Positions 1 to 64,000 of a stretch of 64,000 nucleotides of DNA are shown piece after piece. The stretch spans positions 1 to 64,000 of the forward strand of contig JAVYOO010000004.1 in the NCBI GenBank assembly GCA_038734275.1, in the 5' to 3' direction. A program made the translations under genes and the position numbers. How positions within the stretch are numbered: the stretch's first letter is position 1; the number at the start of each line of letters is the position of its first letter. Source of the DNA: Archaeoglobaceae archaeon. Its GTDB lineage: Archaea > Halobacteriota > Archaeoglobi > Archaeoglobales > Archaeoglobaceae. The notes under the pieces were generated by a model, which was not told where the DNA came from, ran no database searches, and was given only the letters and a program-made list of their open reading frames with translations.

Positions 1-676
1 GTTTTTTAATCGTTGTTGGCATCCCCAAGCGATCGCTTTGCTGAGAGAAGAACTTTCGCATGTGCCTAAGCCCAAGGAAAGAATCCAGTTTTCTGAAACA
101 TCTTCTTATGCTTGTCTCTGGAAATAGTGTTTTACCAGCTATGGACAAATAGCTTTCAAGCCATTGCTTCGCCTCCTCAGAGAAGAAAGTTAAACGCTCT
201 TCATAGTCTTTGGTGATTCTGAAGTCTATGTTTATCATTCGCTCTTCCACATCTACGTTATCTCTTTGCAACTTGTATAGCTCTTCAGCCCTAATTCCTG
301 AGGTTGCAGAGATTAGAATGGCTGTGGTTAACCTTAGCTTCTGCAACTCGCTAAAATTCTGAAGCTTTTTTAAGGTGTTCTGGATTTCCTTCAGCTTTAT
401 AACCTTCTTAAGTCGACGTGGCTTGGATGGAAGATCGATTTTTTCAACAAATGGTGCTTCGATTTCGTTTATATAAATTAATATGTTGTTAAGATTTGTG
501 GAGTATGAACAAAACTCAGAAAATCGCTTCAATCTCAGCTTTAAAGCCTTGACGTAGCGTTTATCCCTTGTCCTTAACTCAACTTGCGAAACAAGATCGT
601 TGATGATCTCCTCATTCCAAGAAACAGAATTAAAAGAAAAGCCGCCGGCGGGGTTTAGATTTTGAAAGTTAAAACC
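1..676 (-). CDS. Tyrosine recombinase (SSV-type integrase) C-terminal fragment, runs off the left edge
   Basis: The reverse strand is open from 676 to the window edge and encodes a tyrosine recombinase catalytic region. A box I arginine is visible in SATSGIRAEEL, and near the edge LRHMRKFFSQ supplies the His-x-x-Arg box, followed by LGMPTTIKK, a stretch typical of archaeal virus and plasmid integrases. The nucleophilic tyrosine would lie beyond position 1. No ATG or GTG lies between the upstream in-frame stop (677-679) and the first conserved residues, so the reading frame has no proper start. That is expected of the IntC half of an integrase gene split by integration. The first codons (about 660-641) read LNPAGG, the frame produced by a tRNA 3' end. 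It may be a dead remnant. Identity as a tyrosine recombinase is firm; IntC status is inferred. Confidence 0.75.
641..660. repeat. GC-rich palindrome resembling a tRNA 3' end (possible old att site)
   Basis: A perfect 10-bp palindrome, CCGCCGGCGG, lies at 642-651 in otherwise AT-rich DNA. Read on the minus strand, the stretch resembles the T-arm and acceptor 3' side of a tRNA (CCCCGC then CGGCGGC), but no matching tRNA 5' half lies next to it. It sits where the integrase fragment begins, the usual place of the attachment core in SSV-type integrase genes. Confidence 0.35.
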
Positions 677-710
677 CTACTTTTTTTATACTTATTTTGA
701 AACTATCTTC

Positions 711-923
711 ATGCTTTACAACTTCGATAGCGACATAGAACGAGAGATAGAAAAGATTCAGAAGTCTTCTATTTGCGATTTAAACAAAGAATTAATCTTT
801 AAATTCTATAATAGGAATAAACCTTTTTCAGAATGGAACGAAGAGGGTATTATCGAAATTCTCGCTTTCTTGGAAAAGAGAGGTTATAAGAAGGAAACAG
901 TTAACGAATACAAGAAAAATTAA
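711..923 (+). pseudogene. Tyrosine recombinase N-terminal (SAM-like) domain remnant
   Basis: These 70 codons resemble the N-terminal DNA-binding domain of archaeal Xer-like recombinases (segments FKFYN, NKPFSEWNEE, KRGYKKETVNEYKKN). The usual helices between FKFYN and NKPFSEW, and the linker after NEYKKN, are missing, and a TAA stops it just before the catalytic domain, which continues in another frame. A TATA-like stretch (about 685-693) lies about 25 bp before the ATG, so the gene probably had a leaderless start here. It reads as the 5' part of a gene broken by internal deletion. A deliberately split two-subunit recombinase cannot be excluded but is less likely. Confidence 0.6.
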
Positions 924-925
924 GG

Positions 926-1753
926 ATGATCGAACTTGAGAGAAATTTAAGAAATAATTTAAGAAATAAGGCTATTTTAGCCTTAGGTTATGAGGGTGGT
1001 TTTAGAACTTCTGAATTGGCGGGAATAAGGATAAAAGATATCGATTTTGACAAGAGAGAAGGGGAACTTAAGGCGAGAGTTAAAGTTTTCGGGAAAACTG
1101 GAGAGAGAGTAGTTCCTTTAAGGATGTCTGTTCCATATCTAAGGGCATGGTTAGAAATGCACCCATTCGGAAATGATCCTGACGCCTATCTATTTTGTAG
1201 TTTGAGTAATAGGAGTTTTGGAGAACCTTTGAAATATGCTAATTTAGCCAAGGTTATAAAGAATTCTGCAAAAAAGGCGGGAATTAAGAAAAGAGTTCAT
1301 CCTTACATATTGAGACATTCAAGAGCTACAGTTTTAGCATTGAGCAGTGTAGGTGAAAGCATAATATCGAAGTATTTAGGTTGGGTTATTGGTAGCGATA
1401 TGCCAAGAGTCTATATCCATCTTGCCAATCGTGATGTGGAAAGGGTGATCCATGAGCTCTATGGACTCGATGGAGAGAGACCTAAGGTGACCAAACCTAT
1501 AAGATGTCCAAGATGTGGAAAGGTGAATGAGCCCACAGCCAAATACTGTAGTCAATGTGCTTTGATACTGGATGAAAAGGAGAGATTAAGATTTGAGATT
1601 GAGGAACCCAATATTACCAAGGAGCTTATAGATTTAGCTATTCGAGATACCGATTTGCTTAAAAAGGCTAAAGAGATGATTGAGTTTCTAAAAGTTTTAA
1701 GGGATAATCCCAATTTGATGAAAGATTTTCTGAGTGTTATAGATAAAAAGTAG
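926..1753 (+). CDS. Tyrosine recombinase catalytic domain with zinc ribbon (5'-truncated integrase)
   Basis: This is a site-specific recombinase catalytic domain with every expected residue present: box I Arg in GGFRTSEL (about residue 27), the beta-hairpin Lys in FGKTGERVV, HPYILRHSRAT for the His/Arg box, LGWVIGS for the Trp position, and the nucleophile Tyr in RVYIHL. A C-terminal zinc ribbon follows (CPRC and CSQC, about residues 189-206), then a helical tail. This layout is common in archaeal chromosomal and plasmid integrases. It begins 2 nt after the stop of the N-terminal remnant and in a different frame, so the ancestral single gene appears split. The catalytic part may still be expressed but would lack most of its DNA-clamp domain. 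Confidence 0.75.
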   Translation: MIELERNLRNNLRNKAILALGYEGGFRTSELAGIRIKDIDFDKREGELKARVKVFGKTGERVVPLRMSVPYLRAWLEMHPFGNDPDAYLFCSLSNRSFGEPLKYANLAKVIKNSAKKAGIKKRVHPYILRHSRATVLALSSVGESIISKYLGWVIGSDMPRVYIHLANRDVERVIHELYGLDGERPKVTKPIRCPRCGKVNEPTAKYCSQCALILDEKERLRFEIEEPNITKELIDLAIRDTDLLKKAKEMIEFLKVLRDNPNLMKDFLSVIDKK

Positions 1754-1795
1754 TCTTGGACATTTTATAAACCTGAGAACTACATCGTCTTTTGA

Positions 1796-2029
1796 ATGGG
1801 TGAATTGGATATTGAAAAGCTCAAGTATCTGATAGTTAATGGTTCACCTTTCATAGCTTCGATTGCCTTGGCTATATTGGATCGTGAGCTATGCGGTAAG
1901 GTTTCCGAGTTCAAGGAGAGAGTCCAAAAAATTATGAAAAAAGAATCGTTTGTTAGTCTGGTCTTATTGTTCTTATTCGGTATAGCGGTTAATATAATGG
2001 TCTTAGGGGATCCTTTTTGTATTGGATGA
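1796..2029 (+). CDS. Small membrane protein, unknown
   Basis: The 77-residue product has a charged helical N-terminal half and one hydrophobic C-terminal segment (about residues 50-72) that should span the membrane. A TATA-like stretch, TTTTATAA, ends about 27 bp before the ATG, compatible with a leaderless transcript. It follows the recombinase inside the integrated-element region. I do not recognise the family. Being a small accessory gene, it could be element cargo or a chance reading frame. Confidence 0.45.
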   Translation: MGELDIEKLKYLIVNGSPFIASIALAILDRELCGKVSEFKERVQKIMKKESFVSLVLLFLFGIAVNIMVLGDPFCIG

Positions 2030-2035
2030 GTTGAT

Positions 2036-2263
2036 TTAGCTCTTGTATTTGATAACACCTTGGCGATTCTTTATTATTAGCTCTCTTACTTTCTTGATGT
2101 CATCCTTTGGGTTGATTGCAAAGAAGGCTTTAAGGATCACGTAAACCACTTCGGACTTCGTTAAATTTAGGTCTTTTGACTGCTCAACTATTGCATTGAT
2201 CCTTTCAATGATGTAGTCATCAACTCTTGTCAAAATTGTATTCTCTCTTTTGAGTTCCATCAT
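2036..2263 (-). CDS. Small ribbon-helix-helix-like DNA-binding protein (putative)
   Basis: The 75-residue product opens with a short beta-like stretch (ENTILTRVDDYIIERINAIV) followed by LTKSEVVYVILKAFF, the spacing typical of CopG/Arc-type ribbon-helix-helix regulators. A strong Shine-Dalgarno, AGGAGG, lies 8 nt before the ATG, which supports expression. The start overlaps the stop of the upstream small frame (ATGATG/TGA), so the two were probably co-translated. Such regulators are common in archaeal plasmids and viruses. The assignment rests on pattern only; the target is unknown. Confidence 0.5.
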   Translation of the reverse strand: MMELKRENTILTRVDDYIIERINAIVEQSKDLNLTKSEVVYVILKAFFAINPKDDIKKVRELIIKNRQGVIKYKS

Positions 2264-2460
2264 ACTTTTTTCCTCCTGCCCTTCTCGGAGCCCATCTTAA
2301 TGTTCTTACGTGATTGATCTATTAAACCTATAATATCTCCTTTCCTTTGATCAAGATACATGAACCCATAGTTCAAAAGTATTTCAATTAAAACCGATCT
2401 GCTTATTTTTATGTCTTTCTGATGGAGTATGCGTAAAAGGGAGTTTATTTTTTGGCACCA
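2260..2460 (-). CDS. Short basic protein upstream of the RHH gene (start unclear, possibly truncated)
   Basis: An open frame of about 66 codons ends in TGA overlapping the next gene's ATG. It encodes LLRILHQKDIKISRSVLIEI and a lysine-rich tail (GSEKGRRKKV). The piece around SRSVLIEILLNYG looks like the second half of a ribbon-helix-helix fold. There is no ATG or GTG before that segment; the first usable codons are TTG at 2376 and ATG at 2361, which would cut into it. Either the 5' end is lost or an unusual start is used. The overlap with the strongly initiated next gene is the main reason to list it. Confidence 0.35.
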   Translation of the reverse strand, partial: WCQKINSLLRILHQKDIKISRSVLIEILLNYGFMYLDQRKGDIIGLIDQSRKNIKMGSEKGRRKKV

Positions 2461-2558
2461 AGTTTTAATTATCTTATTTTACTTTTTTTGTTTAGGAATT
2501 TTAAAAATTCATAATAAACTTTAACTTATCCATTCGCCTATCATGAGTGGGTGAGAAC

Positions 2559-2822
2559 ATGGATTGGAAAGTTAGTTATGAATACCAAAAGTCTTTAAAA
2601 AGTGTTAGCCTAAGCGTTAGGGGAAATTTTGTAAGATTGGACTTTGAGGGTTTCGTTTTAGAGATAGAAAGAGAACTAATGAACCAGATAGCTAATTTTT
2701 GGATAGAAATCAACAGAGAGAGAAATGAGGAAGTGGAGGGTTTGGATTTTGAACAAAGTAAGCCACGGGCGGGATTTGAACCCGCGACCGCTTGCTTACC
2801 AAGCAAGCGCTCTCCCTGCTGA
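2559..2822 (+). pseudogene. SSV-type integrase N-terminal fragment (IntN) ending inside antisense tRNA-Thr
   Basis: The ATG has a GGTGAG ribosome-binding site 3 nt upstream; a GTG 12 nt earlier is a poorer start. About 67 residues of beta-rich sequence (MDWKVSYEYQ, RGNFVRLDFEG) lead into KPRAGFEPATACLP, which is the antisense of the tRNA-Thr 3' half. SSV1 integrase has the same design: a short N-terminal piece, then PGFEPGT encoded by the attachment site in its tRNA. The fragment therefore looks like the IntN half left after an SSV-type element integrated into tRNA-Thr. The matching IntC should lie on the plus strand at the far left end of the element, outside this window, or has been lost. 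Confidence 0.65.
2761..2822. other. Element attachment site (att) within tRNA-Thr
   Basis: The integrase N-terminal frame crosses from element DNA into the 3' half of tRNA-Thr here, so the recombination core must lie inside this overlap. The left copy of the att repeat should lie outside the window if the element is intact. The exact core cannot be fixed without it. Confidence 0.5.
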
Positions 2823-2833
2823 GCTACCGTGGC
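2761..2833 (-). tRNA. tRNA-Thr(GGU)
   Basis: It folds as a cloverleaf: acceptor GCCACGG with CCGTGGC, D-arm TAGCTCAGCAGGGAGAGC, anticodon stem GCTTGC/GCAAGC closing a 7-nt loop TTGGTAA (anticodon GGT), and T-loop GGTTCAAATCC. The discriminator is U. A TTTTTAAATC TATA-like box lies about 30 bp upstream on the minus strand. Its 3' half is the attachment core of the neighbouring element. Confidence 0.95.
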
Positions 2834-2859
2834 CTTTAAAATTTAAGGGGTTCTCAGAT

Positions 2860-5088
2860 TTAAAAATTTTCTATATCGTATTTATCAGCCTCACTATAGG
2901 GAATTGACATCACGAGTCTTATGCGTTTTGCGGTCTTTTTTCCAACTTTTGGCACTTCCATTAGCTCTTCTTCGCTTGCAGTAGCTATTTTTTCTATTGT
3001 TTGGAAATGTTCAAGTAGATTTTTTGCGATCACAGTGCCAACGTTTGATATGGCTGAGACGATGTACTCCTGCTCTTCTTTGAGAGTTCTCTTTGTCTTT
3101 CCATAGTGTTCTACAACTTCCCTTTTCTTATCCTCCTGTTCTCTTCTTGCTATGGCCAAAATAAAGTCTGTAGTTTCTTTTTCATCCTTTGTGAAGATCA
3201 GAGGAATTCCAAAATCAATTACAATGGTTGCAAGTGCTCCCCGAATTGCATTGGGATGCACAGCCCTTCGGTATATGTTTTCACCTTCGATTATTATAAT
3301 AGGTCTCTCATAGGACTTCAGTTTGATAAGCTGTGAGAAAAGTCTGTCGGAAATAAGGCTGTCAACGAAGTCATCTACTGTCTTTCTTTCAATGGCAACC
3401 CTATCGCTCAGTATATAGTCTGCGATTTCGAGATTTTTAACTTCTAAATCCACTCCAGCTTCTTTTAGTAACCTAACGACTTCTGATCGCAACTCTCTTG
3501 AGTCAACTATGATTTTAATTCCTGTTTTTTCGAAGTCCGTTAATTTTGCCTGTGCTTTAGGTTCACCTTTATCGAGCATGGCTTTAATTTCACGAAGCTT
3601 TTCGAACATCAAACGCTCTTTTCTCAGACTTGTATAATAATAGGCCTCATCTCTCGTTCCTTTAGCCATCAAAACCACTATTCTTCCCTTTCTTCCTCTT
3701 CCAGTTCTACCTTTCCTTTGTATTGCTCTTATTTCTGAGGGAATAGCCTCGTAAAATATAACGAGATCAGTTGCCGGAATGTCGAGTCCCTCCTCGCCAA
3801 CAGAAGTTGCAACAAGGACTTTGTAAATTCCCTCTTTGAATTTCTGGAGAACTTCGATTTGTTCTCTCTGTTTCATACCTTTTTCGTTCTCTCTATCTGC
3901 TTGGCCGATGAATTTGACTGCAGGGGCAACTTTCGAAATTTCAGAGACAAGAAAATCTGCAGAATCACGATAGTTCGTGAATACTATTATCCTGGAATCT
4001 TCATTTTCTTCTAATTGTTTTTTAATAACCTCCTTAAGTCTTTCAATTTTTGGGTGTTCTGTTTTTAGCCTCATTGCAAGTAAAAGTGCATCCCTAAAGT
4101 TTGGATCGTTAGCTATACTTTTTGCGGCCTTACTACCACCTTTAGAAGAACTCTCTTTGAGGATCTTGTTAAGATAACTTTTGAAACTCTCAACACTCTG
4201 CGTTTCAATTAGCTCGATTGCATGGGAGAGCTTTAGGATCTCTGCCAAAAGAGAAATGGCCTCATAAAGTTCTGGTCTCTGCTCTTTTCCAAGTTCAGTC
4301 TGGATGAGCTCTTGAATCTCAAGAAGTTCTCTTTTAGAAGCTTTTTCTGGAATCTCTATTCCTATATCCTTCATTCTCCTTAACCTTACCTTCAAACTTG
4401 TTTCAATCTTCTCTTTAATCGCCATTATCTCCTTGGGAACTTCGACCTTAACCCATTCGATCTCTTTTTCGCTTACATATGGCCTGACGTCATCGTCATG
4501 CTCACTTCTGAGCTCTATAGATTCGATGTGCAAATTTTTTACAACTTCTAGAATTCTTTCTGGATCGCTACCCGGTGAAGCTGTGAGGGCCAGAATGAGA
4601 GGTTTTTTTGCTTTTTTAATATATTCTTCTGCAATAAAGACATAGCTGTAATTTCCAACTGCACGATGGGCTTCATCGAAAACAGCGACTACAACATCTT
4701 CTATGCTTATCCTATCTGCGATTAAATCGTTTTCAACCACCTGAGGGGTTGCAACAATAACTTTTGCTATTTCCCACAGCTTTCTTCTTTTTTCTGGCTC
4801 GTCTTCACCACTCAAAGCCACTATTTTGTTCTCCTCTATTTTTAGGGTTCTTCTGAGAAATTCTGCGTGCTGTTCTACGAGTGGTCTGGTTGGAGCAAGA
4901 AATAGCGCTTTGCCGTTCTCATTTAGCAGTCTTGAAGCGATAACCAGTGCTGCCACAGAAGTTTTTCCGAGTCCTGTGGGCAGTATAACAAGTGTATTTT
5001 TAAGCAAGGCATTCATTGCTATTGCAATCTGATATAGCCTTCTTTCGAGAGTCATCTCTTTGATCAGCGGATGAGCAACAAATTCCAC
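2860..5088 (-). CDS. hef: Hef helicase/nuclease (XPF-FANCM family)
   Basis: Archaeal Hef remodels and cuts stalled replication forks; it joins a FANCM-like SF2 helicase to an XPF-type nuclease. The 742-residue protein has Walker A PTGLGKTS (37-44), FDEAH, the SAT-equivalent LTASPG and the motif VI region IQRKGRTGR. The nuclease domain follows, with VDSRELRSEVV and IERKTVDDFV as the ERKxxxD active site, then a tandem helix-hairpin-helix tail (VGTVIAKNLLEHF and VPKVGKKTAKRI) that binds branched DNA. Length and domain order are normal and nothing is missing. It stands alone, tail-to-head with tRNA-Thr. Confidence 0.96.
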   Translation of the reverse strand: MEFVAHPLIKEMTLERRLYQIAIAMNALLKNTLVILPTGLGKTSVAALVIASRLLNENGKALFLAPTRPLVEQHAEFLRRTLKIEENKIVALSGEDEPEKRRKLWEIAKVIVATPQVVENDLIADRISIEDVVVAVFDEAHRAVGNYSYVFIAEEYIKKAKKPLILALTASPGSDPERILEVVKNLHIESIELRSEHDDDVRPYVSEKEIEWVKVEVPKEIMAIKEKIETSLKVRLRRMKDIGIEIPEKASKRELLEIQELIQTELGKEQRPELYEAISLLAEILKLSHAIELIETQSVESFKSYLNKILKESSSKGGSKAAKSIANDPNFRDALLLAMRLKTEHPKIERLKEVIKKQLEENEDSRIIVFTNYRDSADFLVSEISKVAPAVKFIGQADRENEKGMKQREQIEVLQKFKEGIYKVLVATSVGEEGLDIPATDLVIFYEAIPSEIRAIQRKGRTGRGRKGRIVVLMAKGTRDEAYYYTSLRKERLMFEKLREIKAMLDKGEPKAQAKLTDFEKTGIKIIVDSRELRSEVVRLLKEAGVDLEVKNLEIADYILSDRVAIERKTVDDFVDSLISDRLFSQLIKLKSYERPIIIIEGENIYRRAVHPNAIRGALATIVIDFGIPLIFTKDEKETTDFILAIARREQEDKKREVVEHYGKTKRTLKEEQEYIVSAISNVGTVIAKNLLEHFQTIEKIATASEEELMEVPKVGKKTAKRIRLVMSIPYSEADKYDIENF

Positions 5089-5198
5089 AAGTTCTCATTG
5101 ACATTTATCAAATAAATCGTTTACCCTTGAATCGCCCAGCTCCGTTGAATTCTCGGATTAATAAAAAAGTATAAATAGTCATAAGTTTAAAGAAAGAC

Positions 5199-5531
5199 AT
5201 GCTTAGCTGGAGAGAAATGCTCAGAGAGGTTGTTCTTTCGATCGTAATGGTTTTCTCTGCAGCGGCTCTCGTCTATCAGTGGCTGTCGATGTATAATCGA
5301 TTTGAACCAACTCTCGTTTTTCTCGCTGCACTACTTATGACAAGCTTGGCAATGTTATTAATTACCGTAGAAATGAGAATGAGAGAAATGACTGAAGAAT
5401 TCCAGAGTGTTAAAAGAACTATTGTAATAAGCTCAGATGAACTCGAAGATAGGATCTCGAGAGCAATTAGACCCGAATTGAGGGAGCTTGGAGAGAGGAT
5501 AGATGCTTTACAGAGAAAACTATTTAGATAA
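5199..5531 (+). CDS. Two-TM membrane protein with coiled-coil tail, unknown
   Basis: The 110-residue product has two hydrophobic segments (about 10-30 and 36-57) followed by a charged heptad-like helix rich in Glu and Arg (MRMREMTEEFQSVKR and RPELRELGERIDALQRK). It should be a small inner-membrane anchor with a cytoplasmic coiled coil. It lies just before aIF1A on the same strand. I do not recognise a characterised family. Confidence 0.65.
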   Translation: MLSWREMLREVVLSIVMVFSAAALVYQWLSMYNRFEPTLVFLAALLMTSLAMLLITVEMRMREMTEEFQSVKRTIVISSDELEDRISRAIRPELRELGERIDALQRKLFR

Positions 5532-5573
5532 ACTATTTAAGCCATTCCACTTTCTTATCTTGGAGGTGTCGCT

Positions 5574-5864
5574 CTGGGGGAGGAGGAAGTAATAAGAGTA
5601 AAACTTCCAGACAAACGTAAAGGCGAAATGTTTGGTATTGTCACTTCAATGCTTGGTGCGGGACATATCAAGGTAAGATGTGAAGATGGTGTTGAAAGGC
5701 TGGGAAGGATTCCGGGTAAAATGAGAAAGAAGATCTGGATTAAAGAAGGAGACGTTGTAATAGTAGTTCCTTGGCCGTTTCAGAAGGATCGTGCAGATAT
5801 AATCTGGCGCTACACAAACCCACAGGTTGAATGGCTTGAAAGAAGAGGCTATTTAAAATTTTAA
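5574..5864 (+). CDS. eif1A: Translation initiation factor aIF1A (likely CTG start)
   Basis: aIF1A is an OB-fold factor that binds the A site of the small ribosomal subunit during initiation. The family core is clear: [34 protein letters not shown] and GDVVIVVPW. The conserved N-terminal segment [17 protein letters not shown] lies upstream of the first in-frame ATG (5628) and would be lost if translation began there. In that frame there is no ATG, GTG or TTG back to the TAA that closes it. A strong Shine-Dalgarno GGAGGTG (5562-5568) lies 5 nt before CTG 5574, giving a normal 96-residue protein. I chose CTG on that basis; a sequence error is the alternative. Confidence 0.85.
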
Positions 5865-5873
5865 ATAAAAATT

Positions 5874-6989
5874 TTAAGATGTTTTACCCTTTCCGTATTC
5901 TTTTGCAAGCTTTTCAATCTGCTCTTTTGTCAAAGGTTCTGCACAGCAGATCTGCATAACATCGGACTCACTCTTTACATAAGTCCAGTTCCACGGTTCA
6001 GGCTTTACGGGATTTGAAGGGTCCCCAATGTAGGTGATATAGTCAAATTTAAGAGCCGACTTCCAGTCTTCGGGCAGAGGAACGACTCCTCGAATTATTG
6101 AAAGGCTCTTGTTGGTTTCGTTCCATCTGGTCATCACTATATTCCCGGTGGCAAGATAGTTTTTGATGATCTCATTTCCATGGCACTCATCACATTTCTT
6201 TGCCTTCTCGCTGATAGAGTGTGAGTAGAACGGCTGTATTGTTACGAAGGTCTTATTGTGATACACTGCAGTCATGAAATTTGCAGGATACACTTTACCG
6301 TTGTAGTTAACAAGTATTTCGAATCCGGCGAATGGTCGAAAAGCTCTTTTCTGATGCTTTTCAGCGCTATCGAGATGGCAGTTGTAACAGGCTATGACTG
6401 TAGTTTGATGGCAGGAAGTGCAGTAAACCTTTCCATGCAGATTATGAACAGCACTACCGTTGTATTGATGGCAATCCGTGCACTCAACTCTTGTCTCTCT
6501 TTTTAGTAGAGTAGGATAATGATTTCCATCCCCCATCACATCTTCTTTGCTGTGACAGTCCATACAACCCATTCCTCTATGAACATCACTGAGATTAAGC
6601 ACTGCAATCTCAGTTCTCTGCCTTGCGTGGCATTCTAAACATCTTGAATCGTTCACTTTGTCTCCCGGAGTTATATGACAGTCGTAGCAGTCTGGAGTGT
6701 AAGTTTCAGTTGAAATCGGATCACCGTTCGCCTTTGTGTTTGCATGACACTTAATGCAACCAAAATCGTCTATGGGCTTTCCTGTTATCAGCTCCGCTCC
6801 TCCATGTTCTGCAGAATAGAATGTTATTTTTCCTTGCCTTGTATAATGCAAACTTGTGTAAAAGTTTTTATTCCAGTCTACTTTTGCTTCAGGGACAGTT
6901 TCAGGAACTATCGATGGCTGAGAACAGCCAAGAAATAATATAACCCCGACGATCATACCCATTAACAGGAGCAGACTTGCAAATCTCAT
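5874..6989 (-). CDS. Octaheme c-type cytochrome lipoprotein
   Basis: The 371-residue protein starts with a lipoprotein signal (hydrophobic run ending FLGC, cysteine about residue 22), so it should be anchored outside the cell membrane. It carries eight CxxCH heme sites: CIKCH, CYDCH, CLECH, CMDCH, CTDCH, CTSCH, CYNCH and CDECH. The first seven are closely spaced and the eighth lies after a roughly 70-residue spacer. Such proteins carry electrons to or from extracellular or membrane partners in Archaeoglobales. No cytochrome maturation or quinone-oxidoreductase gene is adjacent, so the partner is unknown. It is not a recognisable nitrite or hydroxylamine reductase, because no catalytic heme variant is seen. 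Confidence 0.9.
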   Translation of the reverse strand: MRFASLLLLMGMIVGVILFLGCSQPSIVPETVPEAKVDWNKNFYTSLHYTRQGKITFYSAEHGGAELITGKPIDDFGCIKCHANTKANGDPISTETYTPDCYDCHITPGDKVNDSRCLECHARQRTEIAVLNLSDVHRGMGCMDCHSKEDVMGDGNHYPTLLKRETRVECTDCHQYNGSAVHNLHGKVYCTSCHQTTVIACYNCHLDSAEKHQKRAFRPFAGFEILVNYNGKVYPANFMTAVYHNKTFVTIQPFYSHSISEKAKKCDECHGNEIIKNYLATGNIVMTRWNETNKSLSIIRGVVPLPEDWKSALKFDYITYIGDPSNPVKPEPWNWTYVKSESDVMQICCAEPLTKEQIEKLAKEYGKGKTS

Positions 6990-7097
6990 GTTAAAACTGA
7001 ATGTGTTTTTTAGTTATAAATCTTTCCCAGTTTTGAACTTGTATGAAATCGAAGAGTAGACAGCAAAAAAGATATGCAATGGTTCAGCTAAGTAAGC

Positions 7098-8024
7098 ATG
7101 GAGTTAATCAGGATGCTAAAAGAAATCAAGCAGAAAAGAGCCTTTGTTTTTGGTATGGGTGGTGGAGGAGACATAGTAAGCACGATTCCCGTTGCAAATT
7201 TCCTTAGACTTTTTGAATTTGATGTTATCCATGGCGGGGTTTTATGGGATAGGCTCATTCTAGACCCAAAACCCGGGCCGAGAGCGATTCATGAACTAAA
7301 AAATGCTGAAATATTCAACGAAGTTATTGCATTAGTCAAAGAAAACACTACTACGAACTACGGCGTTAAGCCAAATCTTGCAAGATCTGTAAAGCAATTA
7401 GGAGAAGTTTTTGCCCTCGATATCACAAAGGGAGTAAAAAAGCTTACATTTGGATTGGAGGAATTCATCAAAGAGAAAAAAATTGGAATCACGATTGGCG
7501 TTGATGCGGGTGGCGATGCTCTTGCGGTGGGATACGAATCTGGCGTTCGTAGTCCGCTTGCGGATGCTGTAAGCGTTGCTGTGCTTAACGAACTCAACGG
7601 CCTTGTTGCTGTAGTTGGGCTTGGCAGCGACGGGGAGTTGAAATTTGAGGAACTGATGCTCAACATTGCTGAAATTTACAAGAATGGTGGGTTTCTGGGC
7701 TGTTCTGCCATAACTGCAGAGGACTGCACACAAATGCTAACTCTTTGCAAGGAGGTGGTTACTGAAGCCAGTAAAATTCCGATTATGGCCTTTAGGGGAG
7801 ATTTTGGTCTGAAGAAGATACGAAAAGGAAGGACTGTGTTGGTAACCCCGATTTCGGCTCTTATTTTTTACTTCAAAGCGCAGAATGTATTTGAAATAAA
7901 CGAAACAGCAAAACTGATAAAGGATTGTGGAGATTTAGAAGATGCAAACAGAATTCTCAATAAAAATGGTATAATTACGGAGCTTGATTATGAAAGATCA
8001 GTCTCCGATTTCGAAATCGCTTAG
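7098..8024 (+). CDS. DUF1152 family protein
   Basis: The 308-residue archaeal protein has a glycine-rich N-terminal loop, FGMGGGGDIVSTIPVA, that looks like a nucleotide or phosphate-binding turn. A second conserved segment, GVDAGGDAL and GYESGVRSPLAD, follows mid-protein. The pattern matches the DUF1152 family, which has no established function. It is divergent from the cytochrome gene, and its 3' end overlaps the opposite-strand RPA-associated gene by 27 bp. Confidence 0.8.
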   Translation: MELIRMLKEIKQKRAFVFGMGGGGDIVSTIPVANFLRLFEFDVIHGGVLWDRLILDPKPGPRAIHELKNAEIFNEVIALVKENTTTNYGVKPNLARSVKQLGEVFALDITKGVKKLTFGLEEFIKEKKIGITIGVDAGGDALAVGYESGVRSPLADAVSVAVLNELNGLVAVVGLGSDGELKFEELMLNIAEIYKNGGFLGCSAITAEDCTQMLTLCKEVVTEASKIPIMAFRGDFGLKKIRKGRTVLVTPISALIFYFKAQNVFEINETAKLIKDCGDLEDANRILNKNGIITELDYERSVSDFEIA

Positions 8025-8654
8025 GTCGATTATCTCTTCGTCAAGTTCAAATCCCAAATCTTTATCTTCCTCTTCTTCACTCTCGTCTTCAATGACTGTC
8101 TGTTCTTCTCTTAGCTTCATCAGCACATCTATAACGGCTTTTCGAAAATCTTCGAGGTTGGGATTGTATTTTTCTAATACTATTTTATCTTCTCCCATCT
8201 CGAGTGCTTTAATTCTCTTTAGAGTGGCTTTTGCAGTTTCTAATACCCAATAATCGCGAGTTTCGAAATCAGAAACATTTATGTTCTCGGGCCTAAGAAG
8301 AGGTAAACTTCGATCGTTTCTTTCAAGTAGTTTTGCCTTTGCAGTTACCGAAACTATTTCTGGCGGATTTATGTCTGCCAGCGAATCAAGAGCTTCGGGC
8401 TGGAACTTACTAACGAAGCCTAAGAAGGATCCCATTGGATCTGTAATACGAATTCGCCACATATCTGAATCGGGTTTCACCTCTTCCTTTTCGAGCAACA
8501 CACCGACTATAAAAACTCTATTACATCTCAAGCCAAGAGGAGTTAAAACGTATACTGCTTCCTTTTCTCCTTCCCCACCTACCTTGTATTTGGAAGAGTT
8601 AAACTCTTTTGAAAACAACCTTTTTGCTACCTCCCTTTTGGCACTTCTTATCAT
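7998..8654 (-). CDS. RPA-associated OB-fold protein (COG3390)
   Basis: The 218-residue protein has an OB-fold core (RVFIVGVLLEKEE, WRIRITDPMGSFLGFVSKF) and a very acidic tail (ESEEEEDKDLGFELDEE). This matches the archaeal RPA-associated family, whose gene habitually follows an RPA gene. It probably forms a complex with the RPA encoded just upstream. The genes overlap in a 4-nt ATGA arrangement, which implies translational coupling. The function of RPA-associated proteins in DNA binding is inferred from the family. Confidence 0.85.
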   Translation of the reverse strand: MIRSAKREVAKRLFSKEFNSSKYKVGGEGEKEAVYVLTPLGLRCNRVFIVGVLLEKEEVKPDSDMWRIRITDPMGSFLGFVSKFQPEALDSLADINPPEIVSVTAKAKLLERNDRSLPLLRPENINVSDFETRDYWVLETAKATLKRIKALEMGEDKIVLEKYNPNLEDFRKAVIDVLMKLREEQTVIEDESEEEEDKDLGFELDEEIIDLSDFEIGD

Positions 8655-9574
8655 GCTTCCGCCTCCCTTAAAACTTTTTCAACTTCTTCAAGTATTTTAG
8701 GACGGTAGAACTCAACTTTGTTGGCAGTTAGAGATCTAAACCTCAGTTCGCCTTGAACACGTAAATATCTGCCAAGAAGCTTTTTCTTGATCTCTAAAAG
8801 CACTATACCTCTGTCTAAGTGCTCTTCGGCGAGTTTTCTTGCCTCTTTGAGCCCTATTCCTGTTAAAGCTTTAATGTTGTCCTCATTCAATATGAGATCG
8901 TAGATTCTTTCTCCATCATCGAGAACGCATCTCGTTCGCAGGATGTCGTTTGTTTCAACTTTCCCATGCTCAATACAAACCCCTGCTTTTACAACTCTTC
9001 CACAAATTTTACAACTCTGAAGCAGTCCGCTATTTTGTTGAATCGCAATAAGTGCCCCAACAACTTCAACTTCTGCTTTTTCTTCTTTTACTTCGATGTT
9101 TTCGTTTATTTCCTTAACCTCGCTTGCACTGGTAACTTTAACACTCTTAAGCCCCATGAACTCGTCGATCACAACTCTCTCAAAAAGATAACACTTACCC
9201 TCTTCTAACCTTTTCTTGTTTGCTTTAGCCCACACAACAAATCTTGCAGTGCCAGTTTCGTCTCCTATGAGGCCCGTTTGAGCAATAGCGGGGCTGTTGG
9301 GTTCCCAGAGCTGGATTACCTTTGCCTTTAAACTGACCCACTTATTTGGCTCTATTTCCGAGATTTTGGTTAAAGGAGGTTTTAAATCACTTTTTGCAAT
9401 ATTGTAGTTCTTTCTCAGACCATTTATTATGGTTTTTTTGGCCTCTTCTTCAGGAACTTTGAATTCATAAAGAAGGAGCTTCAATCTACTTTCAATCTCT
9501 TTTCTTGTAACACCATAAATTTTAAACTTTTCGTAGATTTCTTCCACAATCGCCTGAAACCTGTCATCAGCCAT
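8651..9574 (-). CDS. rpa: Replication protein A (single-strand DNA-binding)
   Basis: Single-stranded DNA-binding protein for replication and repair. The 307 residues contain a helical N-terminal region (about 1-65), an OB fold (WVSLKAKVIQLWE, GLIGDETGTARFVVWA), a central charged linker, and a second OB-like region with an embedded zinc-finger-like cluster CKICGRVVKAGVCIEHG (about 186-202). That arrangement is typical of euryarchaeal RPA subunits. It is the first gene of a two-gene operon with the RPA-associated protein. Confidence 0.9.
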   Translation of the reverse strand: MADDRFQAIVEEIYEKFKIYGVTRKEIESRLKLLLYEFKVPEEEAKKTIINGLRKNYNIAKSDLKPPLTKISEIEPNKWVSLKAKVIQLWEPNSPAIAQTGLIGDETGTARFVVWAKANKKRLEEGKCYLFERVVIDEFMGLKSVKVTSASEVKEINENIEVKEEKAEVEVVGALIAIQQNSGLLQSCKICGRVVKAGVCIEHGKVETNDILRTRCVLDDGERIYDLILNEDNIKALTGIGLKEARKLAEEHLDRGIVLLEIKKKLLGRYLRVQGELRFRSLTANKVEFYRPKILEEVEKVLREAEA

Positions 9575-9647
9575 GGAATCAATAGCAGATTAAAGATAAA
9601 AAAGCTTTTGTTCAGAGAGAATTTAAAGTCTTAGGGCGAACTTTCTT

Positions 9648-10580
9648 ATGGAACTTCTCTATCCTGTGGAAAGGGATCTTCGAAGAGCAGTTGATATCCT
9701 TAGAAAAGGAGGTATTGTTGCTTTTCCAACTGAGACTGTCTATGGACTTGGGTGTGATGCATTTAACGAGGAAGCCGTGGATAGACTCTACAAGGTAAAA
9801 AATAGACCGAGAAATAAACCGCTGATAGTTGGTGTTGGTGGAATTGATGAAATATATAATATTGCAGAAGTAAACGAAATAGCAGAAAGACTTATTAAAG
9901 AATTTTTCCCTGGGTCTCTTACGCTTTTGCTTAAAAATAAGAAAATTCCGCCTATTGTCACTGCAAATTCAGATAAGGTTGCTGTGCGAATGCCAGCGCA
10001 TGAGATTCCGTTGACACTTATCAGAGAGCTTGGAAGGCCGATTGTAGTTCCTTCAGCAAATATTTCCGGAAGACCAAGTCCTACAAAAGCTGAACATGTA
10101 ATGGCGGATTTTGGGGACAAAATTGATGCAATAGTGGTTGGTAAGTGCATGGTTGGAATAGAGTCAACCATTCTGGATGTTACGGTCAATCCGCCAAAAT
10201 TGATTCGTCCCGGTGCAGTTAGCACAGAAGTATTAAAGAAATTCGTGGATTTTGTTCTCTCTGAGGACATCTTTGGGCAATATGATATTTCTGCAGACGT
10301 CTATGTTTTTGTTGGTGAGAAAGTTGAAGAAGCGATCAGGAGTTTTCTTGCAAAAAAAGAAAATTCTGTGGTTATAGCCAAGAAAAATGTCTATGGTGGC
10401 AGAGTTATAGAAGTTGGAGAGAGCCCAGAAAGTTATGCTATGAATTTGTTCGATGCATTGAGAAAAGCGGAGGAAATGGGGGCTGAAGTGATACTCGTGG
10501 AGGGTATCGAGGAAAAGGGGATCGGTGAAGCGGTTATGCACAGACTCTATCGTTCTGCAAGAAATGTCATTAGGGTCTAA
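9648..10580 (+). CDS. sua5: L-threonylcarbamoyladenylate synthase, Sua5 type
   Basis: Makes threonylcarbamoyl-AMP from threonine, bicarbonate and ATP for the t6A37 modification of tRNAs that read ANN codons; KEOPS completes the modification. The N-terminal YrdC domain shows FPTETVYGLGCDA, KNRPRNKPL and VPSANISGRPSP. The C-terminal Sua5 domain (about 200-310) makes it the longer, two-domain type. It is divergent from the RPA operon. A Pcc1-like KEOPS subunit is encoded at 48.3 kb in this window. Confidence 0.95.
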   Translation: MELLYPVERDLRRAVDILRKGGIVAFPTETVYGLGCDAFNEEAVDRLYKVKNRPRNKPLIVGVGGIDEIYNIAEVNEIAERLIKEFFPGSLTLLLKNKKIPPIVTANSDKVAVRMPAHEIPLTLIRELGRPIVVPSANISGRPSPTKAEHVMADFGDKIDAIVVGKCMVGIESTILDVTVNPPKLIRPGAVSTEVLKKFVDFVLSEDIFGQYDISADVYVFVGEKVEEAIRSFLAKKENSVVIAKKNVYGGRVIEVGESPESYAMNLFDALRKAEEMGAEVILVEGIEEKGIGEAVMHRLYRSARNVIRV

Positions 10581-10633
10581 ATACCATCTAAATACCAAAA
10601 GATTTAAATCATTTTCCTGTTTCGGTTTTTATT

Positions 10634-11020
10634 ATGAAAGAGCAGGCAGAAGTTCGACAGCTGAGAGAAGGAGGGTATATAGTAATCGATGAAGAGCCAT
10701 GTGAGATCATAAGCATTTCTGTAAGCAAACCAGGGAAACATGGAGCAGCGAAGGCGAGAATAGATGCCATAGGTATCTTTGATTCGCAAAAAAGGAGCAT
10801 TGTAGAGCCGGTTACAGCCAAAATCTACATACCCATAGTGGAAAGAAAGAGGGCCCAAGTTCTCAGTGTCGCGAGAGATAACGCCCAGCTTATGGATTTG
10901 AGCTCTTTTGAGACTTTCGAGCTTCCAATTCCAGAGGATCTGAAAGATAAGATCTCACCAGGAAAGGAAGTAATCTACATCGAGTCTCTTGGAAAGAGAA
11001 AAATTGAAAGGATGGCTTAA
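10634..11020 (+). CDS. eif5A: Translation factor aIF5A (hypusine-containing)
   Basis: aIF5A helps ribosomes through difficult peptide bonds and carries hypusine. The modification loop SKPGKHGAAKAR is present, with the target Lys at about residue 35. A C-terminal OB fold follows (KRAQVLSVARDNAQLMDLSSFETFELPIP). Length, 128 residues, is normal. Its stop codon overlaps the agmatinase start by one base (TAATG), so the two are co-translated, which ties polyamine supply or hypusine maturation to the factor. Confidence 0.97.
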   Translation: MKEQAEVRQLREGGYIVIDEEPCEIISISVSKPGKHGAAKARIDAIGIFDSQKRSIVEPVTAKIYIPIVERKRAQVLSVARDNAQLMDLSSFETFELPIPEDLKDKISPGKEVIYIESLGKRKIERMA

Positions 11021-11841
11021 TGCACATAGATAACTATTTTTCAATTTCGAATTCTGAAATAACGGATGCTGAGTTCGTAATCTATGGCATTCCTTACGAT
11101 GCTACTCAGTCTTTTAAACCGGGCTCCAGGTTTGCTCCAAATGCCATAAGGGAAGCAAGCTGGAATCTTGAATCTTATTCGCAATTTTTTTCCTTTGATC
11201 TATCCTTCGCAAAAGTCTGCGATGCAGGAAACATTAACTGTGATGGTAGTTTTGAGGAGATCGGAAAAAGAGTTGAGCAATTTTTAAATAAAGTCTCGGG
11301 AATTCCGATAGCTCTTGGAGGGGAGCACAGTATAAGTTGTTTGACTACAAAAAAGTTTAAAAACTGCTGTTTTTTGGTTTTTGATGCGCATTTTGATTTG
11401 CGGGACGAATTTGATGGAAATAGGTTTAATCATGCCTGCACGACTAGAAGGGTTTTTGAGAACGGATTTGATGTTGTAATTGCTGGTGTGAGGAGTGGTT
11501 GCAAAGAAGAAAGGGCTTTTGCAGAAAAAAATGGAATAAGCTACGTATTTTCGTGGAATCTAAAAAGCTATAAAGACATTGGAAAATTCATTGAGGATTA
11601 CGAGAGGATATATTTATCTATAGACGTCGACGTTTTTGATCCGAGCTTTGCACCCGGGGTTTCAACACCGGAGCCTTTTGGTGTAGAGCCTAAAATATTT
11701 CTTGAGGTGTTTTCTGAAATTTCTGATAGAATTGTTGCCCTCGACGTCGTTGAAGTTGTGCCGGATGCCAATAAGGTGACGCAAAATCTCGCAGCAAAAC
11801 TGATTATGGAATTCATTGCGAGTAAATATTCTTCTCGATAA
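11020..11841 (+). CDS. speB: Agmatinase / ureohydrolase family protein
   Basis: A binuclear-Mn ureohydrolase. The metal ligands are visible in GGEHSIS, FDAHFDLRDEF and SIDVDVFDPSFAPG, the last followed by STPEPFG as in agmatinases. The usual role is agmatine to putrescine plus urea. In Haloferax an agmatinase homologue encoded beside aIF5A removes urea from an agmatine-modified aIF5A lysine, so hypusine maturation is an equally good role here. The 1-bp overlap with aIF5A favours that. 273 residues, slightly short but complete. Confidence 0.92.
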   Translation: MHIDNYFSISNSEITDAEFVIYGIPYDATQSFKPGSRFAPNAIREASWNLESYSQFFSFDLSFAKVCDAGNINCDGSFEEIGKRVEQFLNKVSGIPIALGGEHSISCLTTKKFKNCCFLVFDAHFDLRDEFDGNRFNHACTTRRVFENGFDVVIAGVRSGCKEERAFAEKNGISYVFSWNLKSYKDIGKFIEDYERIYLSIDVDVFDPSFAPGVSTPEPFGVEPKIFLEVFSEISDRIVALDVVEVVPDANKVTQNLAAKLIMEFIASKYSSR

Positions 11842-11850
11842 TTAAATTAA

Positions 11851-11866
11851 CCGAAAACTTTATATA
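11851..11866 (+). promoter_or_regulatory. Thermosome promoter (BRE + TATA)
   Basis: CCGAAAAC followed by TTTATATA fits a BRE/TATA pair, placing transcription start near 11886-11890, just before the strong Shine-Dalgarno AGGAGGTGG that precedes the ATG. Confidence 0.65.
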
Positions 11867-11905
11867 GAAATACCTATCCACCAAAGTCTGTAAGGAGGTG
11901 GTTGA

Positions 11906-13546
11906 ATGGCTGTGCTTCAGGGAACACCCGTGCTTATACTTAAAGAGGGGACTCAAAGAACAGTTGGTAGGGATGCACAGAGAATGAACATTACGGCTGC
12001 GAGAATAATTGCTGAAGCCGTTAGAAGCACTCTCGGTCCAAAGGGAATGGATAAAATGCTGGTTGACAGCCTTGGAGATATAACAATCACAAACGACGGA
12101 GTCACAATCCTCAAGGAAATGGACGTAGAGCATCCAGCAGCAAAGATGGTGATCGAAGTCGCCAAGACTCAGGACAACGAAGTCGGAGATGGAACAACAA
12201 CTGCAGTGGTTATCGCGGGAGAACTGCTGAAGAAGGCTGAAGAGCTTCTTGATCAGGAGATTCATCCAGCAGTTATCTCAAACGGCTATAGACTGGCAGC
12301 AAACAAGGCTCTTGAGATATTAAATGACATCGCAATTTCTGTTAGCAAGGATGACGATAAGATGTTGAAGAAAGTTGCCAGCACTGCAATGACTGGAAAA
12401 GGGGCTGAAGTTGCTTTGGACAGGCTTTCAGAGATTGCAGTGAATGCAGTGAAGATGATCGTTGAGGAAGTTAATGGTAAATACAAGGCAGATACGGAGA
12501 ACATAAAGATTGAGAAGAGACAGGGCGGGAGCATTGAGGATACAGTGTTGATCAAGGGCATCGTTCTGGATAAGGAAGTTGTCCATCCAGGAATGCCGAA
12601 AACAGTCAGAAATGCAAAGATTCTCCTTCTCGACTCTGCACTTGAGGTTAAGGAGACCGAGATAGATGCGAAGATCCGAATCACAGATCCAGAGAAATTG
12701 CAGAGATTCATTGAACAGGAGGAGAAGATGCTCAAAGACATGGTAGACAAGATTGCAAAGGCGGGAGCAAATGTTGTGTTCTGCCAGAAGGGTATAGATG
12801 ATCTTGCCCAGTATTATCTGGCAAAGGCCGGAATTCTTGCAGTGAGGAGAGTTAAGAAGAGCGACATTGAGAAGCTTGCAAAAGCAACTGGAGCAAAGAT
12901 TCTCACAGATCTGAGAGAGATAAGCCCGGCAGATCTTGGTGAAGCTGAGCTTGTCGAGGAGAGAAAGGTTGGCGACGAGAAAATGGTCTTCATTGAGGGT
13001 TGCAAGAATCCAAAGGCTGTAACGATACTGGTCCGAGGAGGCACTGAACACGTAGTCGACGAGATCGCAAGGGGAATTGAGGATGCGATAAGGGTTGTAG
13101 CCTGCGCAATTGAGGACGGCAAAGTCGTAGCGGGAGCGGGAGCACCAGAAATGGAGCTAAGCCTTAGACTCAAACAGTGGGCTCCAAGCATTGGCGGTAG
13201 AGAACAGCTCGCAATTGAGGCATTTGCAACCGCGCTGGAAGTAATTCCAAGGACTCTCGCAGAAAATGCAGGAATTGATCCGATCGATGTTATTGTAAAT
13301 CTCAAGTCCGCTCACGAAAAGGGACAGAGATACGCGGGTGTTGACGTGGATACAGGCAAAGTAGTTGACATGAAGGAGAGGGGAGTTATTGAGCCTTTGA
13401 GAGTCAAGACACAGGCAATACAGTCTGCCACAGAAGTTGCAGTGATGATTCTGAGAGTTGACGACGTCATTGCGGCGAAGGGGCTGGAGAAGGAGAAAGA
13501 GAAAGAAAAAGAAAAGGGCGGAGCACCTGAAATGCCTGAATTTTAA
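11906..13546 (+). CDS. Thermosome subunit (group II chaperonin)
   Basis: ATP-driven protein-folding chamber subunit. The 546 residues show the chaperonin signatures: [11 protein letters not shown] near the start, [23 protein letters not shown] (ATP site), and a C-terminal GRYAGVD-like [12 protein letters not shown]. The tail is a Glu-Lys repeat ([12 protein letters not shown]) instead of the Gly-Met repeats of some subunits. It is a single-gene unit with its own strong TATA box and ribosome-binding site. Archaeoglobales usually carry a second subunit elsewhere, so alpha versus beta cannot be decided here. Confidence 0.97.
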
Positions 13547-13643
13547 ATAAATTTTTAATTTTTACGTTTCTGGATTTTGAAAATCTTAAACTACAGCATT
13601 TTCAAATCGACAAAATTAAATTACTTGTAAGGAATTCCAATTG

Positions 13644-14321
13644 ATGAGGGTAGCATTGTTCATCGAATTCGAAGGTAAAAAAGTCGCTGTAATCGGAGGA
13701 GGTTATGTTGGAACCACGAGAGCCAAAAAATTCTTGGAAACGGGTGCAAAAGTTACTGTATTCAGTTTAAACTTTTCAGATGAACTTTTAAAGTTGAGTG
13801 AAGAAGGTAAGGTAAATCTTGTCAAAAAAGAAGCATCAGAATTGGATGAAGAACTGAGGGATTTCGATCTCGTGGTTGTTGCGATAGGTGATAAGGGGCT
13901 GAATAAAAAGTTCGTCGATCTGAGTAAAAAATATCGCTTTCTTCTAAATTTGGCCAACAGTGCTGAGGAAACGGAGGTAGTAGTTCCCTTCGAGGGAGGA
14001 AAAGATGGTATCAGGTTTGCAGTAACAACTGAGGGAAGAAGTGGAGTTGTTGCGAGAAAAGTTCGGGAAATATTCCAGAATGTTCTTGAGAGCGATAAAA
14101 CGATCTTTGTGTATCTCAATGCGATGGAACATCTCAAAAAGTTCATGAAGCAGAAAGAAATTCCTGTAAATGCAAGGATGAAAATTTACAGTATTGTTAG
14201 CTCAAGTTCGGAACTTTGGAAGATCGCGGAGACTGGAAACCTCGAGGAGGCGAAAAAATTCGTTGAGAAAATTGCTGAAAACAAGGCTTTAGAGTTTAGA
14301 GGTGTTGAAAATGGATTCTGA
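13644..14321 (+). CDS. Precorrin-2 dehydrogenase / sirohydrochlorin ferrochelatase-like (siroheme synthase N-terminal)
   Basis: NAD-dependent oxidation of precorrin-2 to sirohydrochlorin, leading to siroheme for sulfite reductase and to heme through the siroheme route. The Rossmann motif VAVIGGGYVGTTRAKKF is at about residues 13-29, and the CysG-type EGRSGVVARKVREIF segment follows. 225 residues, the size of the stand-alone Met8p-like enzyme. I chose the ATG at 13644 over an adjacent TTG. It overlaps the next gene, a siroheme decarboxylase, by 11 nt, so siroheme formation and its conversion to didecarboxysiroheme are coupled. Confidence 0.9.
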   Translation: MRVALFIEFEGKKVAVIGGGYVGTTRAKKFLETGAKVTVFSLNFSDELLKLSEEGKVNLVKKEASELDEELRDFDLVVVAIGDKGLNKKFVDLSKKYRFLLNLANSAEETEVVVPFEGGKDGIRFAVTTEGRSGVVARKVREIFQNVLESDKTIFVYLNAMEHLKKFMKQKEIPVNARMKIYSIVSSSSELWKIAETGNLEEAKKFVEKIAENKALEFRGVENGF

Positions 14322-15219
14322 GCTTCTAATGGCGATTCAGTATGATCTTCCACTGTCCACGACCCCCATAGTGGATCTGGCGGATAAAATGGGCATCAAG
14401 TATGAAATTGTTGAGAAAAAGCTTCGAGAATACATCACGTCGGGAATAGTAAAAAGATACGGTGCTAATCTTAACTATAGGGCTTTTCCAAACCATAGGC
14501 AATCTTCTCTCGTTGGATTTAAGGTTAATGAGGCAGATGCAAAAAAGATAAATGAGCTTGGAGAAAGGGTTAAACATAACTATCTCAGGGATGCAGAATT
14601 CAACGTTTGGTTTACGTTAAAGGGTCGAAATGTTGAGGAGATAGAAGAAATAGTCCTGAAACTTGCAAGCGAGTTGAAAGTAGAAGACTTCGTGATCCTT
14701 CCGACGAAGAAGGTTTACAAAATGGATGTGAAATACGATCTTTATAGAGGAATTTCCTGGAGTTATGGCTTTGAGCCTGAGAAAGTTGCCACTATTGATG
14801 AGCTTGGATTGGGTGAGGAAATAAAAAGACTTGAGTCGTTGCCGGTTGTTGAAAGACCTTTCAGGGAGATTGGAATGCAGGAAGAAGAGGCAGTTAGCCT
14901 TATTGAGGAACTTAAAAAGAAAGGAGTGGTGAGGGATTTTAGCGGTGTGCTGAGCGAATCCAAAATAGGTTTCAAGTTCAACGGTATGAATGTAATTTCT
15001 ACAGAGCATCCTGAAAGACTTGCAAGAAGACTTTTGAATTTTTATCAGATAACTCATTTAATAGAGCGGATTCCAAGCAGAAAGTGGAATTATCCGATAT
15101 ACTTCATGGTTCATGCGGTTGAGAGAGATAAGATAGAGCAGTTCAAAAGAGAAGTTGCCAAATTGGATGAGATTATGGATATAAGGGTAATATATAGTAA
15201 GGCAAACTTAAAAACCTGA
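14311..15219 (+). CDS. Fused siroheme decarboxylase (AhbA/AhbB-like, Lrp/AsnC fold twice)
   Basis: AhbA and AhbB together decarboxylate siroheme to 12,18-didecarboxysiroheme in the archaeal heme pathway. Here one 302-residue chain carries two Lrp-like units in tandem. The first (1-150) has a winged helix, LLMAIQYDLPLSTTPIVDLA, then an AsnC-like beta-alpha half. The second (about 155-302) repeats the pattern with EEEAVSLIEELKKKGVVRDF and KWNYPIYFMVHA. Usually these are separate genes. ATG 14311 follows GAGGTG by 6 nt and was preferred to GTG 14302. Overlap with the upstream precorrin-2 dehydrogenase supports the pathway. A plain transcription regulator is unlikely given that context. Confidence 0.85.
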   Translation: MDSELLMAIQYDLPLSTTPIVDLADKMGIKYEIVEKKLREYITSGIVKRYGANLNYRAFPNHRQSSLVGFKVNEADAKKINELGERVKHNYLRDAEFNVWFTLKGRNVEEIEEIVLKLASELKVEDFVILPTKKVYKMDVKYDLYRGISWSYGFEPEKVATIDELGLGEEIKRLESLPVVERPFREIGMQEEEAVSLIEELKKKGVVRDFSGVLSESKIGFKFNGMNVISTEHPERLARRLLNFYQITHLIERIPSRKWNYPIYFMVHAVERDKIEQFKREVAKLDEIMDIRVIYSKANLKT

Positions 15220-15221
15220 AT

Positions 15222-16172
15222 ATGAATTGCTCCTACTGCACTAGAAAGGCTGTCTACTTTCAGAGATATTCGGGTAAGCATTTATGTAAAAAGCATTTTA
15301 TGACTTTTTTCGAGAGAAAAGTGAGGTCAACGGTTAAAAAGCACAAAATGATCGAATCAGGAGATAGAATTGCAATCGCATTGAGTGGTGGCAAAGATAG
15401 CGTTACGTTAACTGAGATTCTCTTGGAAATCTACGGAGATCGCAGAGATCTTGAATTTTTGGCCATAACTATCGATGAGGGAATAGCGGGCTATAGAGAA
15501 AACACCCTGAAGATAGCAAAAGAAGTCACAAAAACAGTGGGTGTAGAGCACTATGTTGCAAGATTTGAAGACAACTTCTCCACAAAGCTTGATGACATTG
15601 TAAAAGTAGGAGAAAAGCTACCATGCTCCTATTGTGGTGTATTTCGGAAGTATCTGCTCAATAAGTCTGCAAAGGAACTTTCTGCGAACAAATTAGCCAC
15701 TGCGCATAATCTTGACGATGAGTCACAGACGATTCTTATGAACTTCATTAATGCGGACATCGATCGTCTTGCAAGACTCATTCCGCAGAAAGACCAAGAA
15801 GGGCTTATTAGGAGAATAAAACCATTTATGGAGCTATACGAAAAAGAAGTCGTTACTTATGGATTTCTAAAAGGTTATCCATTGATCTTTGACGAGTGTC
15901 CATACAGTTACTATCCCGTAAGGGCCGTTGTCAGGGACTTTTTGTATGAATTTGAGAGAAAGTATCCTGGGAGGAAGATCTCAATTCTCAGGAGTCTTGA
16001 AAAACTTTCAGAGTGCTTAAAGATAACGAATCCGCAGATTGATTTAAATAGCTGTGAAATATGCGGAGAACCAACTTCTCAGAGAATATGCCAGGCCTGC
16101 AAGCTCGTAAACGAGCTCAGAGAGAAAATCAATATTAAGCATAACAGAAATATCTTGCTTATAAAAACCTGA
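15222..16172 (+). CDS. tRNA thiolation protein of the TtuA/NcsA (TIGR00269) family
   Basis: ATP pyrophosphatase that activates tRNA uridine for 2-thiolation. An N-terminal zinc finger (CSYCTRKA...CKKH) is followed by the PP-loop ALSGGKDSVTL (about 50-60), a conserved PCSYCGVFRKYLL with two of the Fe-S/catalytic cysteines, TAHNLDDESQT, and a C-terminal zinc finger CEICGEPTSQRICQAC. This five-part layout is diagnostic of the TtuA/NcsA/Ctu1 group. It starts 2 nt after the siroheme decarboxylase stop. The target position (U34 or U54) cannot be decided from sequence. Confidence 0.93.
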   Translation: MNCSYCTRKAVYFQRYSGKHLCKKHFMTFFERKVRSTVKKHKMIESGDRIAIALSGGKDSVTLTEILLEIYGDRRDLEFLAITIDEGIAGYRENTLKIAKEVTKTVGVEHYVARFEDNFSTKLDDIVKVGEKLPCSYCGVFRKYLLNKSAKELSANKLATAHNLDDESQTILMNFINADIDRLARLIPQKDQEGLIRRIKPFMELYEKEVVTYGFLKGYPLIFDECPYSYYPVRAVVRDFLYEFERKYPGRKISILRSLEKLSECLKITNPQIDLNSCEICGEPTSQRICQACKLVNELREKINIKHNRNILLIKT

Positions 16173-16225
16173 ATTTTAATCCGATCACACTCCAAGTTTT
16201 TTAATCCGAAAAGCAGAATTCAATT

Positions 16226-17338
16226 GTGGATGTTGTAGTCGCTGGTGTTGGAATAGCCGGGGCGTTCGCGCTTAGAAGGATTTCGAAGAACATCGATGCA
16301 GTTGGGATCGATAAAAGAGAAAGACTTGGATTTCCAGTAAAATGCGGAGAGATAATTCCGACAAGGAAAGAAATGGAGTCTTTACTTCCAGATCTATATG
16401 ATTACTCTTTGTTTGATATACCGCGCAGGTTTGAGAGCAACAGAACAAAGAGAGTGTGTTTTAACATGGATAGAAAGGAATTATGGATTGATTTTGAGTT
16501 TCATGTGGTAAGAAGAGACGAAATGATCCAGAGAATTGCAAAAGAATCTGACCATCGATTGGAATTGAAAACAGTTATTAGGGGCTTTAAAGATGGCAAA
16601 TTAATAACGAACAAAGGTGAATACGAAGCGAGAGTTATTATTGCAAGTGATGGTGCCAACTCGAGAATTGCGAAGGACATGGGCCTGTGGAATTACGAAG
16701 TCTCGTCCACAAAGCAGTATCTCATGAGAAATGTGGATTGCGAAGAAGATACTGTTTACATGTTTATTGGTCGAGACATCGCTCCGGGAGCCTATGCGTG
16801 GATTATTCCAAAGGGAAATGGCTATGCAAATGTTGGTGTTGGCTTTAGAAGAGAATTCTCTAATGAAAATGTTCATAAGGTTTTGGAGAGATTTGTAAGA
16901 GAATATCCTTATTCGAGTCGTTTTTTAAAAAAGGCTGAAGTTGTAAGCAAAATCGGAGCAGTAGTTCCAGTAGATAAGCCATTTAAAAAGGCCGTTTACG
17001 GGAACGTTATTTTTGCAGGCGATTCTGCAAGCATGATCATTAGCCATACGGGTGGTGGAATTCCGATATCCATGATAGCGGGCGATTTGGCTGGTAAAGT
17101 CGTGAATCATTACTTTGAAGGAGGTTCGTTGGAGGAATATGACCAGCTATGGAAAAAATATCTCTGGAAGGCTTTAATGAGATCTCATCGCATCAAAAAA
17201 GCTTGGGACGTTATTGCAAAAAATGAAAGAATCTCGAGTTTGATGAATTTGGCGAACAGTAGAGATCTTGAGGAAATATTTCACTGCAGAATCCCATTGA
17301 AGCTTAGGCTTCTCTATCCATTTCTCAGGCTACTATGA
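16226..17338 (+). CDS. Geranylgeranyl reductase family FAD protein
   Basis: Flavoprotein of the family that saturates isoprenoid chains, including archaeal membrane lipids. The FAD-binding Rossmann start VVVAGVGIAGAFALRRI is complete, followed by KCGEIIPTR (the family's conserved C-G-E segment), ASDGANSRIAKDMG, and the second FAD motif VIFAGDSASMIISHTGGGIP. It uses a GTG start. Its stop overlaps the start of the next gene (ATGA). Archaea encode several paralogues, so lipid, quinone or dolichol substrate remains open. Confidence 0.9.
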   Translation: MDVVVAGVGIAGAFALRRISKNIDAVGIDKRERLGFPVKCGEIIPTRKEMESLLPDLYDYSLFDIPRRFESNRTKRVCFNMDRKELWIDFEFHVVRRDEMIQRIAKESDHRLELKTVIRGFKDGKLITNKGEYEARVIIASDGANSRIAKDMGLWNYEVSSTKQYLMRNVDCEEDTVYMFIGRDIAPGAYAWIIPKGNGYANVGVGFRREFSNENVHKVLERFVREYPYSSRFLKKAEVVSKIGAVVPVDKPFKKAVYGNVIFAGDSASMIISHTGGGIPISMIAGDLAGKVVNHYFEGGSLEEYDQLWKKYLWKALMRSHRIKKAWDVIAKNERISSLMNLANSRDLEEIFHCRIPLKLRLLYPFLRLL

Positions 17339-18018
17339 AGCTGATTTTCGTGATGGACATAATGAACGGAGTTGTGGTTCTGGCTGAAAGGGGAGAAAGG
17401 AAGAAATATAGGCCTGTAGCTGAGAGTAGCCATCTTGTTAAAAGTAGCGATCCAATCGAAGTTCTGTCAGAAATTAGGCCCAAATTTTTATACGTTGCTG
17501 ATTTGGACAGAATTCAACGAGTTGGGGACAACATGGGAATTCTTAAAGCTCTCTCGAGCGGAGTTGAAGAGATAATGGCAGATTGTGGATTTCGGAATGT
17601 CGGAGAGCTTAAAGATCTTAACTTTATTCCCGTTCTTGGAACGGAGACCTTTGACATCACAGAAATTGGTAAAGTTGGCAAGGATTGCTATGTTAGTTTT
17701 GATTTTCTCGAAGAGAAGTTTCTTGACGCTTCGGGAAGATTTAAAGATTTCAGAGTAGCTCTTGAGTTTCTGAACTCTTATTCAATTCGCGGAATAATCG
17801 TTTTGAACATAAAGCGGGTTGGTTCGGGTAGCCCAGATTTCAGGCTTCTTTCTGAAGTGCTTGAAATTTCAGATAATCCTGTATATTTGGGTGGGGGAGT
17901 GAGTGGGCTGAAAGATCTTGAAAAACTGAAGGAGATGGGTTGCGAAGGAACCCTCGTTTCTACTGGAGTTCACAAAAAAAGAATACCGCTGGAATTAATA
18001 CGTAAAGGATTTATATAA
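17335..18018 (+). CDS. HisA/HisF-related TIM-barrel protein (TIGR00734 type)
   Basis: 227 residues of TIM barrel related to HisA (ProFAR isomerase). HisA-like features are FVMDIMNGVVV at the start, YVADLDRIQRVGDN, and the phosphate-binding YLGGGVSGLKDLEKL. It diverges from true HisA and matches the archaeal hisA/hisF-related group of unknown role found in methanogens and Archaeoglobales. It is co-translated with the upstream geranylgeranyl reductase-like gene (4-nt overlap). Histidine biosynthesis is not assumed, since hisH lies 33 kb away. Confidence 0.85.
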   Translation: MKLIFVMDIMNGVVVLAERGERKKYRPVAESSHLVKSSDPIEVLSEIRPKFLYVADLDRIQRVGDNMGILKALSSGVEEIMADCGFRNVGELKDLNFIPVLGTETFDITEIGKVGKDCYVSFDFLEEKFLDASGRFKDFRVALEFLNSYSIRGIIVLNIKRVGSGSPDFRLLSEVLEISDNPVYLGGGVSGLKDLEKLKEMGCEGTLVSTGVHKKRIPLELIRKGFI

Positions 18019-18403
18019 AATCCATACATTTTATTTTGTTCGCAGCGATTTTCTCTATCCTGGATAAACCTCTCATTTCAATTTTTTCAGCCTTAACCTC
18101 AAAAATTTTGCAATTCTCCCCTATTTTTACAACCTTTGCGTCAATTTTCTCGCCTGTGCAGGAATTTAGGAGAATAACTTCCTCTGCATGGATTGATCTA
18201 AAAGAGGAGAATGCACCAAGAATTATACGCTCACAAACGATATCTCTCAAAGAACAGCCTTTTCCAGTAATAACCTCCTTTGCAAATAAATCTGCAGTCT
18301 CACATCCGATGCCAAGAGTTACACAACCTTCAAATTTCAAATTCTTTTTTATTTTCGAAAAGTTTTCCAGCACCACTATACCCTTTTCTCTATCAACTTT
18401 CAT
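18011..18403 (-). CDS. Beta-solenoid-like protein, unknown
   Basis: 130 residues made of short repeating strands, each of the form hydrophobic-x-hydrophobic with conserved turns: AKEVITGKGCSL, CERIILGAFSSF, AEEVILLNSCTG, AKVVKIGENCKI, AEKIEMRGLSRI, ANKIKCMDFI. The roughly 20-residue period suggests a right-handed beta-helix of the bactofilin/polymer-forming kind. Last gene of a three-gene minus-strand run (4-nt overlap with the PUA protein). Seven cysteines in so short a chain is notable for an intracellular protein. Function unknown. Confidence 0.6.
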   Translation of the reverse strand: MKVDREKGIVVLENFSKIKKNLKFEGCVTLGIGCETADLFAKEVITGKGCSLRDIVCERIILGAFSSFRSIHAEEVILLNSCTGEKIDAKVVKIGENCKIFEVKAEKIEMRGLSRIEKIAANKIKCMDFI

Positions 18404-18858
18404 TCTAATCCCTGTCTCGTTTTGACCGCAACCCCTTTCTTTAGTTCAAGCATCTCAAATGCTGAAAGCAGAGCTTTGCCGGTGGCGAGCAAGTCGTCTC
18501 TTTCGTTCACAATCAGCACTTCATCATTTGCTCTGATTCTATCGTCAACCGCTACCACGTGTTTTGCAAAAACACTTTTTCCTTCTGCTATGAACTCTGA
18601 AACTTCGTTTAGAACAACAACTCTCAGTTTAGGAAATTTAAAGACTCTTTGAAGTCTCCTTGCCCCTTCTATGCTTAGAGTTAGTAGCCCCGAGTCTGCT
18701 TTTAGTGTTGCTATTCTCCTATCTCCGTCTAAAATTTGTCTTATTTTTCCATTCTTTGACAGTAAAAACCTGCAGGTGTCAGGAAAAAGGGCCAAACCTG
18801 CACCTTTACCGAATTGGTAATCAGCTATTACTCTTACAATTCTCAGATTATCTACCAT
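18400..18858 (-). CDS. PUA-domain protein (archaeosine TGT-like C-terminal region)
   Basis: 152 residues: an N-terminal domain (IADYQFGKGAGLALFPD, then GKIRQILDGDRRIATL) like the domain preceding PUA in archaeosine tRNA-guanine transglycosylase, and a C-terminal PUA domain (about 70-148) with VFAKHVVAVDDRIRANDEVLIVN and LLATGKALLS. A stand-alone RNA-binding protein of this type occurs widely in archaea. It overlaps both neighbours, pointing to co-translation with the cis-prenyltransferase-like gene. RNA target unknown. Confidence 0.85.
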   Translation of the reverse strand: MVDNLRIVRVIADYQFGKGAGLALFPDTCRFLLSKNGKIRQILDGDRRIATLKADSGLLTLSIEGARRLQRVFKFPKLRVVVLNEVSEFIAEGKSVFAKHVVAVDDRIRANDEVLIVNERDDLLATGKALLSAFEMLELKKGVAVKTRQGLE

Positions 18859-19396
18859 ACCTCCTCTCCCTCCTCTGATACTCTCTCAGGATCCTCAAAA
18901 AATCAACGTATCTCACGGTGTTCCAGTCAATGTCGGTAAAGTATAGTTCACTGTATATGCTCTGCCATAGTAAGAAGTCCGGAACTTCTGATCCTGCCTT
19001 TATTATCATGTCCGGCTGGGACTTAACTTTGAGCACTGATTCAAAAACCTTTTCATCAATTTTCTCTGGATCAATTTCACCATTAATTGCTTTTCTGGCA
19101 ATCTCTCTTATTGCGTTCACAATCTCATTTCTTCCCAGATTTTTTACTACATTGACAGTTAAATCCCCTTCACCTGTGCTATAAAAATTTTTATCATCAA
19201 TAAAATTGACTTTAACTTTCTCAAGCTTAATCGGAAATGAATTTGTGCAAACTGTAATTTCACGAATTCCAAACTTTCTACACCATTCCAGAAACTTCTT
19301 GAAGTTTTCATTAACTTCCGAGCAGATTATCATTAAATGCTTTGGAGTTTTCTTAATCTTTCTCTCAAGCATCAGCTGATAGATTCGTAGAAGCAC
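18848..19396 (-). CDS. Degenerate cis-prenyltransferase (UppS-like) without active-site motif
   Basis: The C-terminal part matches undecaprenyl diphosphate synthase closely: QPDMIIKAGSEVPDFLLWQSIYSELYFTDIDW, then YQRRERRYG (shown here as separate motifs QPDMIIKAG, FLLWQSIYSELYFTD, YQRRERRYG). The catalytic N-terminal motif HxxIIMDGNRRWA is replaced by PKHLMIICSEVNENF, with no Asp-Gly-Asn, and the Arg-Leu-Ser of the substrate clamp is absent. At 182 residues it is 50-70 shorter than active enzymes. It resembles the non-catalytic NgBR/Nus1-type subunit of heteromeric cis-prenyltransferases, which also keeps the C-terminal RxG. A paired catalytic subunit should be encoded elsewhere. Confidence 0.85.
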   Translation of the reverse strand: MLLRIYQLMLERKIKKTPKHLMIICSEVNENFKKFLEWCRKFGIREITVCTNSFPIKLEKVKVNFIDDKNFYSTGEGDLTVNVVKNLGRNEIVNAIREIARKAINGEIDPEKIDEKVFESVLKVKSQPDMIIKAGSEVPDFLLWQSIYSELYFTDIDWNTVRYVDFLRILREYQRRERRYGR

Positions 19397-19433
19397 GTGA
19401 AAATTTAAATGTCCGAATACTTAATTCTTTTCA

Positions 19434-20612
19434 ATGCTTCCCGTAATGATTACTGCAGTCATAGCATTGGTCGGTATTTTGCCCCATCAGATCTCAGATC
19501 CGAGATTAGTCTTTGCAGTAATGTTTATTGTTACTGCGATTTACGCGAAAGATACGCATAACAAATATTTTCGCTATCTCCTTACCGCCACACTATTATC
19601 GGGACTTGCATGTTTTATGGAAAAAGGAATAATCTATGCGTCAATGTTCGTCTCGTCTTTTTACGAGTTCCGAAAAAGTTCTTTGTTGAGCATCCCCATC
19701 TATACAATTGCCGGAACCGGGTTTTTTTATACATACAATATGCTAAACAATCTTGAGCTTTCCATCTCAAACATACTTTTCATAGCACTCGCGGGTGGCC
19801 TATCAGGAGCTCTGATGGAGAGTATAGATACCCGAACAGATAAGAGAGTTCTGACTTTGCTATCTTTAGCTACAGTTTTTGCAATCTTTAGGATCTATAT
19901 TCCTTCTGCTTCGCTTGAGGAACTTGCCATTGCCTTCGTGGTATCTTTTATACTCAGCTTAATGGCTCTTAAAGCAGGGGTAGCAGACGAAAGCGGGTTG
20001 ATGAGTGCAACTCTTGTTGGGACGATAACGATTCTTTTCACCGATTTGAGATTTTTCGCAGTTCTTCTCTCCTTTTATTTGTTCGGTTCCGCGATTACAA
20101 AGTATAAGTATTCATTAAAATTAAACTTGGGTATAGCGGAACCTTCGGGAGGAGCGAGGGGTTTTTCTAATGTTTTTGGAAATAGCTTGGCCCCACTATT
20201 TTTTACCATGAATTACGGTGTTTTAGGGGATAATTTTTTTGCCCTAGCATTCATAGCTTCCGTAGCGACCGCTCTCGGGGATACAATGGCAAGTGAAGTT
20301 GGTAAAACCGCAAAGAATGTCTATCTAATCACAAATTTTAAAAAAGTTAAACCAGGGACTAATGGCGGAATTTCTGTAATTGGTGAGATAGCCGCTTTGG
20401 CTGGATGTCTTTTGGTATCTATTCTTGCTCATTTTCTTGGAATTCTTTCGATTGAGCATTTTTTACCCGTCATCATTTCGGCATTCATTGCGATTCATAT
20501 AGATAGCCTTTTGGGTGCAACTCTTGAAGTAAAGGGTTATCTGAACAACTCTGAAGTGAACTTTCTTGCAACCCTTTTTGGTGGAATCATTTGTATTTTC
20601 TTATCGCTATGA
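19434..20612 (+). CDS. DUF92 / VTE6-like membrane protein (phytyl-phosphate kinase-like)
   Basis: 392-residue integral membrane protein with about ten transmembrane segments. The C-terminal half carries the DUF92 signature: GVADESGLMSATLVG, EPSGGARGFSNVFGN, ALGDTMASEVG, KPGTNGGIS. Plant VTE6 of this family is a phytyl-phosphate kinase, so a prenyl-phosphate (CTP-dependent) kinase role is plausible. It is divergent, by 38 bp, from the cis-prenyltransferase-like gene, which also acts on isoprenoids. The N-terminal half (1-170) is less conserved. Its 3' end overlaps the opposite-strand protease gene by 26 bp. Confidence 0.85.
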   Translation: MLPVMITAVIALVGILPHQISDPRLVFAVMFIVTAIYAKDTHNKYFRYLLTATLLSGLACFMEKGIIYASMFVSSFYEFRKSSLLSIPIYTIAGTGFFYTYNMLNNLELSISNILFIALAGGLSGALMESIDTRTDKRVLTLLSLATVFAIFRIYIPSASLEELAIAFVVSFILSLMALKAGVADESGLMSATLVGTITILFTDLRFFAVLLSFYLFGSAITKYKYSLKLNLGIAEPSGGARGFSNVFGNSLAPLFFTMNYGVLGDNFFALAFIASVATALGDTMASEVGKTAKNVYLITNFKKVKPGTNGGISVIGEIAALAGCLLVSILAHFLGILSIEHFLPVIISAFIAIHIDSLLGATLEVKGYLNNSEVNFLATLFGGIICIFLSL

Positions 20613-22350
20613 TTGCGGCTAAAGCGCCTATAGCCGATACAACTTCAAAACCGGGGGTTTTTAGCATTTCTCTTATCGCCGATTTTTGGTGAGTTACCGG
20701 GGTTTCTGTGAATTTTGCGTGAATTAGCTCTTTTTCCTCGCTTGTTTCGGCCATTATTGTTATGAACTTTGCTATTCTTTCTGCAAGTGAGTAATACATA
20801 AGCTTTAGGTATGGATTCTCTGCCGTTTCTGCAAATTCAAAATAAGCTGCGGGAAGAACGGGATGGCTTACTTCTTCTGATTCAGACAGGGCCACTTTTG
20901 CGTTCTCTCTTTTTTCGTTTATCTTCATCGAAATATTTCCATAGCTTGCCTCTATGGATAAGCTTGCCTCTGTTATTGCATCTAAGGCTAAAAAAACTGC
21001 TCCTGCAAACTGGTCATCTCTGTAAAGTTTTTTTGAAATTTCAATTGCCTCGTATGCATTTTCGAGCAATTCAGAATATGCATTAAGCGAAGATGCATAT
21101 ACTATGACTGAATTTGCCTGATTTATGTAGAATTCAGCTCTCTTTTTTATTTCTGTAGTATTTAAAAGGTAGTCCTCCTTGAGCATTGGCAAAATGGAGA
21201 GCCATACCTTTGCGCTGTTCAACCTTTCTTTTGCATAGGCAAGGTTCTGGAGCGCTTCGCTATAGCTTTTCGAACTAATAGCTGACTCGAGAGATTTTTC
21301 AGCTTCTGCCACTCTTTCCTGCGCTGCAGCAATTATTTGAATGGAATTTATTCCTGTAGGTTCCTTTTTCAGATATTCTCTAAGATTTGCTATCTCTGCT
21401 TTTATTTTCTCGACTTCTTCATCGAACTGCTGTGCGGTCAAAAGCGTTTTCTTATACATTTCGTATCTCATTAAGATTTTAGCATTGAAAAGTTTGCTTG
21501 TAGCGCTGTAGTAGTTTCCAGCCATATAATCACTCTCTGCCTTGTTCAGAATGTTTTGCGCTTCTGGTGTTGTGTATTTGTTTAATTCTTCTACACTTGC
21601 TTTCATGTTGTCTGCAAGTATTTTCAGAATCTCTGAATACTCTGAAATTCTAAAGCTCGTCTCCTTTCTTTTTATCTCATATCCTGTAAAATATTTCAGG
21701 GCGTCGTTGATCGTTGCAACCTCGTAAACGTTTACACCAAGTTGTTTGCCGTATTCAACGAGATCGACTTCTCTGTAGGTTGTGGTGATAATATTTATCA
21801 TTCCGACCTTTCTTACGACCTTTTCTTGGACTGTAACGATTTTCTGCCCATGGGGGATTAGAAAAATCTTGCCATTACTTTTTGCAACCGCTTCAAGTTT
21901 ATACTTTAAACCACCCACCGGGCCGATAAACCCGTCAGGGTAGATCATTCCACTCATGTAGACGTCTTCCGCTATGCTTAGATTTTTAAGCGCAGAAATT
22001 GTGGCAATTGTCATTACTGCTCCAGCCGAAGGGCCACCGACTATCGGTGCGTCAGCTTCTATAATATAAAAGAAGTCGTATTTTGTGAAATCAATCCCTA
22101 AGAGGTCACATGCAGTTAGAGCTGAAAGCTGAGCACTTCCCTGCATGTCGATTTCGGTGAAGGGTGTTGTGGAAACAAAAACCCTACCGCTTCCAGAATT
22201 GATAAGAACCGTTATATTAATTACTACACCTTCAGGTTCCTCTCCACTGGTTACAGCCACAGCTTTGATCGTTTTCTGGATGTCAAAAGCTAAGATTGGC
22301 TGAATCAGAAGAGAAAAAGCCAATAGCAAAAGTATTGGCATCAGACGCAT
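20587..22350 (-). CDS. Secreted/membrane-anchored Lon-like serine protease (S16, COG1750)
   Basis: Signal peptide MRLMPILLLLAFSLLIQPILA, then a Lon-type proteolytic domain with Ser in GGPSAGAVMT (about 108) and Lys in GGLKYKLEA (about 149), the S16 catalytic dyad. There is no AAA+ ATPase domain. A long helical region (about 230-560) follows, and the chain ends in a hydrophobic C-terminal anchor (VVSAIGALAAIIAI) with a positive tail. It should act outside the membrane without ATP. 587 residues fits the archaeal COG1750 family. Substrates unknown. Confidence 0.9.
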   Translation of the reverse strand: MRLMPILLLLAFSLLIQPILAFDIQKTIKAVAVTSGEEPEGVVINITVLINSGSGRVFVSTTPFTEIDMQGSAQLSALTACDLLGIDFTKYDFFYIIEADAPIVGGPSAGAVMTIATISALKNLSIAEDVYMSGMIYPDGFIGPVGGLKYKLEAVAKSNGKIFLIPHGQKIVTVQEKVVRKVGMINIITTTYREVDLVEYGKQLGVNVYEVATINDALKYFTGYEIKRKETSFRISEYSEILKILADNMKASVEELNKYTTPEAQNILNKAESDYMAGNYYSATSKLFNAKILMRYEMYKKTLLTAQQFDEEVEKIKAEIANLREYLKKEPTGINSIQIIAAAQERVAEAEKSLESAISSKSYSEALQNLAYAKERLNSAKVWLSILPMLKEDYLLNTTEIKKRAEFYINQANSVIVYASSLNAYSELLENAYEAIEISKKLYRDDQFAGAVFLALDAITEASLSIEASYGNISMKINEKRENAKVALSESEEVSHPVLPAAYFEFAETAENPYLKLMYYSLAERIAKFITIMAETSEEKELIHAKFTETPVTHQKSAIREMLKTPGFEVVSAIGALAAIIAIRKYK

Positions 22351-22450
22351 ATTATGGATGGCTCCGGAAAAGATATAAATTTTGTGGAGTGATGAATCAT
22401 CAACTCGAACTTACATGAACTTTTCTCAATTTTTAAGTTAACACGAAAAA

Positions 22451-22460
22451 GATTTAAATC
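22451..22460 (+). promoter_or_regulatory. TATA box of tRNA-Lys / rpo operon region
   Basis: GATTTAAATC is centred about 25 bp before the tRNA 5' end, the usual archaeal TATA position. It may also supply part of the transcription entering rpoH, since only 18 nt separate the tRNA from that gene and no second clear TATA fits between them. Confidence 0.6.
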
Positions 22461-22479
22461 CTCAGCACAACGAGCTTAA

Positions 22480-22553
22480 GGGCTCGTAGCTCAGCCAGGT
22501 AGAGCGACGGGCTTTTAACCCGTCGGTCGCGGGTTCAAATCCCGTCGAGCCCG
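22480..22553 (+). tRNA. tRNA-Lys(UUU)
   Basis: Acceptor GGGCTCG pairs with CGAGCCC, D-arm TAGCTCAGCCAGGTAGAGC, anticodon stem ACGGG/CCCGT around loop CTTTTAA (anticodon TTT), T-arm GCGGGTTCAAATCCCGT. The discriminator is G and CCA is not encoded. It lies directly upstream of the RNA polymerase operon. Confidence 0.96.
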
Positions 22554-22571
22554 CATAATTTCGGGGGGAGT

Positions 22572-22805
22572 ATGAAGGTGAGTTTGCAGGATCACGTGCT
22601 CGTGCCGAAGCACGAAATTTTAGAGGAGAGCGAAGCTGAGGAATTGCTTAAGTTACTTGGAGTAAGTAAAGAGCAGTTGCCAAAAATCAAAGCTACAGAC
22701 CCAATTGTTAAAGAAATCGGTGCAAAACCGGGTGATATAATAAAGATAACCCGAAAAAGCCACACAGCAGGTTTTAGTATATTTTACAGGCTGGTGATTG
22801 AGTAA
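22572..22805 (+). CDS. rpoH: RNA polymerase subunit H
   Basis: Small RNA polymerase subunit, the archaeal Rpb5 C-terminal homologue that contacts downstream DNA. 77 residues with DHVLVPKHEIL at the start and KATDPIVKEIGAKPGDIIKITRKS-type sequence near the end. First gene of the polymerase operon, preceded by GGGGGGAG. It precedes rpoB'' with a very short gap. Confidence 0.96.
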   Translation: MKVSLQDHVLVPKHEILEESEAEELLKLLGVSKEQLPKIKATDPIVKEIGAKPGDIIKITRKSHTAGFSIFYRLVIE

Positions 22806-22815
22806 AGGTGGTTGT

Positions 22816-24357
22816 ATGCTCAATACTCGCGTTCTTGCAAGAGCCTATTTCACGCCTGAAAGACTCGTGAAGCATCAAATCGACTCTTTTAACCGATTCA
22901 TTGACGAGGGATTGCAGAAAGTGATTGATGAGCAGAAAATAATTGAACTCGAAGCAAAAGACACATACATAGAGCTCGGCAGAATTAAAGTGGGAACTCC
23001 AATTGTCAAAGAAGCAGAGGGTCTGAAAGTTCCATTACTTCCAAGTCACGCACGGCTCAGGAACCTAAACTATGCCGCTCCAATTTGGCTTGAAGCAACT
23101 GTATACGATGGTGGAAGACCTTTGGAGACCGAATGGGTTGAGATTGGAATGCTCCCGGTGATGGTAAAATCCAAGATCTGTAATCTAAGTCCTGAAAGAA
23201 TCGATTCAGTTCTTGAAGCAGTTTTAAAGAGAAACGTTCAATCTTTGAGTTACGAGGAGAAACTTTATCTCGCCGGGGAAGATCCACTGGATCCAGGGGG
23301 GTATTTTATAATCAATGGCACTGAAAGAGCGATTGTAACTCTCGAGGATCTTGCACCAAACAAGGTGCTCCTCGAGAGAGAAGAAAAATACGGGGAAATG
23401 GTAGAAGTAGCGAAGTGTTTCAGTCAGCGGGCAGGTTACAGGGCGTTGATTGTTGTTGAGAGGGGTAAAAACAACGTTCTTGAAGTTACATTCCCACAGC
23501 TGCCAAAGCCCGTAAAGTTCGTCATTTTAATGCGTGCTCTTGGGGTTGAGAGTGACCAGGAGATTGTGGAGATGGTAAGCACGAACCCGGAGATCATGAA
23601 ATACATGCTCCAGAATATAGAGGACAACGAAGTATCTGAAGTTGAAACACAAGAAGATGCAATAGAGTATCTCGGAAGAAGGGTTGCTCCGGGGCAGAGT
23701 AGGGAATATAGAATGCAGAGAGCTGAACAGGTTCTTGATCAGTATTTCTTGCCTCATCTTGGCATTGACAAAGAAGCCAGAAGAGCTAAAGCATTTTTCC
23801 TTGCAAGAATGGCCGAATTGATCTTTGAACTTCATCTTGGACTCAGAAGAGAAGACGACAAGGATCACTACGGAAACAAAAGACTAAGACTTGCTGGAGA
23901 TCTGATGGAGGAGATCTTCAGAGTTGCATTTCTTAGACTTATAAAAGACGTTAAATATCAGCTTGATAGAGCGAAACAACGTGGAAGAAGCATGAAGATG
24001 TCGACTGCAGTCAGAAGTGATGTGCTTACAGATAGATTGATGCACCCCATGGCGACTGGAAACTGGGTTGGCGGAAGAACGGGCATATCGCAGTTAATAG
24101 ATAGGCATAACTATATCTCGCTTATATCTCATCTTCGCAGAGTTGTGTCACCTCTTTCGAGATCTCAACCTCATTTTGAGGCAAGAGATCTTCATGCAAC
24201 GCATTGGGGAAGAATTTGTCCTTCCGAGACACCTGAAGGTCCAAATTGTGGATTGGTGAAAAACTTTGCTCAATACGCTGAGGTAAGCGTCGGAGTTGAT
24301 GAGAAGGAAATTATAAATCTTCTGCCAAAATTAGGTGTTGAAATGCTGAGGGGTTAA
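22816..24357 (+). CDS. rpoB2: RNA polymerase subunit B'' (Rpo2N)
   Basis: N-terminal half of the second-largest polymerase subunit (lobe, protrusion, fork). Conserved blocks include [37 protein letters not shown]-type fork sequence and [19 protein letters not shown] at the end. The split B''/B' is a euryarchaeal methanogen/Archaeoglobus trait. ATG 22816 follows AAGGTG by 5 nt; an upstream TTG at 22798, overlapping rpoH, is less likely. Two nt separate it from rpoB'. Confidence 0.97.
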
Positions 24358-24358
24358 G

Positions 24359-26170
24359 ATGAGAAAGTGTCGAGTTTATGTTAATGGAGCACTTGTTGGT
24401 TTTTGCGAAAATGGTGAAAAGCTTGCAGAAGAAATAAGAGAGTTGAGAAGAAAGGGAAAAATTTCGAGCCAGGTTAATGTGGCATACTTTTCAGACTCCA
24501 ATGAAGTCAGGATAAATACCGATGCGGGAAGAGCGAGAAGACCACTCATTGTTGTGAAAAATGGAAAGCCGCTCATAACCGATAAACACATAAAAAAGCT
24601 TGAGAATGGTGAAATAACCTTTGAAGATCTTGTGAAACAGGGACTAATAGAGTACCTCGATTCTGAAGAAGAGGAAAATGCTCTCGTTGCAGTATATGAG
24701 AAAGATTTAACACCTGAGCACACACATCTTGAGCTCGATCCAACTCTGATCGTGGGCATCTGTGTGGGGAGCATACCCTATGCCGAGCATAACGCTTCTC
24801 CGAGAAACACGATGGGCGCAGCAATGATAAAGCAAGGACTTGGAATTCCATATTCAAATATAGACTGGCGAACTGACACGAGAGGGCATCTTCTGCATTA
24901 TCCACAAATTCCGATTGTAACAACAGACACGCAGGCAAAAATGAACTATGACGACCGCCCCTCGGGGCAGAATTTCATAGTTGCAGTGCTTAGCTATGAG
25001 GGCTATAATATAGAGGATGCGGTAATTCTAAACAAGGGGAGCGTTGACAGGGGAATTGGGAGAAGTTTCTTCTTCAGAACATACGAAACAGAAGAAATGA
25101 GATATCCAGGTGGTCAGGAAGATAAATTTGAAATTCCTGGAGCAGATATTTCTGGATTTAGAGGTTCTGAAGATTATGCTCATCTCGACGAAGACGGTCT
25201 TGTTCATCCTGAAACTGAAGTCGGTCCTGATGACGTTTTAATCGGAAAAACTTCTCCACCGAGGTTTTTGGAAGAACCAGAAGTTGGCATATCCCCGCAA
25301 AAGCGACGTGAAACTTCTATAACAATGAGAAGCAACGAGAAGGGAGTCGTCGATGCAGTGTTTCTTGTTCAGTCTGAAAGTGGTTCAAAGCTTGCAAAGG
25401 TAAGAGTTCGTGATCTGAGAATTCCTGAGCTTGGGGATAAATTCGCTTCAAGACACGGGCAAAAGGGGGTCGTGGGGCTCATAGTTCCTGAAGAAGACAT
25501 GCCCTTCACAGAATCCGGGATAATTCCAGATATGATTCTGAATCCGCATGCAATCCCATCGAGAATGACTGTTGGACATGTTCTTGAGATGATCGGAGGT
25601 AAGGTCGGCTCTCTGGAGGCGAGGAGAGTTGATGGCACAATATTCTATGGCGAAAAGGAGAGCGATTTGAGAGAGGCCCTCAAAAAATATGGTTTCAGCC
25701 ATACTGGTAAGGAAGTCATGTATGACGGAATAAGCGGTAAGAGATTCCTCGCAGACATTTTTGTTGGTGTTATCTACTACCAGAAGCTGTATCACATGGT
25801 TGCAGGAAAGATTCATGCGAGAAGTAGAGGACCCGTGCAGATACTCACGAGACAGCCCACCGAAGGCAGAGCAAGAAAAGGAGGTCTTAGGTTTGGAGAA
25901 ATGGAAAGAGACGTTTTGATTGGCCATGGAGCGGCATTGCTTTTGAAAGATAGGTTGCTAAATGAGTCGGATAAGGTTGACGTATGGGTTTGTGGTAATT
26001 GTGGGCATGTCGCGATGTTTGACTACCGAAAGAACACCGCATACTGCAATGTTTGCGATGATGACACCAACATCTTCAGGGTGGAGATGAGCTACGCCTT
26101 CAAGTTACTTCTCGACGAATTAAAGGCGATGATGATCTCTCCACACCTTAAACTTGGTGATAAAGCTTGA
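24359..26170 (+). CDS. rpoB1: RNA polymerase subunit B' (Rpo2C)
   Basis: C-terminal half of the second-largest subunit, holding part of the hybrid-binding and wall domains. Visible signatures are [49 protein letters not shown] and [20 protein letters not shown] zinc cluster ([14 protein letters not shown]) lies near the end, as expected of the clamp-side zinc site. 603 residues, complete. Confidence 0.97.
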
Positions 26171-26179
26171 GGTGGTAGT

Positions 26180-30199
<4,020 letters not shown>

Positions 30200-30200
<1 letters not shown>

Positions 30201-30625
30201 TGAATATGGAGATGAGATTATCTTCAGAGGAGATCAGGTATCTAACTCTTTTTGAGAATTTAACGGGGGCGAGTGTAAAGGATTGCATAGTCTACGAGGA
30301 CAAGGTTATCTTTGTCGTAAAGAAGGGAGACATGGGGCTGGCAATTGGAAAAGGAGGTATCAATGTGGACAGGGCCCGAGAGCTGATAGGGAAAAGAATA
30401 GAAATAATTGAGCATTCTGACGATCCAGCAGAGTTTATAGCAAACATATTCAAGCCAATTAAGGTTAATGTGAAAGTTCTTGACAAGGGGAATTCAAAGA
30501 CAGCTCAAATCACCGTTTCGCCAGATCTAAAAGGAATTGTCATTGGTAAAGGTGGCAAAAACATTAATAAAGCGAAAGAATTAGCTAAAAGGCATCACAA
30601 TATTGAAGACATAGTGGTAAGGTGA
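30200..30625 (+). CDS. nusA: NusA-like KH-domain protein
   Basis: Archaeal short NusA with two KH domains and no S1 domain. The KH GxxG loops are [16 protein letters not shown] (first) and [18 protein letters not shown] (second). Probably a transcription elongation or termination factor or an RNA chaperone. ATG at 30200 overlaps the L30e stop by one base (TGATG); I preferred it to the GTG three bases earlier. Confidence 0.93.
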
Positions 30626-30629
30626 TGAT

Positions 30630-31058
30630 ATGGGCTATGGATTGTTCGCTGCAAGAAAGATACTCGAAGTAAAGAAGAAGTTTAGATGGAGTCAGAAGAA
30701 GTTCGTGAAGAGAGCATTGGGCTTGGCAAAGAAAGCAGATCCCTTAGAAGGAGCTCCAATGGCTCGTGGTATAGTTCTTGAGAAGATAGGCATCGAAGCG
30801 AGACAGCCGAACTCTGGAATCCGAAAAGCGGTCAGGGTCCAGTTGATAAAGAATGGAAGGCAAATCACTGCCTTTGCTCCAGGAGACGGAGCAATAAATT
30901 TCATAGACGAGCACGATGAGGTAATTGTAGAAAAGATTGGCGGAAGAATGGGTAGAAGCATGGGAGATATTCCAGGAGTGAGGTATAAAGTAATCAAGGT
31001 AAACGAAACGAGCCTCAGGGAACTTGTAAGGGGAAGAAAGGAGAAGAAGATGAGGTGA
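30630..31058 (+). CDS. rps12: Ribosomal protein S12 (uS12)
   Basis: Decoding-centre protein of the small subunit. 142 residues, archaeal length. [17 protein letters not shown] (P-N-S-x-x-R-K) and [21 protein letters not shown]-type blocks are present. Four nt after nusA and three nt before S7. Confidence 0.98.
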
Positions 31059-31061
31059 AGT

Positions 31062-31643
31062 ATGCCATACGGTTTTAGTGAAGAAGATCTGCTTGTATTC
31101 GGGAAATATAGCGTTAAAGATATCGAGATAAAGGATCCAGCCTTGAAGAGCTATATCTGTTTACAACCCACTTTCACTCTTCACACTCACGGAAGGCATT
31201 TCGATCCCTTTGCAAAGGAGAAAGTATTCATCGTGGAGAGATTGATAAACAAGGTAATGAGAAAAGAGAGAAACACCGGCAAAAAGATGAGTGCATACAA
31301 CATCGTCAGAGAGGCCTTCGAGATTATTGAAAGAAAGACGAAGAAGAATCCGATTCAAGTCCTCGTGGATGCGATTGTGAATGCTGGTCCAAGAGAAGAG
31401 GTAGTGAGGATCAAATATGGGGGTATTGCTGTGCCAAAGGCTGTTGATACCTCAAGTCTAAGAAGAATCGACGTTGCGTTGAGAAATATTGTTGAAGGGG
31501 CAAGAAGGACTGCTTTTAAATCCAAGAAGAGCATAGCTTATTGTTTAGCAGATGAGATTATTGCAGCTTCGAATAATGACACAAAGAGCTTTGCAGTTTC
31601 AAAGAAAGAAGAAGTTGAAAGAGTAGCCAAGTCTGCAAGGTGA
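31062..31643 (+). CDS. rps7: Ribosomal protein S7 (uS7)
   Basis: Small-subunit head protein that organises the 3' domain of 16S rRNA. 193 residues. Recognisable blocks are [20 protein letters not shown] and GAREEV-type [20 protein letters not shown], with [32 protein letters not shown] at the end (seen in part). Normal order S12-S7-EF2. Confidence 0.97.
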
Positions 31644-31647
31644 TAAA

Positions 31648-33837
31648 ATGGCAACAAGAGCGAAGAAATTTGTTGAAAAAATTGAGGAGTTAATGTGGAA
31701 GCCAGAGAGGATCAGAAACATGGGTATTGCTGCCCATATTGATCACGGAAAGACAACGCTCAGCGACTCTCTACTTGCTGGAGCGGGAATCATAAGCGAT
31801 GAACTTGCTGGACAGCAGTTGTATTTGGACTTCGATGAGCAGGAGAAGGAGAGAGGCATCACGATAAACGCTGCGAACGTATCCATGGTTCATGAATACG
31901 AGGGCGAAGAGTATCTTATTAACCTGATAGACACTCCAGGACACGTTGACTTTGGTGGAGAAGTAACAAGAGCGATGAGAGCGGTTGACGGAGTTATAAT
32001 AGTTGTCGATGCAGTAGAAGGAGTGATGCCACAAACAGAGACCGTTGTAAGGCAGGCTCTGAGAGAAGGAGTTAAGCCCGTGCTTTTTGTGAACAAGATC
32101 GATAGACTGATCAAAGAACTTCAGTTAACACCACAGCAGATGCAGGAAAGACTTATAAAGGTTATAAATGATGTTAACAAACTTATAAAATCGATAAAGC
32201 CAGAGAAATTCAACGATTGGAAGATAGAAGTTGCAAAGGGTAATGTGGCCTTTGGTTCTGCTCTTCAGAAGTGGGGCGTTAGTGTTAGATCTCAAAAGAA
32301 CACAGGAATTGGTTTTAAGGAGGTTTATGAGTATTTGAAGAGAGGAGAAGCCAAGGAGCTTCACAAAAAGACACCACTTCATGTTGTAATTCTCGACATG
32401 GTAGTAAGACATCTTCCAAATCCAATTGAAGCTCAAAAAGAAAGAATAAAGATAATATGGAAAGGGGATCCAAATAGCGAAGTTGGCAGGGCAATGGTTA
32501 ATTGCGATCCAAAGGGACCGGTTGTTTTGATGGTAACAAAGATTGTTGTAGATCCACAGGCGGGCGAAGTGGCTGTTGGAAGACTCTTTAGCGGAACTGT
32601 CAGACCTGGAACGGAACTCTACATAGTAGACAGAAAAGCAAAGAACAGGGTGCAGACTGCAGGTCTTTATATGGGTCCAAGACGTGTTGAAGTTGAGGAA
32701 ATTCCTGCGGGCAACATTGTAGCTCTCGTGGGGCTAAAAGATGCAATTTCAGGTTCAACCTGCTCAGAAATAGAAAAAATTGAGCCTTTTGAATCTCTGA
32801 AACACTACAGCGAGCCCGTTGTGACGATGGCAATTGAAGCTAAAAATCCAAGAGATCTGCCAAAGCTTGTTGATGTGCTCAGAAAGCTTGTAAAAGAGGA
32901 TCCGACGTTGCAAATTACCCTAAATGAAGAAACTGGCGAACATTTGCTGAGTGGAATGGGAGAACTGCACTTGGAAGTGAAGGTCGAGAAGATCAGGAGA
33001 GAATACAATCTTGAGGTCATAACTTCACCACCGATTGTTGTATTCAGAGAAACCGTAACAAAGACTTCGCCTGTGGTTGAAGGTAAGTCTCCGAACAAGC
33101 ACAACAGATTTTACATAGTTGTGGAGCCATTGCCAGAAGAAGTGTTAAGGATGTTCAAGGAAGGTGAAGTAGACTTTAAGATGGACAAGAAGGAACGCAG
33201 AAAGAAATTAGAAGAGGCAGGACTTACCGGAGAGGAAGCTGCCGGAGCGGTCGAATTTTACGAGGGGAACTTATTCTGTGATGTCACAAAAGGCATTCAA
33301 TATCTCAATGAAACAATGGAGTTGATTCTCGAAGGTTTCAGGGAAGCAATGCGTGCAGGACCGTTGGCAAGGGAGCCCTGCATGGGTATAAAGGTGAAAC
33401 TTGTTGACTGCAAGCTTCATGAGGACGCTGTGCATCGCGGACCAGCCCAAGTGATTCCAGCGGTGAGATCTGCAATTTTTGCGGCAATTTTACAGGCAGA
33501 TGCAACTTTGCTTGAGCCTTATCAGAAGATATTCATATTTGCACCTCAAACAATGACAGGAAGCGTTACAAGGGAAATTCAGGGTAGGCGTGGACAGATT
33601 CTTGAGATAAAGATCGAAGGAGATACTGCAAATCTCGTTGCAAAAGCCCCAGTTAAAGAGATGTTTGGCTTCGCCGGGAGCATCAGGAGTGCAACTTCCG
33701 GTAAAGCCATCTGGAGCACTGAGCATGCGGGCTTTGAAAGGGTTCCACCGAGTTTACTTGAAGAGTTCGTGATGGAAGTCAGGAAGAGAAAAGGTCTGAA
33801 GCTCGAAATTCCGAAACCGGAGGAATTTCTTGCTTGA
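31648..33837 (+). CDS. fusA: Elongation factor 2
   Basis: Ribosomal translocase GTPase. G1 is [14 protein letters not shown]3 is [12 protein letters not shown] and G4 is VNKIDRL. The diphthamide loop is [16 protein letters not shown], with the modified His preserved. Domain IV/V signature [13 protein letters not shown]-like region ([18 protein letters not shown]) is near the end. 729 residues. No EF1A or S10 gene follows, unlike many archaeal str operons; a NIP7-like gene overlaps its stop instead. Confidence 0.98.
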
Positions 33838-34346
33838 GAGAGCTTGGTGAAAAAGAGTTTCGAGTTTTAAGAAAAGCCTTAAAATTTTTCAACTCTTTTG
33901 ATTTTCTTACAAATTATAGGCTGATCGCAGTTGAAAAAGAGCTTTATGCTGTCTCAGGAGAACTTTTTGAATTTCTAAAGCTTAGAAATCTTGAATGTGT
34001 TGCGGGTGTAAAGGTTGGCGAAATTGGTAAAAGGCTAAGGCTAACACTGGAGGGAGCCTTCTGGTTGATGAAAAATGAAAAGAAAAAAATATGGGTAAAT
34101 AATCGTGGCGAGATGCTTTTTCTTTATGGTAGGGACATTTTCGCGGGCTCAGTTGAGAAGGTCGGGGAGTTTGAGGAGAACGAAGTAGTTTTTGTGTGCA
34201 ACAGATATGGCGACATTTTGGGAATTGGGAGGAGCAGGTTTAAATCCTCAGAGATTTTAAAATTGCCAGAAGATAGGATTGCAATTGAGAATTTGGTTGA
34301 TAGGGGGGCTTATTTAAGGCATGAAAAACTTTACAAGTCTTTTTAA
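33834..34346 (+). CDS. NIP7-like PUA protein (ribosome biogenesis)
   Basis: 170 residues with an N-terminal alpha/beta domain ([16 protein letters not shown]) and a C-terminal PUA domain ending [14 protein letters not shown]-like (seen as [14 protein letters not shown]), with [14 protein letters not shown]. This matches archaeal homologues of NIP7, which binds RNA during large-subunit assembly. The TTG start overlaps the EF2 stop (TTGA), so it depends on translation of EF2. NIP7 identity is by motif pattern. Confidence 0.75.
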
Positions 34347-34367
34347 TGTTTAAAAAATTAATTAAAC

Positions 34368-34646
34368 TTATAATTTTTTAATAAGTTCTTCCACCGGGAC
34401 TGCTGGCATCGTAATCGTTCTTATTGTTCCTCTGCTTGCAAGTTCCAACATGGCCTTCATCACGGTTGTATTGTCGTTTGCTTCGATTATGTTAACAAAA
34501 TCGTATTCACCAAAAACCGCATACTGCTCTAAAACTTTTACCCCCATTTTCTCAAGTTCCTGATTCACCTCTTTAAGTCTCTGGGGCCTCTCTTTCAAAG
34601 TCTTTGCCCCTTCGTCTGTCAATCTCGAAAGTATTACAAACTTCAT
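34368..34646 (-). CDS. GYD-domain protein
   Basis: 92-residue alpha/beta stand-alone GYD domain: FVILSRLTDEGAKTLKERP, FGEYDFVNIIEANDNT (the GxYD signature as GEYD), and a MKAMLELASRGTIRTITMPA end. Ferredoxin-like fold, function unknown. ATG 34646 follows GGTGAG by 4 nt and is preferred to the GTG at 34655. Confidence 0.8.
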   Translation of the reverse strand: MKFVILSRLTDEGAKTLKERPQRLKEVNQELEKMGVKVLEQYAVFGEYDFVNIIEANDNTTVMKAMLELASRGTIRTITMPAVPVEELIKKL

Positions 34647-34726
34647 TTTTCTCACCCGATTAAATGTTGAAAATTATCAATATAAAACTTTTGGCATATT
34701 ATTTATGATATTATTTATATATTTAT

Positions 34727-35389
34727 CTAAATCTTAATAGGTCTTAAACGCACAAGTAGTCCTTCTCCAAGTCTTTCGAAAGAAACAATCTCAATTTTTA
34801 ATGGAAAACTAAAAGAACTACCATCACAAATGGTTGGCGATTTAGCCCCACCAATCATTATTGGAGCATAGTAAATGAAGATCTCGTCAACTAAGTTTTG
34901 GCTGAGCAGAGACGAAATCAATGTGCTTCCGCCCTCAACCATCAACTTCTTGATCCCTATGTCGTAGAGATACTCCATAAGAGACTTTAGATCGACCTTT
35001 TCCTCGCCAAAAACTACAACTTTTGCTTTTCTTGATATCTTCTCAACTCTACTCTTGTCTGCAATCTTTGAAACTGCAACTATGACTTCTCCCTCAAATA
35101 CCTTTGCAGTCTCCGGAATTCTGCATTTGCTATCAACAATGACTTTAATCGGATTTTCGGGCTTGCCGTTCAAAATTCTATGCTCTCTGAGTTCTTTGCT
35201 TTTAACGTTTAATCTCGGATCATCGGAAAGTATGGTTCCGATTCCAACCATTATAGCATCTGCATCCGCTCGAAGCCTGTCAACTCTTTCCAAGTCTTCT
35301 TTGCAGGAAATTCGAAGCTGTTTTCTTGTTTCATCACTTATTTTACCGTCAAGGCTCGAAGCAACGTTTATTAAAACGTATGGCCTCAT
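34727..35389 (-). CDS. 2,5-diamino-6-(ribosylamino)pyrimidinone 5'-phosphate reductase (archaeal RibD C-terminal type)
   Basis: NADPH-dependent reductase of archaeal riboflavin/F420 precursor synthesis, acting before deamination. Dihydrofolate-reductase-like fold: VASSLDGKIS at the start, DAIMVGIGTILSDDPRLNV, then VEGGSTLISSLLSQNLVDEIFIYYAP at the end (seen in part). 220 residues, no deaminase domain, which is the archaeal form. It overlaps the upstream UPF0212 gene by 4 nt. Confidence 0.93.
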   Translation of the reverse strand: MRPYVLINVASSLDGKISDETRKQLRISCKEDLERVDRLRADADAIMVGIGTILSDDPRLNVKSKELREHRILNGKPENPIKVIVDSKCRIPETAKVFEGEVIVAVSKIADKSRVEKISRKAKVVVFGEEKVDLKSLMEYLYDIGIKKLMVEGGSTLISSLLSQNLVDEIFIYYAPIMIGGAKSPTICDGSSFSFPLKIEIVSFERLGEGLLVRLRPIKI

Positions 35390-35724
35390 ATTTTCGAAAC
35401 TTCAACGACTTCAAGCGGAATGTTTGGCATTCTCTTACCGATTTCGGATTTTGCGATCTTTGCCGCATGTTCTTCACTTTCTGCGTTGAATACCTTCATC
35501 TCGAATATCAGTCCAACAAGAGCGGTTTTTGATACCAGAAATGCAGATTTAAATGTTTCCCCGCATTTGGGGCACTCTACTCCGCCGACTTCAACTCGAA
35601 CGAAGCTGAGATCAGGATTAAGTTTCTTTCCAGCTTCTGCTATCGCTATGTTTATTGCATCCTCCACACTTTTGGCCCTCTTTACAATCCACCCGGCCTG
35701 TAGCACCACATTGTAGTTGGGCAT
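35386..35724 (-). CDS. UPF0212 (DUF555) protein
   Basis: 112-residue archaeal protein with one CxxC pair, VECPKCGETF, flanked by GWIVKRAKSVEDAINIA and LVSKTALVGLIFEMKVFNAES. This matches UPF0212, an archaeal family of unknown function. Co-translated with the riboflavin reductase (ATGA overlap), so a flavin or pterin link is possible. Confidence 0.85.
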   Translation of the reverse strand: MPNYNVVLQAGWIVKRAKSVEDAINIAIAEAGKKLNPDLSFVRVEVGGVECPKCGETFKSAFLVSKTALVGLIFEMKVFNAESEEHAAKIAKSEIGKRMPNIPLEVVEVSKI

Positions 35725-35763
35725 TGCAATAGCTATTTGAAGAAGAGGAATATAATGGTTTAG

Positions 35764-36354
35764 CTATTTGTTTTCAAAAAACTCCTCGAAAAATCTCCTC
35801 CAGTTGAATTTAAGCACGAATATCGATAAGATGATCGTTGCAACAAGGAATACCACAAAGCTGAGTTCGAAATTTTCTGTGTAGCTTTCGATTATTTCCA
35901 TTCCAAATTTTCCGGCAAACAGCACGTAGCTCGTAACGAGAATCTTGCCACAGAGAATCGCCAAAAAGTAATAAACCAACTTATATTGCGCCATTCCGAG
36001 CGGTATGTAGAGGACATCATCTGGTAAAGGCGAGGCAGCAAAGAGAAAAATTGCAAAGACACCCCATCTTCTTATAAATCTTTGAAAAAACATTAAATTT
36101 TCTTTTGTTTTTTCTGGGAGAGTATGGCCAATACCGAAGCCAAAAAGATATATAACAACCTTTCCAATCGATGCGCCGAGCGCTGACAGAAGAGCAACTA
36201 GTATCAGTTCCCAGAAATTTAGAAAGGGTGCGAGAAGAATCAAAAAGTTCAGATATGGGACACCTACGAACGGTATCGAGTTGGAAATAAGGGATAAAAG
36301 AAACACGCCGATGTAGCGATATTCGATCAGCGTTTCTGCTATTGATTCTATCAT
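35764..36354 (-). CDS. DedA/VTT-family membrane protein
   Basis: 196 residues with about five hydrophobic segments. VPYLNFLILLAPFLNFWELILVALLSALGASIGKVVIY-type sequence (seen in part) and FLFAASPLPDDVLYIPLGMAQY are typical of the VTT/DedA superfamily, whose members move lipids across membranes. Its ATG begins immediately next to the ArgRS stop (ATGTAAATG), implying coupling. Substrate unknown. Confidence 0.8.
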   Translation of the reverse strand: MIESIAETLIEYRYIGVFLLSLISNSIPFVGVPYLNFLILLAPFLNFWELILVALLSALGASIGKVVIYLFGFGIGHTLPEKTKENLMFFQRFIRRWGVFAIFLFAASPLPDDVLYIPLGMAQYKLVYYFLAILCGKILVTSYVLFAGKFGMEIIESYTENFELSFVVFLVATIILSIFVLKFNWRRFFEEFFENK

Positions 36355-37986
36355 TTACATCCTCTCGAGGGGCTGGATTCCCATTAATTCGAGTCCAATT
36401 TTTAAAACCCTGCTAACTGCAGAAACAATGGCTAATCTGTGCTCTCTTATTTCATCTTCCGCCTTTAGAACAGGGTAGTCTCTATAGAATTCGTTAAATT
36501 TTGATGCTAACCCAAGCATGTATTCTGCGAAAAGATTTGGTCTAACTTCATTTACAACTTTGTATATGTAGAAAGGCATCTTTGAAAGCATGATCACAAG
36601 GTCTCTTTCGATCTTCTCGCAAAGTTCCGCTGAAAATTCGGGCTTTTCATCGCTTTTTCTTAAGATGCTACATGCTCTTGAGTATGTGTATTGGATGTAG
36701 CTCGCTGTCTGTCGCTCAAAGTCTAATGCCTTACTCATGTCAAAAATCATTGGTTTTTCAGGTGCTACTTTTAAGAAATCAAACCTTATTGCACCAATCG
36801 CAACAGCTTCAGCGATTTTTTCAATTTCTTCAGCTGAAAAATCTCTGTTTACAATGCTCTTTTTTGCTTCTTCCTTAACTTTCTCAATTAATTCATCTGC
36901 AGAAATGAACTTACCTTTTCTGGTGCTCATTCTTCCTTCTGGAAGAGATACGAACTCGAAGAACACGATTTCAGGCTTTTTAATTCCAAGTATTTCAAGG
37001 ATTTTTAAAAGTTGTGAACCATATAGCTTGTGATCTGCACCCCAGACGTTGATCATTCTCTCAAAATTCTCGCTTTTCCACAGGTGGTAAGCCAGATCTC
37101 TTGTGATATAAAGAGACGTTCCATTCTCTCTTCTTATCACAACTTCCTTTTCAAATCCTTCGAGTTCTATAATCCAGGCTTTGTCTTTCTTTATCAGATT
37201 TTTTGAATCAAGAGCTTTTAGAACCCTATCGACATAGCCATTTCGGATATAATCGCTCTCCCAGATGAACTCGTCATGGAATACGTTAATTCGTGTCATC
37301 GTAGCTTTTATCCCGTCCATTGCCCTCTCAATGGCTTCTCGGAATCTTTTTACAGTGTCCTCCTCTAAAGCTTCGTATTTCAACATAAGTTCTTCAATTC
37401 TTTTTTCAAGTTCCGGATTACTTTCAAGGAGTTTGTTTGCGGAAATGTATGCTTCAGCAATCGCATGATCGGGCTTCTTATTTGATAAGCCAAATTTCTC
37501 CACACCGAGCACAGTTATAGCCATCTGTCTTCCCATATCGTTTATATAGTAGTGCGTTTTAACATCAAACCCTGCTTTTTTAAATATTCTTGCCAGAGTA
37601 TCTCCTATGATAGAGTTTCGAATGTGGCCTATGTGCAATGGACCATCGGGATTTGCAGATGTGTGTTCTATAAGGACCTTACCCTTAGCACCAATTGATC
37701 CATAGTTTTCATCGTTAAGGATGGCGTATATGGTGTCTTCCAAGAACTCGTAATTAGCAAACAGGTTGATGTATCCATTAACAGCTTCCACTTTTCCTAC
37801 GTAGCCTTTGGGCTCTATTTTATTCAGGATATCGTTTGCAACGTCTTGCGGATTCAGGTTTCTTTCTTTGGCTATTTTGAAAGCTATTGTGGTCGTCAAA
37901 TCCGCATGTTCACTCTCTTTAATGAGCTTTTCGTCTCCGAATTCTTCTAAACTTCGAATCGCATCTTTGATGAGATTGAGGAACAT
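36355..37986 (-). CDS. argS: Arginyl-tRNA synthetase
   Basis: Class I synthetase. HIGH motif is in SANPDGPLHIGHIRNSIIGD (about 117-136); the KMSKS loop is replaced by the MSTRKGKFI-type sequence usual in ArgRS. N-terminal Add-1 domain that recognises the D-loop is present (1-100), and the C-terminal DALR anticodon-binding helices end the chain. 543 residues, complete. Downstream VTT gene abuts it. Confidence 0.97.
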   Translation of the reverse strand: MFLNLIKDAIRSLEEFGDEKLIKESEHADLTTTIAFKIAKERNLNPQDVANDILNKIEPKGYVGKVEAVNGYINLFANYEFLEDTIYAILNDENYGSIGAKGKVLIEHTSANPDGPLHIGHIRNSIIGDTLARIFKKAGFDVKTHYYINDMGRQMAITVLGVEKFGLSNKKPDHAIAEAYISANKLLESNPELEKRIEELMLKYEALEEDTVKRFREAIERAMDGIKATMTRINVFHDEFIWESDYIRNGYVDRVLKALDSKNLIKKDKAWIIELEGFEKEVVIRRENGTSLYITRDLAYHLWKSENFERMINVWGADHKLYGSQLLKILEILGIKKPEIVFFEFVSLPEGRMSTRKGKFISADELIEKVKEEAKKSIVNRDFSAEEIEKIAEAVAIGAIRFDFLKVAPEKPMIFDMSKALDFERQTASYIQYTYSRACSILRKSDEKPEFSAELCEKIERDLVIMLSKMPFYIYKVVNEVRPNLFAEYMLGLASKFNEFYRDYPVLKAEDEIREHRLAIVSAVSRVLKIGLELMGIQPLERM

Positions 37987-38038
37987 GTGTTAAAGTTTCT
38001 GGGAGTTGCTTAAATATTTCACTAATCCAACACAAGTC

Positions 38039-38047
38039 TTTATATAC
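38039..38047 (+). promoter_or_regulatory. Sec61beta promoter TATA box
   Basis: TTTATATAC lies about 25 bp before the ATG, so the transcript is probably leaderless or nearly so. Confidence 0.6.
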
Positions 38048-38067
38048 TCTTCACACAAACTACTTTT

Positions 38068-38256
38068 ATGGCGAAGGTGTCACGAACAAAGGAAAGAACT
38101 CCACCCTTGATGTCTTCTGCAGGTATAATGAGGTATTTTGAGGAGGAGAAAACAAAGATAAAGATAAGCCCGAAGGCGGTTGTGTTTGCAGGTTTGCTTA
38201 CATTTATCCTCGTAATGGTTTTGAACGCATATTACGGACTTTGGCCAAGAGTATAA
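38068..38256 (+). CDS. Preprotein translocase Sec61beta subunit
   Basis: 62-residue single-span protein. A charged cytoplasmic N-terminus (MAKVSRTKERTPPLMSSAG, then MRYFEEE) is followed by IKISPKAVVFAGLLTFILVMVLNAYYG as the C-terminal transmembrane helix (seen in part). Archaeal SecG/Sec61beta form. Monocistronic with its own TATA. Confidence 0.95.
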   Translation: MAKVSRTKERTPPLMSSAGIMRYFEEEKTKIKISPKAVVFAGLLTFILVMVLNAYYGLWPRV

Positions 38257-38294
38257 TCTTTTAATTTAATTTTAATTGGAAAAATATAAAATTT

Positions 38295-39539
38295 TTAAAC
38301 GTATGGATTCTCAATTATAGTCGTTCCTCCTTGGCCACCGCCACCACAGAGGGTAGCAACTCCGTATTTCGCATTTTCGAGGTTTAAAATCCTTGCAAGC
38401 GTTCCCGTAAGTCTTATTCCACTCGCTGCAAGTGGATGACCAATCGCAATTGCACCGCCCTTTACGTTTACTTTTTCTGGATCAATTTTGAGCATCTTAA
38501 TTGCAAAGAGTGTTACCACGGAGAAAGCTTCGTTGATCTCCCAGTAGTCAATATCCTTAACTTCGAGCTTTGCAAACTTTAGAGCCTTCTGTGTTGCGGG
38601 AACAGGCCCTTCACCCATTACACTCGGATCAACGCCCGCCCATCCAATAGAGACGATTTTGGCCATCGGTTCTAGGCCATATTCCTTCATCTTTTTCTTG
38701 TTCATGAGCATTATCGCAGTAGCTCCGGCGTTTAGAGGCGAGGAGTTGCCAGCAGTTATAACTCCATCTGGCTTGAACGCTGGAGGGAGCTTTTCAACTG
38801 CTTCGAGGGTTGTATCTGGTCGGATGGATTGATCTCTATCGATCACCTTTCTGCTTCCATCAGCTTGCTCAACTTCAATTGGCAATATCTCTCCTCTTCT
38901 CTTTGTTGGATATCCTTCTCCATTAAGGAAATAACCGCTTTTTAGTGCTTCTGCAGCGAGTTTATGGCTTCTAACGCCCCATTCATCAAGATCTCTCTTT
39001 GTCCAGCCAAGCTTATCCTTCCACTTTGCAAATAGCTTTTCTGCGGTTAAACCCATGCTTACTGCGGTCATTAAATCGTATTTATCGATCAAGTCCTGTC
39101 TGTTGAGTAGCGAGGGCGAGATACCCATGTGTGGATTCAGATCTGGTTGCATGGGCAGATGTGTCATGTGTTCTATTCCGCAGGCAATTGTAATATCGCT
39201 CAGTCCAAGCATTATTTCCATTGCACACTGATGCATTGCAGACATCCCAGAGATACAAACTCTCTCAGTTCCTTGGGCTGGAACTTCGATTGGTAATTCA
39301 GCGAGCATGTGAACCATTCTACCGCCGAACAACCAGCTCTCACCCATCTGCATTGTGCATCCAGTTATGAGATCACCGATCTCTCTTGGATCAATACCTG
39401 TTCTGTTTACCATCTCTTTTACGAGCATTGCCGCAACTGCAGGCATGTCTATTTTATTGAAAACGTCTTTCTCCGGTTCTCTCGGGCGAGATCTCGAAAA
39501 TGCAGATCTAATATAGTCTACTATATAGACTTCTTCCAT
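38295..39539 (-). CDS. Acetyl-CoA acetyltransferase / 3-ketoacyl-CoA thiolase
   Basis: Thiolase for the last step of beta-oxidation. Nucleophile Cys is in GTERVCISGMSAM (about residue 95), His in GGAIAIGHPLAASG, and the second Cys in ATLCGGGGQGG. 414 residues. ATG 39539 is preceded by GGGTGAT at a good distance; ATG 39545 overlaps that site. Second gene of an operon with acyl-CoA dehydrogenase (24 bp gap), so it would cleave chains formed by that enzyme. Confidence 0.94.
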   Translation of the reverse strand: MEEVYIVDYIRSAFSRSRPREPEKDVFNKIDMPAVAAMLVKEMVNRTGIDPREIGDLITGCTMQMGESWLFGGRMVHMLAELPIEVPAQGTERVCISGMSAMHQCAMEIMLGLSDITIACGIEHMTHLPMQPDLNPHMGISPSLLNRQDLIDKYDLMTAVSMGLTAEKLFAKWKDKLGWTKRDLDEWGVRSHKLAAEALKSGYFLNGEGYPTKRRGEILPIEVEQADGSRKVIDRDQSIRPDTTLEAVEKLPPAFKPDGVITAGNSSPLNAGATAIMLMNKKKMKEYGLEPMAKIVSIGWAGVDPSVMGEGPVPATQKALKFAKLEVKDIDYWEINEAFSVVTLFAIKMLKIDPEKVNVKGGAIAIGHPLAASGIRLTGTLARILNLENAKYGVATLCGGGGQGGTTIIENPYV

Positions 39540-39563
39540 TTTCATCACCCAAAAAATAAAAAT

Positions 39564-40757
39564 TTACATGAGTGGATGCTTTCTTATCTGGCTGAGCTTA
39601 GATGGAATTCTTCCCATCAATGATCTTGCGATGATTTCAAGCTCAATCTCTCTTGTTCCTTCGTATATCTCAAGGATTCTTACGTCTCTATACATTCTCG
39701 AGATTGCCTGCTCGCCCATGTATCCGTAACCACCGTGTATCTGCAAAGCTTCGTTAACTATCTCGTTTGCGGCATGTGCGCAGTAGTATTTTGCCATTGC
39801 GGTAACTCCTGGATCCGGCATGCCCTGTTTGTCTTGCAGATAGGCAGCCTGGTATGCAAGAAGTCTTGCACACTCAAGCTTTACCCTCATCTTTGCGAGC
39901 TTGTCCTGAGTAACCTGGAAGTCAATCAGCTTCTGTTCAAATAGTTCTCTGTTCTTTGCATAGTTGAATGCCAGCTCAAATGCACCCTGTGCTAAACCGA
40001 CCGCCTGGAAGGCTACTGGGATGCGTGTTACATTGAAGAACATCATGGTCTGGAGGAAGCCATTTCCTTCCTCACCGATTAAGTTCTCTTTTGGCACTCT
40101 GACATTCTTAAACACGACTTCAGCAGTATCACTGGCTCTAATTCCAAGCTTGTTGTGCAGTTTTTTGGCTTCAAGGCCTGGAGTTCCCTTCTCAACTATG
40201 AATACACTCATTCCGTGATGTCTCTTCTTCGGGTTCGGATCAGTTCTCGCAAGAACGATGTAGTAATCTGCGATTGTTCCATTTGTGATAAACATCTTTG
40301 TTCCATTTATCACGTATTCGTCTCCAACCTTGTCTGCTCTTGTTTTTATTCCCGCTACATCACTACCTGCCTGTGGCTCAGTATAGCAGGCACAGCAGAT
40401 TTTCTTTCCCTTTGCAAGTGGTGGCAGGTATTTCTCTCTCTGCTCTTCATTTCCAAACATCAGGATCTGCTCTGAACCGAAGGTTGTTGAGAGAATCTGA
40501 CCCAAACCGCCATCTACCCTCCAGAATTCTTCCACTACCAAGCAGGAGTCAAGAACACCCGCTCCCTGGCCACCATAGTCTTCTGGAAAGCTCATTCCAA
40601 TGAATCCAAGCTCAGCGGCTTTTTTCCAAAGTTCGAATGGGAATTTCTCTTCTCTATCGCATTCCTCTGCATATTTTGGAAACTCTTTCTCTGCGAACTC
40701 TCTTGCAGCATCTTTTATAGCCTTCTGCTCGTCGGTCAGGAGAAATTCCGACAACAT
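39564..40757 (-). CDS. Acyl-CoA dehydrogenase
   Basis: FAD enzyme that introduces the alpha-beta double bond in fatty acyl-CoA. Signatures: CCACYTEPQAGSDVAGIKT, FITNGTIADYYIVLARTD, and IHGGYGYMGEQAISRMYRD-type C-terminal block, with catalytic Glu in IYEGTREIE. 397 residues, normal. Upstream gene of the pair with thiolase, with a large palindrome over its TATA box. Confidence 0.96.
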   Translation of the reverse strand: MLSEFLLTDEQKAIKDAAREFAEKEFPKYAEECDREEKFPFELWKKAAELGFIGMSFPEDYGGQGAGVLDSCLVVEEFWRVDGGLGQILSTTFGSEQILMFGNEEQREKYLPPLAKGKKICCACYTEPQAGSDVAGIKTRADKVGDEYVINGTKMFITNGTIADYYIVLARTDPNPKKRHHGMSVFIVEKGTPGLEAKKLHNKLGIRASDTAEVVFKNVRVPKENLIGEEGNGFLQTMMFFNVTRIPVAFQAVGLAQGAFELAFNYAKNRELFEQKLIDFQVTQDKLAKMRVKLECARLLAYQAAYLQDKQGMPDPGVTAMAKYYCAHAANEIVNEALQIHGGYGYMGEQAISRMYRDVRILEIYEGTREIELEIIARSLMGRIPSKLSQIRKHPLM

Positions 40758-40791
40758 TTTCTATCACCGTCAGACAGTTTTTTTAACAGTA

Positions 40792-40813
40792 TTTAAAGTT
40801 TGCTAACTTTAAA
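40792..40813. promoter_or_regulatory. Operator-like palindrome over the acyl-CoA dehydrogenase TATA
   Basis: Perfect 9-bp inverted repeat TTTAAAGTT-TGCT-AACTTTAAA. On the minus strand its downstream arm forms the TATA-like CTTTAAATAC, about 35 bp before the start codon, followed by a GGTGAT ribosome-binding site. A repressor dimer bound here would block TBP. That it regulates the beta-oxidation pair is inference. Confidence 0.55.
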
Positions 40814-40925
40814 ATAATTTTTTAACGTCTTAGAAAGTCCTTTTCTTTTTAAACCTTTCCAGCATTTTTTATCATATTATATTTCTACATTAAATTAAAT
40901 TTTAAAAATAAAATTATATATATCT

Positions 40926-41087
40926 TTAGCTTATTTTTTCAAATTGGTCTTTTGTCGCACCGCAAACAGGACAAACCCAATCTTCAGGTAAATCCTCCCA
41001 TTTGGTTCCGGGAGGTATGTTGCCATCTGGATCCCCCTCTTTTTCGTCGTAGATATATCCACATACACTGCACTGGTATTTTGCCAT
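40926..41087 (-). CDS. Rubredoxin
   Basis: 53-residue iron-sulfur electron carrier. The two metal-binding knuckles are [17 protein letters not shown] (about residue 6) and [14 protein letters not shown] (about residue 39), with WEDLPEDW between them. GGGGTG lies 9 nt upstream on the minus strand. It may take electrons for oxygen or peroxide detoxification; no rubrerythrin or superoxide reductase is adjacent. Divergent from the MgtE-like gene. Confidence 0.97.
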
Positions 41088-41119
41088 TTAAAACACCCCA
41101 GAATAATTTATAACAAGAA

Positions 41120-41138
41120 AGTATATATACCTGTCGGG
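41120..41138. promoter_or_regulatory. Shared divergent promoter, rubredoxin and MgtE-like gene
   Basis: GTATATATAC (41121-41130) is symmetric, so it can serve as TATA on both strands, about 36 bp from the rubredoxin ATG and 35-40 bp from the transporter start. On the rubredoxin side it is preceded by CCCGACAGG, the same 9-mer found before the aspartate kinase TATA. Confidence 0.5.
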
Positions 41139-41159
41139 GTTTCTGTTTAGGGGATAATC

Positions 41160-42344
41160 TTGCCAGTGCTAATTCCCGAGCGGGAGTTGAGCTTTAAAAT
41201 GGCTTTACAGTTAATTGTGCCTGTTCTATATCTCTGTTTAGCTTTTGATATATTTGCAGGATTCTTTCTTGGGGCAAACTTTGAAAAACTTGTTGAAAAT
41301 TATCCTTATCTACTTATTGTTCTTCCTGGGTTGATGGGGCTCAGAGGAAATGTTTTTGGTGCCATGGCCTCAAGACTCTCCACTGCATTTTATCTTGGTT
41401 CATCTGATGCGAGTTTTAAAGATAGATACGTAATAACGAATTCTCTATTTTCAATCTGGCTTGCAACAATGCCTGTTCTGATCCTTCTTCTTTTGGCATT
41501 CGTTAAATATCCGGACATCAGCTCTATGGCAACTGCGACTCAAATTGCACTCGGCTCAAGTGTTATCACCGCACTTTTTTTATCTCTTTGCACAGCATCC
41601 GTGGTTATACTTGCATTCAGGAAAGCAATAGACCCGGACAGCATTTCAGGACCATTTATCACTTCTATTGCGGATTTGATAACTATCCCATCTCTGGTTT
41701 TTCTAATCTTTTTATTTGAGGTTGAAATTAGTTGGGTTGTTGCTTTTTTGACATTTTTGATTTTAATCGCATCTATAGTTCTTTCTTTAAGGGATAAAAA
41801 GAATTGGAGGATATATGAGGAATCTCTTGCTATTGTTTGCTCACTTGCCTTTATTCAGGGTATAACTGGAAACGTTCTCGAAGAATTTGGCGAGATAATC
41901 TATTTATCTCTTTTTATGAGCTTTGCTTATCCATCTATTATTGACCAGCTTGGCAATTACGGTTCAATAATTGTTGCAAGAACTTCTACTAAGCTCCATC
42001 TTGGAGAAATAGAAGGTTTCGACTTTAAGAAAGCGATGAATGACATTAAGTTTATCCTTCCTACTGCTCTTTTTGTCTTCCCATTCGTTTCAGTTATCCC
42101 AATAGTGCTTGCCTATGTTTATTTTGGCTATGTTTATGTGAATGTGTTGGTGTTCACACTCTTCTTTATCAGTTTTATCTTAATTGTCCTTTTAGTTCTT
42201 CTTCTTTCCTTTGGCATCGCTGTGCTTCTCCACAAGGTTAAAATTGATCCAGACAACGGAGGGATTCCATTAACAACTACAATCGCGGATGTGCTGGGAA
42301 CAGTTTATGCTGTAGCGATAGCATGGCTTTTCATCACTTTCTGA
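41160..42344 (+). CDS. MgtE-like (SLC41-type) divalent cation transporter
   Basis: 394-residue membrane protein containing two MgtE channel units in one chain. Each unit has the conserved acidic-proline motif: RKAIDPDSISGPFITSIADLITIP and HKVKIDPDNGGIPLTTTIADVLGT (seen in part). About ten transmembrane helices. It lacks the cytoplasmic N and CBS domains of bacterial MgtE, as SLC41 proteins do. Magnesium is the usual ion. TTG 41160 or GTG 41166 may be the start. Confidence 0.87.
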   Translation: MPVLIPERELSFKMALQLIVPVLYLCLAFDIFAGFFLGANFEKLVENYPYLLIVLPGLMGLRGNVFGAMASRLSTAFYLGSSDASFKDRYVITNSLFSIWLATMPVLILLLLAFVKYPDISSMATATQIALGSSVITALFLSLCTASVVILAFRKAIDPDSISGPFITSIADLITIPSLVFLIFLFEVEISWVVAFLTFLILIASIVLSLRDKKNWRIYEESLAIVCSLAFIQGITGNVLEEFGEIIYLSLFMSFAYPSIIDQLGNYGSIIVARTSTKLHLGEIEGFDFKKAMNDIKFILPTALFVFPFVSVIPIVLAYVYFGYVYVNVLVFTLFFISFILIVLLVLLLSFGIAVLLHKVKIDPDNGGIPLTTTIADVLGTVYAVAIAWLFITF

Positions 42345-42777
42345 GATATAGAAAAAGTATAATTGAGGTCATAGTTATCAGAGCTATGCCGGTTATTTCC
42401 AGCACGTAGTAGTCAGGAGAAGTAGGAAGAGCAGCTGGTCTTACTTCTTTTGAAATTTGTGGCATTGTAACTTCGGGAATTCTCTGGAATAATCTGGCTA
42501 TAAGTACAATTGCTGATAGGATCGAGGAACATAGGAAGATAATCGATGCAAGGAGTCTAATCTGCATATCTTTTAGTCCGCGATTTGTGATCTTATAATA
42601 TACCCACTTTCCCCGTTCGATTCTCTCGACGAGCCCACTGGAGGCAAGCTTGTCTAAGTGATAACTTGCTGCTGTTTTTGATAATCCGAGAATTTTGGAA
42701 AGTTCTGAAGCAGTGTAAGGTCTTTCTTTCAATTTAATGAGAATTTGGAGTCTCGTTGAAGCTATTAGTTCGAGCAC
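42334..42777 (-). CDS. Winged-helix regulator with two membrane segments
   Basis: 147 residues. The N-terminal winged helix (LKERPYTASELSKILGLSKTAASYHLDKLASSGLVERIERG, seen in part) is ArsR/TrmB-like. Two hydrophobic segments (about 76-95 and 127-145) follow, so it should be a membrane-tethered DNA-binding protein. It is tail-to-tail with the transporter (11 bp overlap). Possible sensing of membrane or ion state is conjecture. Confidence 0.75.
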   Translation of the reverse strand: MLELIASTRLQILIKLKERPYTASELSKILGLSKTAASYHLDKLASSGLVERIERGKWVYYKITNRGLKDMQIRLLASIIFLCSSILSAIVLIARLFQRIPEVTMPQISKEVRPAALPTSPDYYVLEITGIALITMTSIILFLYLRK

Positions 42778-42819
42778 GAGGAAAGTAGCTTTAGAATAAA
42801 TTAAATTTTTTATTTTGTG

Positions 42820-43269
42820 TTATTTTATAAAATTAACGAGACCAATTATGGGTGACAACACGATCAAACCCGCTATGCAGATCCCAATTAATATAGATAG
42901 GGACGATTTTAATCTGTCAAGATTCAAAAGAAATGCTAAAAGACATGCAGTCCAAGCACCCGTTACAGGAAGGGGAACTGCAACAAATAATGCCAGTCCC
43001 AGGTAACCGTATTTATTCACTAAATCTTTTTTTCTCTCTACTCTCAACTCAATTTTTTTGTAAAGTTCCCAGATTGAACCGAATCGACTTAAAATTTTTA
43101 AGAGCCTATTCAGAGCGAGAAGAATAATTGGAACCGGTAAAAAGTTTCCGATGACCGAGAGTAGGTAGGCTTCAAGTGGGCTAAATCCGAGATAGATCGC
43201 AAGCGGTATACCACCCCTAAGTTCAGAGATCGGGGCTGCAGAGACTGCGAGAACGAGCAGCGAGTTCAT
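42820..43269 (-). CDS. Small multi-drug export-type membrane protein (COG2426)
   Basis: 149-residue protein, four to five hydrophobic segments, with APISELRGGIPLAIYLGF, the family's invariant E-x-R-G-x-I-P signature, and AVPLPVTGAWTACLLAFLL. The family is named from weak evidence and its substrate is unknown. Its first 47 bp overlap the 3' end of the ketopantoate reductase gene, an unusually long overlap. Confidence 0.8.
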   Translation of the reverse strand: MNSLLVLAVSAAPISELRGGIPLAIYLGFSPLEAYLLSVIGNFLPVPIILLALNRLLKILSRFGSIWELYKKIELRVERKKDLVNKYGYLGLALFVAVPLPVTGAWTACLLAFLLNLDRLKSSLSILIGICIAGLIVLSPIIGLVNFIK

Positions 43270-44116
43270 ATTCTATCCCTTTTACGAGCTTATAGATAAA
43301 AGAATTAGTGGGACAATCTAAACTGAATTCCTTACATTTTTCAATAATTGCACCATTTATATAGTCAATCTCTGTCATATCTCCTTTTTCAATGTCTTGA
43401 AGCATTGAAGATCTGTTTTTAGAAGTGGCTATTGCAACTTTTTTGACTTCGTTAACTGCATCGAATTCGTATCCCAATTTTTTCATCAACTCCTCGCCTT
43501 CACGAGCGATTTGAACAGCAAGACTCCATAAATATTCATTTTCAACAATTCTGCCATTTCTTACACTACATATTGCAGTTAGGGGATTTATTGCGGAATT
43601 TACCACGGCCTTCGCCCATATACGGAATTCGATATCTTTTACCAGTTCTACATTTAGAAGAGAGTTCCTGAGAATTTTCCAGACTTCTGTTCCAAGTTCG
43701 TTTTCGGGCAGATATATCTTACCTTCACCGGCGTAAACTACATGTCCAAAGTTTTTGAGGTTTGCTCCATAGTTTGTAACGCCTCTGACGACTTTTTCAA
43801 CATATCTCTGCAGTATTTTTTCTACTCCAATTCCATTTTGAACTGTGCAGACTATTCCCGCATTCACCTTGCTTAGTGCCTTTCCCGCTTCTTCAGTCTC
43901 ATAGGCCTTGACTGTGAAGAGTGTAAGATCTGCATCTGCAGGTCTTTCAACGACCCTAACCTTTAGATCTGCGTTTAAAAGTCCAGAAATGATCAGCTTT
44001 TTTTTAAGCGCCTCCAACTGCTTTCCCCTTGCTACGAATAATACCTCGTAACCAGAAAGCTGGAGAAGTGCACCCAGTAGAGAACCAAGCGCTCCTGCAC
44101 CCATAATCTGTATCAT
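43223..44116 (-). CDS. panE: 2-dehydropantoate 2-reductase (PanE-type)
   Basis: NADPH reductase of coenzyme A synthesis, ketopantoate to pantoate. Rossmann start IQIMGAGALGSLLGALL, TVQNGIGVEKIL and the catalytic Lys/Glu region WAKAVVNSAINPLTAI are in place. 297 residues from ATG 44116, which begins right at the Rossmann strand; TTG 44134 would add six unconserved residues. The C-terminal NRSSMLQDIEKGDMTEIDYINGAI block is diagnostic. Confidence 0.92.
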   Translation of the reverse strand: MIQIMGAGALGSLLGALLQLSGYEVLFVARGKQLEALKKKLIISGLLNADLKVRVVERPADADLTLFTVKAYETEEAGKALSKVNAGIVCTVQNGIGVEKILQRYVEKVVRGVTNYGANLKNFGHVVYAGEGKIYLPENELGTEVWKILRNSLLNVELVKDIEFRIWAKAVVNSAINPLTAICSVRNGRIVENEYLWSLAVQIAREGEELMKKLGYEFDAVNEVKKVAIATSKNRSSMLQDIEKGDMTEIDYINGAIIEKCKEFSLDCPTNSFIYKLVKGIEYELAARSRSLCSPDL

Positions 44117-44164
44117 CGAGAATAGTTTGCACAAAGAATATTAACCTAATGTAAACGGGAAACT

Positions 44165-45427
44165 GTGATTACACCGTGGGAGGTTGAGGGTGCTATAGAC
44201 TACAGGAAATTACTTGAAGATTTTGGGATCAATCCTTTTGGTGAGTTAATCAGTTCAATTCCAAGCCCACATAGATTGATGCGGAGGGGAGTAATTTTTG
44301 GACATAGAGATTACTGGAGAATCCTTGAGAGCATGAAAGGTGGCAGAGAATTTGCGGTAATGTCCGGGTTCATGCCTTCGGGAGCAATTCATTTCGGCCA
44401 CAAGATGACGATGGATGAAATAATCTGGCATCAAAAACTTGGAGCTAAGGCTTTTGTGGCGATTGCGGATATGGAGGCTCATCTGGTTCGTGGTTTGAGC
44501 TATGAAAAGACAAAACAAATTGGTATGGATTATGTTAAGAGCATAATAGCTCTTGGGCTCGAAAAAAATGCTTTTATCTATTTTCAATCAAAGAACGACA
44601 AAGTCAAGAATCTCGCATTTGAACTTTCAGCAGAAGTTAATTTAAACGAAATGAGAGCAATTTACGGATTTACAGGCGACACTTCAATAGCAAAAGCTTT
44701 CGTATCATTGATTCAGTCAGCAGATATTCTTCAACCTCAATTGAGAGAATTTGGTGGCCCAAAGCCCGTTGTTGTGCCTGTTGGGGCGGATCAAGATCCA
44801 CATTTAAGATTAACGAGAGATTTGGCCTCAAGAATGAACCTTTTCTCGGTAGAGAGGATTCAAAATGGCATAAGAGTCAGGAGCAAAAGAAAGGAGCTTC
44901 TTGAAAAGCTGAAAAATATTGGATTTGAGTTCGTTAAATTCGAAGGGCATGTAGATATCTTTGGAGATCAAAGAGATATAGAGAATGCTTTAACTGAGAT
45001 CGAACTCGAATTGGGGGGATTTGCATTCATATCTCCAAGCTCTATTTATCATAAATTTACAACTGGGCTCACTGGAGGAAAAATGAGTTCGAGCAAACCA
45101 GAAAGCTACATTTCATTGCTCGAAGACCCACAAAGTGCAATTAAAAAGTTGAAGAACGCATTAACCGGGGGTAGAACGACTGCAGAAGAGCAGAAGAGAC
45201 TCGGTGGTGAGCCGGAAAAATGTGTAGTATTTGAATTCTACGTATACCATCTTGTAGAGGATGATGATGAACTTAGAAGAATAGAAGAAGACTGCAAATC
45301 TGGAAAAATGCTGTGCGGACAATGTAAAAAACTTGCTTCAGAGTTAATGGTGGAGTTTTTGAAGGAGCATAAAGAGAAGAGAGACGAAGCGGAGGGAAGA
45401 CTTGGAGATTTCGAACTTATTATTTAA
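44165..45427 (+). CDS. trpS: Tryptophanyl-tRNA synthetase
   Basis: Class I synthetase of the archaeal/eukaryotic type. HIGH is SGAIHFGHKMTMDE, KMSKS is GGKMSSSKPESYI. 420 residues with N-terminal extension (PWEVEGAIDY, the PxWxVxG segment of archaeal TrpRS). Uses GTG start. C-terminal CGQCKKLASELMVEF is characteristic. Divergent from panE by 48 bp. Confidence 0.96.
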   Translation: MITPWEVEGAIDYRKLLEDFGINPFGELISSIPSPHRLMRRGVIFGHRDYWRILESMKGGREFAVMSGFMPSGAIHFGHKMTMDEIIWHQKLGAKAFVAIADMEAHLVRGLSYEKTKQIGMDYVKSIIALGLEKNAFIYFQSKNDKVKNLAFELSAEVNLNEMRAIYGFTGDTSIAKAFVSLIQSADILQPQLREFGGPKPVVVPVGADQDPHLRLTRDLASRMNLFSVERIQNGIRVRSKRKELLEKLKNIGFEFVKFEGHVDIFGDQRDIENALTEIELELGGFAFISPSSIYHKFTTGLTGGKMSSSKPESYISLLEDPQSAIKKLKNALTGGRTTAEEQKRLGGEPEKCVVFEFYVYHLVEDDDELRRIEEDCKSGKMLCGQCKKLASELMVEFLKEHKEKRDEAEGRLGDFELII

Positions 45428-45623
45428 AAAATTTATTTATATTAATGTAAAATTCTGCTAACAAATCTAATAGCGAGAAAACAGGGTTCATACAACCCTA
45501 TTGTATAAGTAAGAAGTCTAATCTTCGTTTATTTTAAAGACTCAATAACTTAAAATTTGTTTTAACTTTACACTTATATACTTATATATCTAATTTCTAA
45601 ATTCTGGAGCTCGATATTCTGAT

Positions 45624-45640
45624 CCCGACAGGTTTATATT
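45624..45640 (+). promoter_or_regulatory. Aspartate kinase promoter (CCCGACAGG + TATA)
   Basis: CCCGACAGG directly abuts TTTATATT, about 28 bp before the ATG. The same order occurs at the rubredoxin promoter. The rest of the 236-bp gap before this gene (45428-45663) is AT-rich with no gene that I can see; it holds a small hairpin, AGGGTT/AACCCT, at 45483-45499. Confidence 0.5.
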
Positions 45641-45663
45641 TCTCATGGCTACTGGGCAAAGAT

Positions 45664-47052
45664 ATGAGAATCGTAATGAAATTCGGGGGCGTGAGTGTAA
45701 AAGATGGTGCGAGTATACTTCATTGCGCTAATCTTATCAAAAAATTTTCCGAAGGTAATGAAGTGGTCGTTGTGGTCTCTGCTATGTCCGGAGTTACAGA
45801 TGCTCTTATCTCTGCAGCTACAAAGTGTAGCAGTGAACCGAGTGCGGGCTACATAAAGTTATTTGTGGCCGATATGATGAAAAGACACTATGAAGCGGTA
45901 GAAAAGGCGGTTTTGAGCGACGAAATAAAGGGCAGAGTTATACAGGCTCTTGAAAGACTTTTTGATGAACTTGAGAAGGTTTTACTTGGCATCAGCTACC
46001 TTGGAGAATTGACAAAGAGAAGCGAAGATTATATTGTCTCTTTTGGTGAGAGACTTGTAGCACCAATTCTTTCAGCATCACTTCTTTCTCTTGGGGTAGA
46101 TTCTGTGGCCTTGACCGGTGGGGATGCTGGGATAATCACAGATAAGAACTATGGCAGAGCAAAACCACTACCAGGAGTTCATGAGTTAATAAGAGCGAGA
46201 ATCGAACCCCTTCTAAAAATAAAGAAAACTGTGCCAGTCGTTACTGGTTTTATCGGTTCAACGGAGGACGGAACAATTACAACGCTCGGTAGGGGTGGGA
46301 GTGATTATACTGCAACGATAATAGCTTCAGCTATAAATGCAGATGAGGTCTGGCTCTGGAAGGAAGTAGACGGTATTATGACCTGTGATCCAAAGTTTGT
46401 GCCAAACGCGAAGTTTATACCTGAAATTTCTTATCAGGAAGCAATGGAACTTTCCCACTTTGGAGCAAAAATTTTGCATCCATTAGCTCTGATTCCGGTG
46501 ATGCGAAAAGGAATTCCGGTTAGGATTAAGAATGTCTTCAATCCCGATGCGGTGGGAACTGTAATTGGAGCAAGCAAAAAGGAAAGCAAGGATATCGTTA
46601 AGGCTCTCAGTTTAATTCAGAATGCTGGAATAGTAAATGTAAGTGGTGCCGGAGTTGATTTTGCAGAAATCATGGCAGAAGTTTTCAGAATTCTTTCAGA
46701 GGAGAAGGTTAATGTGATAATGGTCTCTCAGAGTTCTTCTGAGCTTAATTTGTCAATAGTAGTGGATAAAAAAGATGTGGAAAAGGCCTACAAGGCTTTA
46801 AAGGTTATCGAAAATGGAGTTACGCGAGTTAGCAAAATTGAGAACGTAGCAATTGTAAGTGCAGTTGGAGCAGGTATGGCAGGGACTCCAGGCGTGGCTG
46901 GAAGAATATTCTCTGCACTTGGCAAAAACAAGATAAATGTTGTGATGATCAGCCAGAGCTGTTCGGAATACAACATCTCGTTTGCGGTAAAGTCTGAAGA
47001 GGGAATTAATGCATTAAGAGTAATCCATGATGAATTCGGGCTTGACCATTAA
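45664..47052 (+). CDS. lysC: Aspartate kinase
   Basis: Phosphorylates aspartate, the first step to lysine, threonine and methionine. The kinase domain begins MKFGGVSVKDGASI and has GFIGSTEDGTITTLGRGGSDYTATI. Two ACT domains (about 310-460) with GVDFAEIMAEVFRILSEEKVNVIMVSQ (seen in part) should confer feedback control by end product. 462 residues. Overlaps the DHH gene by about 26 nt. Confidence 0.95.
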   Translation: MRIVMKFGGVSVKDGASILHCANLIKKFSEGNEVVVVVSAMSGVTDALISAATKCSSEPSAGYIKLFVADMMKRHYEAVEKAVLSDEIKGRVIQALERLFDELEKVLLGISYLGELTKRSEDYIVSFGERLVAPILSASLLSLGVDSVALTGGDAGIITDKNYGRAKPLPGVHELIRARIEPLLKIKKTVPVVTGFIGSTEDGTITTLGRGGSDYTATIIASAINADEVWLWKEVDGIMTCDPKFVPNAKFIPEISYQEAMELSHFGAKILHPLALIPVMRKGIPVRIKNVFNPDAVGTVIGASKKESKDIVKALSLIQNAGIVNVSGAGVDFAEIMAEVFRILSEEKVNVIMVSQSSSELNLSIVVDKKDVEKAYKALKVIENGVTRVSKIENVAIVSAVGAGMAGTPGVAGRIFSALGKNKINVVMISQSCSEYNISFAVKSEEGINALRVIHDEFGLDH

Positions 47053-48337
47053 AGATCTCATAAAAAAGGCGGTGAATTTAGTTTCAAAACACGATTTCGT
47101 AAGGATTTATACACACTACGATGCGGATGGAATCTCAGCAGGAGCAATACTTGCAAAAGCTTTACTAAGGGCAGATAAGGATTTTCATCTCTCTTTTTTG
47201 AAAGGATTAAACGACTTTGAACCGGAAACAGATGGTTTGCAGATATTTGCCGACATGGGGAGCGGGTATAGTGATCTGATTTCCCGTATAGATTCGGACG
47301 TAATTATCCTGGATCATCACAAACCGAATGGAGAGATAACACCAAAAAAGAGTTTTGCCCATGTAAACCCCCATCTGGTCGGGATTGATGGGACATATGA
47401 GGTTTCAGCAAGTGGTGTTGCGTATCTCTTTGCCAGAGAACTCGGAAATAACAAAGATCTGTCTTCCATGGCTATCATTGGAATTATTGGAGACAAGCAA
47501 AAGTTTGTAGGTTTAAATAAAGAAATTCTCGACGATTCAATTTCTGGGGGTTATGCAGAGGTTAAGCCCGGGGTATATTTGCCTTCGGGGAAATTGTCAA
47601 AGGCTTTGAAAATGAGTCTTGAGCCCTATCTCGATTTTTACAAAAAAGATGACGAATTGCAATCTTTTTTGAAAAATCTAAGCCTTGATGGGGATAAAGA
47701 AGTGGATGAACTTAGTTTCAAAGAAATCCAAAAGCTTGCAGACGCCATAATCCTGAGACTCCTGAGAATAGGTGCTTATGAAGGTGTCTTTGAACAGGTT
47801 GTAGGTAAGAAGATTTTACTAAAAAATCTGCCAATTCGGAATGCGATCAGTCTTGTGGATATAGTAAACTCCTGTGGCCGTGTGGGTGAGACGAGCACAG
47901 CATTGAGTGCGCTTTTGGGCGATGAAAAGGCGCTTAAGAGTGGTTTGGAGATTGCCGAGAAATTCACAACGGAAATCTTAGAAGAAATTACAAAAAGAAG
48001 AAAGGAAGTTCGGGAGGGTTTTTGTATCCGATATCTGATAATGGACGATTCGGTCTCTACGAGTCCAATAGCAACTATTCTTTCACGTTATCTCATACCC
48101 GATAAGCCTATTGTTGTTTTGAACATCAAAAGGGATGGAAAGGTAAAAGTTTCGGCAAGAACGACTGAAAAGATAGCTCAAAGACTTGATTTGGCTGAAG
48201 TAATGCGATTATCCGCTTTGCGTGTAAATGGAGTTGGTGGGGGACATAGAGTTGCTGCAGGGGCAAACATTGATAAGGACAAGATTGAAGAATTTTTGAA
48301 AGAGGTCGATCGACTTTGCTGTGCTATGCTCGCATAG
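47027..48337 (+). CDS. RecJ-like DHH-family phosphoesterase
   Basis: 436 residues. DHH catalytic motifs are THYDADGISAG, FADMGSG, LDHHKPNG, and the DHHA1 GGGHRVAAGANI. This is the archaeal RecJ-type group, members of which include the GINS-associated nuclease. It probably acts as a 5'-3' exonuclease on DNA or RNA. The start is uncertain (ATG 47027/47030 or TTG 47042). It overlaps aspartate kinase and the Pcc1-like gene, so it sits in a tightly packed run. Confidence 0.88.
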   Translation: MMNSGLTIKDLIKKAVNLVSKHDFVRIYTHYDADGISAGAILAKALLRADKDFHLSFLKGLNDFEPETDGLQIFADMGSGYSDLISRIDSDVIILDHHKPNGEITPKKSFAHVNPHLVGIDGTYEVSASGVAYLFARELGNNKDLSSMAIIGIIGDKQKFVGLNKEILDDSISGGYAEVKPGVYLPSGKLSKALKMSLEPYLDFYKKDDELQSFLKNLSLDGDKEVDELSFKEIQKLADAIILRLLRIGAYEGVFEQVVGKKILLKNLPIRNAISLVDIVNSCGRVGETSTALSALLGDEKALKSGLEIAEKFTTEILEEITKRRKEVREGFCIRYLIMDDSVSTSPIATILSRYLIPDKPIVVLNIKRDGKVKVSARTTEKIAQRLDLAEVMRLSALRVNGVGGGHRVAAGANIDKDKIEEFLKEVDRLCCAMLA

Positions 48338-48519
48338 AAATAGAAAGTAAAGATGCTGAAGAAACCGTGAGGGCTTTGAGGGTTGACGATCCAGATTGGT
48401 GCGAGTGCAGATGTGAGGAAGGTAAAATTGTAATCGAAATTCGAGCCAAAAAGGTTAATTCACTTCTTTATGCGATTGACGACTATCTGATGCATCTTAA
48501 AATGTGCGAGAACTTATGA
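48316..48519 (+). CDS. KEOPS subunit Pcc1-like protein
   Basis: 67 residues. Beta-alpha-beta pattern with ARIEIESKDAEETVRALRVDD and VIEIRAKKVNSLLYAIDDYL, typical of Pcc1, the dimerisation subunit of KEOPS that makes t6A with Sua5. Shorter than the usual 75-90. It overlaps the DHH gene by 22 nt and the next gene by 4 nt (ATGA). Identity by pattern. Confidence 0.75.
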   Translation: MLCYARIEIESKDAEETVRALRVDDPDWCECRCEEGKIVIEIRAKKVNSLLYAIDDYLMHLKMCENL

Positions 48520-49403
48520 GACTATCTATAGAGGAGTATCTGTATGTGAGAAAAAATCTAAACAAGATATCTGATTTAGATAAATTTCAGTTACCCAGGG
48601 GGGTTTTACATGCAATATTGATGCAGAAAAAAATTGAAAGTGTTAAGAAAAAATATCACCTGTTCTCCGGGAGAACGAAAGAAATTCTTCAATTTTGGGA
48701 AGAAAGAAAAAGTTTTCCACAATGGTTAACTTTAACGCCTGTTCTTAAAGTGAGATTGCTACTTAAAGGAATGGAATTTTCAACCAAAGAAATAAATAGA
48801 TCGCTTAAAGAACCCATGTCTCTTGACAGGGACCTTTCGAGTATAGTTTATGATGCAGTGGTGAGGGATTTCGTTTACTCTCCACTTGCAGCAAAGCTTC
48901 AGACAGTGCTGGGAAAAATTGGAGAGAAGATAATTGAAGACAAGCTGAAAGATCTCGGTATAAAATTCAAGACTGAAAAAGAGCTCAAAATGCAGAAAAC
49001 GCCTGATTTCTATTTTGAAGAGTCCTTGGAACTTTTCGGAAAAAAGCTGAGATGGATTGAGAGCAAAGCTCTATTTGCAGACTTGCAAACTTATGGACTC
49101 TATTTCAGGAAGCAGATTTCAAAATACATTGAGCTTTTTGGCGAAGGGCTCGTGGTTTACTGGCGCGGTTCTCTTCATGGACTTCCGGTTAGCGATGGCT
49201 GTGAGTTTGATGGAGAATTAAAGAGAAAGCTTCTTGAGATGACAATAACTGTTTCTAAGGACGAGTTTGCAGACGGAGATTCATTAAAACTCGCTGAGAA
49301 ATTTATTGAGAATTACATCACGGCAGATAAAATACCATACAACACTGAAGTCATTAGGATACTCAAAAACATGGGTTTTAAGGTTCTGGTCGATCGAAGT
49401 TAG
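48516..49403 (+). CDS. C15orf41/CDIN1-like nuclease (TPD domain)
   Basis: Homologue of the human CDIN1 (C15orf41) protein linked to congenital dyserythropoietic anaemia. 295 residues: helical N-terminal part, then SPLAAKLQTVLGKIGEKIIED, KTPDFYFEE and WIESKALFAD, followed by QISKYIELFGEGLVVYWRGS. The PD and E-S-K residues make a PD-(D/E)xK nuclease core. No function is fixed in archaea. ATG 48516 overlaps the Pcc1-like stop by 4 nt. Sits with a DHH phosphoesterase and Pcc1, suggesting a nucleic-acid role. Confidence 0.87.
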   Translation: MRLSIEEYLYVRKNLNKISDLDKFQLPRGVLHAILMQKKIESVKKKYHLFSGRTKEILQFWEERKSFPQWLTLTPVLKVRLLLKGMEFSTKEINRSLKEPMSLDRDLSSIVYDAVVRDFVYSPLAAKLQTVLGKIGEKIIEDKLKDLGIKFKTEKELKMQKTPDFYFEESLELFGKKLRWIESKALFADLQTYGLYFRKQISKYIELFGEGLVVYWRGSLHGLPVSDGCEFDGELKRKLLEMTITVSKDEFADGDSLKLAEKFIENYITADKIPYNTEVIRILKNMGFKVLVDRS

Positions 49404-49452
49404 CATTTAGGTATAACGAAAAATTTATAATGTAAAATTGCATCAATTCAGC

Positions 49453-50013
49453 ATGGGTAATCTGGCTTCTGCAAAAAATTTAGGTGGTATAGGCTCAATA
49501 TTGATAGTTGTTGGAGCGCTAATCCCTGTAATAGGGACAGCAGTAGCGATTGTTGGATTTATAATGGTTCTAATAGCGGTAAAATACATCTCCGATGAAA
49601 CAAAAGACCCAGGAATATTCAAAAATTACCTATTTTCGTTCATTTTCGCTATAGTCGCATTTGTAGTTGCCGTATTAGTTTTAGTTATGGGTTATTTAGG
49701 ACTTTTGCTTTCGGGAGGAAATTCGGATTCTGGGTTGGTTAATTTTTTAGCTTCTATAGGTTTAGCATTGGTTGCTTTCTGGATCTTGGTGATTCTAAGT
49801 GCAGTATTCCTTAGAAGAAGCTACAATTCAATTTATGCACACACGAAGGTATCTCTTTTCAGCACAACTGCTACTGTTTACCTAATAGGGGCTTTTTTGG
49901 TTATAGTTTTAATCGGATTGGTAATTGTCTTCATAGCCATGATCTTACAAATCGTTGCCTTCTTCTCTTTGCCCGAAATGATTGAAACGCAAGCTACCAG
50001 CGGACAACAATAA
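49453..50013 (+). CDS. DUF996 membrane protein
   Basis: 186 residues with about four membrane segments: SILIVVGALIPVIGTAVAIVGFIMVLIAVKYIS (first pair), then three further hydrophobic stretches. The first pair plus SDETKDPGIFKNYL matches DUF996. Function unknown. ATG 49453 begins at GNLASAKNLGGIG; TTG 49438 is less likely. Confidence 0.75.
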   Translation: MGNLASAKNLGGIGSILIVVGALIPVIGTAVAIVGFIMVLIAVKYISDETKDPGIFKNYLFSFIFAIVAFVVAVLVLVMGYLGLLLSGGNSDSGLVNFLASIGLALVAFWILVILSAVFLRRSYNSIYAHTKVSLFSTTATVYLIGAFLVIVLIGLVIVFIAMILQIVAFFSLPEMIETQATSGQQ

Positions 50014-50171
50014 TATATTTGAAATAAGACTTAAATATGAGATTAAAAATTATGGTTGCAATATTGGGTAGGAATAATATCTCGATTGGAAGGATGGAAA
50101 GTATTGCATCTTCCTGCCTTATTCCATGACAGCAAACGAGGTTTTCAGCCAAAGTTTGTTAGATTTTTAAT

Positions 50172-51200
50172 TTAAACGGTTGAGGAAGATTCTGATTGAA
50201 GACTGGCGGAATTCCGGGTTGTCTGGTTATCAGGAGAATATTTGGGAAGTCTTATTATGAAGAGTGTCCCTTTCTCGTGATCTCCAAGCTCTATCTCACC
50301 ATTGTAGCTCTCAATTAATTTTTTTACTATGAAAAGACCAAGCCCACTCCCTCCTGTTGTAAAACCTCTTTCAAATATCCTATGTCTGTATTCTTTTGCT
50401 ATACCTGTGCCATTATCACTAAAAAGTATTTCCCAATGATCGACCCCATCCATAACCCTTATATTGACTTCTGTGGCTCTACCATGTTTTATTGCGTTGC
50501 TGAAAAGATTTTCAAAGACACTATAAATTCCTTCATTTGCAATAACAATAGCATCGCCTTCTATCCTAACTTTTATTTCGAAACTCGATGAAACTTCTTT
50601 TATTACTTCTGAGAGTTTGTATGGTTTCTTGACATCTACGGCAGAAGATTCTAGTTCTCTAACTTTTTTAATTAGTCTCGAGCCAGCTGTTATACTCTCG
50701 AGGATTTTCTTTACGTATTCTGGTGTGTATTCTTCTTCGAGCAATTCGCAGTAAGACTGTATTCGGGTGAATATATTTGAAATATCGTGGCGAAGCATGC
50801 TGTTGAGGAATCTAAGATACTCGTTTAAAGATTCGACCTTTTTCTGTAATTTTATCCTTTCAGATACATCGGTGTATGTCAGGATACAGAATGGTTTTCC
50901 ATCTATCTCCGCATACCGTGCTCTTGCTTCTATCCAAACAATTTCTCCTTTGGAAGTTATTGCACGAATAATTATTGCAGGATCAGGATTTTTTCTTTTC
51001 TGAAGAAATGTTTCGAGAACGTATTGAGCAAGCTTTTCATAATCCTCAGGGATGAAATATTTATGCGGATTGGTAACCGCTTCTTCGTAATCGAGACCAC
51101 TTCTTTCAAGTAAAATCTTGTTAACATAGGTTACTCTACCCTCTCCATTAATTATAACAACTGCTGCTGAAAGTTCATCTACTACACTTTTCCAGTCCAT
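50172..51200 (-). CDS. PAS-domain sensor histidine kinase
   Basis: 342 residues, no transmembrane span, so cytoplasmic. PAS domain (about 7-117), then a coiled coil, HisKA with phospho-acceptor His about 138 (MLRHDISNIFTRIQSYCELL, seen in part), and HATPase with FENLFSNAIKHGRA, LFSDNGTGIA and GGSGLGLFIVKKLIES. No response regulator is adjacent; the nearest is at 59.2 kb beside a broken kinase. Confidence 0.93.
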   Translation of the reverse strand: MDWKSVVDELSAAVVIINGEGRVTYVNKILLERSGLDYEEAVTNPHKYFIPEDYEKLAQYVLETFLQKRKNPDPAIIIRAITSKGEIVWIEARARYAEIDGKPFCILTYTDVSERIKLQKKVESLNEYLRFLNSMLRHDISNIFTRIQSYCELLEEEYTPEYVKKILESITAGSRLIKKVRELESSAVDVKKPYKLSEVIKEVSSSFEIKVRIEGDAIVIANEGIYSVFENLFSNAIKHGRATEVNIRVMDGVDHWEILFSDNGTGIAKEYRHRIFERGFTTGGSGLGLFIVKKLIESYNGEIELGDHEKGTLFIIRLPKYSPDNQTTRNSASLQSESSSTV

Positions 51201-51317
51201 AAATGAGAGAGGTGATCATTTCGATATCTATTTTTCGGTTGCAGATGTTTCCATAAACTGGGCTTTACAAATTCGGAGGGGGGCTATACTTAAAAACACA
51301 GATGAGAATTTATCTTA

Positions 51318-51905
51318 ATGATTGCAATCTTGAACTATGGAGTTGGGAACCTGAAAAGTGTATTAAACGCGATAAGAAGAGTTGGAGGCAATGCCAAAGT
51401 CACTTCAGAACGAAATGAAATAAAAAACGCTTCAGCAATCATATTTCCTGGAGTAGGAGCTTTTAAGCCCGCAATAGAAAAGATCGTAAACTCGAATTAC
51501 GAATTTCCAGATGTTCCCAAGCTTGGAATATGTCTGGGAATGCAACTATTTGCTACAAGAAGCTTTGAAAACGGCATTCATTCGGGATTAAATTATATAC
51601 CGGGTGAAGTCGTGAGATTTCCAGCTTCTGTGGGAAAAATTCCCCACATGGGCTGGAATGAGCTGAGAATAAAGAAAGAATGTGAGATACTGGACGGGAT
51701 TGAAGACGGAACTCAGTTTTACTTTGTCCATTCTTATTACTTGAAGACAGATGAAAAATTCGTTATAGCTGAGACAGACTATGGAATCGTATTCGCCTCT
51801 GCGGTGGCTTTTAAAGATTGCTATGGTCTGCAATTCCATCCAGAAAAAAGTGGAGATAATGGTCTAAAAATTCTAAGTAATTTTATTAAATTAGTTAAAA
51901 AGTAG
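51318..51905 (+). CDS. hisH: Imidazole glycerol phosphate synthase subunit HisH
   Basis: Glutamine amidotransferase subunit that feeds ammonia to HisF in histidine synthesis. Catalytic Cys is in LGICLGMQLF (about residue 73) and the His-Glu pair in LQFHPEKSG. 195 residues. Alone here; a HisA-related gene lies at 17.3 kb. TATA-like ACTTAAAAAC about 25 bp upstream. Confidence 0.95.
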   Translation: MIAILNYGVGNLKSVLNAIRRVGGNAKVTSERNEIKNASAIIFPGVGAFKPAIEKIVNSNYEFPDVPKLGICLGMQLFATRSFENGIHSGLNYIPGEVVRFPASVGKIPHMGWNELRIKKECEILDGIEDGTQFYFVHSYYLKTDEKFVIAETDYGIVFASAVAFKDCYGLQFHPEKSGDNGLKILSNFIKLVKK

Positions 51906-52505
51906 TCAAAAGTCAAATAGGGTCTTTTGTTTTCCTTTTCCCCATAACTCGTTTATTATTCGAAAGTGCTTTTCGTATTCTTCTCTAAGCTGTGGTCTGT
52001 AGAGAACAGCTGCAGGATGGTAGATGGGCAATATTTTTACTTTTTTGTTCCAATTCTCCACTTCAAAAACTTTGCCACAAACTTTTGTGATTGATGTAAA
52101 TGGAAGGCCAAATAGACCGAAAATAAAGCTAGCCGAATGCCTTCCGAGGCAGACTATGACTTCTGGCTTGATAACATTTAGCTGTCGGATGAGGTAGTCA
52201 CCACATGCTTCTATTTCTTCAGGCAATGGGTCCCGATTATTTGGTGGTCTGCATTTTAGAACATTGCATATGTAGACTTCTTCTCTTGTCAGTCCTATTG
52301 ATGATAGCATTTCGGTCAGCAATTTACCAGCACTGCCGACAAAAGGTTCTCCCTTGAGGTCTTCTTCTCTTCCTGGTGCTTCTCCCACAAATACGATACC
52401 TGACGAAGAACTTCCAGTTCCAGGAACGTATTTGTTCTTTGTTAAATGAAGATGGCACTTCTTACAATTCAAAATTTCCTTTTTTATGTCTTCGAGCGTC
52501 TCCAT
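51906..52505 (-). CDS. udg: Family 4 uracil-DNA glycosylase
   Basis: Removes uracil from DNA; thermophilic Fe-S type. Motifs GEAPGREEDLKGEPFVG and HPAAVLYRPQLRE, and NVLKCRPPNNRDP. The 4Fe-4S ligands include CKKCHLH near the N-terminus and Cys in YICNVLKC. 199 residues. Tail-to-tail with hisH with no gap. Confidence 0.95.
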   Translation of the reverse strand: METLEDIKKEILNCKKCHLHLTKNKYVPGTGSSSSGIVFVGEAPGREEDLKGEPFVGSAGKLLTEMLSSIGLTREEVYICNVLKCRPPNNRDPLPEEIEACGDYLIRQLNVIKPEVIVCLGRHSASFIFGLFGLPFTSITKVCGKVFEVENWNKKVKILPIYHPAAVLYRPQLREEYEKHFRIINELWGKGKQKTLFDF

Positions 52506-52619
52506 AGAGCATCATTGTAGCCCGCCATGTGGATTCCCATTCATCTTTATCTCATGGGACGCATGGCTGACGGGCAAATTAAATTTGATAAGAAAGATTA
52601 AAAATTTTTCTCCGTAAAT

Positions 52620-53576
52620 TCACTTCCCCCTCTTTATAAGGAAATCTGTCAGTTCTTCAATTTCTCTTCTCTTTTCTTCGTTTTTAATACAGCTCAAGTT
52701 CTTTTTGGCCAGCTCTATGTATTCTTGAGCTTTTCTTTTAGCATAGTCAATTGCACCGCACTCCTGAAGTTTTTCCACGTCTTTTTTAATTTCTTCAATG
52801 CTTGCCTTTTGTTTTCCAAACGTCTTGAGCTCGACACCTTGTTCGAGTGCTTTTATCACTATAAGAGTCTTTTTTCCCTTAACGATATCACTTCCCCAGT
52901 CTTTACCGATATCTTTACCTATCAGGTCAAGTATGTCGTCGTGGATTTGGAAACCGATTCCTGCAAATATTCCGTAGTCCCAAAGTGGTTGAAAATGGTC
53001 TTTTTTTCCAAATAACACTGCGGGAAGTGATGATGACGCCGCGATAAGCACCCCTGTCTTTAATTTTACCATTTCGAGATACTCTGGCTCCTTTATATTT
53101 CTCTTCTCGAAGCTCATGTCCATGAACTGTCCTTCGCATATCTTTACACACACATCTGCTATGAGTTCTACAGCCCTTCTTATATTTTCTCCATCAACCT
53201 TGCACTTAGAAATAAGACTGAAAGCCTCAGCAAAAAGGGTGTCTCCAGCGAGAATCGCTGTTGCCTCCCCAAAAAGTGTGTGGACAGTTTTAACATTTCT
53301 TCGCATTTCGTCCCGGTCCATGATGTCGTCATGGATGAGTGTGAAGTTGTGTATGGCTTCAAGGGCAACGATTGCGGGCATAATTCTTTGATAATCTTCT
53401 CCCAGAGCTTCTGTTACAACCATCGCTATTATGGGACGAAGCCTTTTTCCACCAGCTTTGATTAGATGCCTTGCAGCTTTATACAATTCTAACTCTTTTT
53501 CGGGTAAGTAGCATTGTATGGCTTCGTTAATTATTCTAGCCCTATCCTGTAAATCTTTCATCTTCTCCCTCCACAA
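52620..53576 (-). CDS. idsA: Polyprenyl (geranylgeranyl/farnesyl) diphosphate synthase
   Basis: Trans-prenyltransferase for archaeal lipids. The two Asp-rich motifs are LIHDDIMDRDEMRRN (with HDDIMD) and FQIHDDILDLIG. A Phe at the fifth position before the first DDxxD is the bulky residue that limits chain length in archaeal type I enzymes. 318 residues. Last gene of an isoprenoid operon, overlapping the IPP isomerase gene. Confidence 0.94.
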   Translation of the reverse strand: MWREKMKDLQDRARIINEAIQCYLPEKELELYKAARHLIKAGGKRLRPIIAMVVTEALGEDYQRIMPAIVALEAIHNFTLIHDDIMDRDEMRRNVKTVHTLFGEATAILAGDTLFAEAFSLISKCKVDGENIRRAVELIADVCVKICEGQFMDMSFEKRNIKEPEYLEMVKLKTGVLIAASSSLPAVLFGKKDHFQPLWDYGIFAGIGFQIHDDILDLIGKDIGKDWGSDIVKGKKTLIVIKALEQGVELKTFGKQKASIEEIKKDVEKLQECGAIDYAKRKAQEYIELAKKNLSCIKNEEKRREIEELTDFLIKRGK

Positions 53577-54625
53577 AAACTCTCAAGATCCAAACCTCTA
53601 AACTTTATCCATTCTGCAAGTTTTCCGCTTATAAACAAAGGCTTTCTTTTTAATTCCTCAACTTGTATACAACCCGTCAAAAACATTGCAGTTTTGAACC
53701 CAAGCAAAAATCTACGAATTCTTCTTTCCACCGCATCAGGACTAATTTTTGCTGGGGCCAAGAAAGGCAATGCTGAACTTGCGAGTTTAGCTCCAAGTGC
53801 AATGCTTTTCGCAACATCTAAGCCAGTCCTAATCCCCCCTGTAGCAATGGTTGGCAAAACGTCTGCGCAGTCAACTATCGAAAAGGCTGTAGGAATTCCC
53901 CAGTCTGCAAATTCGAATCCAACATCTCTTATAACATCATCTTCGCTTCTGTATGCTTCTACAATGCTAAAAGAAGTCCCCCCCTTACCTCCAACGTCGA
54001 TTGCAAAAGCTCCGGCTTTTTTTAATTTTATTGCAACCTCTCTACTGATCCCAGCACCCGTCTCCTTTACAATGACCGGAACCTTAACACTCTTGCAAAT
54101 TCCTTCAATGGCTTCAAGGCAACCCTTCGCATTTTTATCTCCCTCGTCCTGAACGGCTTCCTGAAGGTAGTTTAGATGAATTGCAACAGCATCTGCATCC
54201 ACCATTTCGATTACTTTATCCACAATCTCAGAGTCTTTAATAATCTGCGGTGCACCGATATTTGCGTAAATAAAAGCTTTTGGAGCCCTTTCTCGCACGA
54301 TTGAGAATGTATTAACAACTTTTTCATCTTCTAAACCTGCTCTCTGGCTTCCAACACCCATTCCAATGCCTGTATTCTCGACCGCTATTGCAAGATTCTC
54401 ATTTATTTTCTCTGTTTCTTCATGCCCCCCCGTCATTGAGGCTATGATAAAAGGAAAGGACAACCTCTTATTTAAAAATTCCACTGATGGGTCTATATCT
54501 GAAAAATCTATCTCGGGGATTGCGTTGTGAATTAACATGACATCTTCCAGTCCTGTATAACCTGTCTCCACTTCTTCGGTTAGGCATATTCTTATGTGAT
54601 CCAACTTTCTTTTTCCAGTTTTCAC
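53558..54625 (-). CDS. fni: Isopentenyl-diphosphate isomerase, type 2 (FMN)
   Basis: Interconverts IPP and DMAPP using FMN and NADPH. RKLDHIRICL near the start, ASMTGGHEET, IGAPQI, IAVENTGIGMGVGSQRA, VKETGAGISREVA and ATGGIRTGLDVAKSIALGA are all in place. 355 residues. Its start overlaps the kinase stop by 4 nt, its 3' end overlaps idsA by 19 nt. Confidence 0.96.
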   Translation of the reverse strand: MKTGKRKLDHIRICLTEEVETGYTGLEDVMLIHNAIPEIDFSDIDPSVEFLNKRLSFPFIIASMTGGHEETEKINENLAIAVENTGIGMGVGSQRAGLEDEKVVNTFSIVRERAPKAFIYANIGAPQIIKDSEIVDKVIEMVDADAVAIHLNYLQEAVQDEGDKNAKGCLEAIEGICKSVKVPVIVKETGAGISREVAIKLKKAGAFAIDVGGKGGTSFSIVEAYRSEDDVIRDVGFEFADWGIPTAFSIVDCADVLPTIATGGIRTGLDVAKSIALGAKLASSALPFLAPAKISPDAVERRIRRFLLGFKTAMFLTGCIQVEELKRKPLFISGKLAEWIKFRGLDLESFCGGRR

Positions 54626-55287
54626 AGAATCACCTCAGTCCCGATCTCTTCGCCGTTCAGAAACTTCTTAACATTTTCCCCGCAACCCATGAATATAAAA
54701 ACTCTGCATTTATGTTTCATACTGAGGACTCTCTCAATCTTTCCGCTCATTTTTCCAGTTGCATCATTTTCACCAATTTGATCCGCTCTCATCTCGCGGG
54801 TGAATTTTTTGACAACTTTCCCCCCAACGATAATGCCTTCGACGTTGGTTGCAAAACCAACTCTTTCAACCTTAAATTTCTCTGCAAGTTCTACGACGAG
54901 ATCATCTCCAGAAGTGATTCCAAAGTTCAGATTCACATCTCCATGAAGCACTGGCAGAAATCCCTTCTTCAAAAATTCCGCGATCTTGGAAAAGTCGCAA
55001 GTCATCGGATGCATACCGATTGCGGGAACGCCGAACTCGATTAACTTCTTGCAGAACTTCTCGTTCAGCCTTACACATGCGTCATGGATTTTGGCAATCG
55101 AAACAGGATCGTCAAGCCCAAATTTTTTAACATGTGGATGACCAAATGAACCAGCTCCGTGAACAAGGATCAAATCCTCGTAATTCTCCGCGATAGCTGA
55201 GGATATCTCTTCTATTGCTATCTCGTTGAAAGTCTCAAATTTTTCTTTCTGTGTGAGAACAGAGCCTCCGATTTTAAGAATCTTCAA
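54622..55287 (-). CDS. ipk: Isopentenyl phosphate kinase
   Basis: Converts isopentenyl phosphate to IPP with ATP, the final step of the archaeal mevalonate route. Amino-acid-kinase fold: MKILKIGGSVLTQK, VHGAGSFGHPHVKKFG with the substrate-binding His, FGITSGDDLVVELAEKF, and GKMSGKIE near the end. 221 residues, a little shorter than many. Overlaps mevalonate kinase by 14 nt and fni by 4 nt. Confidence 0.93.
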   Translation of the reverse strand: MKILKIGGSVLTQKEKFETFNEIAIEEISSAIAENYEDLILVHGAGSFGHPHVKKFGLDDPVSIAKIHDACVRLNEKFCKKLIEFGVPAIGMHPMTCDFSKIAEFLKKGFLPVLHGDVNLNFGITSGDDLVVELAEKFKVERVGFATNVEGIIVGGKVVKKFTREMRADQIGENDATGKMSGKIERVLSMKHKCRVFIFMGCGENVKKFLNGEEIGTEVIL

Positions 55288-56128
55288 TTCTGACCCCCTC
55301 CCTTTCGGGTTTAACTAAAAAGCTCCCAGCAGGCTTTTTACCCTTGTATATCCCGAAAATGCATCCACCGCCACCAGCTCCGGTTAGCTTAACCTTAAAA
55401 CCATCTTTTTCGAGCTTGGAAATTATTTCATCGATCTCTGGTGAACTCACACCTATTGCTCTTAGTAGAGACTGGTTAATGTAAATTAGCTCTTCGAATT
55501 CTTCAATTTTACATTTGGGGGCTTTTAGGGCTATTGCATCAATTGCATCGAAAATTTTTTCCAAAACTTCCGGATATGCTTTTCGCATTTCTGCAACCTT
55601 CTCTACCATTTTCTTGGTAGATCTTTCCCACAGCTTTATTACAAAGAACTGAAATGGTAACTCTACTCTCTGTCTCTCTGGAAAGAGCCATGAACCTCCA
55701 AAGGTTGAAATAAAGGGATCTATTCCACTTGCTCTACCCTGAACGTCGAGCTCAACCCTCTTCGCGATCTCAAATATCTCCTCATTGTTTAAGTGAGCTC
55801 CGAATTCCTCACTCAAAGCCATGAGAGTGGCAACTGTTACTGCTGCAGAGCTTCCGAGTCCGGAAGCGATTGGAATCTCGCTTTTTACAATTATCTCTGC
55901 TCCATCAATTTTTTTAATATCAGAAAACCTCTTTATTGCGGTGCTTATATAGGGGTGCACTTTGAAATCGATTCCGGTAGCTCCAAGCGGGGAAATAATA
56001 CGAAAATCGTTGCTTTTCTTAACTTTTACCCTGCATCGTAGATTAATAGCAGATACAAGGGCGTGTCTTCCGTAAACGACCGAATGCTCCCCGAAGAGTA
56101 TAATCTTTCCAGGAGCAGAGGCGATCAT
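55274..56128 (-). CDS. mvk: Mevalonate kinase
   Basis: GHMP kinase that phosphorylates mevalonate. GEHSVVYGRHALVSA, PIASGLGSSAAVTVATLM (ATP loop) and LTGAGGGGCIFGI are conserved. 284 residues. First gene of the operon mvk-ipk-fni-idsA. No phosphomevalonate-processing gene is present, so that part of the pathway is encoded elsewhere. Confidence 0.95.
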   Translation of the reverse strand: MIASAPGKIILFGEHSVVYGRHALVSAINLRCRVKVKKSNDFRIISPLGATGIDFKVHPYISTAIKRFSDIKKIDGAEIIVKSEIPIASGLGSSAAVTVATLMALSEEFGAHLNNEEIFEIAKRVELDVQGRASGIDPFISTFGGSWLFPERQRVELPFQFFVIKLWERSTKKMVEKVAEMRKAYPEVLEKIFDAIDAIALKAPKCKIEEFEELIYINQSLLRAIGVSSPEIDEIISKLEKDGFKVKLTGAGGGGCIFGIYKGKKPAGSFLVKPEREGVRIEDS

Positions 56129-56188
56129 TTGACTTGCTATTTCATGAAGCTTTTAAACTTTTTTCGGAGTAAAATGATATAAAAAAGA

Positions 56189-56524
56189 TCAGGACTTTTC
56201 CAGCACTGCTCCGTCATCCATTATGATCCTTTTGCCGTCAATTCTTCCATTAATGCTGATTTTCGTTCCGAGTAAGGTAACTTTTATGGATATTTTGTCT
56301 CCATTTACCTCGTATTCACCCACAATCGAAGGTCCACCAAGATGTGATTTGTAAATCACTTCTCCATTTGGTTTGAACTCCACAGTATCTCCTTTAGAAA
56401 AAGTTGGGAATCCATTTCCTGATTTCGTGCATTCATATGTCCCAGAAACTCCCAAACCTATGCATGCAGAGATTGCAATAACTCCAACCGCAAGCACAAT
56501 AAGTGAAATTTCTCCCCTTTTCAT
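56189..56524 (-). CDS. Small lipoprotein, lipocalin-like (unknown)
   Basis: 111 residues. The hydrophobic start (GEISLIVLAVGVIAISAC) ends in a lipobox-like ISAC, followed by a beta-rich body with repeated GTYECTKSGNGF, GDTVEFKPNGEVIYKS, GEYEVNGDKISIKV, GRIDGKRIIMDDG. Similar beta-barrel lipoproteins bind small ligands. Divergent from the deacetylase gene. Function unknown. Confidence 0.65.
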   Translation of the reverse strand: MKRGEISLIVLAVGVIAISACIGLGVSGTYECTKSGNGFPTFSKGDTVEFKPNGEVIYKSHLGGPSIVGEYEVNGDKISIKVTLLGTKISINGRIDGKRIIMDDGAVLEKS

Positions 56525-56607
56525 GTTAAACTGCTTCGGCTTTTAATTTTTAAACTTTTGCATTTCTTTCTCAAAAAATATTTAAAGTCGGCATAAGATC
56601 ATAGAGC

Positions 56608-57339
56608 ATGAAAATCGTCTTTTCACCAAAATTCTATAAAGTGTATAGCCATGAGCCGGCTGCAGAACCTGGGAGAATGGAGTCGATTATTAATGAATTA
56701 AAATGCTATGAGTTCGTGGAGCCTAAACCAGCGGAAGAAAAGGACGTGTTGTTAGTTCACACGAAAAGACATTTTGAGGATGTAAAACAGGACCACACGG
56801 TTTTTGAGTTGGCAATGCTTGCAGTTGGCGGTGCGATTTTGGCAAGCGAAATCGCTTTCAAAGAACCAAGCTTTGGCTTGATAAGGCCTCCAGGGCATCA
56901 TGCAAGTCCAGACAGCGCCTGGGGTTTTTGCTACTTTAACAACGTTGCCATAGCCGTTAAAAAACTTCTTGCTGGTGGCAAAATCTCAAGGGCAGCAATT
57001 GTCGATTTTGATCTGCATTTCGGCGATGGAACTGCAAATACCTTCAGAGAAGAGCAGAGGGTCAAATACTATCATATGAGTGGTAGCAACATAGATGGAA
57101 TTGCGGAATTTTTGGAAAAACACGAATACGATATAATTGCAGTCTCTGCCGGGTTTGATAGACACAAGGAAGACTGGGGTGGACTTTTGGAGACCGAAGA
57201 TTACACGAAAATTGGCGAAATAATAAAAGAATTTGCAGAAAAGAAGTGCAATGGTAGGAGATTTGCAGTCCTTGAGGGAGGATACAACCACGAAGTTCTT
57301 GGAAAAAATGTTAAAGCCTTTTTAAAGGGATTTGATTAA
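56608..57339 (+). CDS. HDAC-fold deacetylase, compact
   Basis: Histone-deacetylase/acetylpolyamine-amidohydrolase fold. Zinc and catalytic residues present: RPPGHHASPDSAWGFCYFNN, FDLHFGDGTANTF (D-x-H), SAGFDRHKEDWGG and GGYNHEVLG. At 243 residues it is about 100 shorter than typical family members, because loops around the active site are reduced. Substrate could be acetylated lysine or polyamine. Four-nt overlap at the 3' end with an opposite-strand gene. Confidence 0.9.
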   Translation: MKIVFSPKFYKVYSHEPAAEPGRMESIINELKCYEFVEPKPAEEKDVLLVHTKRHFEDVKQDHTVFELAMLAVGGAILASEIAFKEPSFGLIRPPGHHASPDSAWGFCYFNNVAIAVKKLLAGGKISRAAIVDFDLHFGDGTANTFREEQRVKYYHMSGSNIDGIAEFLEKHEYDIIAVSAGFDRHKEDWGGLLETEDYTKIGEIIKEFAEKKCNGRRFAVLEGGYNHEVLGKNVKAFLKGFD

Positions 57340-57686
57340 ATTTGGCTTCTTAATCTCTTTATTTCTCGTAAAAACTCTTCTAATGGCATCTTGTCTATTT
57401 TTTCAACGAATCTAAAGACTTCTTCGAGATTGTAGACATCTTTACCTACATAGCCCAAATCTTTCAGTAGTTTTAAAGCCTGAAATCTTGCCTCTCCAAT
57501 ATCTCCTTGCACCTTCACAGCGAGCATTAAAGGCTCCCGAACCGCAAAATATGAAAAATTTTCAGTCGTATACGCCAATTCGCTGAGAATCCCAGAATCG
57601 AAGAATTTTTTTATCTTGGACAAGTATTCCACGAGTTCTTTTGAATTTCCTTTGATAACTTCGTCAAAGTATGCGTATTCAAACAT
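57336..57686 (-). CDS. Hypothetical helical protein
   Basis: 116 residues from ATG 57686 (MFEYAYFDEV), which overlaps the upstream gene's stop by 8 nt. Helical and charged, with KSKELVEY-like KELVEYLSKIKKFFDSG and EEFLREIKRLRSQ. I do not recognise it. A 125-residue form from 57713 is possible. Confidence 0.55.
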   Translation of the reverse strand: MFEYAYFDEVIKGNSKELVEYLSKIKKFFDSGILSELAYTTENFSYFAVREPLMLAVKVQGDIGEARFQALKLLKDLGYVGKDVYNLEEVFRFVEKIDKMPLEEFLREIKRLRSQI

Positions 57687-58020
57687 TCTCTTCCAGCCTC
57701 CTAAGCGAGCCAATTATCTTATCATTATCAACAAAAGCTATTATTTTCTCCTCTGCTTTCTTAAAAACTATACTCTCACCATTTACAACAGCATAACCGG
57801 CGCACTTTTCGTTTGGAGCTATTATCTCTATCAACTCCCCAAGCTCCTCTGCAAGTTCTGGAGGAATTCTAAAGAGCGAAATCTTGTTACCAATAACAAA
57901 TGCTTTTTCAGCATCCAGGATTTTGGCAACCTTCTCTGCATCCACAAATTCGCTTTTGGATGTGGATATATAAGCTTTCTGCGTTTCTTGAATAATGGAG
58001 TTAGCATTGATGGGATTCAA
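57679..58020 (-). CDS. Hypothetical protein, two-gene unit
   Basis: 113 residues, mixed alpha/beta: FVDAEKVAKILDAEKAFVIGNKISLFRIPPEL and FVDNDKIIGSLRRLEENV (seen in part). Co-transcribed with the downstream hypothetical gene, which overlaps its stop. Not recognised. Its upstream region faces the pyrophosphatase gene. Confidence 0.55.
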   Translation of the reverse strand: MNPINANSIIQETQKAYISTSKSEFVDAEKVAKILDAEKAFVIGNKISLFRIPPELAEELGELIEIIAPNEKCAGYAVVNGESIVFKKAEEKIIAFVDNDKIIGSLRRLEENV

Positions 58021-58101
58021 ACGAACGATCTCCGAATAGCTTGGATCTCTTAGTATTTCTCATTTAGAAAACGTTATTTATTCGCAGAGGGATTAGCAAA
58101 C

Positions 58102-59067
58102 ATGGCAGGGGAAATGCATGTGGTCGGGCACAAGAATCCCGATACAGACAGCGTTTGCTCTGCAATCTCATTTGCGTACCTCTGGAATAAATGGAAGGAA
58201 AAGGGCACAATGAGCAAACTTATGAAAGCTGATTTTGAAGCGGTGCCAGCAGTTCAAGGGGATCTGAATCCAGAGACAAAGTTTGTCCTTGAAAAATTTG
58301 GCTTCAAAACACCCCAAAAGATCTCCGATGCATCTGGAAAGAAGATTGCTCTCGTGGATCATTCTGAAAAAGCTCAGAGCCTTGAGAATCTGGAAAATGG
58401 CGAGATAGTTGCAATTGTTGATCATCACAAGCTTGGAGATATAACAACTCCAAATCCGATTCTATTCTTCAATCTACCTGTTGGTTGCACAGCTACGGTG
58501 CTTAAAGTTCTATACGATAAAACTGGTATTGAGGTGCCAAAGGATATTGCTGGAATTATGCTTGCCTCGATACTAAGCGATACAGTAATCTTTAAGTCAG
58601 CAACTACAACAGAGTTAGATAAAAAAGCTGCTGAAGAACTTGCAAAGATTTCTGGAATTAAAGATTTGATTAAATTCGGCATAGAAGTGAAATCAAAGCT
58701 TTCAGATGTTGAGGGAATGTCTGCGAGGGATATAATGATGAGGGACTTCAAGGACTTTAACATGGGCGGGAAGAAAGTTGGGATAGGACAGATTGAGCTT
58801 CTAGATCTCTCAATGATTGAGGGAAGGAAAGAAGAGATATACCAAGAGCTTGCGAAAAAAAAAGCTGAGGGATATCACAGCGTATTTCTTATGCTAACGG
58901 ATATTATGAAAGAGGGAACTGAACTACTGGTTGTAACCGACGATCCAAAAGTTGTTGAGAAGGCATTTGGAAAGAAGCTTGAAGGTAAAAGCTTATGGCT
59001 TGAAAAAGTAATGAGCAGAAAGAAGCAAATAGTCCCACCGCTTGAGAAGGCTTTTTCTGATTTTTGA
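58102..59067 (+). CDS. ppaC: Manganese-dependent inorganic pyrophosphatase (family II)
   Basis: Hydrolyses pyrophosphate. DHH-type metal motifs: GHKNPDTDSVCSAISFA, LVDHSEKAQ, IVDHHKLGDI, and a C-terminal DHHA2 domain with ATTTELDKKAAEELAKISG and SRKKQIVPPLEKAF. 321 residues. A TATTTATTCGCAG-like AT stretch precedes. Archaea often use family I; this is the Mn-type. Confidence 0.96.
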   Translation: MAGEMHVVGHKNPDTDSVCSAISFAYLWNKWKEKGTMSKLMKADFEAVPAVQGDLNPETKFVLEKFGFKTPQKISDASGKKIALVDHSEKAQSLENLENGEIVAIVDHHKLGDITTPNPILFFNLPVGCTATVLKVLYDKTGIEVPKDIAGIMLASILSDTVIFKSATTTELDKKAAEELAKISGIKDLIKFGIEVKSKLSDVEGMSARDIMMRDFKDFNMGGKKVGIGQIELLDLSMIEGRKEEIYQELAKKKAEGYHSVFLMLTDIMKEGTELLVVTDDPKVVEKAFGKKLEGKSLWLEKVMSRKKQIVPPLEKAFSDF

Positions 59068-59176
59068 CAAGAGATTAAATAATACCAATTTAATATTATT
59101 ATTTTTAATTTAAGTGCCACTGGGTATGGAATCAAAATTCCGAAAACGATATATACTTATGATTATTGTAGTAATT

Positions 59177-59539
59177 ATGGATTCTATTCTCGTGGTGGAC
59201 GATGACGAGGTAATTAGAGAAGCGCTCCAAAAAACTTTGAAGGACTATCCTGTTCTCACGGCTTCAAACGGAAAGGAGGCGGTTGAACTTTACAAAATTC
59301 ATAAACCTGCTATCGTTCTTATGGACATAAACATGCCTGAGATGAACGGTGTAGAAGCGACGAGAGAAATAAAAAAGATAGATCCAAATGCCAGTATAGT
59401 TGTTGTTACTTCTTATCTTAAAGAGCACTTTAGAGAACTTCGTGACCTTGGGGTAAAGGATTTCGTGGAAAAACCCTTCTCTCTTAAAAAAATAAGAGAG
59501 TTCGTTTATGGCTACTTAAAGAAACTGGAAAACACATAA
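59177..59539 (+). CDS. Response regulator, stand-alone receiver domain
   Basis: 120-residue CheY-like receiver: acidic pocket VVDDDEV, phospho-acceptor Asp about 50 in VLMDINMPEMNG, Thr in VVVTSYLKEHF, and Lys in FVEKPFSLKK. No output domain. ATG 59177 lies about 25 bp after the TATA-like GATATATAC (59149-59157), so a leaderless start is likely; a GTG at 59114 would lie upstream of it. The gene just downstream is a broken histidine kinase. Confidence 0.93.
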   Translation: MDSILVVDDDEVIREALQKTLKDYPVLTASNGKEAVELYKIHKPAIVLMDINMPEMNGVEATREIKKIDPNASIVVVTSYLKEHFRELRDLGVKDFVEKPFSLKKIREFVYGYLKKLENT

Positions 59540-59559
59540 AATGTCCAACCTCTATGGGG

Positions 59560-59985
59560 CAGGCGTTGAAAAAGATTAAGGCTGAGCTTCAAAGCTACAA
59601 TCAATGGTAAACCCGCGATAGTGGTCACCGTTCACAAACAGAACTTTCGAGTTACTATCCTTAGACATACATATACTAAACGATTTAACGGTGGTGACAG
59701 GTGTGCTCGAAGTAAATGACCCAATTCTTACTCAAAGGTTCTACATAAGATTATTAAAATGGTAGAAAAAATTAGAGATAAGAGAGTGCTTGAAGAGGTG
59801 ATAGGAGCTTTAAGACCGATTAACGTCGAAGAAATCGTTGGAAGCGTTGTTGAAATGTATCGGGGACGAAGTAGAATTCAAATTGGATGTTCAGGAAGTC
59901 TACGTTGAAGCAAATGAGGCGTTGAATATCGCGATCGGCAACGTGATAGGCTACGTTATAATCCATTCACAGGTTTCTCTGACTA
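59560..59985 (+). pseudogene. Decayed PAS histidine kinase
   Basis: Pieces of one kinase survive in shifting frames. PAS-end-like FKATINGKPAIVVTVHK (from about 59588) is followed, in another frame, by the H-box LDIHILNDLTVVTGVLE (from about 59661), then MVEKIRDKRVLEEVIGALRP (from 59759). In a further frame GDEVEFKLDVQEVYVEANEALNIAIGNVIGYVIIHS corresponds to the HATPase start (seen in part), with the N-box Asn replaced by Tyr. Then it stops, and the SPL-like gene begins. At least three frameshifts and a missing ATPase end make it a pseudogene, once paired with the adjacent response regulator. The interval 59540-60000 holds nothing else I can see. Confidence 0.7.
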
Positions 59986-59999
59986 AAGGCTTTTTAAGT

Positions 60000-60776
60000 C
60001 TAAAAATCCCCAAATCCAGATGTAAACTCGACACCCTTAGCTTTGCAAAGCTCCTTGAGTCTATTTGCAATCGCTTTCCAGTCAGTATTTTTAGCTTTCT
60101 CTGCAAGTTCTCTTGCAAAACCCGACATATAGGGTTTTACTCTATACTTGTCGTAATAGAGTAAACTATTTGTTGCTTTTGCAATCTCAACGATTCCATT
60201 AAAACTTTCCTCGCTAATCTCTGGGATAATTGGTCCTAAGAAGATCCATGTTTTAATTCCCTCAGCAGAGAGCTTTTCTAAAGCCTTCACTCTCTCGCTC
60301 GGAGGTGATGCTCCTGGCTCTACAATTTTTGAGATTCTCTCGTCAAGCGTTGTTATCGTGAATCCAACGTCTACCAGCCCTTTTTTCGCACACAACAGCT
60401 CAAGATCACGCAAAACAAGAGAGCTTTTTGTCTGAATGCTGACTTTGAAGTTGTTCTCCAGAAGAATTCGCAGTAGTTCTCTTGTTAGTTTCGTCTCGGC
60501 TTCAATGGGTTGGTAGGCATCAGTGATCGTGCTAAGTCCGACTAATCCTTTCTTCTTCCTTCTTAATTCCCTTGCAAGGATCTCAGCAATGTTCTCCTTC
60601 ACGACAACGATCTTACCCCAGTTCTTGCCAATTCTCGGCTCACAGTAAAGCCGTGCATAGCAGTATATACAGCCATGGGAACAGCCGATGTAGGGATTGA
60701 GTGTGTAATCCAATCCGGGAAGGTTGCTCTTTCCGAGAGCACTCGAAACTCGTTTTCGCTCTATAAGAAGCTCCAT
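60000..60776 (-). CDS. Radical SAM protein, spore-photoproduct-lyase-like
   Basis: 258 residues. The 4Fe-4S/SAM motif is NPYIGCSHGCIYCYARLYC (CxxxCxxC). The surrounding LDYTLNPYIGCSHGC and LSTITDAYQPIEAETKLTRE match the archaeal/bacterial SPL-like group (Rv2578c-type). Actual substrate unknown; DNA repair is plausible because it overlaps NreA by 16 nt. Confidence 0.88.
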   Translation of the reverse strand: MELLIERKRVSSALGKSNLPGLDYTLNPYIGCSHGCIYCYARLYCEPRIGKNWGKIVVVKENIAEILARELRRKKKGLVGLSTITDAYQPIEAETKLTRELLRILLENNFKVSIQTKSSLVLRDLELLCAKKGLVDVGFTITTLDERISKIVEPGASPPSERVKALEKLSAEGIKTWIFLGPIIPEISEESFNGIVEIAKATNSLLYYDKYRVKPYMSGFARELAEKAKNTDWKAIANRLKELCKAKGVEFTSGFGDF

Positions 60777-61966
60777 AACGTTTTCTGACCTCTAAAGTGA
60801 TCTATTAACTTTGAATTTTTAACCCAGTTGTCAATTCCCGCCTTTGAAAAGCCCCTCAAATAATCCAAAGCCTCTTCGAGTGTGTTGAACTCAATGAATT
60901 TTTGATTAAAGCATTTTCTTAGCATTTCTCTGACAAACCAAACGCCTATGGGAATCTTAAATCCCGGATAGATCTCTCTCCATACTATTGCTCCTGCCTG
61001 TCGCCCTATTTTCCTTAAATACTCTGTGGTTGCGAGCCTTGAAGCGTAATAACATCCACCAAGCGAGGCGTAAGTCCTTCTGCCTCTATGATCTTCCCAG
61101 TCCGTCTCTATGAACATCTCATTGCCGAAATTCCATGTCGTCTGCGGGAACCAAGCTTCACCCCACTCAAAGCACCATGTTTGTGGAGTTAAGATCACCA
61201 TGAAAAGATTTCTCTTTTCTTTAAGAACAAAAACCCTGTAGTGGTCCAAGTTCTCAAAGTGCTTTAATTCTTCAATTAATTGCTTTGAAATCGAGTCATC
61301 CACCGCAGTTATCGCCCATCTTGTTGGAACGAGCTTTCTTCTTACTCCGAGAGCTCCTGCGGAGAGCAATTTTTGAATATGAGAGACCGCAATTCCTTTT
61401 TCATACAAAAGCCTCATAGCTTCGAATGCTCCAAGATCTGTGCTTTCATAGACTTCTTCAACTACCTTTGGTGCTTTTGGAGTACTACAGATTCGAACGT
61501 CTTTTGCTGGCGCGGAAGGACCCATTGGTGGCGTAGAATCATCGAATAAAACCTTTGGAGCGGGTGGCTTCTCAAATATAACCTCGAGCTCCACCGGTTT
61601 CTCGTAGAGACTTATTTCCTGCAGAATGTCCGCCTCTCTTGATCTCGGGTTTCTCACGTCTGCAATGAACTGCCCATGGATCAGAGAGTATCGAAAATCG
61701 AGTATTTTCTCTATGGGCATTTCCGCCCAAAGCTCGGGTTTGTCGTAAAGCGTTGTATCGCCCACAACTGGAGGCAGTGCAGGGCAAACTCTAACCTTTA
61801 GATAATTTGCTCTTCCAACGAACAAAGCTGGCGGAGATGAGCCGAAGATTTCTTTCAAGTTAAAATCAACCTTAATTCTATAGCCTGAGAGCATCGGGCA
61901 ATAAGGAAGATTGCAAAGCATTCTACCTCTGCAAAGGATGCAGAGCTTTGGATCGAAATTTTGCAC
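60761..61966 (-). CDS. nreA: NreA-type DNA repair protein with PCNA-binding tail
   Basis: Nre proteins take part in archaeal DNA damage repair. Domains DUF650 and DUF651 fill the chain. N-terminal zinc finger CILCRGRMLCNLPYCP; central ARGFAD-like WGEAWFPQTTWNFGNEMFIETDWEDHRG and ASLGGCYYASRLA; C-terminal QKTLWSFL is a PCNA-interacting peptide. I chose GTG 61966 because a TATA-like AATTTTAAATTTT lies about 25 bp upstream; TTG 62008 would lie upstream of that box. 401 residues. Overlaps the SPL-like gene. Confidence 0.9.
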   Translation of the reverse strand: MQNFDPKLCILCRGRMLCNLPYCPMLSGYRIKVDFNLKEIFGSSPPALFVGRANYLKVRVCPALPPVVGDTTLYDKPELWAEMPIEKILDFRYSLIHGQFIADVRNPRSREADILQEISLYEKPVELEVIFEKPPAPKVLFDDSTPPMGPSAPAKDVRICSTPKAPKVVEEVYESTDLGAFEAMRLLYEKGIAVSHIQKLLSAGALGVRRKLVPTRWAITAVDDSISKQLIEELKHFENLDHYRVFVLKEKRNLFMVILTPQTWCFEWGEAWFPQTTWNFGNEMFIETDWEDHRGRRTYASLGGCYYASRLATTEYLRKIGRQAGAIVWREIYPGFKIPIGVWFVREMLRKCFNQKFIEFNTLEEALDYLRGFSKAGIDNWVKNSKLIDHFRGQKTLWSFL

Positions 61967-61981
61967 AATAAGAGCCAGCAC

Positions 61982-61998
61982 AAAATTTAAAATCTTTT
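61982..61998. promoter_or_regulatory. Shared AT-rich promoter, NreA and MFS gene
   Basis: AAATTTAAAATC (plus) and GATTTTAAATTT (minus) give TATA-like boxes on both strands in the same 12 bp, 20-30 bp from both starts. Only about 47 bp separate the chosen start codons. Confidence 0.5.
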
Positions 61999-62013
61999 TT
62001 GTATCCAAAGAAT

Positions 62014-63138
62014 GTGGAGAAAGCTCTCAGATTTGTTTTGCTAATGGGCATTGTCAGCCTGCTTGGAGATACAACCTACGAGGGGGCAAGAAGTGTAATA
62101 GGCGCTTATCTTGCGACCTTTGGGATCACTGCTTTAATGCTCGGACTTGTTATCGGAATTGGTGAATTCCTGAGCTATGGATTCAGGATCTTTGCGGGAT
62201 ACTTTGCGGACAGATCTAAAAGATACTGGGCTTTTACCTTTGCGGGCTATGCCTTAATCCTTTCAATTCCGCTGATTGCACTAACCAATTCGCTTGAGAT
62301 CATTCTTCTGCTCATAATTCTGGAAAGACTTGGAAAAGCTCTTCGCTCTCCTGCTCGCGACACACTTATTTCATTTGCAACAGCAAAGATTGGCAGAGGA
62401 AAGGGATTTGGGATTCACGAAGCTATCGATCAAATCGGTGCGGTTCTTGGGCCATTTATTTTCTTTGTTGTCCTATTCTTGGGCTACGGCTACAGGGAGG
62501 GCTTTCTGATTTTGTTTATTCCAACTATTCTGATGCTTTTAGTTCTATTGAGTGCAAAGCAGAGCTATGTGGGTGAAGAAATTCCGAAAAAAGGTGAAGA
62601 TAAGCTTACCAAAGCCTTTTGGCTTTACATAGCCTTCACGATCCTTGCTGTTGCGGGGCTTGTGAATTTCCAGCTTTTGGCGTATCATTTCAAGCTGAAC
62701 TCCGTATTTTCGGATGAGCTCATTCCAATGCTATATGCTTTGGCAATGGGTGTAGATGCAATCTCCGCGCTTTTAGTTGGCAGAGCTTACGACAAATTAG
62801 GGCTGAAATGCCTTGTTTTGGTTCCAGTTTTAACTCCAATCTCCGTCATTTTATCCTTAGAAGCAAATCCGATTTTGGGCTTAATTCTTTTCGGCGCCAT
62901 TGTAGGAATGCAAGAATCCGTGATGCGTGCGGGAGTGGCTGAGATAACTGGAGCGAGTAAAAGAGCAACCGCCTATGGAATTCTTAACACAGGCTTCGGC
63001 ATCGGATTTCTCTTGGGAAGCTCTTTGATGGGCTTTCTTTACGATTTCTCGATAAGCTATCTAATTCTGTTCTCCCTTGCTTCTGAAATCTTAGCCTTCG
63101 GCATTCTCGTGTTGCTACTCCGACAGCTTAAAAGCTGA
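62014..63138 (+). CDS. MFS transporter
   Basis: About 374 residues, twelve predicted transmembrane segments. The loop 2-3 motif is AGYFADRSKRYWAF (GxxxDRxxRR variant) and another is ALRSPARDTLISFATAKIGRGKGFG. Family resembles drug/sugar efflux MFS proteins; substrate unknown. GTG 62014 fits the promoter spacing; TTG 61999 would add five residues. Its 3' end overlaps larE by 24 nt. Confidence 0.85.
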   Translation: MEKALRFVLLMGIVSLLGDTTYEGARSVIGAYLATFGITALMLGLVIGIGEFLSYGFRIFAGYFADRSKRYWAFTFAGYALILSIPLIALTNSLEIILLLIILERLGKALRSPARDTLISFATAKIGRGKGFGIHEAIDQIGAVLGPFIFFVVLFLGYGYREGFLILFIPTILMLLVLLSAKQSYVGEEIPKKGEDKLTKAFWLYIAFTILAVAGLVNFQLLAYHFKLNSVFSDELIPMLYALAMGVDAISALLVGRAYDKLGLKCLVLVPVLTPISVILSLEANPILGLILFGAIVGMQESVMRAGVAEITGASKRATAYGILNTGFGIGFLLGSSLMGFLYDFSISYLILFSLASEILAFGILVLLLRQLKS

Positions 63139-63948
63139 ATAATTTTTAGCATTCCCCTCGCCATAGCCATCGAGATTAAGCAAAACAGAACGAAATCCAA
63201 GCTCATGTAGGCATTTTCTTAGCTCAAATAACCTTTGAGAATCTAAAACTTTACTCAACTCTTTTTGTTCAACTTCAATCACAGCTATGCCATTAAGATC
63301 CCTAACTCTGACATTTTTAACTCCTAAAATTTCCAAGCTCACGTTTTCAGCCCTATCAATCCTTTCGAGAATTTCCGGAGAAATTCTTAATCCATAAGGG
63401 ATTCGAGTTGCAAGACAAGCAAGAGAGGGTAAATCGTGGAAAGAGAAGCCCATTTCTTTTGCAATCCCCCTTATTTCTTCTTTTTCTACTCCAAACTTAA
63501 CCCAAGGGCTTAAAACCTTCTTCTCTTCAAGAACCGCTCTAAAGCCTGGTCTGTCTCCAATAATATCGCTCGCATTGGTGCCTTCAAAAACGACCTCGAA
63601 ACCTCTGTTCTCTGCAACGCTCACAAGTGCCTTTAACATCATTTTTTTGCAGTAATAACACCTTTCATTCGAATTTTCGACAAACTCCTTTATTTTGAGA
63701 ACGTCCAGCTCGAGAAACTCATGAGAAATCCCTAATTCCTGAGCAATTCTTTTAGCGTTTTCAATTTCTCTGCTTGCAGTAGCCTTTGTCTTTATAGTTA
63801 CTGCCAAAACGTCTTCAATCTCTTGCTTGCAGATCGCAGTTAGCGTTGCACTGTCAACACCACCGCTGAAGGCTATTATAGCATTTTTGAATGAACCAAC
63901 GAACCTTTTTAGCTTTTCAAGCTTTTCAGCGGTTTCAGGTTTTAGCAT
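63115..63948 (-). CDS. larE: LarE-type sacrificial sulfur transferase
   Basis: PP-loop enzyme that donates sulfur to the nickel-pincer cofactor precursor in lactate racemase-type systems. AFSGGVDSATL is the PP-loop. Three conserved cysteines (ERCYYC and SLACLATRIPYG) suggest the form that carries a 4Fe-4S cluster instead of sacrificing one Cys. 277 residues. No larB, larC or racemase gene is seen in this window, so the acceptor is unknown. Confidence 0.9.
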   Translation of the reverse strand: MLKPETAEKLEKLKRFVGSFKNAIIAFSGGVDSATLTAICKQEIEDVLAVTIKTKATASREIENAKRIAQELGISHEFLELDVLKIKEFVENSNERCYYCKKMMLKALVSVAENRGFEVVFEGTNASDIIGDRPGFRAVLEEKKVLSPWVKFGVEKEEIRGIAKEMGFSFHDLPSLACLATRIPYGLRISPEILERIDRAENVSLEILGVKNVRVRDLNGIAVIEVEQKELSKVLDSQRLFELRKCLHELGFRSVLLNLDGYGEGNAKNYSAFKLSE

Positions 63949-64000
63949 AGGCTTCTATGATCTCCTTAAAAGCCTGAAGGACGTAATCCACTTCTTCCTG
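63935..64000 (-). CDS. C-terminal end of a gene cut by the window edge
   Basis: Twenty-one codons plus TGA (QEEVDYVLQAFKEIIEAYAKT in part) run from the right edge and overlap the larE start by 14 nt. The helix EEVDYVLQAFKEI resembles C-terminal ends of some PLP-dependent aminotransferase-fold enzymes, but this is too short to assign. It shows that larE is part of a longer operon. Confidence 0.6.
   Translation of the reverse strand, partial: QEEVDYVLQAFKEIIEAYAKT

Follow-up and report, generated by a model that had tools for sequence, protein, structure and literature searches.

A short NgBR-like chain of Archaeoglobaceae that is probably the non-catalytic subunit of a heteromeric cis-prenyltransferase

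Described cis-prenyltransferases of one and two chains

In the human cis-prenyltransferase (cPT) DHDDS/NgBR (PDB 6W2L, 6Z1N) the tail of NgBR, a chain without the catalytic motif, reaches across the dimer interface and contributes its RXG region to the active site of DHDDS (PMC7573591). Yeast Nus1 (PDB 6JCN) is likewise a non-catalytic partner, which resembles the archaeal chain described below at its C-terminus, with Asn where RXG has its arginine (PMC7573591, PMC7839719). The homodimeric UppS enzymes of E. coli (1JP3) and B. subtilis (7JLI) share the fold and the C-terminal half with this archaeal chain, but hold in a single chain both sets of residues that are divided over two chains here; a C-terminal RXG is a feature of homodimeric cPTs (PMC8131916).

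In Archaea, MM_0618 and MM_1083 of Methanosarcina mazei are reported to form a heteromeric cPT that makes C45-50 products (Emi et al. 2019, as cited in PMC8131916, the citing account being the form in which the report is used throughout). A third M. mazei protein, MM_0014, lacks RXG and yet is an active homodimer (PMC8131916); the absence of RXG alone is therefore no proof that a cPT depends on a partner. A literature search for heteromeric cPTs of other archaea, Asgard archaea included, found none.

The short gene and its product

The window is a stretch of 64,000 nucleotides from an Archaeoglobaceae archaeon, and its features that bear on the short cPT gene are collected in Table 1. The open reading frame has a putative GTG start and encodes 182 amino acids ending in RRERRYGR. 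A AAATTTAAA-like sequence near 19405, between positions 19396 and 19434, has a suitable position for a TATA box of the divergent DUF92 gene. For the short gene it lies too near the GTG, and the start codon or promoter of that gene is therefore doubtful.

Table 1. Features of the short cPT locus (positions in the window)
Feature	Position	Strand	Basis
Probable non-catalytic NgBR-like subunit of a heteromeric cis-prenyltransferase, 182 aa	18848..19396	-	PF01255 C-terminal half, residue split, cPT fold
C-terminal tail with RXG (RRYGR + stop), which would complete the IPP site of the partner	18848..18865	-	alignment
DUF92/TIGR00297 integral membrane protein, divergent neighbour	19434..20612	+	PF01940, 190 bits
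TGT_C2-PUA protein, co-translated, thought to lie outside the enzyme	18400..18858	-	PF14810, PF01472; adjacency in Archaeoglobales
Bactofilin-like beta-solenoid, third operon gene, thought to lie outside the enzyme	18011..18403	-	PF04519 in homologues

The product matches the Pfam family PF01255 with 84.6 bits against a cut-off of 27, and the match covers only profile positions 112-219, which is the C-terminal half. Its AlphaFold2 model (pLDDT 84.6) has a cPT fold across the chain and finds a poly-cis-prenyltransferase as its best PDB match in Foldseek (E 2.7e-10, TMq 0.73), so that the protein is not cut off at either end; with the curated cut-off passed and this fold, it is a member of the cPT superfamily. 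In the alignment there is no DGN at the motif position and no equivalent of R30 or R77, and RLSN is replaced by VPD with a deletion of two residues, which leaves the protein without the DGN and the intact Arg-Leu-Ser clamp of a catalytically competent UppS. The sequence-only reading, which had described a UppS C-terminal half without DGN and with part of the clamp lost, was right; most of the clamp is gone. It had put the missing residues at about 50-70, and the chain is 71 amino acids shorter than the full-length paralogue of 253 residues. About 60 residues are gone from the interior, after the first beta-strand and before the LNxA..GGR region, and judging from the alignment and known structures this gap would correspond to the region where catalytic cPTs form the substrate tunnel. 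Seventeen residues, modelled as an amphipathic helix, precede the first strand; no N-terminal membrane region like that of human NgBR is evident in the sequence of the short chain.

The full-length partner and the divided active site

A search of the genome (an assembly of 1.73 Mb, 99.5% complete) for a canonical UppS, as the sequence-only reading had proposed, found only one other cPT, a full-length chain of 253 residues on a different contig (C7:67706-68368). Among PDB entries it is closest to B. subtilis UppS (183.9 bits) and human DHDDS (182.8 bits), and it differs from the latter in lacking the long C-terminal domain. The chain ends in WQRRRACQKS and has neither RXG nor an equivalent of Glu213, both present in the short protein. 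The possibility that the genome encodes a complete homodimeric UppS at another locus was therefore rejected.

This division extends throughout the phylum. When 68 short and 49 full chains were aligned with E. coli UppS, human DHDDS and the NgBR tail, D26, G27, N28, R30, S71, N74, R77, R194, R200 and S202 were present in 49/49 full chains, whereas Glu213 occurred in none of the 49, nor did R242 together with G244, the in-register RXG. The nearest to an exception is one full chain, L083, with an RFG that is two residues out of register. Conversely, all 68 short chains retain the Glu213 equivalent and G244, and 67 of them R242, which is Lys in the remaining one (KXG), while DGN in place, R30 and R77 are each found in 0/68. 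R200 plus S202 are retained in five of the 68 short chains and are absent from the protein in the window. As a control, DGN, Glu213 and RXG stand together in one chain in 10/10 bacterial UppS. Each residue pattern traces to one change per clade, and the 68 and the 49 are therefore not independent events; the weight of these sequence counts lies in their persistence across the phylum and in the exact complement between the partners. In a phylogenetic tree the short proteins form one clade (support 99/100), which holds both the Archaeoglobales and the Methanosarcina chains, and the full proteins form another (98/91).

Human DHDDS and NgBR divide their active-site residues in the same way and in the same columns, DHDDS having Cys in place of Glu213 and lacking RXG, and NgBR having Glu and RLG (its C-terminus reads EQRLGK, compared with RERRYGR here). 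The claim that NgBR shows the same loss as the short chain is thereby borne out, and the residue pattern points to an NgBR-like mechanism in which the C-terminal RXG of a non-catalytic chain complements a partner without one. The profile of the short proteins aligns with NgBR over positions 17-190 of 190 (E 9.6e-10), although homodimeric UppS gives it a better score over the C-terminal half (E 1e-28) than NgBR does (E 1e-9), and in the tree NgBR, with a branch length of 5.1, is too divergent to place.

Comparison with Methanosarcina mazei

The genome of M. mazei was recognised through MM_0014, which is identical to PDB 7caq in 218/219 residues, the start residue being the exception. The other two cPT genes of this genome encode one short and one full chain, and by elimination these are, as a pair, MM_0618 and MM_1083. 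The chains described here are 51% (short, over 96 aa) and 46% (full, over 248 aa) identical to their M. mazei counterparts. Both pairs consist of a short RXG chain without DGN and a full-length chain without RXG, and the placement of the M. mazei short chain within the short clade, together with the lack of RXG in the present gene's own partner, identifies the genes as orthologues. They differ in that the short protein has 224 aa in M. mazei but 182 aa here, and in that no DUF92 gene occurs in the stretch read in M. mazei, whereas here an operon with PUA and bactofilin-like genes lies beside DUF92.

The proposal of a two-subunit archaeal enzyme in the sequence-only reading is therefore well supported by the complementary residues seen in the sequences and by orthology with the M. 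mazei pair, as far as the latter is conveyed by the citing account; it is, however, already published for Methanosarcina, whose short gene is orthologous to the present one. What is new is the complementary split of residues between short and full chains throughout the sampled phylum, as read from their sequences. The description of the enzyme as dolichol-type stands only in part: the role agrees with it, but the C45-50 product reported for M. mazei falls short of most eukaryotic dolichols in length.

A full-length UppS that is self-sufficient as a homodimer might alternatively be regulated by the short protein, or tethered by it to the membrane, DUF92 or the bactofilin-like protein, with no part of the short chain entering the active site. 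MM_0014 is a precedent for activity without RXG, and homodimers of human DHDDS are weakly active, about 400-fold below the complex. A regulator or tether is nevertheless improbable, because the strict retention by short chains of just those residues that the full chains miss (68/68 and 49/49) would be difficult to account for if the active site were not shared, and the M. mazei orthologues are reported, in the account cited above, to be a heteromeric enzyme.

Co-occurrence and gene neighbourhood

The distribution of the genes was followed in 157 genomes sampled within the phylum. The short profile finds a match in 157/157, and at least two cPT genes are present in all but one (G042), an incomplete draft with only the short gene. 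In 56 of the 105 genomes outside the order in which both genes were located, spanning 15 families, the short and full genes lie within 12 kb of each other, and 54 of these 56 pairs are convergent. In Archaeoglobales the two are not adjacent and the full-length gene is found elsewhere.

It is this missing linkage, together with the observation that yeast Nus1 and DHDDS can each homodimerise when expressed alone, that could favour a short protein which binds prenyl diphosphate as a homodimer, or acts on another substrate, unrelated to the full-length UppS. Set against the close linkage of the two genes in many other families, the absence of DGN, R30 and R77 from every short chain and the M. mazei complex, again as reported in the citing account, such a role appears even less probable than that of a regulator or tether. 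That the short gene is a decaying, functionless copy of UppS, which its reduced length and lost catalytic motif might suggest, has next to nothing in its favour, since it is kept throughout the phylum, all 57 genomes of the order included, and an alignment of 21 sequences that are 42-79% identical to the protein in the window shows 33 invariant columns. R178, R179 and G181 of the tail are invariant in this alignment. The short gene contains no stops or frameshifts, and the possibility of a pseudogene or a truncated gene model is ruled out by the same conservation in 57 genomes.

The DUF92 gene, which the sequence-only reading had correctly placed divergent from the short gene, starts 37 bp away from it and encodes a protein that is likely to resemble prenyl-lipid kinases or cytidylyltransferases. 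Such a divergent neighbour is found next to the short gene at almost every locus in Archaeoglobales, and elsewhere at 7 of the 14 loci examined. DUF92 (arCOG02245; similar to cytidylyltransferases and dolichol kinases) has already been linked to uppS (arCOG01532) (PMC5898192). The ancestral order may have been a divergent DUF92/short pair with the full-length gene convergent behind the short gene, and in Archaeoglobales the PUA and bactofilin-like genes follow the short gene in place of the full-length one. The conserved divergent link between DUF92 and the short gene is new, as is the Archaeoglobales operon with the PUA and bactofilin-like genes.

The co-translation of these two genes with the short gene was also recognised correctly, the end of the short gene overlapping the beginning of the PUA gene by 11 bp, and the PUA gene the solenoid gene by 4 bp. 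The PUA protein resembles only the C-terminal domains of the archaeosine synthase ArcS. It was rejected as a functional partner and is treated as sharing the operon only, since its adjacency is limited to Archaeoglobales among the loci examined and the genome encodes a separate full ArcS above the curated cut-off (C1:321933-323303). The beta-solenoid protein can be refined to bactofilin-like: 11 of its 18 homologues match PF04519, its model is an all-beta solenoid (pLDDT 95.8), and Foldseek matches it to BacA with a probability of 0.96, though with an E value of only 0.32. Translational coupling of a bactofilin-like gene with a prenyl-lipid gene is seen across Archaeoglobales. Both neighbours are kept in this order only, and they are therefore not evidence for the enzyme.

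Beside the operon, a geranylgeranyl-reductase-family gene (16226-17338, + strand) and a HisA/HisF-like gene (17335-18018, + strand) overlap by 4 bp, and this order is retained in the closest relatives (L093-L095). The reductase-family protein could saturate a polyprenyl chain. On the other side, a gene for a Lon-type S16 protease domain with a weak PGF-CTERM-like tail (20587-22350, - strand) converges on DUF92; an S16 protease gene occupies this place in 35 of the 61 loci scanned.

Proposed mechanism

The short protein is thus very probably the non-catalytic subunit of a heteromeric archaeal cis-prenyltransferase, paired with the full-length UppS paralogue of the same genome. Residue complementarity, co-occurrence, gene neighbourhood and orthology with M. 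mazei form the basis of this reading, from which we infer physical binding, dependence on the partner and the product. The full-length chain would supply the DGN/Arg/Ser/Asn pocket and the hydrophobic tunnel, and the short chain would dimerise with it via the conserved C-terminal half of the fold, placing its RXG tail at the isopentenyl-diphosphate site of the partner as NgBR does. The Glu213 equivalent of the short chain, to judge by its retention, probably lies at the same site, and neither chain holds the full set of residues by itself. An AglB/STT3-type oligosaccharyltransferase is encoded in the genome, and a polyprenyl sugar carrier is therefore expected; the product would be a polyprenyl diphosphate of medium length that is converted into the carrier lipid for the AglB system, and DUF92 may also have its substrate in this pool of lipids.

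Implications

A medically important design, in which a catalytically dead partner contributes the tail that completes the active site, would thus extend across an archaeal phylum. Being small and without an evident membrane segment, the archaeal short chain offers a convenient model for the activation of DHDDS by NgBR, and the phylum-wide split names the exact positions for testing, namely the tail and the glutamate. For annotation, it means that "UppS" in these archaea probably does not denote a stand-alone enzyme; DUF92 in turn becomes tied to the helper chain. It is conceivable, if rather doubtful, that the split two-chain cPT is ancestral in the whole phylum and that eukaryotic DHDDS/NgBR descended from such an archaeal pair. 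Inheritance of the eukaryotic pair from an archaeal one becomes testable.
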